Shown: piece after piece, positions 1 through 64,000 of the stretch
Numbering within the stretch: position 1 is the stretch's first letter
Layout of the letters: each line of letters begins with the position of its first letter
Source: Aphelocoma coerulescens
Taxonomy: Eukaryota > Chordata > Aves > Passeriformes > Corvidae
Assembly (NCBI RefSeq): GCF_041296385.1
Contig: NC_091015.1
Location: 89,202,004-89,266,003 of the forward strand
Direction of reading: 5' to 3'
Length of the DNA: 64,000 nucleotides
The notes under the pieces: model-generated
The model's input: only the letters and a program-made list of their open reading frames with translations
Told to the model about the DNA's origin: nothing
Databases searched by the model: none
Program-made: the position numbers and the translations under genes

Positions 1-2040
1 TACAAATGCTGTCCCAGTTTTTCCATTTTGAATCTGTGCAGGTTTTCTGTGCAGGAAGAGACATGAAGGCAGCCCTGTGCTTAGAAGAGAGACAGAGGGT
101 TGTGAGACCACTGGTGATCAGTTTTGTTCTGAATGACAAAAGTCTGAAAGAGAGACAGACTGTGAGCAAAGACAAGGCAAAGACAGGCTGAGAGAGGCAA
201 GCAGGCTGTTGATCTACAGAAGCAATTTTTAGAACGACTTTGTGAAGCATACAGAGCAAACAGAAGATGCAGGACTGGGAATAGAGAAATCAGGCAGTGA
301 GCCTGGATGAGAAGACAAGATGCTCTCTGGCGAATTCCACAGGTTTGTGCTGAGTGGTTGTCAGCACAGATACAGACCAGAAGTGACAACATAAACACTA
401 GCCATGGAAACCTGACCTTCTAGTGGTACTATCAAAATCACAGTGGGTTTTTGCTGACTACTGGAAAGTAGCTTCTGAAAGGGCCATGCCCTCTCCTGCC
501 AGCCAGCCTAAGCAGGGGGTGAGTCCTGGCAACCTATCAGGAATTCAAACTGACTGCTTTATACCTGTCTGTGACTTTTCAGTGCAAAAATACAGCTTAA
601 CATATCTGTCGTGGCTTATCACAACATACCCTGCGATAACATACCAACAGTATAACAATAGTTAGTCAGCACTGGTATTTTATCAAGAACCCCTTTCAAA
701 CATTAATTAGGTGGGGAAAGGGAGAGGAGAATTGCAATAAAATGATACATTTGAATTTTTTATTTTATTTTTGCTGTCTTTAAATACATTCATCAGCTTT
801 TCACTTTTTTCAGTTTTGTCATTAATTGCAACTTCCCTGGTACAAGTTATCACATATTGCGGTATGTGGAATCTAAAAGCTTTTGCAGAATTAAAAGCAC
901 AAACACAAGCAAGTCCAAAGCACACAAGCTAAAACTAGAGAGTTTTATGGGAAAAATATATGAAACAAAGAGATGTGTAAGAAGGACATGCACCTTTTGA
1001 ACAGCTGTTGGCTCTTTTCTACTGATAGTTTCTGAAGTTCTGCAACACTGCCTGTGGTTTACTAACATAAAAGTAGAATGTCCACATCCATGTCACAGCT
1101 TAAAGAAAATAGTGCTCCAGCTTCAATTCTATTGAAACCAACTTCATTTCTCCACAGAAGCCAACAGACTGACAAGAGGAACAGTCCCCTGCCCAGGTTA
1201 GTCAGCTGATCCATTTAGACTTCACCTATATAAGTAACTCAGACCAGTGCTTGGCCTCTGGAACCAAGATGGCAAGTGGCACAATGTGACTCACCTTCAA
1301 ATGCCTAAGCTTTCCCTTCCCAACACACAGCTGAATAGCCTCATCCATACCCCTTCTCAGGAAAAGACCTCAGCCTGTGGTCCTCCCCAAACCCTGTCAT
1401 GGGACATGGACGTGGTTATGCATTACCAAAGGCCAGTGATGGAGCCTCAGCCCTGTCTAGGGGACGAGCATGTAGCCTGGCACTCCTTTTACAGAAGAGG
1501 AACAGGAGCCCAGCTGAAATGTGACACAAGGGAGGCAATACAAGAATTGGTAGAAATTGATTTGGCTTAATTTAAAAAAACAGCTGTGAGAGCAGGGATG
1601 TTATTTCCATTATTTTTTCCTGTGATGGGCTACTGTTATCATCCTACTACATGTACTAAGTTTCCAAAATAAAAAAAAATCGTAAATGCGAAAAGCATCA
1701 CATACCTTGGATTGAGTGCACTTTTCCTACATAAATTATTTTGCCTGGTGTAACTAACTTCTTTCCTCAAAGGGCTTCTGTTGCCTTTCCCCTGTAAAAT
1801 ACATTCCATGAAAGTAAAATGAGGCCAAAGGGGAGAAACAAGCAAACAAAAATAATACAAAAACCTATTCAGGTCGTTTGTCCTTCAGACTTCTACAAAG
1901 TCCAAAGTAAAGGGCTTATTTGTCATTGAATACCTGCAAGCAGTAGGCCACTTACTTTCACATAGCATGGGGCTTTTAAGTGTTGAAAGCAATGATTCCC
2001 AAAACATTCCCCATTAATTTCATCTGATGAAAGTTTGAAG
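1..2040. other. No gene recognised
   Basis: AT-rich sequence with a purine-rich start (1-420). A 107-codon frame at 1,247-1,570 shows no domain, and its length is within chance for the somewhat GC-richer stretch around it. Confidence 0.5.
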
Positions 2041-2186
2041 TTGTGGCTGTCCCATCTCTGGAAGTATTCAAGAACACAGTGAACGGGGCTCTGAGCAACC
2101 GGGTCTGGTGGAAGGTGTCCCTGTCCACGACAGGGAAGTGGGAACAAGACAATCCATACCATTCTATGGTTCTATTCTGTGATTAT
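2041..2186 (+). mobile_element. CR1 LINE 3' end
   Basis: Typical CR1 3' text (CTGGAAGTATTCAAGAACAC..., GGTGTCCCTGTCCA...) ends in the family's tail of degenerate 8-bp units CATTCTATGGTTCTATTCTG. Strongly 5'-truncated and untranslatable. Confidence 0.8.
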
Positions 2187-3241
2187 ATCAAACGGGCTCT
2201 ACATCAAGGAGAGCAAAACACCCTGGGATAAGTCTGGAATGAACTTGTAAAGCCTGCACACTAGTGTAAAACCCGGGTAATCTATCTAATGGGGTTATCT
2301 AAGAGGTAAACTGTTTGCTTTAAACAGCTGAAGATTTCAAGGGGAACAGAACAGAGGGAATAGTGCAGGGAACAAAGTTTCAAGATTGTACCTGGTTTAG
2401 GCAGCACCTTTTTATCTGCGACTTCTCAGTCAGAGTCAATGCCCAGAAAGTGTTCCCACGTTCTCATTCCATTTCATACACAGTGAACCTGGCTCCAATT
2501 TTTATACTCTCTTAGGCTTAGGCAGTGGTGTTACTAAACAAAACAGTAGCCCTAGGACCCAATAGCTTATTGCATTTGTGAAACAGCATCTGGACCTGGT
2601 CTGCAATTACAGTGAAGGTAAACAAATAAGCAGGAGTGCATATATTGGAAATAAAAGTTATTAAAGTGATATTATACTTAGAAGAAGGCTTTGTTTTACC
2701 CAAAGGTGCATGATCACGTATCAAAAAAATGCCCTTCCTCTTGAGGGTTTTTGGCCTCTGTCAAATCATATTTAGACTGCTGTAGTATATCTACACCCAA
2801 ATATATTATGAACTCATAAGAAAGATTTGTACCTATGAGTTATATTGATTTTATTTGGAACAAATTAGTTTAAGTGAAGAGAAACAGAACAAAAGGTTCT
2901 TGATACATGGCAAGTTTTATCACTCCTTTGATTCAGCATCTTAAGTTTGACCATACAGATGCTGACAGTGCTTCTTTGATTTTTTCATGTGCACAACCAG
3001 CTCACTTAGTTTCCTTCAGTAATAGGGAAAGATTATTTCCTTAAGGAATGACTTCCCTCCAACTGACATGATTTTTCAACACTAGCTAAAGCAACAGATC
3101 CTATACTTTATACTAAAATCAATCCAAATATTTCTTTTAATAAATTTGTTGTCATCAATTTTTATTATATTGTCTTATTCACTCTTCTGTAATAATCTGC
3201 CCTGCTTTATATGTAAGTATAACATATGTAATATGTTAATA
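2187..3241. other. No gene recognised
   Basis: AT-rich non-coding sequence; only short frames and no clear repeat. Confidence 0.5.
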
Positions 3242-3558
3242 TGTCGTCGTGATAATGACGAATTAAGTATCACGGTATCCCGCAGTGGTAGGGAGGAGAA
3301 GAGAAATCCCACAGGCAGGAATTTTGCAGCAAGATTCATTTATTTAATTATTTTACAACTCTTTTGTAGACTTTTTTCTTCATAGTCTAATTAGTCAAAG
3401 GATCAGCCACCCCTTGGGGTGATTGGCTAAAATCCTAAGACATCCATTGTCAAAATATTTTCTACTGTACCATAAACAAGGCTTTGCAAGGTCGCAGGTG
3501 TTCACAGGTTATAGAACTCTGTAAATATCTTCCGTGAGAGAGAAAAGTATCTCACGGC
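3242..3558 (-). mobile_element. Probable solo or isolated avian LTR
   Basis: The segment runs from TGTCGTCGTGA to TCTCACGGCA, whose ends form a short imperfect inverted repeat as LTR termini do. On the minus strand it carries CCAAT (plus-strand ATTGG at 3,422-3,426) and then AATAAA (plus-strand TTTATT at 3,339-3,344) in promoter-to-polyA order. The text resembles avian retroviral LTRs. No clear target duplication was found, so the boundaries are tentative. Confidence 0.5.
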
Positions 3559-6500
3559 ACTGGAAAGAAGCAAGAGAAATTCTTGCTAGTACCATATTGT
3601 ATCCACAATTAAGTTTTGGGGATAAAATTTTCTTTCTTGCTACTGGCTCAGTCTGAGTTTTTTCCAAACAGTTTTCCTTTATCCTTGTATGAGTCCCTTT
3701 TGAAAGACTAGGGACAGAAAAGCATAGGTGTTCAGTTTTAAAACAGTGATCTTTTCTTTTAAAGTTCAATTTAGGAGCAGAAACTATGAAAGGACAAGGC
3801 AATGGCCTTTGTATCAGGAAAATGTGCTTTGCAAATTTGCATTTAAAATGGAGTGTGCTACAGGCCTTCCAATGCCAGGGGAATCATCCCATTTTCCATA
3901 TGTGCAGTAGAGGTTACCTTCCAGAGAGGGTTCAACAGGTAAAACTGCTGCCCCACTTTTTCCAGGGATAAAGCAACACCTTCTTTGCCGCACCAACTTC
4001 ATCACATGTGCCAGATCCCAAGTAAGGAACAGGAATCTATCTGAGTCTTACACAAAAGAACAAAACAGGATAAGTAGTATGATATGGCAAGAAGAGGTGT
4101 CAGGAGGAAGAGCAAAAAGGCAGCTAAAAGCAGCAAACCTGCAAACCAGTGGAAAGATGTCTTAAGGGACAGGTAAGACAGATTTGATGAAGCATGGGGC
4201 ATGGAGCTGATGGGGCAAAGATACCACAGTACAAAATGGTGAGAGATTTAGAACAGAGCCAGGGGGATAAGGAACAAGTGACTAGAAGCCAGACACACAG
4301 TGAAGAGATGGAGAGGACAAAAACGTGAGAGCAATATTGTCAGAACAGTGTAGAGTTCTTCCTAAGGATAAAATGCTCAACTTTGTGAGAGTGTTGAAGA
4401 CCTTACACGTGAAGGAAGGAAAAAAAATGTGAATGTGGACCTGTTTTGACTATCTTTGCTTGTGCTTATGGACAATTACAGGAAATTCAAAATGATCTTA
4501 CAGACAACAAAAATAATAAGCTAAGGGACAATATAGTCTAGTGCCTCAGCACACAGGCATTTAAAAAGAGAACACATAGGACTACTCAAATAAAGAAGGA
4601 AAACAACAGATTTTGTCATGACTCTAGAAAGTAGGGAAAAGAAAAAAACACAAGAGGAGCAGATTGGTACAGTTTTTATGGGTGAAGGGTGTCTTATACT
4701 TTGGTGACATCCCACTACATCAGCAGCAGGCAGGGATAAATCTTAATGCTCCTGAGCTTTTCAATTCATTAAAAAATCCTTACATGAAAGACTCCTTTTT
4801 GCATAAATCAAGAACCATCAATGCAGAGCAATGGGTCAGAGATTTGGCAAACAATACAAAGATGACTGATTCATGCAATTACCAAGCTGTACAGGCTGAA
4901 CTAATTGGTGATAGAATAATGACAGGACAAAAATCCAGGCACTCAAATGTGAATGCTTAGAGATCCCATTAACTCTACAGAGAACCAGAGACGTGCATGG
5001 CTAGTGAACAAACTCACATCCAAATAGAGAACACAAACAAAGCAGTCACAAAGGTACTTAAGAAGGCAGAGCAAGGAAAGCATGAAAATTTTCTGAAAAT
5101 TCAGCAAAGAAAGACGTATGAATTCAAAGCAGAAAAGATTAAGAAAATCCAAAGACCTATGGTTATTGTGGAGGGAAAAATGATAATCACAAAATTCCCT
5201 TTACATGGGACCACATTCAAAATTTCTGATAAGTCATTATGCAAAGGACAGCAGACAAGAAAAAATGCCCCCATAGTGAGAAAGAAATCAGTGACTCAGA
5301 GATCTTTGCATGTATGTGACATCAATAAAGTGCAAAAGAGGAAAAAAACATAAATGGACTGTGAAGTGCAGACTAGCACCAGATGCAAAGACAGGGCAGG
5401 ACAGCAGAACAGAAAGGACAGAGTAAGAAAGAGAATGCAAATGAACACTGGGCATCAATGTGTGTGAAAGGAACAAATACCTCTTCAGAAGTGTACATAA
5501 AGAGACAGAAAAATAGCAGAACCAAATTTTTGGCTCTCTGATAACATAATCACAATACCATGAGGCCAAGTAAATTAAGATAGGGTATCATGTTAGAAGT
5601 AGATTAAGTGAAAGTTCAGGTAGTACAGATATTAGGAACACATTTATCAAAAATAAGAGCTATTACCCCAAAACATTAAAACTAAATTACAGATGATTCC
5701 TATGAGAGACACACCAATAAAAAACATACTCCATGTGGCCAATGCACTATTGCATCCATGCAATGGACTCGACTTTTGAGGCAAGACATAAACCGAGATT
5801 CTTAGAGACAATAAATTATCAAGTCACCACTCTTAAGACAGTAAAAAAAAAAAATTTATTTCTTTCAATATCCCACAACAAATAGCAACATTTCAGAAGA
5901 CAGCATATGATAGCTATCAGAAAGCCAAACAAATACATTAAAAATTAAAGGGAAAAGAATAATTAAGAGAATAATTGCTCACAATTAAAGAATTGTTACA
6001 TGATATGCTAAAGGAAAACTCTTCATAATAAAATCAGCACAAGTTTCCAAGTGAGAACAGCCATCTATTTGCAGCTGCCACCATAGAAAATGACTAGTGC
6101 ATGTTATACAGTGCATAAGTTCTGCTGTTTTGCTCGGAAGCTCAGAAAGCATGCAGGAATGAGCACAAGTCAGTGATGGACCATAGGGCAAAATGATCAT
6201 GCTAGACCAGAGGAGTCTCTGTCTCTGAGCATCCCAGTCTCTGAGTGAAGGAATTGAGCCAGTATGAGGAGAGTTTGGGGAACACACAGCCTCCAAACCT
6301 GGTGGTGGGGATACTTGGAGGAAAAAAGTGAAGAAAATAGGCAGAGAAAGAGATCAAAATAATTCATTTTTAACATGAAACAGTAAATCATGCCTTGTAT
6401 CTTTTTCTCCTACATGACAATCTGTGATTACACACCCAGACAGCAGTGTTTGGATCCACATTTGCAGTGGAGGGACATGGAAAAGTCATGGTCCAGGGAA

Positions 6501-6585
6501 CAACAGCAGCCACCTAGAACCATCCCTGTGAGGGGTGCTGTGGCAAACCCACCAGGAGTGGGAGCTTAGAGGGGGGCATGGTTCC
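3559..6585. other. No gene recognised; A- and purine-rich
   Basis: The plus strand is unusually A/G-rich from about 3,950 to 6,000. This produces Lys-rich frames such as the 118-codon one at 4,997-5,353, which has no domain. An old interspersed element is possible, but I see no termini. Confidence 0.45.
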
Positions 6586-7240
6586 TGTTATGACCTGCCT
6601 CTGAAGGCGAGGGCAACCCAGGTTCTTGTTAATAGATTCTTTGGGGCAGATGAGAGTGAAATGCCACTGAATGGTTTGTGTTTATAAATAAATATATACA
6701 TGCATATATAGGGTTTACTTTGCCCAGCCATGATCCATGGCTTTGATGAGCCAGACCACTCTTGGGCCCGTGTCCCAGGCTGGTCTTGGCCCATCCCAAT
6801 CCTCAGGGAGGTGCCCAGTGCCAGGGCTGTGGCTGCCTCAGTGCCGTCAGTAGCCCGGTTCCTATCTGGAGAGGTGGGACAGGCCCTGCCTGCTTCTCTG
6901 CTATCACCCACCTGGGGAGGCCCTGCCATTCCCAACACTAATCTCCAGGGAGCCACCACTGGTAATGTGCTTGGGCCACCATTCAGGCAAAAGAAAATGT
7001 TATAGGTCCTGCATCCAGGTACCCACCAGGCTCTCCATACTGGCAACTTAAGCAGAGTAAGGGGACAGCCTGGAGCCCTTGCACACAGGAGCCCAACTCT
7101 TGAGCTGCCATCCTCGACAACCCCATTTAGGAGGGGTGGGAACAGCAGAAGGACAATTTTAACTATATGTAGGTGCACTGTAAGGCCTGGTTTATTTACC
7201 ACTACCTGTGAAAGCCCATTTTGTGCCACTCAGGTGGGAA
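6586..7240. mobile_element. Possible LTR/ERV-derived fragment
   Basis: An abrupt GC-rich patch starts at TGTTATGACC, a plausible LTR terminus. It contains a 213-codon minus-strand ORF (6,588-7,229) whose product is low in recognisable features and looks non-coding. TATA-like AT runs lie at 6,680-6,715. No matching terminus or target duplication was found, so this is a weak call from general appearance. Confidence 0.3.
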
Positions 7241-8098
7241 AAGTTCAATCTGTGTGTTCAAGGAGAGGGAACTATTCAAGCAAAGTTTAAATACTCATGA
7301 CTACAGATCATTTTTAAGGGCTGGCACGTGTTACTCAATCTGCAGTGTTAGGTATTTGATGAATGGTACACAACATAGGTAATGTGCTTACCAGGTTATG
7401 CAAAGCAGCATCACACCACTAAATAAATAGCAACTAAGTCAGAGCATGAGATCTTCAGCCAGATAGTACTCTTTCTGTCCTTCTATAACACAGAAATATA
7501 AAATATAAGGCTAAGGGACTGTTTTACCATGCTGCCAGGGAAAGGGGATGCAAAGAGTCTAGTAACAAATCCTCCAGAACAAACATGAATACACGTTGAC
7601 ATTTGTTTGTTGGGCACTTTGCAGAGCAACCTCGCCTGTCTCTCCAAACAGCAGACTTCACACAAGCCAGATGTGTAGTATTTTTTTTTCCTATATTCTC
7701 ATAGTGTAATATCCACACTAATGAAAACAGAAAATCTCCTAAGAGATCAGAGCCACTCTGAAAAAAGGCAAGAGAGAAGGACTGTAAAGAAGCCAAAAGT
7801 GGAATTCACTTCCCTAATTGTAGGCAAACAGAAGTTACACACGTCCTCTAAACTACTTGCTTATTCTGGTCTTAGAGTTATAGACAGCTGTCTCTGGATG
7901 AGGTAACTGTCCTGGAGGCCCCTGTTTCTTCCTAGTGATTTCAGGGAGAACCTTATAGATAGTTTAGAGTATAGACTGGCCTTTTTTCAAAATAAAGAGG
8001 AAGCAAAATTCAATTTTCCCAATGCCAGTCAGAAGAACAAGCCAATTAAAATTTATTATCTACTTCCAAATGAAAGGTGGAAAAGTAAAAATTTACAA
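7241..8098. other. No gene recognised
   Basis: AT-rich; only short frames and no repeat signature. Confidence 0.5.
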
Positions 8099-8293
8099 GA
8101 TCACAGAATGGTCAAGGTTGGAAGGGACCTCTGGAGGCGATTTGGTCCAGACCCTTGCTCAAGCAGGTTGCCCAGGACCGTGTGGCTGTGTAATATCTCC
8201 AAGGATAGAGACTCTACCTCCTCTCTGGGAAACCAGGGCCACTGCTCAGTCACCCTCACAGCAAAATAGTGTTTCCTGACATTCAGGTGGGAA
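8099..8293 (-). mobile_element. CR1 LINE 3' end, reverse orientation
   Basis: ATCACAGAATGG then AGGTTGGAAGGGACCTCTGG and a CTTGCTCAAGCAGGTTGCCC block read as the reverse complement of the CR1 3' end. Truncated, non-coding. Confidence 0.85.
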
Positions 8294-9411
8294 CATCATA
8301 TGGCATCTTTCTTGTGTTCCAAGAGATAATCATAAAAAATCATGGGCCAACACATTTATGGTAAACTCCCTATAACAAATAATGGCCTTGATGAAACAGG
8401 GTAGTATTTGATCAAGCCTCAATTCTTTTTCTTCACTGCCTATTGCACCAATGTATCACAGCTGATTGTTCGAAATGCTTGAGGCAACTTGTGGGGTTCA
8501 TGGGGAGTTCATGCCACAGTAATTTATAAGAATGATTATGAAAGAAATTTTGCACCGAGCAAGAAGAGGTTGAGTAAAACAGGACAAATGGCCTGATTAA
8601 AGACAACAAATAAAACCCAGAGCAAACTCTCAGCAAAAGGAAAGAAACCACATTTACTGTACATGCTCTGTAAGAGAATGAATTTGATGGCAAGATCACT
8701 TGAACAGGAAAAGCAGTACATTTATGTTCACAAGGTCTCCTATATGGGACAACCCAGCATTAAATTTGTATTTTCACTGGCAAACAAGACTGCAACATGA
8801 CTGAGAAGAATAGCAGGAAAAGAAAATAGTAGGATTTAAGTTGTTTTTCTAACATTCACTTCCATTTAGTCTTCAGCAATAAGAAGGAACATTTTCAGAA
8901 AGTCATGATTAAGAAAGGGATCCAGAACTGTAAACCAATAAAAAAACCCACAATACCTCAGAAACTGTCTTCTCAGTAGGACTAACTTTTCAGAAAATAC
9001 ATTTCCAAACAAGTCACCAAGTTTCAAAGGCTTGATGGAATACTTTCACTTAATCTTGTGTAAGAATGAGATACTTCTTAAAATGGGCTTGCAAATTCCA
9101 GATATGACATTTTTTCCCCTAACAAATAACTCTGCTTTGAGGAGAGCACAGATACACTCCTGAAACACTTCTGCCTTACAGGTCCACTTTGACAACCTAC
9201 AAAGTAGAAGTACATGGTTTAGCATGTGGTTGTAATGGTCAGCTTGAGTGATACTCAGATAGAGATCAGACCAGTACAGGGACATCTCTTCCTTAGCTGT
9301 TTATGAAGCCCTTTGTCAAAAAGCAGCTGATAGGTGTTAGCTTATAACTTCATAAAAAAGCCCCAAACATCTAAGCCCAAAAACTGGATATCAAAGAACT
9401 CTAACAACAGA
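8294..9411. other. No gene recognised
   Basis: AT-rich sequence between two CR1 fragments; nothing supportable. Confidence 0.5.
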
Positions 9412-9885
9412 AAATGGCCCCACAGTTTAAGGAGGACAACAAAACTGATGAGAGGGATGGAAGGAATGTCTTCTGAGGAGCAGCTAAGGACTTTGGGTTT
9501 GTGTAGTTTGAGGAAGAGGAGGCTGAGTGGCGAACATGTTGCTCTCAACAGGTTCCTGAAAAGGGCAAGGGGAGAGGAAGGTGCTGAGCTCTTCTCCCTG
9601 GTATCCGGTGATAGAGGGGAAAGGTTCAAAGCTGTGCCAGGGGAGGTTTATACTGGACATAGGGAAGTTTTTTTATTTTACTGAGAGGGTGGTCAACCAC
9701 AGGAGCACACTTCCTAGATAGGTGGCTGATGCCCCAAGCCTGTCAGTGTTGAAGAGTCATTTGGACAATGCCCTTAATAATATGCTTAAACTTTTGATCG
9801 AGCCTGAACTGTTCAGGCAGTTGGACTAGATGAGCATTATAGATCACTCACAACTTAAAATATTCTATTATGTTCTATTATATTC
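9412..9885 (+). mobile_element. CR1 LINE 3' fragment
   Basis: A sense-oriented CR1 segment of about 470 bp contains TTTGAGGAAGAGGAGGCTGAG, GAGCTCTTCTCCCTGGTATC and TTGGACTAGATGAGCATTAT, and ends in degenerate ATTCTATTATGTTCTATTAT tail units. It covers the last part of the reverse-transcriptase ORF and the 3'UTR but is interrupted by stops. Confidence 0.85.
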
Positions 9886-10124
9886 TAAAATAAGCTTTCT
9901 TCAGAAAATCCACCAGTCTGATGTGAATAGAACATGAGACAAAAAGCAATAGATGACAAAATAAATTTAACATACCCCAGCACTAGATGAAGCAAGTACG
10001 AAGCAAGTACAAAGCAATAGCTGGTGCTCAAAAGAAAGACTTGATGTTTTTCGCAGCATCTTACTAAAGAAATAAAGGCTTTGTACCAAGACACAGAAGA
10101 TATTCCCAAAACAAACTATTAAAC

Positions 10125-10622
10125 TGTCATGGTTTAGGAATGGTATTCCCCAATGTAGTGCTCTTCCCCAATTTAATGTTCCCCTGAAAACACTCCAAAC
10201 CACACGCTACTCATTAACTTCCTCTTCCCCCTCCCTCTCCCTCTGCAAAGGGCTGGAGTGGAGAGTTGGAGGCACAAAAGTTAAATGTCTCTTGTTGAGA
10301 TAGAAAAAATTTAGTATAAACAACGAGATAAGAAATGAACAGTAACAACAACAATATTAATAAACAGAGTGTACAAGAGGGGTGAACAATTCACACACAA
10401 GATCACCATGCAGAATCTGGCACTACCCTGACCACTCACCCTTGTGAGCTGGATTAATTGGTCCCAGGGTCAAGAAGAACACCATGTATTCTGTGGAGTG
10501 GCACAAAGTTGAGCTTAAATCTTAATCTAGTTGGACACGAGAGTTTTGTCATAGAATTCTAATAAAAAGAATCTGTCCCTTTCAGCTCAACACTTCCTGA
10601 AATTTTTCCAAATGTAGAAGCA
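10125..10622. mobile_element. Fragment of an avian ERV LTR or adjoining region
   Basis: It starts TGTCATGGTTTAGG and continues through CCCCAAT-type motifs, a pyrimidine tract (CCCTCCCTCTCCCTCT) and a GGTCCCAGGGTCAAGAAG segment. This order resembles a common bird ERV-related repeat. It ends where the CTAAA microsatellite begins. The family name and true 3' end are uncertain. Confidence 0.5.
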
Positions 10623-10625
10623 AAA

Positions 10626-10685
10626 CTAAACTAAACTAAACTAAACTAAACTAAACTAAACTAAAATAAAATAAAATAAAATAAA
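10626..10685 (+). repeat. Pentanucleotide microsatellite (CTAAA)8 then (ATAAA)4
   Basis: Eight perfect CTAAA units are followed directly by four ATAAA units, a clean switch by one transition-like change per unit. Confidence 0.95.
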
Positions 10686-13600
10686 ATATGTATGCAGTAG
10701 GACAGAAGATATCTGTGGGAAAATCTCATCCTCTGTTAAATGATCAAAGTGGAAGCAAAGCTTGGAGATGCTGAAGATTTAGACTAGTATAATGAGAAAA
10801 CAGCCTTTAATGGAGATGAAAATGTCAATTAAAATGCTTACAGTCGCAGCATTTTGCTTTTCATTGCTGCATGACAACCCAATATTTGTTCAAATAGCAG
10901 GGATAAGCCAATTTCACAGCTTCAAAGAAGCACAAGTGAGCAAATTCAAATAATAATAGCATAGGAACAACCCTATGATCACCTCAGTTAAAGAAAATTG
11001 GATCCCCCTGGATCACTGTGTGTACACTCAAGGTGTTGACACAGAAATGCTAAAACTGATAGAACTGGTTTTAATGCATTGCTTTCATTTTTTTCCTGTA
11101 GTCATTATTTAATTAGAGATGGGATAAGTGAGTTTTCCCACCTTTCCCCACCTTTCTACACTGCACTTTCCCTTCATACCAGAATTCCCAGTAATTGATA
11201 TGAACTGTTATCAGTTACAGCCTGGTGCAGTTCTGGTTTAAGTTCATAACAGTCTAATATACTTTTGGAACACCAATCAACACCACTATTCAACTTGAAG
11301 GGTAAAAGGGAAAATATGAAGGTTATTGTTTCTGGCAAAAAAAGAACTTAAATATTTTCTCTCAAGATTAGATGAGCTCTTATATGCTGGAAAGGAGGTG
11401 TGCAACATCGGAAGTCCAGTGGTTCAAAACTGGAGGCAATCTGCAGGGGTCAGCAAAGAACAAATGTGAGGCCATCACATTTAAACACAAGTAGACTACA
11501 GCCAGCTTCTCTGTCATTTATGGAATTTGCCTTTCACCTGCGTGCCTCAATGATCACAGCACCTTCTCTTTCCTCCTGTAGGAACCATGATAAGATGAAG
11601 TAGCTCGCTCACTTCCACCTACCTGAAGAGTCTGCCAAAAACAGACCTGACCAGGGCTGACACATGTAGCCAGTGTGCCATCTCAGAGCAGATAACTCAG
11701 CTGGACAGATGCTCATGATTGATTGGGTGCTTCACATACCAAAGTCAATAAAAGGCAAAATCAATGAGAAAACAAAACAAACCCTGAGATCAACTAAAAC
11801 TTGTACTTCATGACAAAAGCAAAAGTTTTAAGATGTTAATCCAGCCTGGAAAGAAAACCTTTTGCTCATTCAGCATAACCACTTAATTTTGAAATAGACT
11901 TAGTTTGGTTGTATGTCTCCCCATCATGGTCCATAAATTTCCTGGCTGGAAATGGATTTCTTTATACTATATAGGTATCTCTTTATTAGTAGCACTATAA
12001 AGAGTGTGATTATTGTCTCTGCAGTGCAAATCAAAACCTCATATTTTCAGTGACAATACAATGTTAAAATCCTTGACTTCTAAACCCCATGTCTTTCATC
12101 CAAATTAGTGATTCTCTCTATCCAATAGGTCAAAATAAATATTACTCACAAAGAAAATTCAGATAACTGAAGAGGGATGCAGGTGTTCTCTAAATTAAAT
12201 GACACTGATTTTACTTCTTGTCATGACTACAGGGGTTTAAAAGCACTTTTAGAAGAAAAGTCTTAAGATTATTCTCCTTTGCATAAGTTTGTCTGTATTT
12301 ACTGCATAGCTGTGGCTGCTACTAAGAAATATTCTTTCACCAATAGATATTTTAACTTATAAGCAAGTCAAGAAGTAAAAATATAAGTGTTTTGATAAAA
12401 GCCCAAACATTACATATATTAATTTTTTTTTTTTTCTTTAAAATTGAACATACCTTGATTAGAAGTTTGGGAGTTCAGTATTAGTTTATTTTATTGACAT
12501 TTCTAAAACTGATTTAGGAACATCAAAAAGCCTACCAAAATCTAATGCAAATGGAGAAAGGGAAATTACTAAATATGCTATTTAGACACTTAACCAGCAG
12601 TTAAGCAGTTATTATAGCGCTCCCTTCCACCCCCCACAAAAAGAAGTTTAATATTCTATTGATAATGCAGAAATTTATTCACTTTCCAAGTTTAAGTGAT
12701 CCTGTGACTGCTACACTATGTTAAAATACACACATTTTCAGCTCCATTATGGCATTTACAAGGAATAGTAACAGCCATTTGCAAAACAAACAAAAATTGC
12801 TGTCGTTACAATTAAAGAGATTTCACATTACAAATCTGCATTTCTAAGATATCAGACTATATTGTGCATTGTTTGTTACTGTCTTGATGCAGCTTTTATA
12901 ATCATGTGGGCTGGGCTCCTCATTGGAATCCACAGCCCCTAAAATTTACTGCTTCCTCCCATATTAAATTATTTTACCTCAGATGGTTTTGGATGGTCTG
13001 GTGGCCTTTTGAGAGAAGCTCCTGCAGAAAAAATCCAGCAAAACCACATTCTAATATGAAGTACAGTAACCATGTATGAAATATTTCTTACATAGAGGGA
13101 GGAAGCACTAGCAAAGAAGCAACATTTCACCTGAGATTCCAGCTGCTTGGAGAACTGTTCATGGTGAACGAGAGTTTAATTCCTTATAGAACTGTTCTCT
13201 CTCCTTTTTCCCCCACTCTTCCCAAGGTACCACCACAAACTCTTAAATGTCTCCTATTTCTTCCAAGCTAAGACATGATAAACCAGAACATGAAGTTTAG
13301 AAAATATGGATTATTACCTGCCTATCAAAAACAAGCTGCCCTTGGTGTTTTGACTGTGCAAGCTCATGCTCTCAAAATATGAAATTCAAACTCTTTTCTA
13401 TATTCTCTTGATTTCCTACCATAAGTAGGTTAAAGGGTTTGTTTTCAACTGCTCTTCATGTCCTGTAGCAAATGTGTGTGACTTAGATCAGTAGAGTAAT
13501 GATTCTTCTGCTTGGACAAATTACTTCAATCTTTTCAGACCACCTGTGTCATCTAGAAACAAAGCCAGTGACTAACTAGAGAATATTAGCAACCAAAATT

Positions 13601-16600
13601 TGTGGTTTTTAAAGGAGGTGGTGGACCAAAACAGTTTTATAATGTTTGATATTAAAAAGAGACAGAAAATGTAAAAAGTACTAGTTTCTCCCAAAATATT
13701 TCTATTATGTAGTAAAAAATCAAGATGAAAAATTTTCCTTCTATCCATCTAGGAGCATTGTCTGAGTATTACTTCAGAACAAAGAGAGAATTGTCAAATT
13801 TCGTTCATTTTCAGTATAGAAGTGAGGTGCTGTCCTGCTGGCTCACATGGTACATCTGCAAAGGTATTGGGGGAGAGCAAAAACCAAGCACAAGCCACCT
13901 TGTTATTCATTTAAAAATCAAAGAAATACTGACTTACGGAAGGACAAAAATAATTAAATCTCAACTAATGGAACACAGAGAACTTTGGCAGTCTGCTTGA
14001 GTAACTGAAGACCACTAGAAATACTTTTATTATTTTTTTTTAAAAAATATTTTCCACTGGGAAAAGCTAATAACAGTTAATTACCTCCAAGATATTTGGA
14101 GAACAAAATTTGCACTGCAATTCCACATATCGAAACTTAACATAGGAATCAGAATCCAGCTGATGTAATTTTACAAGGAGAATAAGTACGTTGGAAAACA
14201 AAACAAATTCTCAACCAAATCTTGGAATGAAATCGTGGCTTTATCCATAAGTTTCAAAACATCTGTATTTCCATCAATCAAGTATTCTGAGGGTTCATCA
14301 GAGAAGGCAGAACTACCTTTCAGAAGTTTTAATGGCAGAAATGAAAAGCTGTTGACCCATACACACACTTTAAAATGCCATGATTGGTCAGCATTAACAT
14401 ATAAGCAGTTTTTTACTTAATTTAAATCAAATTTGGCACAGAAAGGTTTTCATCTTGGAACATGGTACTTTGCACCAGGTGATATTTTCTGGCTTAGGCT
14501 GAGTAAGAGATGAGATAAGCTTTTAAACTGACCATTAATTCAAAGAGAGTTCTTGCAAATCACAGACAACCATGAAATTGAGACCTGCTTTGAATTCATG
14601 GGCAAATACGTCATCACAGAAAAAAATAGAAAATATGACTATGTAGAACTGCACTAAACACCACAAACACAATTAAATTTCTCGTTCTGTTTATCAATAT
14701 GCTCTAACAAAACAACAGCAACCGAACTGCTGGAACTGTTGCCAAAAGATGGGAAAAAAAAAAAAAAAGATCATTATCTGGACATTTCAGGTGTTTCTCT
14801 TCTCTTTGTCAAAAGCAAGTACTTAAGCACTTTTCAGGCTGATACAATATTCTGAATTTACCAGCATTATTTTCCTATCAGGGAGAGAACATATTGATGA
14901 GAATATTAAAAATCCCAAATATTCTTAATGTTCTAATGTCCAATTAGGAGTAAAACATGTATGCTAGCTTCAAAGAAGGAGACTACTGCATATGACAGTG
15001 TTTTGGAAATTGCTTCACGTTGGAATGCTTAACGGTTAGCAGAGAAGGAGACTCTTGAGTATCATATTTGACTTTTGCCTGTTGCAAGAGATACACTTAC
15101 TTCATTAAAAAGACTGCTGCCTGTAGACATGGCTAATAAAAATGAATTTACATCTGGTAAGGCTGTTGAATGTAGAACCCTCTCCCACCTGTACCTTGCC
15201 ACAGAAATTTCACTGAATATATAGATATGTGCACATATGTACGTCAGCACAGATATATTTACTTTTATATGAAATGCATGTGTTCACATATGAGCTGTGT
15301 GGCAGTTATTCCTCCCATTCTGTTTTCTTAACATGCAACAAATACTAAAATAATACAGAGGAAAAAAAAGACGAATTTATGGAAATCTGAAAATGTGAAA
15401 ATGTAAAAATGTATTATTCTGGAGATTTTCCTATCTGCAAAGCCAGGACTGAAGTATTTTTTCTATCCTTTCTACAATAAGATTTTCTTACAATTATGTC
15501 TTCCAAATTTTCCCTGTTTAGATTGAAGCATTTCTCATTCTTGTTTTTCAGAAGTAAATGAGTGATTCCCTCAGAATAAACAATATGGAGAAACCACCAT
15601 GGTAGAGCTCTTTAAGGATATTTGTTAGGGCTCCTCTGTGCTTTTGAGCAGGAGCTTCACATGGATCACCTCCAATAATGAGGTTTTTTTTGTTCTGAAT
15701 ATCCACTCAAACTAGTTGATAGGCCCTGAATGTTTCCATTTGTATCTGCTCAATGGTTTGATAGCTAAACCTGTAAAACTCTATCTTCTCTGGTCAGATC
15801 TCTACAAAACCTGAGGGACAAACAGGACTTTCCCTGGAATTGCATCTGCCATGGCATAATATCTGCTGCAGGGGCAGAATAACTCAGTGACTTCTCTAAA
15901 AAGTCCCAGGAAACAGAGAGATGGCAAAAGAAGCATTTTATTTTAGAGCAAATAGGAAAAGCAGAAACTGAGATGCAAAACCAGAACAGATGCTGGAGGT
16001 GTATGGAACAATGTGATAAGAAAGTAAACCAGCAGCAAGGAGCTGCAGAGCTGAGAGATAAAAGCAAGATTATGCCTCTGCACTGAATATGCTCTGTGAC
16101 ACTCAATATCCCACTGAGCCAAATATTTTTCCCAATAAAGATGATCGATGCACAGAGTCTTTTAAATATCTGTTTGCAAACTGACTTTCTCCACTCCCAG
16201 GCTCTGATCTGAAGAAGTGCAAAGTGCTTTATAACTACTGAGGGCCATGAGAGCTGCGTTCTGAGCAGAGGATCTGCTTTCAGGAGAGCAGATGCCTAAC
16301 TTCCACGACTTTGTTTTTCTGGGAACTGAGAATCTAAACATCATTTTTGTGGATTTGTTGGGGTTTGTTGTTGTTGTTGTTGTTCCAAAAAAATAAGAAA
16401 TCGCCCCCAGTTCCATCTGTCAAATGGCCCAGACTTTATATCTAGGACTGGTCTCCAGGTATGCGTATATTCTTCTCCATCTTTTTCACAAATCTTGTTA
16501 GTAAGTAATTTGTTCTTAGGAAGTGTTAAAACACAACCAGAAGGGAGAGATGAAGATCTTGATCACACAAGGTTTTCTGAATCAGCAGTGAGATCCTTTG

Positions 16601-19570
16601 AATACATTATACAGGCTACCACCCTGAAAGTCCTTACTGTTGGAATGTGTTGTTTTGCTATTTCACAGTATGGAAGGCACATTGTACAAAATTCGCCAGC
16701 TATTTTAATTTGAGAAATGTATGCTATGATCACAGTATCAGTTTACTCATTTTTATAACAATTTTCTATTTCACATGCTTTACAATCTGATGTGACTGGT
16801 TATGCTAGAAGAAAATATTCTTCCTCTACTTGTCAGCTTTGTTGTATCACTTAAGTTAAAAGAAAAAATAAAAAGAGGGGAACCTTGTTCTGACTTGGCA
16901 TACTGCTGACCTTTATGCTATATATAATTAAAAAAAAACAACCAAAAAAAAAAAAACCAAAAAAACCACCTAAACTGGAAATTTCCCTGTGACTTAATCA
17001 CATACATAAATAGGCCATAGAAGAAGGGTGAATATGAAGAACTAGTTATGTATATAATCATCAGTTCATCAGCTGAGACTGTAATCCTTGCAGGAGGGAA
17101 GAGGAAAAGAATAAATCACTGGATATCAATGCTTCAGCTCTGGCGCCCTTCCCTACAGAAATGACACTATCTCTAGCTTCCACCAAAGGACCTTTGCCCA
17201 GAACCTAAGCCATACAAGTGAACCTCTTTGTCCTACACCATCCTCATTCTCTGGACAGTCAGTTGTTTTGTTGTAAACAGCTGTTTGGAGAAGCAGAACT
17301 CCAGGCAGGTAGCGTATAAAAAGGGCACTGACTTAAGCAAAATGCTCCAGCTAAAGGAAAAAACTTTATTTAATTATTTTTGAGTCTGCTCTTATCTCTG
17401 CGTAATAGAGACCTATCTAACTGTAATAAAGACCTACCTAATTATATCACAGCAGTCAGAAGAACACAATAAATCTAATATCAGGAAGCACTGTAGCAAA
17501 AGCCTCTCAAAGCTTTCTCAACCCCTTCCTGAAACACTATTCAATCAAATAATGCATTATTGTGACTTACCCTTCAAAGTAAAAACACTTCCTCTTTTAC
17601 TCTCAGTAAGAAAGTATGTGAGCTTCATTATGAAACAATTAGCATTTGAGTTAAAGATGGAAGCTGCTAGCTGAAAGACAAACATATATTGCAATGGGCT
17701 TTACTGAATAAGGCAACAGCTTTTGAGTGATGGTGTGGGATATTTGAAGGTTCTGATGCTGATGTTGCATTTAATGACTATACACTTCCCTATAGATGCT
17801 CCTAATTTAAATCTGAGCAGACCTGTATACTCCCTAACTTTCCCCTTACCCTGAGACATTTGCCTCTGACAAGGTGTTTGATACTTTCAAAATGGAAATA
17901 TCCATATCCCTCCTTCTCAGGCCTACATATTCCTATTGTTACCTGTTTAATTTCAGACATCTAAATATTCCTCTGTTGTATATTAATCATTCAGCAAAAA
18001 GGACTCAAAGTGGTCTAATTGATCCAGAATATCTATCAAAGCTACCACATCAGAGAGACACATCATAATGTAGAACTTTTTCATATGATAGTTCCTGGAG
18101 ATAAGATAATTTGTTTAGAAGAATGTGAGCTTACGTGGATATTCCTCTCTATTCCGAAAGTAATACTGTACACATAAAGCAAATGTAGCTTCATACCCAC
18201 TTTTATTCTTTCTCCTTACTATTATAATAGTGTTGATATGTTTCCACGTGCTTTTCAAGATAAGAGGCTAGCTCTGATTATTTGAAGGCTTCACTTAACT
18301 GATTTTCTGATACATAGCTAAATTCTCTTCTAACTCAAACTAGAACAGCAGCACTGCATTTGATACAGACATTTAGAGGGTCAGCAGACTTTATTGGTCA
18401 AATTCAGCTTTCAGTTGCTATAAATTGAGAGAGACTTAATTGATTTCAGCTAATGTATTGTAGAGTTACACTTGTACATTTGGGGGCCAAATTTAGGCCA
18501 AGGACAGTAAGGACTGCAGTGACAAAATAATTGTGACAGAGAAGTAGAATTTAAATTCAGCAGTTTAGGGGCAGGTAGTAAGCAGATCAAGGCAACACCA
18601 GGCTGGGTAACTGACCTGTCAAAAAAAGCAACTACAGTTACCCTGCAGTTGGGTTATTGGTAGGTTGACCCCAGCTCTAAATTTCTAGCACTACCTAGTG
18701 TATTAAGCTGTTGGAGAGCATTTTGTGTTGTAACTGCAGCACAGGTATATCTCAAGTTATATGACTATGAAATAAAACCATTGATTGACCAGTCACCTAC
18801 TGCTGATAACATTTTTTCAAATTAATTCCAAATAGTTTGTCACTACAGTTCCATTTCTAAAAGATTGCTTACCACTTTCCCATGGTGTCATTTACAAAAT
18901 AGCATGAAAACAACAGCCTCCAGGTGCTGTGAATTTCAAGCTGTTCCTTGTGTGATAAGTACTATCAAGATACCTTCATTTGGTTTGGGCAATCCCATGT
19001 TTAACCATGTGGTTGAGTGTGCTGAAAGAAAAATCTGAAAGGGTTTTTCTCAGTGTTCATGTGAGTGTTGCTAGAGAGATTACAGAATGATTATTTTTCA
19101 AATTTCCTTTGAAGTACACTTGTTATTTGGTCTCTTTTCTTACACAAGAGCTGTTTCTTGGTTGCATTTTAACCTTAGCTGAGAGCAGGGAAGGGCCTTC
19201 AAAAGTTGCACACCAAGTGTGTGCAGAATTTCTAAGCCTGAAATACTTTGAAGCTGGTTTCAGATTTATAAAGGGTACTGCAGTACAGTCATAACAAGGA
19301 AACATAATCCTGTACTTGGAAAACATGCTCAAATATAGTTCTATAGATGCAGACTCTGTGTTTAATATGAAATTATGTGTTTTAAATTTACAATCAGCTT
19401 TTGGGATCCCACTCTGCATTAATACCTGTTTTCATCTTGAATTAAAAAGATACAAGTCTTAATGAGCCATGTAGAATCAAAATAAAAATTTATGTTTTTC
19501 CATTCATAACCATAACAACGATCTTACCAAAATCTCAACATGATGCCCACTCCACTTACTGGAGACTGAT
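10686..19570. other. Nearly 9 kb without gene or recognisable mobile element
   Basis: AT-rich, unique-looking sequence with only short frames. Minor low-complexity tracts are T-runs near 12,422, an A-run at about 14,755-14,768, (TTG)n at about 16,363-16,384, and A-rich sequence at 16,930-16,969. The scarcity of repeats could reflect conserved non-coding DNA, but conservation cannot be seen from one sequence. Confidence 0.5.
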
Positions 19571-20530
19571 TGTGGTGTGCTGGATTCCAGGTACCCACCA
19601 AAGTCACTCCATCAGCTGCCTCCGCAACTGAACAGGGGAAGGAAAATATAGCAAAAGACTCATGAGCTGGGATAAGGAGGAGAGATCACTCACCAGTTAC
19701 TGCCATGGGCAAAACAGACTTCACCTGGGGAAATTAATTGAATTTATTACCAATCAAATTCAGTGCAGGATAAGAAGTATGACAAATCTTAAAAAGTCCT
19801 TCCCTCCAACCCCTCCTTTCTTTCCAGCCTCTGCCTCCACCACCCCAGCTGCACAGGGAGACAGAGAATGGGAGTTATGGTCAGTTTATCATAGGTTGTT
19901 TCTGATGCTGCTCAGGGAGGGCAGTCCTTCCCCTGTTCCTGTGTGGGGTCCATCCCAAGGGAGACAGTTTTTCATGAACCGGCTCAGCATGGGTCCTTTT
20001 CCATGGTTCTGCAGGTCCCTGCCAGGACCCTGCTCCAGCACAGGCCTCCCACAGGTTCACAGCCTCCTCTCAAGCATCCACCTACTCGAGCATGAGTGCC
20101 CTCCTTGGGCTGCAGGTGGATCTCTGCATCTCTGTTTACCTCCAAGGGCTGCAGGGGCACAGCTGCTTCACCATGATCTGCACCACGGGCAGCAGGGCAA
20201 TCTCAGCTCCAGTGCCTGGAGCACCTCCTCCACTCCTTCTCCACTGGCCTTGGTTCCTGTAGAGTTGTCCCTCTCACATATTCTCACTCCTCCCTGGCTA
20301 TAATTTCTTTACAACAACAACCTTTTTCTTTCATTCTTAAATATGCTATCACCAAGGTGCCACTGCTGTTGTTGATGGGCTCGGTCTTGGCCAGCAGCCG
20401 GTCTGGCCTGGAGCTGGCTGGCATTGACTTTGTCAGACATGGAGGAACTTTCTGGCAGCTTCTCACAGAAACCACCGCTGTGGCCCCCCCCCCCCCCCCC
20501 ACCAAATCCTGACCATGCAAACCCAATACA
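19571..20530 (-). mobile_element. Solo LTR, probable avian ERVL-type
   Basis: This 960-bp segment begins TGTGGTGTGC and ends CCCAATACA, and is flanked by a near-perfect 5-bp duplication (CTGAT / TTGAT). A 5-bp duplication is typical of ERVL elements. Polyadenylation signal AATAAA is on the minus strand (plus-strand TTTATT at 19,743-19,748), which sets the orientation. The text resembles a long, common bird LTR family with many imperfect sub-repeats (CTGCAGG..., CAGGTCC...). No internal retroviral sequence adjoins it. The exact family name is uncertain. Confidence 0.65.
20484..20500 (+). repeat. Poly-C run (17 C)
   Basis: Uninterrupted C homopolymer inside the solo LTR. It probably arose by slippage on a shorter C-tract of the family. 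Confidence 0.9.
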
Positions 20531-20702
20531 TTGATGGAGAATATCAGCAAACACAGAAAACTCTGTGAAGCCATCTGGCTTTGGGTCAGTAAAAAGAGAC
20601 ACCTCTTGGGAGCAGAGAATGGGGGACAAGGCAAGACCTGCAGGCGATCCCATTACTGGCCATGCCCTTGATGAGGAGGAACCAGCCTGTGGCAGCTGAG
20701 AA
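20531..20702. other. Spacer between two LTR elements
   Basis: About 170 bp between the solo LTR and the cold-shock-domain element. No gene or repeat boundary was recognised in it. Confidence 0.5.
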
Positions 20703-20708
20703 GGACTG
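20703..20708. repeat. Target-site duplication, left copy (GGACTG)
   Basis: GGACTG lies immediately outside the TG terminus of the left LTR and is identical to 22,914-22,919. This shows that the two LTRs and everything between them entered as one insertion. Confidence 0.85.
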
Positions 20709-20999
20709 TGTTACAATGGGGATAGTGTAACACGCGTACCAAACCAGGAGTCCCGTGGAAAAGAAATATCTATGGATCGATTCTTGCTAGATGTTTCAGA
20801 GATGTTTATTTCTCCAGCCGCATGGCCGGGGCTCTGCTGAGGAACTGCTGCAATCACGGGACCCGAGGGTCCTTGTCCACGCAGCGGAACACAAAACAAC
20901 CAATGGGGAATGAGGCTGACCAGGGGCAGGGAAACCCCGTGCCTCCCCCCCCAGGGCCCCTCTCCCAGGGCTACATGGCAGGGGGAGGAGACCCCGACA
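20709..20999 (-). repeat. 3' LTR of the cold-shock-domain retroelement
   Basis: 291-bp LTR, the 3' copy in minus-strand sense. The polyadenylation signal is the plus-strand TTTATT at 20,805-20,810 and the inverted CCAAT is at 20,900-20,904. The stretch just upstream on the sense strand (21,000-21,020) is only weakly purine-rich, so the polypurine tract is not convincing. Confidence 0.88.
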
Positions 21000-21194
21000 T
21001 TTCACCTGTTTATTTTTAACAAAAGAGATGTAAAACTTAACATTGAAAACAACAAGGACAGTTTCAAAACAAAACAAGCCACCCTCCTGAGTCTTTAAAT
21101 GTCCAAACAGATTCTGTGGAACATCTTTGGGCTGACAGAAGGGAGACAGGACTCTCTGAGCATGCTTTGTGGGGAAACTGAGGCAGGAGAGGGT

Positions 21195-21812
21195 TTAATT
21201 TCTCTTCCCCTTTTCATCCCCCACTTGGCATTGGAAAGGGATTTTTGGGGAAACAATTGGCCAGGGCATGGTTTTATGAGGGAAACAATGGATGAAAAAA
21301 CGGATTGGGAATACACTGGGGGTAATAGGATACAGGGTAAAAGGGAAAGATGGGATTAGGGAAGGGAGACTGTAGAGGGGCTTATAATGGAGATATTGTC
21401 TAACATGACTACAATTTTTAGCATATATACTGCCTTTTACAGGAACACCATCAGGCCCAGTGACCTCCGCTGCCTACAACCCCTTTCTACCTTGTACAAT
21501 TTTGAATTCCACCACCTCTCCATCTCCTAAACTTGGGATGTATTTTTCAGGGTTATTCTTTCTAATAGCAGTTCTATGAACGAATATGTCTTGCTGGTTA
21601 TCACATCTTGTTATAAAACCATAATTTTGTTTAACATTATACCACTTTTCTATTCCTAAAACCTTAATTACAGTGATCTTTTCCTTTTTCTGAGTGGCTG
21701 CTGTTTTCTGTCTCGCTGCGTTCTTGCTTTCTCTTTCGCTCGCTCCTGCGTTGTAATTGCCAGGGCTGCCGGGGCCGCTGGAGCTGCTCGTGCCTGCGTG
21801 CTCTTCCCGGGA
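21195..21812 (-). pseudogene. Y-box-type cold-shock domain frame captured in the retroelement, interrupted by one amber stop
   Basis: One minus-strand frame is open from 21,812 (after a TGA at 21,815-21,813) for 112 codons, is broken by TAG at 21,476-21,474, then stays open for 92 more codons to TAA at 21,197-21,195. From about 21,683 it reads as a Y-box cold-shock domain: KVLG and KWYN at the start, NYGFI (RNP1 region), DIFVH (RNP2 region), TAIRKNNPEKY, GDGEVVEF and, after the amber, VTGPDGVPV and GSIYA. Vertebrate YBX proteins have near-identical landmarks in the same order and spacing. The amber falls where the family usually has Glu. Identity to the YBX domain is roughly 60% by eye, compared from memory. 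The domain binds single-stranded nucleic acid. The basic/aromatic arms that follow in YBX1/2/3 are not recognisable; the 70-odd residues after GSIYA are unlike them. No ATG precedes the domain in this frame, so expression would need splicing, read-through or a lost start. This copy is therefore called broken. Confidence 0.85.
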
Positions 21813-21817
21813 TCATG

Positions 21818-22176
21818 TTTGGGGCTGCATGGGCCTAGCCAGGCCGCACCGCTCAGTTCACCGCGTGTTGCCTCCTCTGGTCGCAGCTGCCAGGCCCCCA
21901 AGCAATGACTCCACCATGCCCTGCTCCAGCACACGTTTCGGCTGGGCACGGCTCCGCTCCACCGCTGCCAGCCGCCGTCCGCAGACCGCCCCTCTCGGTT
22001 GGGCGTTCACGGGGCTCGCTCCACCACGCGCCGCACGGGGCCGGGCAGGCACCGCTGGGTCGCCCCGCTCCCGCCGCCCCTCGCTCAGCTTCCGACACTG
22101 CAGCTCGCGTCGCTCCGCCCACGCGCGGGAACTGCCTCACTGCTGCTCCCAGAATGCTCAGTCCACGTGGCCTGGG
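21818..22176 (-). other. GC-rich, CpG-rich block inside the retroelement
   Basis: Between the 5' ORF and the cold-shock frame lie about 360 bp of strikingly GC- and CpG-rich sequence, in contrast with the AT-rich flanks. It is open in several frames, giving Ala/Arg/Gly/Pro-rich peptides without recognisable domains. Vertebrate YBX genes have GC-rich 5' ends encoding Ala/Pro/Gly-rich N-termini, so this may be the 5' part of the captured transcript. That link is inference. Confidence 0.5.
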
Positions 22177-22518
22177 TCACACGGTCCCTGAGCCAGGCTT
22201 CCCTTCACCAAGACACAGCTGACATTGCTCAACAGTCTCTGTAATTAAATAATATTCACAAAAATATTCTTCCATCAGCATATATTTTGACTCAAAAATT
22301 AACTGGGTCCAAACGGTCTTCCAAAAGTCTTTGGTAAGAATTAAATCCCAAGAAACATAGAAGAAGTTCTTAAGCAACCGTGCCAGGAAGTGTTTCAGTA
22401 CTTTTTGAGCTTGAATTAAGCTAAAATTTACAAATCGTTGTTCGAGAATCTTTTTAAGTTTAAGATAAAAGTCCATATGCGGCTCTGAGAGCCAAGAGTC
22501 TTCCCATGGTTCCTCCAT
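22177..22518 (-). CDS. 113-codon 5' ORF of the retroelement, unrecognised
   Basis: This is the first ORF after the 5' LTR in the element's sense direction. Its ATG lies 121 nt beyond the LTR edge, in context AACTATGG. The product begins MEEPWEDSW and is rich in Leu, Phe, Tyr and Lys, suggesting a helical protein. It has no myristoylation glycine, zinc knuckle or other motif I recognise. Its position is where gag begins in a retrovirus, so a gag N-terminal remnant is one possibility, but I cannot show that. The frame stops at TGA and is open again for about 107 codons into GC-rich sequence. A GTGAGT splice-donor-like motif lies in the leader (22,584-22,579, minus strand). Whether it is translated is unknown. 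Confidence 0.4.
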   Translation of the reverse strand: MEEPWEDSWLSEPHMDFYLKLKKILEQRFVNFSLIQAQKVLKHFLARLLKNFFYVSWDLILTKDFWKTVWTQLIFESKYMLMEEYFCEYYLITETVEQCQLCLGEGKPGSGTV

Positions 22519-22638
22519 AGTTTAGATATGGAATAGCAAAACAAAAACAAGAAGAGGAATCCAAAGTTTCTAGGGTTTACTCACACAAATCAGTCGCTTA
22601 GGGATCGGGGATCGTTCTGCCCACATTACCCACCGTTA

Positions 22639-22913
22639 TGTTGCAGTGGGGATACTGTAACACACGTACCAAACCAGGAGTCCTGTGGAAAAGAAATATA
22701 TATGTGGACCGATTCTTGGTAGATGTTTCAGAGATGTTTATTTCTCCAGCCTCATGGCTGGGCCTCTGCCAAGGAACTGTTACAGTCACAGGACCGAGGG
22801 TCCTTGCCCGCACAGGGAAACACAGAACAACCAATGGGGAACGAGGCTGACCAGAGGCTAGGAAACCCCATCTTCCCCCCAGGGCTACATGGCAGGGGGA
22901 GGAGACCCCGACA
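22639..22913 (-). repeat. 5' LTR of the cold-shock-domain retroelement
   Basis: 275-bp LTR, the 5' copy in the element's minus-strand sense. It has TG...CA termini, an inverted CCAAT (ATTGG on the sense strand, CCAAT at 22,831-22,835 on the plus strand) and AATAAA (plus-strand TTTATT at 22,737-22,742). It aligns along nearly its full length with 20,709-20,999. It lacks a stretch of about 15 bp present in the partner near the C-rich tract. Confidence 0.88.
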
Positions 22914-22919
22914 GGACTG
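22914..22919. repeat. Target-site duplication, right copy (GGACTG)
   Basis: Exact match to 20,703-20,708, immediately after the CA terminus of the right LTR. Confidence 0.85.
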
Positions 22920-25900
22920 GGCTGTGACAGAGATGGTCTAGTGATCATCTAATAAATGCTGGTGGCTGACTTCAGACCATCACCCCATGAAATCATAAAA
23001 ATTCAAAATAACCACCTGTGAAATAGCTCAGGAAAGGGCTTAAATGAGGTCCTGGGCAATCAGAATCATGCCCCAAGGCAGGCTAGGTAGGGACAGTCAG
23101 GGTTAATAGTGCCTTCAGATGTCATACAGCAGTCAAAATAATGAATGTCTTGGACATTTTAACTATGCTTATGCTATGATTTTTGTGTTTGGTTTAGTGT
23201 TACCTAAGCCAGACTTTAGTCCTCCATTCCAGGTCCAAATATTATTTTCATGCGCAAACCCTAAGTCCTAAAAGCTACCATTCACAGATATTTGAGAGAA
23301 GTGTTTAATCTACACATGGATTAAGTACGAAGAGATGCAGTTTGATCCCTAAACTAAAAACATATCAAAAGTATACCCCTTTATACAGTGTACACTGTTA
23401 CAACCACCTGTAACCTGCATCTCTTGCGCCTTAAACTTAGCATGTAAAATGAAAATTACTTGATCACAAAAGTCTGCTTCTAGCAGATGGAAAACTGTAC
23501 CTCATGTTTCTGAGCCAGTGAAACTGGTGAAGCCCAGTAACAGCTATCTCAGCTAAAGAGCTGCCATTGAGAGCTTCCTCATTCCTTCTTTATTCGCTGT
23601 GCCCAGTTCAAGCATCATTTCCAAAAAGTGCTCCAATTAGGAGGTTTGGTAAAGTTTCCAAGTCACATTTCTGTGGGATGAGGAAGTCCAGCATAATGAC
23701 TGTCAGAAACAGACACAGCACATCCATTGAGCTATGAATGCTGCTTCCTCTCCTGCTTTTCTTTGACCACTATTCATTTATTCAGTAAAGAAAGCACTAG
23801 TAACTAGTATTAGCAACTGCTGTGCCTTCAGAATTTGCCACTCCATAGTTCCAGAGATGAAAATCCCCTTTCTCCTTTCACACTGGGTAGGAAACCTGGT
23901 GTCTGTCTCCTCATGCTCTGAGGTGGTTTTGTAAAGCCCAGATACAGCTGAGAAGTTGTTTCAGTAGCTTCAGACACTGCGCATTGAGATGGTGGTTGCC
24001 ATACTCTCTTGTGCATGAAGGACACAGAAGTAGCTGCCCTAGTTATGTCCAAACCACCATCTATCACCCATAGACATCTGCAAATTATTTTGTTTTCTGT
24101 ATAAATGTCCTCATGTCACTTACCCTTGGTCTGGTACTGAGCTTCCACTAACCGTGTGTGGCTTTATGTGTATGCCTTAATGATATTTATTATATATTTA
24201 TTATTTATTGTATCAGTTATTTATTAGTACTTATAGATTTTTTTCCTGAGAGAACTACTGATATCCTTAGTTTTATTCAGCCTCTTTAAATAAATATAAT
24301 TCAAATGTTTCTGAGCATCAAGCAATGGTGATTCATCTGCAGCATTGTAAGTCACTGTGGTTCCCCAGAAAGGGAACAGCAGGGGAGTTATGCATCCATT
24401 CCTAGGCTTTCCCAGTCTCATACTGTACACAAAACTTCCTCAACAATTTAAAAAGACAGAACTGTGATTTAGAGTAACATAGTCATGCTTCCCTTGCTAC
24501 CAGAGGCATAAGAAAAGGACAAAGGACAGAGCAGAGAGAAAGCATGGGTGCATGAAGCCAGTCGTGTCTTAAGTTGTCATGGTTAAACTCAGGAGTATGA
24601 AGATCCAGTGCTCTTCCTAAATGAAATCTGATTTAATCAGCTTGATTAAAATTCCTGATTTGAATCCCTGAGGTAAATAGCTCAGCTCATGCATTAGAGC
24701 TAAACTTTCAACAAGAACATTCTAGTTTAGGAAATGGTTTGAGGTAAAAGAAAGCAAAGCAGTAAACCCAGCCTGGAGGAATGTCTCATCCTCACAGTGG
24801 TCTGGCAGGTTGCTTCCTGGGGGTAGAAGACATAAGCCAGAACTGCAGTACAGGCTTGTGAAATGGAAAATGGAAGGGAGAAACCAGATAACTTCATAGA
24901 AAGTTTCAATCTTAAAATAGAGTTGTTTTAAGCAAGCAGTATCCTGCAGAGAGCAGAGACTGTGTGTGTGCTTATTTCTGCTTCTAAGATTTCTCTGCTG
25001 CCCATCACAGGAGATCTGTATGAACATGATTGCTAAAGGCTGTAATTTAAAACCTAGAACAATGCATTAATAAATCTGACAAAGAACACAATGAGCACAA
25101 GTCAGACTTGGGAACTGCAGCAAATGCTGGAAAGCTGATGTGGCTACAAAAACTTTGTCTCATGACCGCCTGGATTGCTTTTACATGAGTCACCCGACCT
25201 CAGAATGTGGTCCTGCAAGGTCTGGGCTTTCCGAATACCCTTATTGGGGTTTTATTGTTTCTCAGGTTTCACACTGCAGGACTGTCATTCCAGAAAATGA
25301 CAATGGATCTGATGGAAGCATCCCCAGAGGGTGACTAGTGATTCATTTTGAGTGCTGTGATAAAATTGCATGAATATTTTGGTTACGAGTTGAACAGGAT
25401 GCTAATGCGGTGACTACACTTACAGGGACCTCTAATGTGGTATTAAGAAAACCTAGTATATATTTGTGATCATGTATTCACTACATGTTAAACATGTCTG
25501 CATCAGAACAGTAAAAGAGGTCCACAGAGCTAAATCACTGTAAAATGGCTAAACTAAAACCAGAAAAACAATATACTAACTTAAGAGTCCTGATTTACTG
25601 AGAGACATGAAAAGATCACACTTGTTATAACTAACAAAGAATATCCCTTCAGAATATCAGTTCTACCACTGAAGTCAAATCCTAACTTACTCAATTGCTG
25701 GGTCATTAGACTTCAGATTTCAGCCTACACCATGAGGTTTGAATTCTGTAGCCTGCCTAAATCCAGATTTGGGAATTCAATTCTAATCCATCTTGACTTA
25801 TTACCAGCTTCCTACCTACTTTTCTCCCCACAGACCCCAAGACTATATTTTCTTTAATGTCAGAAAGGAAATGTTCTCTTTGAAAATTTCAATCTTATTT

Positions 25901-28321
25901 CAATAGCTTCGAGCTGCTGAAATTGACAGGGCTGCATTTTAAGTTTCATTTTAATTTCTGTAGGTATTTAAGCAGTTCTCCTACTCCTATTTTTAAAATA
26001 AAATCTGTAATCCACTTCTCACTTTCAAATAGATCTACATTGGGTGAAGCAGGCTTTGGCATGGAGGTGACTACAATCCAGAGACCAACATTTTTATTAA
26101 ATGTTGTTTCACTTTTTTTTCCCACTTCTGGAGCAGATACACTGTGAATCAAACCTTTAATCTGAGTGATTGATATGCCAATTTATGTCTTCTTTGCTTT
26201 GATCTTTTAGTCCTACCACAGAGCAAATTTGGCCTCATACTTGGAAAATCCCATGGTTATAATGTCTGCTTTTTCTCACTTCCCATTCTGAAATAGTTGT
26301 CTTTTTTGTGGTTCCTTTGAGAAGTGTAGCCCAGCATCTCCTCTTGAGAATTTTTTCCCTGTTATTTAGACAACTGAAGACCACTGCTTCAAGATTTTTC
26401 TTATTATTACATTGCAGCAAGTCACATGGTAGAGATCTTAATGAATTAAAAAAATTTAAGCATGCATTCAAAAAAATTGCAAGTGTGCATGACTTTTAAG
26501 TACCTGCTAAAGTCTCATTAAGCTCATGCCTGAAGTAAAATCCACCTAAGTATTTTACTGAACAGAGCCCTTTTGGATAAGATCCAAAGCACATTGCAGC
26601 CAGTCAAAAATTCCCATTGACTTCAGTGGGCTCCCAGCCGATTCCTGGGAGGTATTGTGTGTGTGAAGTTCAGCACTTCTGCCAAACTTCAGTTCTTGCT
26701 CTGACATGTGTTCTTTAGCTTTTTTACACTGTCTCCTCTCAGCAGAAAAATGTAAAAATGTTAAGGCCTCCCTGAAAGGTCAGAAGAGTTTTTCACCACT
26801 GCTTTAAATGCACTCTGGTCAAAACTGAGGTATTTGAGAAACATTCCTTTCATCCTATGGGAACAATAAAAGTAAATAATTTCAGGTCTAATATATGATA
26901 TGCAGCTTTAGAATTTTGAGGTTACCTTAGTATTTTTATACTAATACCATATCACATTGCAAATACGATATACATGCATAAACATGTATAGATTATTGTG
27001 CATAATCACAATCTTTGAATGGTTTAAATAGTTAACAAAATATTTTTCTTTTTCAGAATTACAACTTTAAGAAGTTTATATTCTGTTGGAAATTTTAAAA
27101 TAGAAATATTTTCAGTTCAAATTAAAATCAAATTTCTGACTGTTCAATTTTCCATAGAAGAAAAGTTTGTTTTTTTCTGTTGATATCTTCTAGAGCATTT
27201 CAGATGATATAGGCTTCTGTATTTACTTCTCACTGTAGCCTTTTACTAGTAAACATGGAAATCCACTATTGAACATCTTCCTTTATTAAAAATACTTCTT
27301 CGTTATGTATACAACCAGTACCAGAACACAGAACTCAGCTTGCACAAATGAACCTTCCAAGAGCACAATGCATCAGACATTAATCTTAAATGGGGGCTCA
27401 CCGTTAATCATAGTGTAGCTCAGACGTGGAGATTTATACTAGGACTATTCTGTTAATTAGTGAGCACAAGTACACGTGGCACTTTCACCTTGGCTTGCCT
27501 GTTGGAAGCAACTTAGAAGCACTAATAAATTCCTTCTAAAATAGCCTCTCAAATAAATGTACTTTGTATACAATGTGACAAGCTAAGCTAAATTCAGCAG
27601 AGGAGAGCTCTGGTTTCTGGGAACTGTGTTAGTTTTGTAGCAGCTTCATTAAATATAAAAATTGAGGCTAAAATCTTAAGAAGTCTTAAGAGCAATGAAT
27701 GTCTGAAGTCTAATAAGCTATACTGGTCCAATGCAGCTGCAGAACCAGTCAGTTGAATGTAAAAGTGAATAACAAGAATCTAATAAAAAGAAGCCTCTGC
27801 TTTATTAAGATAATACATGCAATTTCTTTTTTGTGGTCCCTGAATTTTCAAAGAGCTTCTTTACTTTCTTGCTATCTTCTCACTGAAGCTGTTGGAAGGG
27901 TGCTTGATGGTGCAGACAGGGAGCCTGCCTTCAAGGAGCCCTCAAATACATTGAGTCATAGGTTATACATGCTAGAGGGATCGGGAAAAAAAAATTAAAA
28001 ACTCAAATTTATCACTTGCACTGCCTTTGCAGAACACATGGCTATGGCAACCAGTATTAGCTGCTAGAGCAGTCCTGGCTTGGTACAAACCTTGGCAGCC
28101 AAACGCTGCTTCCTTTGAAGCACCTTGACTTACTAGAGTGCATTCTGTTCTTACCCCACCACTCTCACAGGGGAAGGAGTCAAATATTTATTAGTTATTT
28201 GTATGAGAAGTCTTTCCTACATGTTTAGAAATGCAGATGTGAAGGACTGTGTTTATTTTGTGTGACAACTGAGTTATGAAATGCTTTCCACACCTGGAAT
28301 GCTACATTAACTGAGTAGCAG
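22920..28321. other. No gene recognised
   Basis: AT-rich non-coding DNA right of the retroelement cluster. An AT-rich TTTATTA-type stretch lies near 24,185-24,235, and one old repeat remnant at 26.6 kb is listed separately. Confidence 0.5.
26575..26640. repeat. Remnant of an old amniote repeat with CATTGACTTCAGTGGG motif
   Basis: GATCCAAAGCACATTGCAG followed by CCCATTGACTTCAGTGGGCT resembles an ancient interspersed repeat seen in bird, turtle and crocodile DNA, where 'cattgacttcaatggg' pairs with a nearby inverted copy. Identification is from memory of the motif. Confidence 0.45.
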
Positions 28322-29253
<932 letters not shown>

Positions 29254-32043
29254 AGAAAATCTCTATTTACACTGTATGTGAAAGGTGACTGAATTTTTTT
29301 CAAGGGAATTTAAGTCTCTCTCTCTGTGCCTGGGGAGTCACTGTACTGGCTTTGGATTGGCCTTTCACCATAACAGTGATTCAAAGTGTGTTTTTCCTGT
29401 AAAGAGAAAAATTAAAATCATTGCCAGTCATCTCCTTCAAACATTTTTCCTCCTCCATCTTCTCTGCCTGCCTGTTATTTATAGCAGTGACTCTTGCAAG
29501 TTGAAGAAAAAATCAGAGAAAATGGTAATTTGAAAAATCAGCAGTTGATACTACTTTGAATTTGTCCTCTCCCACACTAAAATCAGGGGTGGTGTAATTA
29601 ATTCTTGCAGCATTTTGCACAAGCCAATGCTGGTTTTGCAAAGACCTTGTTCTGCAAGGACCTTGTTCTTCAATCATTACTAGTCAAAGCAAAATTTCCC
29701 TCAGCTTCATTCAGAACAAGATTAGGATACACATTGTCTTTTCTTTCTTTGTCTTTTAACATGTGAAGCAGTCCTTGCTAGGATAAACATAGATAAAGTA
29801 AAGAGGTTATTGGAACAAAAAAGTACAGTGACTTCTTTAACTCAATAACAAAAATTACATTCAAAGTAGTTAAAAAACAACCAACCAACCAAACAAAAAA
29901 ACAAAACCAAAACCAAAGAGAAATAAGAAAGCCTTTAAAGCAAATAAATCTGATCACTGCTGTAGACACAGGGAAAGTGGGATGCTGGTACATAAGAGAA
30001 AAAATGTCGATAATTTTTTTAGAGTATATTTGATAGATTCTTTAGAAGAAACAATGGTCAGGAGAGCTACAGAGTAAAGCAAAACTCCACAACAGAGACT
30101 CTATACTTACAATATGTCAGTAGTGTCCACCTGCAGAGAATCATAGAACTATTGCAAAGGGAAAAGTGCCAAAAACTGCTGAGTCTGTAAGTAAAGAGAG
30201 AAAATGAATAGGAGAGAGCGGAGGAAGCCTCCACCCTTTGCGCTTTCCTGACCTCTTAAGTTTAGCTAGTGCTTTTAAATCCTCTCACTGACTGTTTCCC
30301 TGGTGCTTCTCTGGCAACTTACCCCTCTCATAGACTAGTTAAACCAAGAGACAGTAATTTATACTTCTATAATTCACATAATGACTCTTCATCGTCCCAG
30401 GATAATCCGAAACATTTTCTTTCTTAGTGGAGCATTAGCTTGTGTTGTACAGATACCTACATAAAGGCAGCTTACCAAAATACCCAGCTGGAACAGCATT
30501 GTACACAGAGGTTTAATAACTCTCTATACTTTTGGATAATTTAATAGAGCTGGTATTATTACAAATACATGAAAATATAAGCTGTTCAGCTTTGCATCTC
30601 ACCAGCATTATTTCTCCCCCTGTTTTCTCAGCAGCTATACCAGTGATATAGCAGAGCAGCCCCATCACCGTTTTTCCCCTCAGATTTTCCTGACAGTGCT
30701 TGGTCAGACTAGAATGCTTGGCTGCAAGTCCCCTGGACTCTGAGAGGAAAGGGAAGTGGGAGGAAAAGTGGGCTACGTGATTAACTAGCACGTGCCTGAT
30801 TCCAGCAGTTAATAAGGAAAAGCACAGATATCTTCTCCAGGACAAGGCTGCGTTGTTTTCGGTTTGGCTTTCCAAAATCAAAATGAGTTAGGCTGTCATT
30901 CTGTAATGCATGCTACTTCTTTACCTGCTGCCTTACTGCTTAGGCACTTGAAGCCCAAACTAGGTGTGACTGTTTTACACTGATTTCAAGCTTTGTTTTA
31001 GAGTGAGACCATTTTTTAAACTTTCTGCATTATTTTCCTCTTCATTAAGAGTAGAGAATACATTTCAGAACATTTCAGAATGCTTCAGGCTCTAAAATCT
31101 TAAAAATAGAGCTGATCTCCTAAAAATAATATGTATTAGTCAAGAAATTGCTAACTGCTGCACAATAAGAAATCAATAATAATAAAAATATTTTCTCTCC
31201 CTGACATCCACTGCCTGCTTCAAGCCTCTAGCACCTCTAGGGAGCTGTTCTGGTTATACTCTTAGGCAGTTGCTTTAAAACTAAGCAAATTGAGGGTACA
31301 AAGTTTTGAAAAATTGCTTTGTCTTTGTCCCAAGGTAGAAAAATATGTCATTAAATATAAAGTCATGATAGAGCAGGGATATCTGTGACTGTCTGGGTTA
31401 CCAGCCATAACATGTGGCTATACTTCACTGTATGAAATGACTGGGCCCACTGCAGCAGCTATAAGTAATGGGTGTATACTCACTGCCATTTTTCTTCCAC
31501 AGGGAAATCAATATATCAAATATAGCTCGTAGTCCGTGCGTGGAAAACGCCGAAGTACCTGTTCTATAATCCCATTCATTTAATGAATAGAAGTAGCATC
31601 ACTTCTGAACAGTTAGTACAGATAATGAGCGTTATGAGCCATTGCAATCATTGTAATACCAAATACTTTACACATAGGAGAAATTTGGAATACTTCCCTA
31701 AAAGAAAATTATGAGAACTAGAAGTACTGAAATTTTCCAGAGGGGGAAAAAAAAATAATTAAACCACAGTGCTATTTCATCTCTCTTAGATCTTTGTTAA
31801 CCACATCAGGAAGAGAAAAAGGAGCTGTCTTCTCTTCATTAACCATGTTTAGCTTTGATACAATGGCGCAAGGAACATGGCTCTCCCCTTAGTTATTCAG
31901 TAACTTCTCACGACGATTCCAATTGTACACTCTGTAAGAAACTCATGTTTCTTATTTGTAAAAGATAACGCTGTTCAATAAAGATTAGGGACTTCCTGGG
32001 AGTATTATAAATAGGGACAGGCAAGTATGAAAGCACTTCATGC

Positions 32044-32130
32044 CTGCCTGTATCTGCAAAGTGATAAAACAGTGGAGAAAACCTACACGGTAACAGGGTA
32101 AGCCATCCACTGTTTCAGATACCAGGTGAG
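32044..32130. repeat. Diverged repeat pair, copy 1
   Basis: CTGCCTGTATCTGCAAAGTG through ACAGGG to ATACCAGGTGAG aligns almost without gaps with 34,034-34,122. The two copies match at roughly four of five positions by eye. Family unknown; possibly an ERV-derived or other interspersed repeat. Confidence 0.65.
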
Positions 32131-33614
32131 AGGAATCTTTGGGAACCACCCATGTATAAACAGTCCAGATTTGGTGGAAGGGCATGGCTGATTATTCAGC
32201 AATTCCAGTTTTTCTTATGGAAAAGATGGATCTTGCTTACATGCAGGTGTGCCTGTTGAACAATTTTAATTTTTTTTATTTCATTCTAATAGCTTTAATG
32301 ATTATTTTAACAGCATAATTTTCCTGACTAAAATAATGGGAAGTTGAATGTGTAGTCTTGTCCCTAAACTCCCTGAAATTTGGAAGAATTTTGACAAACT
32401 AAGGTGGGAGGGGTGGGGGACACATGAAATCTATGGTGGTTTCCAAAAATCCTGATATAAGCCCCAGAAGTTTCTGCAGGTACTTTGCTCTGAAGCTTTG
32501 GTGTTGATGGATGCCAGAAGTCAAGACAAAGTTCAGAGGGAGAAGAACCCATGGAGTCTTCAACTGGAAAGAGTTTGAAAGAATCCTCAAAATTGTTAGC
32601 TCCTGTGTTTTAAATGGACCTAATTATTCTGACGCATATGGCTGAGTCACTTATGAGCAGCTTCTTGTGCCCAAATGTGGCTGTGTGGAGATGCAGGAGG
32701 GCTCAAGAGAGTCTGACCTAGCTTCAGTTTCTAATCTTGTTGCACTCTCCCCACAACAAAAATGAAAGGCTTAGAAAATAATTTTCTCTTAAGGATAAAA
32801 AGAGGGAATTTAAAATTTTGTGGTTTCCTCTGTGCCTATCCCAGCTCCGAATTAACTCAGTACTGGTATATCTATGCACAGGCCAGCACAAAAGAAAAAG
32901 CACAGAACAGCAATGATTGCTCAGCAGTCAGCACTGTACATGAGGCAGGGATTTTCCAGGTCTTTTTTATCCAGTTCATCACTACAATTTGATGTTCCAA
33001 TTCTGCCAAATCAGCAGAAGTACTTCTTGAAAGAAAGCCTCACCCAGTTCTGCACAGGCAGCACTCTAAGAGTTCGCTGGGTTACTGGCACTTTTCATCA
33101 GAGATCCACTGTGAATTGCACTTTTAAATAAAGCACACAAAGATTAGAAAATTCTCACTCGTGCTGGACATATTCATATGCCCAAGGGGATTTATAACAA
33201 CTGATGATTTTGCCCAGTAGAAATAGCAATATGGTCCTTGCCTATAGCAGGCTGAGACATGAAGTGAAGAATGTGTGAGGAAGCTTGTGAACAAAACACA
33301 TGCTGTTGTTTCTCATTTGTGGAGTGATTGATGTACACAGAAGAAAAGTAAACAGTTTTGCCTATTGATGGCCTGGTGGACAAAAGAATGGCTGGAATGA
33401 AACCATGTAAGAGGAGGAGGGGAAAGTGAAGTAAAATTGAGAAATATTTAATTGCAGGCACTCAGACAACACTTCAAAAGTCCATGTAAAAGTACCTTGT
33501 ACTGCCCTTAGTCCTGCTGAAGGCAATGAGGAATGAATTATTATTCCATGAAAGCAGATATAGTCTAACTCTTATTCAGATGAAGGAAAACAGTTGTTAC
33601 TGGGACAACCTTTG

Positions 33615-33830
33615 GTAATCACAGAACCATAGAAAACTTGAAAGACTTTGACTTTCAAAGCCTTTTAGGGCTTTCCATTCCCCTGCCCTAAGGGAGAAGC
33701 AACCATATCCATGTAAATCCTGTCAAAGAGTTCTTGCCATCCTTAAGCTCCCTCAAGGCAGTTCCATGGCCTCCCCAGATAATTTACTGTCCTCCAAGCC
33801 AAGCCCCTTCAGCAGGAGACTGGTGCAGCT
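33615..33830 (-). mobile_element. Possible old CR1 fragment, reverse orientation
   Basis: It starts with AATCACAGAACCATAGAAAAC, like a reversed CR1 tail, then CCCCTGCCCTAAGGGAGAAG and CTCCCTCAAGGCAGTTCC, which resemble diverged CR1 text. Too diverged to be sure. Confidence 0.4.
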
Positions 33831-34033
33831 ACGTCCCAGGTGGAAGGAAGAGCAGCTGGAGGGCAGACAGAGTCAAGGAGTCCTGGTGAGCTGAACTTGG
33901 GCAGATCTTCTCACCCTCGTGGTCAGTCCAGGCCTGGCAGCACACAAAACTGCCAGAGAAGCTGCTCATAAAATGACCTCACTGGGCTAACAGGACCATT
34001 ATTTTTTAAGAAAAATACTAAAACACCATGAAT

Positions 34034-34122
34034 CTGCCTGTATCTTCCTAGTGATAAAGCAGCGGAGAAAATCTACATGGTAACAGGGAAAAGCATGTGG
34101 TGGTTTCAGGTACCAGGTGAGC
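34034..34122. repeat. Diverged repeat pair, copy 2
   Basis: Direct-orientation partner of 32,044-32,130, about 2 kb away. Shared blocks include CTGCCTGTATCT, AGTGATAAA, GGTAACAGGG and TACCAGGTGAG. Similarity fades on both sides. Confidence 0.65.
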
Positions 34123-37100
34123 TGGTACATTTTTGTTTTGTACATGGTTCAAAGGGCAAGGTTGCACATGAACCCTTTTCAGAAGCACAGGAGCTCTCTG
34201 GAAGGCACATGGTATGTATCATGTTCCTTTTAAATGGGTGCTTTGGCTACTTTAGGAAAATCTGGCCTGTCAACTAAAGCATGTACTGGGGACAATAAAG
34301 AGATCCTGAAGAGGAAGGTTAGCCTGAAAGAGGAAGTAAATATCAACATGAGAGAGCTGGAGTGAAAGGAAGATTAAGAGTAGTGTGTGACTTTCTCTGT
34401 GCCTTCTCATGCAGGAAAACCCCTCTACTTTCTTTTTGCATGGTGTGGTTAACCTGCAGCCCATGCTATCTAGACCAGACTGCTAGCTTGTGTCTTGTCT
34501 CCCCATCCATTTAAAGAATTGCTCTGAAAATCATTGTCTTTGCCTTTCACACAGTCTGCAAACTTCTGCTGACATCCCCCAGCCACTGACTCCTTCCCAA
34601 AAGATTCTCTGACCTTGTAATGTCTTTTCAGTCAGCTTCTCTTATCTACACATACCCTGTCACTGACTTGCAACAGATAGATTGATTCTCACTTGCAATG
34701 CCATCAAACTAATTCTAGGATTTTAAAACTGGACAGCAAGGTATAAAATCAATGGAAACAGCCATTCACATAAAAGTTGCTCCCTTCAAAAATCCATATC
34801 TATGGTGAAGCATTATGACTAAAATTGACTGCAATTGGATCTGATTAATAGTAGCATTGGATATGACAGTATCTCATTATACTGTAACTAAAACAGGAAA
34901 TTCACTGAAAATTAGCTCTGATCACTGTTGCCACAGCTTCCATCCCAACCTCTCATCTTTATTAGAAACATTGCATGTATTCAGGGTGTTAGTGAGAAAC
35001 TTGAACTTCACTGACATCATAGTTCATTTCTTTTTACACTCCTATATCCTGCTGTAGAAAGGTTTTATGGTTTTTACGATGCTGAAAAATTTCATGGAGT
35101 ACACCAAAATGTATTTTATTGCATTTGTAATCTAAAATCAGTCTCAGGAATATAAATATCACACAAGAAACCTCTTTAAAGACATTTCAAATGTGATCTC
35201 TTCTATAAATATGATTGCAACAGTGGAAGTGCCTTTCTGGCAAACTAGATGCTCCTCTGATCATTACCAGTTTTGCTTTTGCCTAAAAGTGATATTTATT
35301 CTTGCAGTAGCTACATTTCTGTACTCAGCTTCCTCCTCTGCAGTACTATATGTGGTCCCATTCCTAAGGTGCTGCTCTTCTCAGGAAACAGCCTGCATCT
35401 TTGTCAACTTAGTTCAACCATGAAGTTAAACACCAGTTTTATGTTTATGCCAGCTCACAGGCTTTCAAACTCTTCCACTCTCTGCTTATCTTGATCAAGG
35501 AACTGAATAGCTTTTTTCCAAGTTTTCAGACTTTCAGATGAGAGAAACACCCTCCAGCCCAGGACACTAGAATATATCAGCCACGTTTACTTTTTGAGCA
35601 TTTGGAAGAGAGGAAACAACACACATAAAAACCCTCTGACATCTTTTCCTTGTCCCTGCCATTGGTACAGACACACCAAAGCCAGAGGTAATGAGCTCAG
35701 ATGGAACCCAGTAGCACAGAGCTAGTCTGAATGTTGAAGGTTCATCTGATAGTTTGGGTCATCATCTATTTAGATCTCCATTATTGTAGGCATCTTGGTC
35801 CTGGCAGATTAAACACGAAAAATTGATATAAAATTGGGTCAGGCTTAGCTAGAAAAAGTGTCAATGCAGTGAAAAGTCTGGTCCAACATGTGTGTGATTC
35901 AGCTAAGGTAGAACACCAAGATACAGTGAAAGGCAAAATGCAGGCCCAAGATAAGTGCAGCATGACACACCAGTTTAACACTTACCAGGAAGTACAAACC
36001 ACTTCTTCCTGTTAGCATTAATTTTTATTTTCATTTAGCTTCCATGTGCATGTGTAGAAATGTGCTAAACCTTATGGTGTCTCCTATGTCTTCCAGAAAC
36101 ACCCTGAATCATTCATAAAAACTGACTACATAAAGTCTTGAATAAATCCTTTAAATGTGCCATTTCAAAACTTGTATTACTTTCCCAATTAGTATTCACA
36201 CACCGCTTCAATTGAAATCCAAATCTGTCTGTTATTAGCTTATCACTTAGGTTAACAGTTTAATTCACTCATATCAGACCATTCAATGCTACCTAATATA
36301 ATGTGACATTCTGTTGCTAATCCTTTTTTTTTAGTCTGTATTTAGTAACTGAAATAAAATGATTTTCATAGAGTTCAGTGGACCTAAATCAATAATTTTG
36401 CCAGCTGATGATCTGCCCTCCTATGTTCCAGGTTTTCTCAGCCTGCAATGTGTGGCCAGACACCATTAGTTTGTCCATTTACCCTCCATCAACAGTTATA
36501 CTGTAGAAGTACGATTTTATGAATATGCCCTTGAAAAACTGGCTATCAGAACACTATTTAATATTTATGCTAAATAAAATGGTGGAACAGATTTCTAGGT
36601 AGCTTTAGAGCTTCTTTTACTGGGAAACGTTATTCAAGGTTTAATGGGAGTGAAATTTTCTTTTGCAATGTAGTCATGATATTCTGTTGTGTGCCTTTTG
36701 AAAAAGAAATGCTAACTTGGGAATGATGTCTTTTATTTAAAAATAAAAAAATGAAGTGTAGCTGACAAAGTTCAGATAATTGGACAGAGCAGCAGAGCTT
36801 AAACCAACAATGTATTCAGCATACTGACATGTGATATCTTTTGAAATGTCCATAGGGTCTTTTAGCTTACAGTGAGACATTGCAGAATCCTGGACTGTTG
36901 CAGAATAAAGGCTTTGCTTTTTCAGATATGTGCCAATTTCCAGTAACTTAATTATTTTTTCATCTTCTCCTTTCCACCAGATCAATGAATATTCTACTTG
37001 GTAAATGTAGAAGGCTTTTCCACCTCAGCCCAGAATCCTGCAAGTAATGCCAGAACTCTATAAAAAAATTCGAAGCCAGAAAAATGTGGTTAGTGGAGCA

Positions 37101-40100
37101 TCAGTCTGTCGTTACTGCATGCTATTCTCATTAAGACATAATAAGCCCAACACTGGTAGAAAGCCAATAAAACGAGGATGGGGAAAATGGGTGCTAAAAA
37201 TGAGAGCCACTGGAATAGATAGAACAAAAGACCAGCAGCTGGTTTCCTGTCACACAGGGTACCTTCTTAGGGGTCTCTGTAGTCTGTGTAGTGATTAAAA
37301 CATGTGCTATTCAGCTTTAAGGCTTGAAGTACTAACTGTAAAGTTTTGAAGACCATTTTGTGGCTAGGAAAAAGTCTTGCTGCTATGAGGTTTGCCCCAT
37401 ACCCAAAGTGAAAAGACCAACTAAGGGCACACTTGTTTCACACCGGTTTTCTGAAGAGGATGGAACTGAATAAAGTTTAAAAAATTAATTATATTACTTT
37501 CTATCTCCTAATGTGAGCAGCTCTATTTCTGTCCTCGAATTAAGCCCAGTACAATTTGTTTAATTCTCAAGAGAGACTGAATGTCAGACTTTACCAAATG
37601 TTAATCTAAAATTACTGGCCAGCTGAACCAGCAGTGATGTTTAGCAGGCTATGCATTTTGCAGCAACCTGATGACATTACAAAAAACAGACTGATGGGAC
37701 TTGTAGGAAGATTTCGCTGTAACCTCAGCAGGAATATCCTGTAAAGCCTTTGAATTTTTGCTTAGTAAGTGAAACAAATGTGTAACTCCAACAAATCTGC
37801 ATCTCACTTGACTGAACAGTCTCAAAAAAATCATCTTGATCTAGCCAAGACACCAGGAAATTCAGTCAGCCTCCTGATGCAATAGGAGGCTCAAAGAGAT
37901 GTCAGATTTACATAGTGGAGGGAAGACAAGCTAGAGACAATACACTTAAACAGCCATGAGAGTAAGAGCTGGAATTAATATTTATTGCCTAGACAAGCAA
38001 ATATGTTAAAAGAGAAACAAGTATTCTGACAAGTTGGAAAGACTTGATAGCCCTGTGGTGGCCAATTAACATACAATAGTGTTGTCTCCAGGAAACAAAA
38101 GGATTGTGTCATATGTGTCCTAACTCCTGTGGCCATGTTTCAAAACATCCACTCCTTTCCTCTCTTCCCCAACAACAACAACAACAGAAAGCAAAAAAAC
38201 CTCCTTCTGCTTACCTAACTCTATAGCCAGATCTTGACCCCAATATGATAAATGCAGCAAGCAAAGCTCTCTCAGTCCTGGAGAAGACCCTTTCACATCA
38301 GTGAAGGAAACCACAGGTACACTGCTGTTCATTTTGCTTGCTGTGTTCTTCCGATGGCTGGAGTGCCATGGTTTCTAAATCTGACCACTTAACAGCTGAT
38401 ATGGATTCATGTTGCATGAATTATGGTGGGGAGGTTAAATATAAAAGAGGATGTAAAAATTTTATACATATAAATAAGTAATTGAAAGAAAGTCAACCAA
38501 ATCGCAGTCAAGTGTCAAGAGTTTAGTGCAGAAAAAAAATCCCTCAATAAAACCAGCAAACCACGTGATTACTATCTCAAAAATCTTGAAAAAGAGCTTT
38601 AAAGACTATGAATTATGTGCAACAACACACAATGAAAGCATAGCAGAAGATGTACTGAAGAAATGTATTGTAGCAAAATGCTTTATTGCAGCAGTGGCAA
38701 CAAACCTGAGGCATTTCTTTGAGACACTCCCCTGTTTGGTTAAATAAGGATAAATTCACAGAAACGTGATGTAGTGATAAGAAGCTGCTGAAGGGAGACT
38801 AATGGCTTGATTCACCCACTGATTCAATAAACTTGCACCAAGCTGGATGGAGTTCATGCTGATCTGGAAAAGGCAATGGTCAGGTGAGACAGAGACCAGA
38901 CAGACCTAGTTCAGTGCTGAGACAAAGGAAGCACCAGCAAAAATTCAGAAGTCACTGACTTTACAGTACTGGCAGCCACACGGACATGTGCCTGGAAGTG
39001 CTGTCACGTAGGACACCAACACATCCTGTAATGTTTTATTGTACTATTTCTTCAAGGAGGTGTCTATCCTGTACAGACACAGAAATTAAGTGTACAGAAC
39101 CAAGGACAAGTGGTAGGCATTGCTTCTAGGAAGCCATTTCATTATGAATAATTTAACATAACTTTAGGGCTTTTTCCACCTCCAAAATTCATTATAAATA
39201 TAGTAGCAGGAACACTTCAACCACAGTTAAAAAAAAAAAAAAAGAAAAAGGAAAAAGAAAAGAAAAAAGAAAAGGTAAAGTTGCTGTATATTTAACAGCA
39301 TCTGAGCTCCTCTTTGCTGTTCAAGTGCAAGCAAAGTATGAGCAAAGTCAATGGCACTGACCTTCCTATTGTTGAAGAGAAAGCAACAGATTCTTGACAG
39401 TCTCCAGGGCAAAACAAGGGAGACCTTGCAAACATGTCTCTGTGGGGGCTCTAAACAATAGCAAAGGTTCTTTCCCAGGGTTGTATTTCTCTATTCCTTT
39501 GGCACACTTTCACAAAAGGGTTGGGTCCTTTGAGGTTATCTGCAATGTGCTGTGCTTATGCTCAGAGCATTAACATGCCTGTTAGTTCTGTACTGTCAGC
39601 ATACTTTTACTGTCATTAAAGAATGATTATAACTCAGAAAAAAAGAGTACCTTGGAAGTGAGACACTGGACTGAAGAAAAGCAGGCCTCTAGGCACTTAC
39701 CTCTTCTCATGGCACTTCAGGCAAGCAACATGCATCACATTCATATTAACCATACACGCTTAGTTCCTGAGCTCTTTGAACAGAGATTATTTCTTTCCCT
39801 GAGTATGTAGCTATAGAAGAGCAGCATTTTGGAGCAGTGGCCTTGGCCAGAATGCCTTTTAACCAGCAGTTATACACTAAGAATTTTAGCAACTATGAAA
39901 AAACTTTTGTGCAGGCCTCTCTATTAATAAAAATATTTAAAACATCATATGGCAACTTTCCTTTTTTATTTTTTGAGAATACTGGACACTTTTAAGTGCA
40001 CTGATCTTTGGCTGTGATGCCTCTCAGTTTTCCAAACACAAGTGCATATTTCTTTGACCATGTTATTGATTTCCAGCCTTGTGGGGCACAACATATCTTG

Positions 40101-41984
40101 GCAGCATTGACACTGTTGGGACGAAACTGGCATCAGCAAGCAGGTTGTGAGAACCTCAGCATGTGTGTTAAGAGTTTGTTGTCCACAGCTGCAGAGGCTG
40201 CTGGGTTTGGATACAGCTGTGGAACACAGGGGTATTTCTAATTACCTCAAAGAATTAAAGTAAGACTGCATTCAGCATCTTACCAACTTTGAGTATGCCA
40301 AATGAAAAATGCTCAGGGGAAAAAAAAAGGCATGTTTTGATTGTCAAACTACTTCAGTAATAAAGATTAGATGCTACTTTGAACATTATACTGAAAGTGA
40401 ATCGGTGTGATATTGTTAGTAGGCAAATTCTCATACCATCCCAGTAAACAAGTTACATACCTATTTTCCACTGGCAGCAACTTCCAGCCCAAAGGAGAAC
40501 ATAGGTTTAGTCCCATCAGCTTCAGGGTGATTCAGTGCCACATCACCACAAAGTACCACAGGATTCCTGCACTCCTCCCTTCTATCCCGGACTCATCTCA
40601 TGCAAATTCATGCTGTGGTTGTGGACAGAGGTTCTCCCTTTCCAGGACACATCTATACTGGGAAACCAGGGCAGAGGGCTGTTACAGGTGTTCAGGAAAG
40701 CTGCAAACTTGGCTGTGCAAGGATGCTGTAAATTGTGACACCTAGAGATGCAAAAAGCTTGGTGAATTACTGCAAAAGTGTTATCTGCCTAACCCTGCAC
40801 AGTGCTTCGGCTGTGCAATATAAAAAATCCTGCCTTGTTTTTAAGCCAGAGTGTTTAGCTGACTTTTCTCTCTGCAAAAAATCCTCTTTGTTTTAACGTG
40901 TTATGCATGAAATTGACTCCATCACATTAAGGATGCAAAATCTTGATGGTGGTGCAAGATGCCTGGAGGTGAATGACCTGATCTAAACCCAACAGAATTA
41001 CCCCTGCCTGTTCCAGTCAGCTTCTCCCGGGTGCACAGCTGCATAAGAGTATTGCCAGCATGGTATAGGAAGCTTCTATTTCTGAAAAAAAATAGGATTA
41101 CTATTATGCAAGTCTGTAGAGTGAATCATCCTCACTGCATGGAGAGAAAGTATGTGAAATAATTTATACCATTTTAAAACACCATTTTCCTTATTTACTA
41201 AATACAAGCCTGCTCATCCCTTTGGTATGTGTACCAGCTGTGTTTCTATTTACCACTGCCCACTTCTATCAGGACTTCTGCTCTGCCTAAAAGTTTACTA
41301 ATGGGCAGGCTAAATATGCTGCTTTAACCAGTTTTGTGAATCCTGGGCTCTGCACTGAAATCATTGTCCATATCCAGCAATGACACCACTCAGCAGAAAC
41401 TGCAATTACTCAGCAGTTCTGTTGAATAAAAATGAGGCAAATAGGCAAAAGTAGTGAAAAATGTTAATGCTGGGCTAAACTCTGCTCAGCTACACAAGTT
41501 TATCCATATTTGAAATACACAGGACTGGCCTTTTGTGGCAGCTGTGGTTCATCTCCTACACAATAGTAATGGGGAAAAGAACAAAGTGTGTCAGCATTAG
41601 AAATATTTTAATAGGACTAGGATTAAATTTAATTGCCTCATTTTAAAAGATCAGTTTATCAAATCTACTGCTTAAGTCCCAGTTAGAACCCAGTCAGCAT
41701 GCCTGTGGCTCTTTAAAATAGCAAGAGAGCATTGTTTTTTTCACATGTTAATACAGGAAAAGCCATTTCTACTTTGCCTGGGATAAAACATATAGGAGAT
41801 GCGCTGTTCGTTGGCCACTTCTTCCAACCTCACCTGGGAACACTTCTGGCTGTTGGATAGTGACTATTTATAGGAAAGTAAACAGCCCCAGACATTATAC
41901 TTCTTCTCTAAGTGTATGAACTCCTTTGCCTAGTTCTCAAGTGGTATAAGTAAAGATTTAATCAGTCTTTACACTTATATATTT

Positions 41985-42849
41985 TTTAAATTATTTAACT
42001 TTTATTACTGTTGCACCATTTATACAATTACATATAATTTCAATGCATCCATTGTACATTTTGTTTTTTCATTTGTTTTCCAATGAGTGTGTGTTGGTGT
42101 CTGTGACACAGAATGGAAGAGAAACTGGAACTGCAATGAACGCAGACTTTTTCATTTCCACTGACCAATAAACAGAACTACAGGTGCACCCAACCACGGA
42201 CATGCATTAACTCGTCATGAGAAATCTAGGTAGGCTAAGTAGGATGAGAATGCTTTTTACTCCCAAAAAATATTTGGAGAGGAAGAATTGGAGGATTGGC
42301 ATTGAGAAATATGTGGACAGCTAAGTGGGTTTTGTCTGAAAGTTGGCATTCATCCACTGCATAAAAAAAATATCAAAATAAGAAAGGCTGTAAATAAAAA
42401 AAAAACACAGAAAATACTGCTTTCATAAAGATCTGATTGCCTTGGCACAAACCTAGTGGGCAGAATCAAACGCATCACTCCCAAACCCCATTACAGAACA
42501 AAAAGATTTTGATACACTGGTGGAGTACATTTACAGCAGTTCAGATACAAAATATGTGCTGTACTTTCAGACATCCATTTATTTAATTTTTTTTTTAATC
42601 CAGGACTTGTGTCAAGTTGGCAGAAAGTATATTAGATATTTCCCCACAAAAATACTATTTGGATTCTCCCCCCTCCCTCCCTCCCAACTTGATGGGACAT
42701 CCTTTTCATTTTTTCTCCTTTTTTTTTTTTCTCCTTCTTTTCTGGGCAATACATATTTGCTATTTCAGATCTGAAACGAGTTAGTATAGCTGAAAAAATA
42801 AAAAAAAGACACAGGTTGTTTAAGTGGTTGTTTCAACAGGCTGTCCAAT
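41985..42849 (-). other. BASP1: Probable 3' untranslated region of BASP1
   Basis: After the BASP1 stop the minus strand carries about 860 nt of non-coding sequence with T/A-rich runs, ending near the AATAAA at 42,006-42,001. The extent is inferred from that signal. No transcript evidence is available, and an alternative or longer end is possible. A short tract resembling a 3' splice site lies at about 42,790-42,812. Confidence 0.55.
42001..42006 (-). promoter_or_regulatory. BASP1: Candidate polyadenylation signal (AATAAA) of BASP1
   Basis: Canonical AATAAA on the BASP1 sense strand about 845 nt after the stop codon, in the context CAGTAATAAAAGTT. An A/T-rich stretch and then GTGTAAAG follow, a plausible downstream element. 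Cleavage would fall near 41,975-41,990. Confidence 0.55.
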
Positions 42850-43581
42850 TTAATCTTGCACTGCTATGGTTTGATCCGAATTAGTCGCTGGAACTTCAGA
42901 AGGTTTCGCTTCCTCTGGAGGGGCTGCAGGGTCCGAGGCCTTAGCAGTCGAACTAGGTGCTGCTGTTGCCGCGGGCTCCTTGGAAGAAGGCGCAGCCTCG
43001 TTGCTGCTAGGTTTTGAGTCTGAAGCTGGGGCCACTTCACTTTTAGTTTCTTGGGCTGCAGGTGCTGCGGGAGCCTCAGTCTTTTTGGCTTCCCCTTCCT
43101 CTTTGCTCTTGTCATCTGCTTTACTGGGAGCTGTGGCTTCTGAAGGCTGGGAAGCTTTTGCATCGGTGCTAGGCTCAGAGGGTTTGGGTGCTTCGCTACT
43201 GGCAGCGGGAGCAGAGGCAGCAGTCGGCTCCTCTTGCTTGGCTGCCTGCTCGGTATTCTTCTGTGGCTCTACTTTTGCATCAACAACAGCCTCCGACTTC
43301 TCAGGTTCTGTTTTCTGGGTTTCTTCCTGGGTCACTGTTTTCTCCTTCTCCCCTTCTTTTTCTTCCGTCTTATTGGCAGCGACCTGAGTATCCTTTTCTC
43401 CCTTCTCCTCCTTGTTGTTCTCCTTCACTTCTGCAGTCTCTGTGGTTTTCTGGGCATCCTCAGCCTCCTTTGGAGTCTCCTCTTCCTCAGTTGCTGCTCC
43501 TTCAGCCTTCTTGTCTTTGTCTTTAGCTTTTTCATCATTGACACTGTATCCCTTCTTCTTCTTGCTCAGTTTGCCTCCCAT
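42850..43581 (-). CDS. BASP1: Brain acid-soluble protein 1 (BASP1 / CAP-23 / NAP-22), complete coding sequence
   Basis: This 243-codon frame on the minus strand begins MGGKLSKKKKGYSVNDEKAK and ends in TIAVQD followed by TAA at 42,850-42,852. Gly2 is the N-myristoylation site known for the family. The lysine-rich N-terminus (residues 4-25) with Ser6 matches the known membrane-, calmodulin- and PIP2-binding effector region with its PKC site. The remainder is intrinsically disordered: residues 30-110 are Glu/Lys/Thr-rich and residues 115-235 are Ala/Pro/Ser-rich. The protein has no Cys, Trp, Phe, His or Arg. BASP1 acts at the inner face of the plasma membrane in growth cones, where it controls actin and neurite outgrowth with GAP-43 and MARCKS; a nuclear co-repressor role with WT1 is also known. 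I chose this start because the ATG has a good context (AACATGG), encodes the myristoylation signal, and lies 9 nt inside the exon. The frame is open for 24 more codons upstream, but those lie in the intron. The length is normal for the family. Confidence 0.97.
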   Translation of the reverse strand: MGGKLSKKKKGYSVNDEKAKDKDKKAEGAATEEEETPKEAEDAQKTTETAEVKENNKEEKGEKDTQVAANKTEEKEGEKEKTVTQEETQKTEPEKSEAVVDAKVEPQKNTEQAAKQEEPTAASAPAASSEAPKPSEPSTDAKASQPSEATAPSKADDKSKEEGEAKKTEAPAAPAAQETKSEVAPASDSKPSSNEAAPSSKEPAATAAPSSTAKASDPAAPPEEAKPSEVPATNSDQTIAVQD

Positions 43582-43590
43582 GTTGGAGTT

Positions 43591-43615
43591 CTGTAACAGA
43601 AAAGAGAAAGAGTTG
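43591..43615 (-). promoter_or_regulatory. BASP1: 3' splice site of the BASP1 coding exon
   Basis: On the minus strand a pyrimidine-rich run (CTCTTTCTCTTTTCTGTTAC) leads to AG at 43,592-43,591. The exon would begin at 43,590 with nine nucleotides of 5'UTR before the ATG. This fits the known BASP1 structure, a non-coding first exon spliced to one exon holding the whole coding sequence. Confidence 0.85.
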
Positions 43616-46600
43616 ATTATCCAAAGCCCAGCATTCATCACTGAGAGAATCAAATTGAGATCAACTGAAGTGTAAAGGAAAAATTTATTCTAGCTCCTGA
43701 AAAGGAGACCACATGAGGTTTGATAAGATGTTCTTAGCTGAATTACCAATTCTGCAGAGCACCACTGCCACTGATCTTACATCCTGCTCAGCCCTGCAGA
43801 CTTTCAGTCAGCAAACCCCCTTCTGCCACATCCCTTATGAGCAGTCCTCTGAGCAGCTCTAACCCCTGTTATAGTTCAGCAGGGAGGAAGGGGACGGAGT
43901 AGCAAGAAGTAGCAAGATGATGGAGCACTTACATGCAACCACAATCTCTTGTGGCCTGAGAAAGAGTGGAAGTAGAAAAAAACCCACAGGTTTGGGAATA
44001 TTCAGGTTTGGGAATGAACTGAATTTGACTGCCAATCTTGGCATCCACCACCGGTTAACACAAAGTCCACTATCACTTTAGCAAAGGTTCTGAACCACCT
44101 TGTCACTAAGGTCTGGAGAAACCAAAGCAAGCCTTGAGTAAGTGAGAAGGCTAATGCAGAAGACTGCGTCGACTCCCCACATCTCACTGCCTGTTACCCC
44201 ACAGCCAGTTTCGCTTGTATATACAGCCTTTGGAGAGGGCTGATGGTACCCAGAGGCCAGGAGCATGTGCTTCCCTCACCCAGAGGGATGTGGGCACCCA
44301 CATCCAGCTGCCCCAGAAGCAGGAACAGCTCCCATGCACAGAGTCCCACCCAGCTTTGCAGCTTCCACAGGGACTGCCCACCCAAAGCCCGACAGGAACT
44401 CATCAGGATGGGAAACACGGACCCTGAAGCACAGCAAGACTGTGACCACTCCATAAGACAAAAGAAACAAATACAGGTACTTCTGACCACAAGCTTACAT
44501 GTGCATGTGACATGATACAACAAAAAATGGGAGAAGAAGGGGGCATATTTGTGGCCTCTGCTCCTGGTTTCCAAGCATGACAAGCAATCAGGTACACTGT
44601 TCAGTTATTTAAAAGAAGCTGAGCACATGTGTAACCATATCAGTATTTACATAGCCTTTATGTGGGAGTCTTAACTAAGACTATACAAAATCTTTCATAG
44701 TACTTCAAAGCAACTTTGTCTACAAAAACAGGAGATACAGACATATTGGGTCATTAATGAAAACAAAACCCTCTATGAATGGAGAAAAAAATTACAATTC
44801 TGGTATAAAAGCAAATATTTAATTCATGCTTAATGAAAGGTTAACAAAAAATATTTCTGTGTTTCCTACTATTTGAAAATAGAAGAAGGTGACTTTTTTC
44901 AAAGAACTGTCAAACAAATGTTTAATGTAAGGACTTCTCCAAGGGAGATGAATCATTCTAATTTTCTGTTTTGCACAGGTAGATTTAATTATAGGTTGTA
45001 TATTTTTCACACACTTACTAAAGCTGTGAATACAAATCAGTAAAAATTCATAGGATTGTTCATAGCAGTCTGAATATAAAGTAATATTACATACAACTAA
45101 GAACTAGCTGCCTCTCAGTAGATTTTCTGCTATCACAGATACAAGCCCCAGGCAGAGCCCAACAACCAGATATCCACACGTCTTGGGCAAAAATGAGATA
45201 TTATGGTCAGCAGAGATCTTTCTGACTTCAGCTTTCAAAAAGAGTAATTTGCAGTCATTTCAAAAACAGTAATTTGCAAATACTGTTGAAACGTTATCAC
45301 ACAGCCCTGTAAAATGGTAATGTGATGTTAGTGAAACACTGCTTTGTTGTCTGAAATTTTACAGGAACAGCAATAAAAGGATTAACTTCCACAGTCACAG
45401 TTGAGCAATCTAATCTCTACCTTCATGACAGAGTTATCAGGTTTTTAGGTATTTAAGGCAGGCTATGGACATGAGTTTGTTATCTGACAAATGTATAGTC
45501 TTCCTGATTACTCCATAAATATTTCCCTGATTACTGTTTATGTACAGCTACAACCAAATACTTTGAAAGGGCTTTTGCAAGTCAGCAGGATTGGAGATTT
45601 ATACTGAAGCCTTGTGCATATCCCAGTTTGTAATCCCTAATTAAGCCTTTATTTCCCAGCAAAGCATAAAGTACTGTGAGCCTAATTTCCTTTGTTGCAT
45701 ATTCTGTATTTTTCAAGATTTTGCTATTTCAAGCATAGTAGTAACTCACTACAGTTTATATTTCCTTCCACAACAATCTTTTGACCTCAGATATAGTCGG
45801 ATACAGAATGTCTATGCCAAAGGACCTTTAAAAAGGAGAGAAGCATGCATATGATAAATGTGCTCCCAAACTAAGAAAAGAAACATGCTCTGTCTTTGCT
45901 TGGAGGTACACTGTGAAATCTCTGTGTCTCAGTTTGCATCACAGCCAGCTGGCTCAAGATATGGGAGCAGAAGATGGGGAAGAGGTTGGAGACTATCATT
46001 ATAGTCTATTAGCAAATATTTACATTTACAAAGGGACTGCCATCTTCCAGCAGAGTTTCAACTACTTTATAACAGAATAAATTCACTCTTTGTGACACTG
46101 AATCTCATATCTCCCTGTTAAAAAGCTGCCTAAATCATTGCAATAGCAGCTGTGCCAGGCTATGATGCAAAAGCAGAGCAATCATCAGGGTCATCGCCCA
46201 GGTAACAATGCTACCATGTCCCTTTCCCCATATCTGATTTACAAACATTCCTCCTCTCCCCAGACTTCTGATAACACATCTGGGCTCCCCTGTCACCTTT
46301 TCCAGGAACAGCCCCATAAGCTCCACAGCTTTAAACAGATGCTGGTCTCATTCCTGTCCCAGCCTGAAGCACACTTCTGAACCATCCAGTGCAGAGTCCC
46401 AGGGTGGGGGAGGCACAAAGCAGGCCTTAAAAAGTATATTAAAATTACAACCAGCTATACCCATGAGAAGACCACCATGTGGACCACTACACCTAAACAT
46501 CTCTGTGACTGTGCTGGATATTGCTGCAAGGCTAATCCTGCCTGGTACCAAACGAAAGTAGGTGCCAGTGAAATGTCTCCCAAGTGAAGCAAAGTGCAAA

Positions 46601-48840
46601 AAAGTCATTGAGATGTGAATTCATACAGTGTTAAATCCACTCTGTGTTACTGCCTACATGTTAACACTTGAAAGGGCACAGACCTCTTTCCCACCCCCCA
46701 CCAAAAGACTAAATTATGAAGAAAAAAAAAAGGGGATGCACTCTCTGTCCCAGGGAGACTGGGGGTCCTGGATTCATTGCTCAGCCTCTTCCACTACCCT
46801 GCCTCTTCCTAACCCCATAATCATTGCATTCACCTTGTGAATTGACAGACCCAGGACCAAAATTTGCCTACAACTATTAACCATTACTTACAGACTAAGC
46901 CCCAGTATATCTTCAGTTATTTGAACTTCCATTGACAGGTACAGGTTTTGAGCTAGCTTCAGCAGCTGCCAAGTGAGCATAATGCTCTTTGTAGCAAGCA
47001 TGTCCCAAAGGAAGATCCTCAATAATTTTGGTGCTGAGCACCATTCCTATAAAATGGCACAGCATTTGATGGCTGTGCTTTCTTACTGCTGGAAGGAAAA
47101 GGGTCTAGAGACAGACAGTCCAGAAGCCAATTTTATATAAGAAGATGAAATATATCAGTAATTTTCAGGGAACTTCGGTGAACAAGTTTGCAGACCAATA
47201 CTTCAGAAGAGCAAAGTAAAATATAACACTTGGGAGCTACTTTATCTGCTTCCCAGGCCACTCAGTATTCTTTGTATTGCTCTTCTTGTAGAAAAAGAAA
47301 CAGATCCAGAGGTCGCTGTGACTGACTGTAGAAGAGCTACTCCTTGCAACAGGAGCAAGGGCTTCTTCAGTTTCTAGAGTCAGTTATATGCTTTGCTCAT
47401 CCTGAAGTTTCCATTCTCCTGCAGGAAGCAGGAACAGATCAAGAGAGCTTGCATAGTTATCTTTCTTACTGCATAGTAGAAATAACTTTCGGAGTGGATT
47501 ATTTGGATTAAAAAATATCATATGTTCGGGTCACTCGGAGAATGTTAAGCATTTTGAAATTTGCATATTTGTGATAATCAGGACTTAAAGATTCAAGGTC
47601 CATAAGACCATAATGCAAGAGGAAGAAGAACTCACAGAACATTTCAAATTTTCGATCTGAAGACTCATAGACATGAGTGCCTGGAACATGGGCAGCATAC
47701 ATCTGTACAGTTTGTAAAAATAATTATTATTTGGATGTTCTATACTTCAAATTGTACTTCGATATTGAAAAAATCCCTAGAATTAGTCTCTTACTATCTC
47801 TTTTGTCAGTAAAGATTTGTCTGCCTAATTAGTTTTCTTATGTGCTTGTAAACTTTTAAACACTTATTTTAGCATAGGCTTTCACATGCCATTACAGAGT
47901 CTGACTATTTCAAGAATGGACTTGCTATCACCCTCCCTCCCAGTACTGCGAGCAGGGCAACAGGAAAGGACAAACACACAGCTAGCACCTGTATGTTACC
48001 TCAGCCTGATTGCCAAAGCTAAACTCCCAAAGCTCCTGTTCGACTGCATGCAAAGCAGTCCATCTCCAGAAAAACCAGTTCAGGAAGACAATAGGTACCT
48101 TCTGGAATTCCACTGCCTCCAGCGCAGGGTAGGCACGTGTGGTGGGTCAGGCCAAAATAGCCCTTGCACAAGCCTGTTCCCAGGCATGAGTTATCTCACA
48201 TTGCCTGCAGACAACTGCTGTAAAATGCACATCCCTTGCAAGGCAGGGTTTCAACACTCCAAATCAAATGAAATACAGATCCCAGAAACTGCCCCACCCC
48301 CCAGGTGCTGAAAAGAAATAGAAAGATCTTGGAGAAACCATTACATCTCTGTGCCTCATTGATTCACCCTACCCCTTCACTAAAAATAAATTTTTAAAAA
48401 CGCAAAAAGTTTTTATTAAGGGACACATAGGGGAACTGAAAGAAACAAGGGGTATGCAAAGACAGTTTTTGAAAGATTTTCTGAAACTTTTCTGAAAGGA
48501 AAACACCCAAAACTTACTACTTCTCAAAATATGCAATAGAATTTCATGCTCTCCATTACACCTACATGTACACACCTGCATGCACTCAGAGACATTCCTA
48601 TCCTCACCAGGTCAATCAGTTTTCCTGCTTAATGTTAGAAAATGTCTGTTAGCATACCCTTAGATAGAATTAGACTTCCTAGCCTTGCCTTTTAGCAACA
48701 AAGCCATGTTTTTCTGTTCTCTCTCCATTATCCTCACATGTCTTCCTTTTCATCTGATTTTACTTGGAATTAACAGAACAGAAATGCTAGGTCTTGTTCA
48801 GGTTCAAGCCTCTTCAAACCTCAGTATCAGTGACCTCTTC

Positions 48841-48848
48841 TCCTTTTC

Positions 48849-48879
<31 letters not shown>

Positions 48880-49680
48880 CTTTTCTTTTCTTTTCTTTTC
48901 TTTTCTTTTCTTTTCTTTTCTTTTCTTTTCTTTTCTTTTCTTTTCTTTTCTTTTCTTTTTTTTCTTTTCTTTTCTTTTCTTTTCTTTTCTTTTCTTTTCT
49001 TTTCTTTTCTTTTCTTTTCTTTTCTTTTCTTTTCTTTCCTTTTCTTTCCTTTTCTTTCCTTTTCTTTCCTTTTCTTTCCTTTTCTTTCCTTTTCTTTCCT
49101 TTTCTTTCCTTTTCTTTCCTTTTCTTTCCTTTTCTTTCCTTTTCTTTCCTTTTCTTTCCTTTTCTTTCCTTTTCTTTCCTTTTCTTTCCTTTTCTTTTCT
49201 TTTCTTTTCTTTTCTTTTCTTTTCTTTTCTTTTCTTTTCTTTTCTTTTCTTTTCTTTTCTTTTCTTTTCTTTTCTTTTCTTTTCTTTTCTTTTCTTTTCT
49301 TTTCTTTTCTTTTCTTTTCTTTTCTTTTCTTTTCTTTTCTTTTCTTTTCTTTTCTTTTCTTTTCTTTTTTCTCTCTTCTCCCTTCCCTTCCCTTCTCCCT
49401 TCTCCCTTCTCCCTTCTCCCTTCTCCCTTCTCCCTTCTCCCTTCCCTTCTCCCTTCTCCCTTCTCCCTTCTCCCTTCTCCCTTCTCCCTTCTCCCTTCTC
49501 CCTTCTCCCTTCTCCCTTCTCCCTTCCCTTCCCTTCCCTTCCCTTCCCTTCCCTTCCCTTCCCTTCCCTTCCCTTCCCTTCCCTTCCCTTCCCTTCCCTT
49601 CCCTTCCCTTCCCTTCCCTTCCCTTCCCTTCCCTTCCCTTCCCTTCCCTTCCCTTCCCTTCCCTTCCCTTCCCTTCTCTT
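48841..49680 (+). repeat. Large zoned pyrimidine array: (TTTTC), (TTTTCTTTCC), (CCCTTCT), (CCCTT)
   Basis: About 840 bp contain almost only C and T on the plus strand. The blocks are (TTTTC)n to about 49,030 with one longer T-run near 48,958, sixteen perfect 10-mers TTTCTTTCCT at 49,031-49,190, (TTTTC)n again to about 49,368, a 7-mer block (CCCTTCT)n at about 49,390-49,522 with one interruption near 49,445, and (CCCTT)n to about 49,675. Read on the BASP1 sense strand the units are AAAAG, AAAGG and AAGGG. The 337- to 440-codon frames here are repeat products. Confidence 0.97.
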
Positions 49681-52600
49681 TCTCCTAAATCTTTTCCCCT
49701 TAGCAGCTTCCTTCCCTTCCCTACCCCATCCTCTTTTTCTGCACTTCAGAGCAGTGATGGGAACCAGCTCTTCCACAGTCAGGCAGGCTGGCATGAGGGA
49801 GGCAGGAGGAAACACACCCTTGGCCACCTCTCCCTTCTGAGGAAATGCTGGGCTGTCTCAAAGCTGTGCCAGGAGAGGCCAAGCACATCGTGGAAATCTG
49901 CACCTGCAGGGCAGAGAGCGTCACCTGCACACCTGCACAGACCCCAGAGCAGCAAGGTGCTCGGACATGAGCTGTGCACAACAAAATATGACCTGGCTGT
50001 TCCTTAGCACTATACAATTTTGTGTGTTTAGTGCTGTGAGAGACACAATAACAAACTGGGAACATCTCAGCTTGGCACCTGTACTGTTTTCTTCAGGGAC
50101 CACCAAGAATCTTGAATCTCTCCCTCAGCATGTGCACAGTCCTGTGGCTACTGCACCTCCTTTCCTTCTTCCAAAGTCTTGTGAATCTCAATATTTAGAA
50201 AAAGGGTATAGAGTAAAAGAACAGTGAATGCTTAAAACACAGAAATTGTCCTCACTTGATTTCCTAACCTTGATCTTTAAAAGAAGCCAATTCCAGTTTG
50301 GGGACCCACCTGTTTTCTTTTAAAACCCAGACAATAAAGGAATTCTAGGAAGTAATATTGCCAAGTTTAGGTGTTTAATTCTCAGCCAGATTTCAGTTCT
50401 ACTTTTCTCTGGTGAGAAGTGGAATATATTTAATACAAATTTCTTTTTTTTAAAAAAAGGAGAACTTCAATTTTTATATTATGCTTAAATTTCTCAGGGG
50501 CATGTACACCACACAAAAATGGGAAGCATGATTTTTAATATAAGCCATTTTTTATTAATATATCTAAATTATTATTGTTGATATTAGACTTCAATTATGA
50601 GAGCTATATTAATTTAAGCACACAGCAGGCTGATATAAAATTATCTCTGTCTAAGATCTTGTCCATGAAAAACTGCTTCATTTGAGAAGCATAACTGCTA
50701 ATAATACAGCAAGTTATCAGAAAAGTTAACAATCACCTGGCAATTTTTTTGAGAGCAAATTAAAAAGTTGTACCTGAGATATTGCTAAGATTTATGTGAA
50801 ATACTTGAGCTCAGAGGTGTGTATTAATTAATCAATTAGGAACCAAATTTTCCAAGAACAGATGAAGGGTGATTGTCAGCAGTTTAATAACAGGTAAAGG
50901 TTTTGTCAGAATTATCAATTCATAGAGCATCAACCTGAAACCACAAGTACTTCACACATATAATCCATTTTTGCACCCATATGTAAAAAAGGTAGCTAGC
51001 TAGGCAGAATTCCTGAATAAAAGTAAAATTTGTCCATTATTTGATCAAAGAGTGATGAAGATTTTATGGGTTACATTGAAAGCTGCTGTTGGAGACTCTG
51101 GACTTGCATCCTTCTGACTTGGAGGACTCTACAGATGAAGAACCTGGATGCATAACAGTGACTGAAGGTCCACTACTCAGCCTGACTATAGGCAGAGACC
51201 TGCACTACCTTTGCTGTAGGAGGGTCTGCAGAAACAGGTACATGACAGCACTGCCTTATGCAGTCTGTGTGTGTGTCACCCCATGTGAAAGCCACTTGAA
51301 TGAAGTACTGACCCGTGTGCTGCAGAGACACTCTGTAGAAGCATGTTCCAAATGTAATGCACCTCATTCCTACAACACACAAGTAGCCTCTCTGGCTACA
51401 GAGCCATCTTGCAGAAAATATAAGCTGAACACAGGTCATTACTGCCTTCCTGAGTCAATGAGCAGCATTGAAGAAATGCTCTGCTGTGTGCGAATTCCCT
51501 ACTCACCCCAAGCAGGGCTGTGCTTTGTAGGCAGAGATAACATCTTTCATTAGACCACCTAATGGGGATGGAGATAACAGCACCTCTGTCCTTAGACAGT
51601 TGCCTACAGCTAACACATTTTTGTGTTAGCTTTCTTCATTATTTTCTTACTGCTGGTTTCAAATCAGAATTGTAGTGTTTTGCCACATGTGGGGTTTTTC
51701 TTCAACCTAACACAGTGCTACTTTGCCCAGCAGTGCAGATACATCTGTGAGCATGTTCAGTTTCATCCCTGGCAGGAAATTCAAAGCTGTTTTGCATTGT
51801 GTATAACAAAAACAAGTCATATTAAAAACTGAGCAAAACAAAAGCAGCATAAAATATATTATTTTTACAGTGCAGTGTATGTATTGCTCAGCTTTGCATT
51901 CAGTTCATCTGATGCTCTGATTGCTTAAATGAAAAATGCTGCCATCAATTTCTATTTATTTGCCTCATCTGCTCCATTCTGTTTACCAGTCTTCTTAGAG
52001 ACTCAAGACGCAGCTCACATTCAAAGCATTTCTCCTGTATTCAGATTAACTGCATATGTTCTTTTTGTGGAATACTAAAAGCAGCTTGCAGACATGCTCG
52101 TGCAGGCACACACATGCAGCCAAAAGTCAGCCTGCCCCAGAGTGAGATCTTAATCACACCATTGTTAGGCACATGGCTGGAAGAGGAAACACTGCTGTAA
52201 ACACCTGCTTTGCAGAGACTAACATTACAAGAACACCTTTTGTAGAAAAAGCTTGCAGGCTTCAAATAACCTGAAAGACTAAGCCAAAACATATAAGCAT
52301 ATGCCTTCTCCTTCTTGTTTCTAAATTGTCACATCATTTTGGGGTTTGTGCATGTCTCCTCAACAACCAGTTTAATAACTATTTCATACTAGCCAGAGTT
52401 TTCTAACCTGTATCCTAGAATTAAGTTCCTAAGTAGGAAATGATGCAAATTTCAGAGGTGGTTATTACCCACATCTTTGAGGCTGTTTAGGTCCCAGGAC
52501 ATGCACCACTGAGGGAGAGGTGAGATTCCACACATATTATTCCAATTATGGCCAGCCACTTTTTGCCTCCCTCAAATACTTAAGACACCACCACCATGTC

Positions 52601-55600
52601 TAATTACAAAAACACACAAGGTGATAAAACCCTAGGTAATGGGATTATTTCCTTTCAAATTGTATTTTGCTTGAATTCTGTCTCTCCAGTGCAATCCCTG
52701 CCATGGATCTCAACACCACAAATATGTTCATGGCTTGTAAGCCCATGAATGGTTCCTCCTTTGGGTGCATCCAAAGGCTACATTAAAAATGTAACAGTCA
52801 GAAGCTAGCAAGCAATGAAAACATTCTCCTCCTCCACACTACAGTCCTGCAGAAGAGGAGCGGTGGGAAGACCTCATTCCTGGAGGGACTGCACACTGGA
52901 AAAGGGAATCAAGCTTAACACTTATAGCCTGTATTTCTCCAGCCTCCTCCTGAACAAAGAACAAACAGTACAGAGAACATGAAGATAGCTGAAACTCATG
53001 CTTTCTATACTAAAAAAAGAAATTAGCATATGGTCCTCATTTACATGTTTTCTTCAATATTAAAAGTTCTTGGCTGCTGTTTGTATAAATAGTAAACTTA
53101 CCTGTCATTTCATATAATAGGCATGGAGAGCCACATTCACATTTGGAATGAGGCATTTGGGTATTTAACTAGGGAACTGTCACTGGAGACAGTTGTTTAT
53201 GGGGATCTATATTTACTTTTTAATTGTCTAACATTCTACATTCAAAACCACCTCCATTACTTTAATGCACATTTAAATGGTCGAACTAGTTGTAATCAAA
53301 CTTGAAAGATTCCTTAGAATATAAATTACAGTATGCTATAAGAAAGAGATGCATTAGTTTTGAAATCTAGGAACTACCAGTTTTGCTTTGAAAACGGATT
53401 CTCCAAATCATTGCTAAACTCTTCCTGATTTTTGTTTTCCATCTCATGGTGTTGCTTGTTGAAAACAGCAATGGCTCTAAAAGAGCATTTTACACTCTGG
53501 CTTACATTCTTACGTTCTGGCTGTAAGAAAGCATCCTATACCTAGGAACAGAACTTTTAACACACAGCTCAGACCTAGGATAGGTCATGGCAATCTTTAG
53601 ACTATGTAATTTCCTTCTTCTGTTTGCATGACACCCTCACCAAAAGGAATGAAACCCCATCTACAATTATAAACCAAATCCTGTTCTCAGTTTCATTTTT
53701 CATTTTTAAGTACAAGGCACATGGACTGCAACACACCATTTCTGACTGCAGCACATGACTCCACAATTGCACCACTGAAAGGAGGAAAACAGGGAGCCAA
53801 GACCAGTCACCATCGACTTAAGGCAGCACTTGCTGCTGCTGTGCATATTGTGGTGTTCGTGAGAGCACTGCAAGCTGCTCCTTCCAAAATACACAGTACT
53901 TAATTTACCCAGCAAAACAAATTTAAAAAAAAAAAAAAGGCAATTTAAATGAAGTATTTGTTGTTGTCTCCTTTATTCCATAAAATAAGTATTTTAAGAT
54001 ATAGTATCTAGTTAAAAAATTCTCTATCTGCTTCTACATGTTTTGGTTCTATATTAAGCAGGAATAGCTTTCCTCTGTTTTTCCTCAAAAGGAAATGACT
54101 GCACAACTACTTGATGCTCCTGGATGTACCACATTTTTGGGTTTAGACATTAGAAGAGGTTGGCTGATTTTGAAAGAACACTGACAGCTCTTTTCTCCCA
54201 AAGAACATGCATCTACTTCAGTCACTTGTGATGTGCCCACCCTCCCGACAGCCTCAGCCCTGAACACAGCAACAACATTCCTCACAAGTTAAGGCATATG
54301 CAAGAGTCACAGGATAAAGCCAATTTCATCCTGCAGCTAATACACAATTGTTAATGACAGTTAAATTAGTAATTGAAACATTATTCCAAAAATACCTGTA
54401 CGTCTAACATGGCATTAGAAAGCTGAGCATGCTTACGTCCTTAGGATAGTGTTACACATCATGCCTCTGGTGGAATTTAACCTCCTGCAAGCAATCAGCA
54501 CAAAGCCTACTCACCACCTCAGCAGCAGTTAGAGGGTATTTTACACCAGCTCCCTGAAGAGCTGCTGCATTTCTCCTTGGAATAATAACTTCTGACTTTC
54601 AGTCCTGTGCACAAAGTTTCATTTTAAACAAAAAATGTTGTACTGAAGTCAAAGTATTCAAGTCAAGTCATGACTTGTGTAACATCAAAACTACCTATAA
54701 TTAAACCTGTGAGACTTTGGGCTGAATTACAAGTATTTCTCACGTTGCTAAGAAAAAATTCTTCCTCGTGATCACAGTATCAGTGTCAGCAGCTTATCAG
54801 CTCTCAGCTTCTCACAGCTCTGTTGTAATAATGTCTTCTAGTAAAAACGTGCTCAAAATAAATCAGGGAAATGGAAGACTGAATGCTCAACACCTTGGAA
54901 AACTTTCTATGTTTGTGTGCCTGAGCACTTATTTTTGCCATATACGTCTTCTACCAGACTGCAGCTTGCTCTATTATATTAAGTTTTTCACTTCGGTCTT
55001 TCTCACTTCCTGGTTCTCACACTAGCACAATATGTGCGTGTTTGGTTTTTTTTTTAAACCAGCATACATTAAGACAAAAGAAAATCTCATATTCCAGACT
55101 TTCTTTTTTGATTTTATTTAGAATGCATGTCTAATACTGCATTTTGACTTTTTTCCTTTCCGCCCTCCTTTTTTAAACAAAACATTACATTGAAACTGGT
55201 TTGCCAGTTTCACCTTAGACACTGGGGGAAAAAATAACATGGAATAGGTACTCAAAAATCACTGAAAGAAAAGAGCATTAACCAGCTAATTTTTATTTGT
55301 ATCCTATCTCTCTCCATCGTTTCCATCACTACTCATTTGCACCCCTCTAATGGCTGTTCAAAATACCAAGACACCTTAGGCAATCTTTTATTAAGACTTG
55401 CAGTATTCTCCAAAGCTTGAGAAACGAGAGCTGTATTTCTTTATGCAGCTGGAGAACCCTAGGTCAATGAAGCCTTTTACACTCCTTCGGTGCCACATGA
55501 TGGTAATAAGGTAACATGTATTCTGAGGGTGCCAGAGGGTTGAAAGAACCACAGATTGTGTTTTGATTTCAGTAGTGCAAGACAACAGTAGGAACTGCAG

Positions 55601-58600
55601 AACAAAACTAACATCTGTTAGAGAGTTTCACCTCCTGATCCAACAGGATAATGGTCAGCTTTAAAAAATTTTTGTTTGAAAACATAAAGTGTTTCTAATC
55701 ATCCCAAAGTAAGAGCTGTGCCAGGCAGTAAGATGTACCATGTCACGTTTTAAGCCATTAGATGTCAACTTGGATTTGAAACTGCCAGGCCTAGGGTGAT
55801 TGCCTAAATTTCTTTCTGAAATCTTCACTGACTGTACTTTCTCTTTTCTTTTTGCTTGTTTTCGTTTGGGTTATATTGGGATGTCTGATCAGCTCTGCTA
55901 GAGGGAAGGTTACGTAAGACTGGAGGCTAACAAGTCCATTTGGCAAGATATGAAGTGAGCAGCTAGTGCAATCCATGAATTGCACTATGAGATTTATGTT
56001 CAAACCAGGAAAGGCAGAAATCCAATTTAATAATTACTCAGCCAGAATCATTCCAAGCTAGCAGCTACCCAAAAAGGAGAAGAACAAACATTGCAGCTAG
56101 AAAGCTAGAAAAAAGGAAAGCTAGAAATCAGGAAAGATGATCAGATGCATACCTCCTCAATAAAATAGCTTGGTTTACTTTTCCATTTAAGTATCAGTAG
56201 GAAATCTGTCCATAAGAGCTATGAAATTTAAACTCACTAAATGAAAGCAAAAATAACTTTGATGGATGGCTGTGGAAATGGATGTAGTCCCCTTTCCACC
56301 CCTCACCTGAGCACTAACTTGCATTTTATGTCAATAAATTTAGTTAATACCTAATATGGCCACAATTCAATTTTAGCAGTTCAGAACCCATACCAATTGT
56401 CTTTGATGATATAGCTCTTAGACAGACTTCCATCAAGGCTGAATGCATGCCAATTTGCAGTTTTGGTCACCTCATACCATATAACAGAAAAAAGCCTACT
56501 TTCCAATGCCCATGTGCTATTTATAGAGAACTCTTCCAGTCATTCCTTCATTTTAAGAAGCTTTCAGCCCAGGGCTATGTGAAAAATTATTTATTCTAAC
56601 CAAAGAAGGTAAGCAGACATCAATATAAAGTATAACTGAGCTATTTCAGGATTTATATGAGAGAAGTCTATCAAAGAAATGGGGACTTAAGAAATATGGA
56701 AAATTGGTTTTCATTTTTCAAGACAGAGCTATAAATAAAAAGAAAAATACCACTAGAAAGGTTCTGCTAGCTCTTTCAGCACTAATATATTTTAGTAATA
56801 GTCCATGTTTCAAACCAGCACTGGGGTTCCATTTCGCTGTCCCCCATATTAGCACATACATGGAACCCATCTGTGCCCCAGGAAGCCCATGTTGTAGGAG
56901 TAAGAGGATATAAATGCATTTTAATTCTATTAACAGAACACAGCTGCTACAACTCCCAACAGTGACTGGCTTTTCCAGACGCTTTTTTTGTAATCAGTTC
57001 TCCTGGCTGGTGAGGTAGCAATGGTCAGACTGGCCAACACTTCAATTTGGGTTTTTTTCCCTTTCTCCTCTAGCAGGTGAGCTGGTGGGACAGGGCCCCT
57101 GTGTTCCCCTGTGAGATGTCATCAAGAAATGTGAACTGAGTGCCTCTGCCCTGCTGCCTCAGCTCTGGCTCGCAGAGTTTGGCAATTCATTTGCTTGGAC
57201 GCTGGGGAGAGGGAGCTGCACTTCATAAACTTTAAGATGCTGGCTGTCAGGAGCCAGGAGGCATTTAGCTGTGCAGAAATCATGTTCACAGTTCTGCTCA
57301 CTGCAGTTTTCTGGGTAATCCCCCCATACGCACAAGCTGAGCACTAAATTCACACATCCCAAACAAGGAGGTTGGGTTGAAATATGATTCAAGTGCATAA
57401 AAGTCTCATACCCATATTTGGAAATATTACTTTCAAAGGTCTCATGCTATCTCAGAAAATGCTAAGTGAGCCAGTTTCAAGAAATACATCACAAGAAACA
57501 CCTAACTATTTCAAGAATATTTGCAGCCCCAAATATATTTATTTAAGTCTCCTACATACCACAACCTCTTACTTTCTGTATTTCTTTTATTTTTAATCAC
57601 AGGTAACTGGTAAGCAATATCACAGGTAAGCTTATTCTATGATTTACACATAAACCAGAATAAAATCTTTTTTTCTAGAAATAGCCAATTTCCCTGTCCA
57701 CTCTCAGCTCAGCAATTCTTTACTATAAGTGGACAAATCTTCTATTTATTATTTATTAGATTTGCAACATAGTGATTAAAAAAAAAGTTTTCAAATTCTA
57801 TTCTGTGTGAAAATATGGGTCTAAAAAGTGGGATTCTTTTATGTTGTTTGCCAACGACTGCAAACTTTGCTCGTGTCACACACTTCTCACAGAATCTGAC
57901 ACAAGCCACTTTATTCCAAAACAGGAGTCAGATACAGAAGGAATTATTCTCCTTACTCAGGACAACTTAGATAACTAATACAAAACTACAACCACACCAT
58001 CACATTTTCCCTAAAATCACAACACGCTCATTTGGAGTAGGAGGGATGTGATTCTCAAAGCGAAACAGCCATCGTAGAGCAGTGAGACAATATTATTTAG
58101 TTTAAGCCTCTGGGACCTGTCATAGAACAAAAGTGTGCCACAGTAAAAATGACAGATGAGATCTTTCCTTTCAAGGCAGACAAAAATCACTGCACTAAAA
58201 CTGCAGCACATCACAAAATCATGAGACTACCTCTCTCTCTATTTTTAGGGATCCACAGCAGCCTAGGGTCGGAGAAGGCAAGAGCCCAAAACCTACTGAA
58301 TCTTTTTCCAGTTGCTGTTGTGTGGAAGGCCGTCTAATTTGCAGACCAACTTCCTCATTTGCAAAATGGGATAATATCACTTTTCATCCTCAGAAAAGTT
58401 CTGCCTGATGCCAACAGGTCGTATAAAGGCTTGGAGATATCGCTCCTTGTTTTAAAAGCAAGCACATCCCGTATGACTCCTTCACCCCAATTCTCTATTA
58501 GAGAAGGCTGTATTTCTGCACATTGGCACAGTATTGAATTGCTCTCTCTGAAGTTTCCCACTGTACACCACACATGAAAACAGCACAATAAGCAAGTCAC

Positions 58601-59701
58601 TCATGGTGATTTTACAGTACTGTGTCAATACTGCAACAGGCAATTGTAAAGCATCTCTGAACAATTTCAGGTATTGCTGAAAAATCCCTCTGGAACCAAG
58701 CTCCTTCACATTTATGTCTCTAGGCTGAGAACATCTGTACATGGACATTTTGATTTATGGTTCCAAATATGCACATTTCACTCAGTTTCGGTTGACTTGC
58801 TGAGAAGGATTTTTTCTCAAGCTAAGAAAGCTCAGGTGTATCCAGCTGGATGAAGATGAAGCTACTGCTTGGCAGCCATCTTAGCATTTTACTGAAGACA
58901 GATGTAAGAAAACAATGTCATTTTTTCTTAAACAGAAAACTTTGAATCCTTAAAAAACAAACAACTTTTTAACCTGCTTTTGTCAGGTTTCTGGGTGTTG
59001 GACACATTCTGGTCACTGCTCTATTTACTCTATGTTTATCAATTAGAGGTATGTCTCTGTTAAAATGACATCCCTTTTAGGAGTGATTATTCAAATTTGA
59101 ACAGACACAAGAGGAAGTTCTAAACTGGTTCACTAACTTTCCAAGACCTTTTTAAAGATTACACAAGTTTGAAAATTCTGAGTTATATTTGTCACATTCT
59201 GCAGAAGCTTCCTTTCCTACCTACAGAGCTGAGCTGTAGCGATTACATTATTACAGTCATATAAAGTAATGAAAATTGGAAGTGTCTTCTTTAAAGTGTG
59301 ATTAAGCATCAAGTAGACATAGCAACACGGCACTGCTGGAGATGATATTCAACAGAGCAGGATATGAAAGGATCATCTGAAAGAAATGGCAGGAATTAGG
59401 GATTTGAAGGGTGACAAATTTAGGTACATTCCCCTCAATCACGCCATTTTCGAACTGTCTACTCAAACTAATTTCTATTCTGGAATTTCAGAAGTCTTGG
59501 TAAGTAAATTAAGATCAGCAGTACAAATTTGACCAGGTCAGTGTCAGGGGAATGAAGAACAACACCAGTTTTCAGTACCTGCACTGAGGGACAAACAGCT
59601 ACAAAGGCTGCAGGCCAGGCTCAGAGTCACAGACCGAATTTGTAAACTGCTAACTTTGTACATTTTTATTTCATTGTGGTTTTTTTGATTATGAGTAGAT
59701 T
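49681..59701. other. Intronic sequence without recognised gene
   Basis: A moderately GC-rich stretch (49,730-49,960) follows the pyrimidine array. A 154-codon plus-strand frame at 51,089-51,553 has no recognisable domain. The rest is AT-rich with short A-runs, for example 53,925-53,938. Confidence 0.5.
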
Positions 59702-59812
59702 ATGTGGCACTGAGGGACATGGTTTAGTGCTGAACTTTGCAATGCTGGGTTAAGGGTTGGACTCAATGATCTTAGAGGTGTGTTCCAGCCTAAATGTTTC
59801 TATGGTTCCATA
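59702..59812 (+). mobile_element. CR1 LINE 3' end
   Basis: TATGTGGCACTGAGGGACAT, GGGTTGGACTCAATGATCTT and the tail TTTCTATGGTTCC are diagnostic of a truncated CR1 3' terminus. It lies within the presumed BASP1 intron on the opposite strand. Confidence 0.85.
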
Positions 59813-62800
59813 TTTCTGCAGGTTATGTCAGAACATTTACATTACATAAACACAAGTCTTTTGAAAACATACTCTCCATGTAAAAAGTTCAAAAGTTACA
59901 GAGGAAGAAAGGAAAGTTTAGGAGGCTTTTTTTCCTTTAAAACTAAAAGAAAACTACTTTCATTGTCAGAGACCAGACAGGAAAAAAATTTATGTGTGCC
60001 AAAAAACATTAGAGATTCTAGCCTGAGAAAGAAGAGAGATTAAAGTAAATAAATAATATGGGATCATAACCATATGACACTCGGCTTCAAATTTACTCAG
60101 TTTCTATGAACTCTTGTATTTGTAAGTTGCCAGCTCATAATTTATCATAAACTCAAAGCATTTGGATTTTTTTAAAAGCATCAGCTCTAGTACTGATTAC
60201 AAAAATAATCTAGATTTCATTTCTAATCTTTGATTAAGGAAAAGTCTCAAAAGAGTCCTAAACCAGAAGGCAATTTTTGTCTCATGATTTCTTACATCAT
60301 TCATTTTAAATGTTTATGCCTGGGAATACTGCATGTTTGCAAGGAGACAAAGCTAAGTGAAACATTCATTTTAAAATGGATGTCAACTTATTTCAATCTT
60401 TCATACCTGTTAGGCTGGAATTCAGATAAGTTCAAGAAACACAAGAGTCCTTCAAATTTATTTTTAAATTTGTGTGAGTGTTCTTAGCATGTTCTGACAA
60501 GTTAACCCTACATATTCAGAAGCCAAGATATGCAGCACCATTTGAAATAAACCTAATAAAGGACTGTATAACAAGGCCACAGAAAAGACAGAAGAATTCT
60601 GGATGGAAAGTAGAGAACTGGGTCTCTAGTGACTAGTATGTCAGGAGTACAGAGATGGCAGTCTGTCAAAGCACAGGTAGAGAAAGGAAGTATCTCTGAC
60701 ATTTCTTCCTTTTCAAACCTACACATAAAATCTAAAATTGTCCTAAAAAAATTAAATTAACTTTATAAAGTCATGAACAATTTTGTCATCTACAAGCTAG
60801 ATACAGTGAATGAGTGTAAGACAATCGCTGTAAGACAATCTGTATGCTATTAACTCTCCAGCTACTGAGTGTTCTGACATAAGTTCCTTTGCTTGTTTGC
60901 ACATAACTGATATTTTTATTTTTGATGCTCTTTAGTGCTTTTCCAGCTGGAAAAAATCATTGGGTTTTATTTATATTATTTATAGAATTCAATTAATCCA
61001 CAAATGAAAACACGGGAATTTTAACTGGCTTCCTATTAGACCATTTCAACTGTTTTGCCTGGATATTTTTGACCATCTTTTTTTGTAACTCATTCCTATT
61101 TTTAGAAACTGGAAAATAACTATTTGCTATCAGACAAGATTAAAAGAGGAGTTCTAAAACTTGTTCAGAGTAATGTGGTAATTCCGATACAAATCAGTGT
61201 ACAATTTCACTCTTGCTGAAGAGATGGGGGTTTCCTCACTTAAGTTCCAGATTTTATTTTCATGAGTTACATTTTCAAAATTTAGTTGAGTGCTCTTGAG
61301 AGTTTTTCTTTATGATCTTTTAGATAGATAATAGTGCAAAGCAAGAATTCAGTCTTTACAAAATACCATCATCATTAAGAATAATTTTACAGTTTGACTC
61401 AATGGCAAAATAATGCTTAGAAATGCCAAACAAAAGTAATCTGCAAGGACTGTAATTCAGTACTCAAATGGGTATTAAAAAAATAAGTTTTATATCTAGG
61501 AAGGTGGAATTTAGCTGGGATCTTTGATCACATCTCCAGCATTTACCAGTACAATTCTCTTTCAGTAAAAAAAACAGTAAGAGACAGAAAGACTCCAGCA
61601 CTGTTTGCTTGTTCTATGATGGAAGTTAGAAGCTGGAGCAAAGAATACTGAACCAGAGGCTCTGAAGCCAGTTGACTTTGTTGAACCTCACATTCAACAT
61701 TTTTTTTCAAAAATCAAGTGTTTTATATGCATCCCAACTGTATGATATCTACAGTTACTCAAATGCAATGCTCCGTTGCCAGAAATAGGCTCATACTAGC
61801 AAGCAGCAGCTGGAAAACATTAGTCTCAATGGTAAATCTGGGTGGATATCAGTATCTGCAAGCTAATAACCAGAGAAAAGAAATATTGCAGCTATACACG
61901 ACCACCTGCCTATACAGATTGAAAGCAATTAACTCTCTTCTCAGCTGATCATCACCCTCCTCAGATCACTGTAAGGACTTTCAGACAGTGTCTAGTGTTT
62001 GCAAGCTACAACACCATTTCTCCACTGCAAATTGCTGCGATTTTCAGCCTCCCCTTGACTAGCACCTCACCACAATGCTGAGGAGCAGAATGCACCACAC
62101 GGCCTATGAAGGTTCATCACATGGGATTAAACATGTGGAACAAAAGACTTAATGCTCCGCTGCAAAAACATTTAACAATTAATTAAATATTTAACTGCAG
62201 AAGGATGAAATTAAAAGCCTGAGTTTCCATTAGCCCTGTGTAACTCTACCTTGGACTTATGTCTAAGAAAATATAAAGCCCTGTTGTCCCTCATGTGACA
62301 TGATCAAGCACTTTACAGCTCTGTTAATAAGTAGACAGGAGAAGAGAGCAACAGGAGAACAACTTTGTGCACATACCCATTCTTTGTGTTAAAAAAAGAG
62401 AGACATTAGAGCATGATTGCAATTAAATTTGCCAGGAAACAAAGTCTACAGTTTGTGAAGAGGGAATAAGATCTGAGAAAAGAGTGTTCTTTCCCCTTCC
62501 CCTTTCCTGTACTGGAAAAGTACAGGGAAAAAAAAATAAAGAAAAAAGAGTAAATGTTACCCCTCTCTATTCCCATTCAGATGTGGGGACTTCATTGAGC
62601 TCCTCAGTCTGCGCTTATTTTGAATCCATGGTTACCCATAGAAAATGGGAATGCACCACTGAAATGTTTATTTTCCCTTTAACACCTCACATGGAAATCT
62701 TGCAGCTCTCAAAGGGTCCATGCTCCACTGCTGGTCTTGCTAAGGTTTGAGAGACAACCAGCACTCCAGAGCACGGTGCAGATTTACAGGCACGATGGGA

Positions 62801-64000
62801 TAAATAAGCAATCACAGCCTGAAACAATGATATCTACGTGAAGACACTTCCACAGAATTATTGTATTAACACCTCCAAGCCATACTTTTGTTCTTGGAGC
62901 ATGACATTGCTGGGAGGTTTCTGTAGCACTAAGGAGACAGATTTCTTTCAGATGTTAGCATAAATTTGGTACTATATATTCATGGAGGTTACTATTCCTG
63001 TCCACCGAAATCCTCCTAAAGTTTCAACTCTACTTTAAATGCAAAAAGAAAATTAAATATACACTACCCTACCACATTTCTCCTCCTGAGGAGACACAGG
63101 GCTTTGTATCTCATCTGTATTTGGTATCATGGGGTCACACTGCATAAGAGACCTAGAAGTGTGAACAACCTATACTTGGATAAAGCATTCCACAGAAATG
63201 GGTTATAACAATTGTTAAATAGTCCTTTCATTCCAGGCTGTGTTTTAACTCTTTGCTACAGCAGTGTTTTAGATCTCAAAATTATTGAGGCATTAGGGCA
63301 CTAATCTGGACATTACAAGCTCCTATGTAGAATCTGCAAGTTAAAGGTACAGAGGAAAATTAAACCCCAGATTTAAACTAAGACTACTAGACAGAACATG
63401 AGGTACTGAGGCATGAGTTATTATTGTAATTCAGAAAAGTAAGTTACTCAATGCTATTGTCCATGCTGAGCATGGTCTAATAGGAAATGTTAGCCAGTAG
63501 CAAACAATGTCAGGAAAAGGTTACTAAACTGGTCCTTATGCTTTTCTGATCATTCAAATGTTGTGTAAGAATTTGACAAATGGCAGACATCCCTTCAGCC
63601 CCCAGGATTAACAGTCATTTTAGGATGCCACTGATTATTTTTGAGGTCACTCTGTGTAAATGTTAAAGAGTGAAATTGCTTTTACATCCAATATAGTTTG
63701 CAAAAGAAGGAGAAAGGACAAAAGGATGACCCTTTCCCCTCAGAACATTTCTGAAGAAAGGATGTCTTTTATCTACTTTTAAGTGGATATTGGAAAATGG
63801 CAGGTTTTTTCCCTCTCACTGTCTTTCCTCTGATTTTTTACCACGTTCCTCACTGCAGAAATATCCATCAAATTATTCTAGCATGCAAGATAGTGTGGGC
63901 CATCACACAGAGAAGGCAAGATGTCTTCTGTTCTAACCAAAAACCCAAATCAACTTGTATACAGGGTCACTATGGTTCATATCAGTCTCTATTACCATGA
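59813..64000. other. Intronic sequence without recognised gene
   Basis: AT-rich to the window end; no CpG-rich first exon and no repeat signature seen. Confidence 0.5.

What the first reader, a model, noticed from the sequence alone, without database searches (positions are those of the whole stretch)
20709..22913. A retroviral-type element that appears to have captured a Y-box cold-shock domain
Seen: paired LTRs, an exact GGACTG 6-bp target duplication, and an interior of only 1.64 kb without recognisable gag/pol/env. In the element's sense strand the interior encodes KVLG, KWYN, NYGFI, DIFVH, TAIRKNNPEKY, GDGEVVEF and VTGPDGVPV in the order and spacing of a YBX cold-shock domain. Known: YBX proteins bind mRNA and single-stranded DNA, and retroviruses can transduce host mRNAs. 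Inference: this is a non-autonomous endogenous retrovirus family that carries a host RNA-binding module, perhaps to help packaging, RNA stability or promoter activation. I do not know of a described family like this, but I cannot search.
Basis: partly seen in the sequence, partly recalled or inferred. Interest (0 to 1): 0.88.

Follow-up and report, generated by a model that had tools for sequence, protein, structure and literature searches.

The report
Jay retrotransposon carrying a Y-box domain

Summary
The window copy (20,709-22,913, sense minus) is an old, broken member of a multi-copy LTR family. Of 48 distinct copies fetched, 47 carry the Y-box cold-shock domain (CSD); 28 of 36 testable copies have a perfect 6-bp target duplication, all different. 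In 10 of 45 copies one open frame of 431-447 aa joins an orphan N-terminal domain, Arg/Pro-rich linker, CSD and Pro/Phe/Tyr-rich tail. Variants shared between copies are depleted of amino-acid changes in the CSD (p=4e-5) and N-terminal domain (p=0.001), less so in the linker (p=0.02). A second subfamily keeps the CSD (dN/dS 0.25 against the first); one of its copies has identical LTRs. The genome is almost surely Aphelocoma coerulescens; New Caledonian crow has such proteins. Published internal PCR primers for the 2.25-kb NDP insertion of hooded crows match this family. Best mechanism, inferred: a cis-acting RNA-binding protein that escorts the element's own RNA into a helper's particles. My searches found no description in print.

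The parts
22639..22913 (-). 5' LTR (sense strand is minus), TGTC...AACA
20709..20999 (-). 3' LTR
20703..20708 (.). target-site duplication GGACTG
22914..22919 (.). target-site duplication GGACTG
22519..22638 (-). leader before the frame; holds the site of published primer P_R_F_1 (1 mismatch here)
22183..22518 (-). N-terminal domain, about 112 aa, in the position of gag matrix; no convincing Pfam or PDB relative
21693..22182 (-). G+C-rich linker, Arg/Pro/Ala-rich in open copies, weakly constrained
21441..21690 (-). Y-box cold-shock domain; interrupted by an in-frame stop in this copy
21217..21440 (-). Pro/Phe/Tyr-rich C-terminal tail; in the family it holds the site of published primer P_L_R_2, read in frame as HPWFPSQ (3 mismatches in this copy)
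21000..21216 (-). region between the tail and the 3' LTR, ending in a purine-rich stretch
20900..20904 (-). ATTGG (inverted CCAAT, Y-box core) in the 3' LTR, kept in 84% of 88 LTRs (about the 78th percentile of the 5-mers there) and at the same place in one LTR of the second subfamily
20805..20810 (-). AATAAA in the 3' LTR, kept in 95% of 88 LTRs

Best explanation
A corvid family of non-autonomous ERVK-like LTR retrotransposons whose only long protein is a fusion of an orphan N-terminal domain, a basic linker, a Y-box cold-shock domain taken from a spliced host YBX messenger, and an aromatic/proline-rich tail. SHOWN: family structure, open frame, conservation of the CSD and of its nucleic-acid-contact residues, purifying selection, recent insertion. 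INFERRED: the CSD binds the element's own RNA, and the N-terminal domain and/or tail attach that complex to particles of a helper retrovirus that supplies capsid, reverse transcriptase and integrase. The protein must act mainly in cis, because selection on the coding sequence of an element that borrows another's enzymes is otherwise hard to explain. The CSD would do the work that nucleocapsid does in Gag.
For: 47 of 48 copies carry the CSD; among the 27 fetched by the 5' region alone, 26 do. Open frames (stop to stop) of 431-447 aa in 10 of 45 copies; of 150 scored N-terminal hits, 67 lie in frames of 429 aa or more and none over 475. Shared (3 or more copies) against single-copy variants, synonymous/non-synonymous with stops: CSD 27/17 vs 21/67, p=4.2e-5; N-terminal 20/21 vs 26/97, p=0.0012; linker 86/144 vs 64/170, p=0.023. 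Shared CSD variants are more constrained than shared linker variants (p=0.004). W, F, F, H of the CSD kept in 46, 46, 46 and 47 of 47 copies. First against second subfamily CSD: dS 0.94, dN 0.24. The CSD is uninterrupted, whereas two CSD-coding exons of host YBX1 lie about 220 bp apart. Second-subfamily copy: 0 of 293 LTR differences, perfect 6-bp TSD. YB-1 already works with a betaretroviral Gag: it co-localises with MMTV Gag and RNA and its knockdown lowers particle output (PMC4486188 passages, citing Bann 2014).
Against: No expression, binding or particle data. The N-terminal domain has no convincing similarity to any Gag matrix: only sub-threshold Pfam hits to unrelated families (E 0.13 and 0.013) and no useful PDB match; read from its first ATG it begins MEE-, without the glycine that myristoylation needs; a gag origin rests on position only. 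No helper was identified: sharing of LTR or leader with a pol-bearing ERV was not tested. CATC, a YB-1 RNA motif by recall, is not enriched on the sense strand (7.6 vs 7.4 per copy). Among copies fetched by the 5' region the tests are weaker (CSD p=0.063, 26 copies; N-terminal p=0.22, 27 copies), and shared N-terminal against shared linker variants is not significant (p=0.22).
Confidence: 0.55

Rival explanations
1. The protein works as an mRNP or translation factor, as host YBX does: it coats, stabilises and hides the element's RNA (from decay or piRNA silencing) in germ cells, and packaging needs no special help.
For: This is what Y-box proteins are known for (recalled). The aromatic/Pro-rich tail could drive condensation. 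Selection on the CSD fits equally well.
Against: Does not explain why a separate N-terminal domain in the place of gag matrix is also constrained (ratio 0.28), nor obviously gives cis-preference.
Confidence: 0.27
2. The protein is a trans-activator of its own LTR through the ATTGG (Y-box/CCAAT) core.
For: ATTGG lies at LTR position 95-96 in both subfamilies (one LTR seen of the second) and is kept in 84% of 88 LTRs of the first.
Against: CCAAT boxes are common in promoters (recalled), and the motif is only at about the 78th percentile of conservation in the LTR. A trans-acting factor gives no cis-advantage to the copy that encodes it.
Confidence: 0.08
3. The CSD is a passive passenger (filler) and the constraint is an artefact of subfamily structure or of sequence context.
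For: Copies were fetched by similarity to these regions, and the linker is G+C-rich, so it may mutate faster. In the subset fetched by the 5' region the tests do not reach 0.05.
Against: Non-synonymous and synonymous sites of the same region are compared; single-copy variants of the same copies show no such constraint; the two subfamilies' CSDs differ at dN/dS 0.25 (0.32 over a 44-codon stretch); open frames of over 430 aa persist in many copies.
Confidence: 0.05
4. A single processed YBX pseudogene landed in one ERV copy.
For: None remaining.
Against: CSD in 47 of 48 copies at different target sites.
Confidence: 0.005

Closest known systems
corCorLTRK1b, the ERVK subfamily of the 2.25-kb insertion 20 kb upstream of NDP in hooded crows (Weissensteiner et al. 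2020, PMC7341801; abstract, passages and section 24 seen)
   Same: Total length (most copies here 2.19-2.28 kb), LTR of 296 bp (here mostly 270-298), both internal PCR primers mostly at the expected places (0 mismatches in 17 and 9 of 45 copies, at most 2 in 41 of 45 each; the four flank primers 6 or more) and product geometry. P_L_R_2 reads HPWFPSQ in the frame of the CSD protein.
   Different: Cold shock, Y-box, YBX and gag do not occur in that paper's main text. I have not seen the insertion's own sequence. The one second-subfamily copy seen does not match the primers (7-9 mismatches).
Vertebrate Y-box proteins YBX1/YBX2 (CSD, PF00313)
   Same: CSD with contact residues and the following GPGGxPVxGS stretch; PDB matches of the second subfamily 5e-43 to YBX2 and 1.9e-42 to zebrafish YB-1.
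   Different: Element CSDs group apart from the YBX1/2/3 rows used, with P0030 and P0012 (support 96/92; P0012 has a long branch, so its place is unsure). The stretch after the CSD differs: a Pro/Phe/Tyr-rich tail.
Use of host YB-1 by MMTV Gag (PMC4486188, passages seen)
   Same: A Y-box protein helping a betaretrovirus assemble.
   Different: There the host protein is recruited; here the element encodes the domain.
Non-autonomous LTR elements that encode only a gag-like protein (plant TR-GAG; recalled, not read)
   Same: LTRs, no pol, one protein.
   Different: Here the protein carries a captured host RNA-binding domain.
Defective transforming retroviruses with gag-host gene fusions (v-onc; recalled)
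   Same: Host coding sequence fused behind a gag-position N-terminus.
   Different: Here the fusion is multiplied in the germline, ancient, selected, and involves an RNA-binding domain.

Membership tests
LTR retrotransposon / endogenous retrovirus | paired LTRs with TG...CA ends | tested here: met
LTR retrotransposon / endogenous retrovirus | target-site duplication, different per copy | tested here: met
   28 of 36 testable copies perfect 6 bp, 6 with one mismatch, 1 with two, 1 (L037) not found at the assumed LTR edge; the 28 all different
LTR retrotransposon / endogenous retrovirus | primer-binding site matching a tRNA | tested here: inconclusive
   sequence after the 5' LTR printed for ten copies; no tRNA recognised by eye and no tRNA comparison run
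ERVK / class II ERV | class II pol in the same element | tested here: not met
   interior 1.6 kb in the window copy; no pol in the four window pieces scanned with Pfam. The class is inferred from the 6-bp TSD and the ERVK name of the matching crow insertion
ERVK / class II ERV | betaretroviral matrix domain (Gag_p10, PF02337) | tested here: not met
   the genome does hold PF02337 matches elsewhere
Y-box cold-shock domain | CSD family match and YBX-specific similarity | tested here: met
Y-box cold-shock domain | nucleic-acid-contact aromatic/His residues (positions recalled) | tested here: met
Y-box cold-shock domain | binding of RNA or single-stranded DNA | not testable with these tools
corCorLTRK1b family | sequence identity to the named repeat | tested here: inconclusive
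   only primers, lengths and geometry could be compared; all agree

The most novel reading that the evidence does not exclude
A retroelement lineage replaced the RNA-binding (nucleocapsid) part of Gag by a captured host Y-box domain and so became a self-recognising hitch-hiker: its one protein binds the RNA that encodes it and escorts it into a helper's particles. It has apparently done so since before Corvus and Aphelocoma parted, inserted very recently in the jay, and one of its insertions lies at the NDP plumage locus of hooded crows, which would then carry this frame.
Probability: 0.35. Interest if true: 0.92.

Novelty: new variant of a known kind. Interest (0 to 1): 0.82.

Why it matters
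Non-autonomous LTR elements are mostly thought of as RNA-level parasites without a protein of their own (recalled). Here a captured host RNA-binding domain has stayed coding through two diverged subfamilies, which makes the question of how such elements favour their own RNA testable with natural sequences. The family also appears to be the one whose insertion upstream of NDP is a leading candidate for plumage divergence between hooded and carrion crows, so its promoter, protein and silencing bear on a much-studied case of speciation. Its density on W-like scaffolds bears on the W-refugium hypothesis.

Tried and rejected
Rejected: single-copy pseudogene; CSD as a chance motif; N-terminal domain as a recognisable Gag_p10 matrix. 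PDB searches with the N-terminal domain gave only a laminin at E=0.41 (first subfamily) and, for the second subfamily, mainly maltose-binding-protein entries and fusions among the 60 shown of 250, best E 0.0017, which I take as chance. Tried without result: CATC enrichment; Rfam on 20600-23000 at gathering thresholds, nothing; host YBX2 by the C-terminal part of the human protein, nothing (without a positive control this shows nothing); further copies of the family in the window by blastn and tblastn with its pieces, none. Donor paralogue left open: subfamily 2 has YBX2-like residues, the relative P0030 keeps a YBX1-like stretch after the CSD, and the tree does not place the donor.

Full report
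1. The observation. The window holds a 2,205-bp element on the minus strand with two LTRs (83% identical), TGTC...AACA ends and a GGACTG duplication. Its frame 21474-21812 matches the Pfam cold-shock domain at 3.1e-16 and a human YB-1 chain at 4.5e-25. Pfam found no gag, pol or env in the four window pieces scanned. The CSD match is far beyond chance.

2. It is a family. A search of the window's own genome with the CSD region scored 40 of 1189 candidates: the window copy itself and 39 others at 89-92% identity. The 5' interior again gave 40 scored of 1191, the other 39 at 93-95%. I fetched 48 distinct copies (duplicates between the two lists removed; 19 of the 40 copies could not be fetched at full flank). 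47 have the CSD over at least 90% of its length and all 48 have the N-terminal region; in the subset fetched without using the CSD, 26 of 27 have it. The exception is L038, whose fetched stretch holds no 3' LTR either. 45 of 48 show both LTRs in the fetched stretch, one of them (L055) in a nested cluster, and all 45 have the CSD. Of 36 copies whose both ends could be tested, 28 have a perfect 6-bp target duplication, six have one mismatch, one has two, and one (L037) none at the assumed LTR edge. The 28 all differ, so these are independent insertions.

3. It is a coding family. In 10 of 45 copies one sense frame (stop to stop) of 431-447 aa runs through most of the interior. Of 150 scored N-terminal matches (2071 candidates), 67 lie in frames of 429 aa or more, and none exceeds 475. 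In the copy L011, used as frame reference, the order is: N-terminal domain of 112 aa, linker of 167 aa, CSD of 84 aa, tail of 75 aa. The window copy is an old member with a broken frame and the second-highest LTR divergence of 44 copies (K=0.127).

4. Selection. I compared variants shared by three or more copies (they arose while the lineage was active) with variants seen in one copy (mostly after insertion); variants in two copies, and codons filled in fewer than 70% of copies, were left out. Synonymous/non-synonymous counts, stops included: CSD (47 copies) 27/17 shared and 21/67 single, p=4.2e-5; N-terminal (48) 20/21 and 26/97, p=0.0012; linker (43) 86/144 and 64/170, p=0.023; tail (45) 12/18 and 23/63, p=0.25. 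Split by how copies were found, the CSD gives p=0.063 (26 copies, 5' set) and 0.0037 (21, CSD set), the N-terminal domain 0.22 (27) and 0.0074 (21). Shared CSD variants differ from shared linker variants (p=0.004), shared N-terminal ones do not (p=0.22). Pooled pairwise pN/pS is 0.25-0.33 for the CSD, 0.28-0.41 for the N-terminal domain, 0.64-0.67 for the linker and 0.30-0.62 for the tail. The four contact residues (positions recalled) are kept in 46, 46, 46 and 47 of 47 copies.

5. A second subfamily. A crow protein (P0003) with a different CSD led to 150 scored matches (6590 candidates) at 87-92% in the jay; 64 of 150 lie in frames of 449 aa or more and 30 in frames of exactly 463 aa. Three small pieces of one such copy show LTRs of 293 bp without a difference, a GCTACC duplication, an N-terminal domain 37% identical to the first subfamily's, and a CSD 63% identical. 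Its N-terminal domain matches 17 of 150 scored places, itself included, at 100%, all in frames of 463 or 474 aa; three on contig C645 are evenly spaced and may be one duplicated insertion. The CSDs of the two subfamilies differ at dS 0.94 and dN 0.24 (median over 47 first-subfamily copies against one second-subfamily copy); over a 44-codon stretch the figures are 0.78 and 0.25. With the substitution rate used in PMC7341801, identical LTRs mean an age below about 0.32 My.

6. Where it came from. In the host YBX1 gene two CSD-coding exons lie about 220 bp apart; in the element the domain is continuous, so a spliced messenger was captured. Synonymous sites between host YBX1 and either subfamily are saturated (pS 0.78 and 0.77 over 44 codons), so the capture, if from YBX1, is old. 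A tree of 26 rows places the element CSDs together (83/88), and with P0030 (unnamed organism) and P0012 (Zonotrichia albicollis, long branch, place unsure) in a group supported 96/92 against the YBX rows. P0030 also shares the FPFYPIPN tail motif with the second subfamily. The donor paralogue is undecided.

7. Whose genome. Protein P0028, named Aphelocoma coerulescens, lies on a contig of 4,676,095 bases, the length of C36; the published assembly is 1.33 Gb (PMC11631490 passages), as is G000. 18 of 40 and 26 of 40 matches lie on C34, C35, C36 and C38, contigs picked after seeing the lists, which make up 2.9% of the genome. C34 has the size (about 21 Mb) given for the largest W scaffold; the W assignment of these four is my inference. 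New Caledonian crow proteins share the N-terminal domain and the CSD; the search with the first-subfamily N-terminal domain returned four proteins, all crow.

8. The crow plumage insertion. PMC7341801 reports a 2.25-kb insertion (subfamily corCorLTRK1b, LTR 296 bp) upstream of NDP and gives primers. The two primers inside the insertion match the first subfamily: P_R_F_1 with no mismatch in 17 of 45 copies, P_L_R_2 in 9 of 45, at most two in 41 of 45 for each, mostly at the right places; shuffled primers reach 5-9 mismatches (120 trials on three copies) and the four flank primers 6 or more. P_L_R_2 lies in the coding tail, in frame as HPWFPSQ. The one second-subfamily copy does not match. So the NDP insertion very probably belongs to this family and, at 2.25 kb, very probably carries the CSD region. 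I did not see its sequence.

9. How it most likely works. The element has no enzymes, so it needs a helper. Selection on its protein then implies that the protein mainly serves the RNA that encodes it. A single-strand RNA-binding domain is the simplest means. A betaretroviral Gag is already known to work with host YB-1 (PMC4486188 passages); for HIV I saw only the start of an abstract (PMC6040738). I therefore favour an escort role in packaging or assembly over pure RNA stabilisation or LTR activation. I have no binding, expression or particle evidence.

10. Novelty. Paper searches for this: (listings only). Term searches in the main text of PMC7341801, PMC11009239, PMC8310711, PMC6523648 and PMC11631490 found no cold-shock or Y-box mention. 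'corCorLTRK1b' occurs in one paper of the library. The library lacks most subscription papers and holds no preprints.

Noticed in passing
P0003 (Corvus moneduloides protein): N-terminal domain of the first subfamily (88%) with a CSD of the second: either a recombinant between subfamilies or a gene model that joins two elements.
   Followed up: partly
P0012 (Zonotrichia albicollis) and P0030 (unnamed, 1408-base contig): Y-box-derived proteins that group with the element CSDs (P0012 on a long branch); P0030 shares the tail motif. They may mark an older or wider songbird lineage of the same capture.
   Followed up: partly
G000 contigs C645, C29, C90, C647: Three second-subfamily copies on C645 at equal spacing of about 17.7 kb, probably a duplicated segment holding the element; C29, C90 and C647 show several first-subfamily hits with the same 242-aa frame.
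   Followed up: no
G000: 34 of 50 Gag_p10 (betaretroviral matrix) matches are over the family cut-off, 29 of them on C34-C38; possible helpers. The loci could not be cut out.
   Followed up: no
window 28324-29252 and 48843-49680: Long GAAA and CTTTT/TTCTCCC/TCCCT simple-repeat arrays.
   Followed up: no
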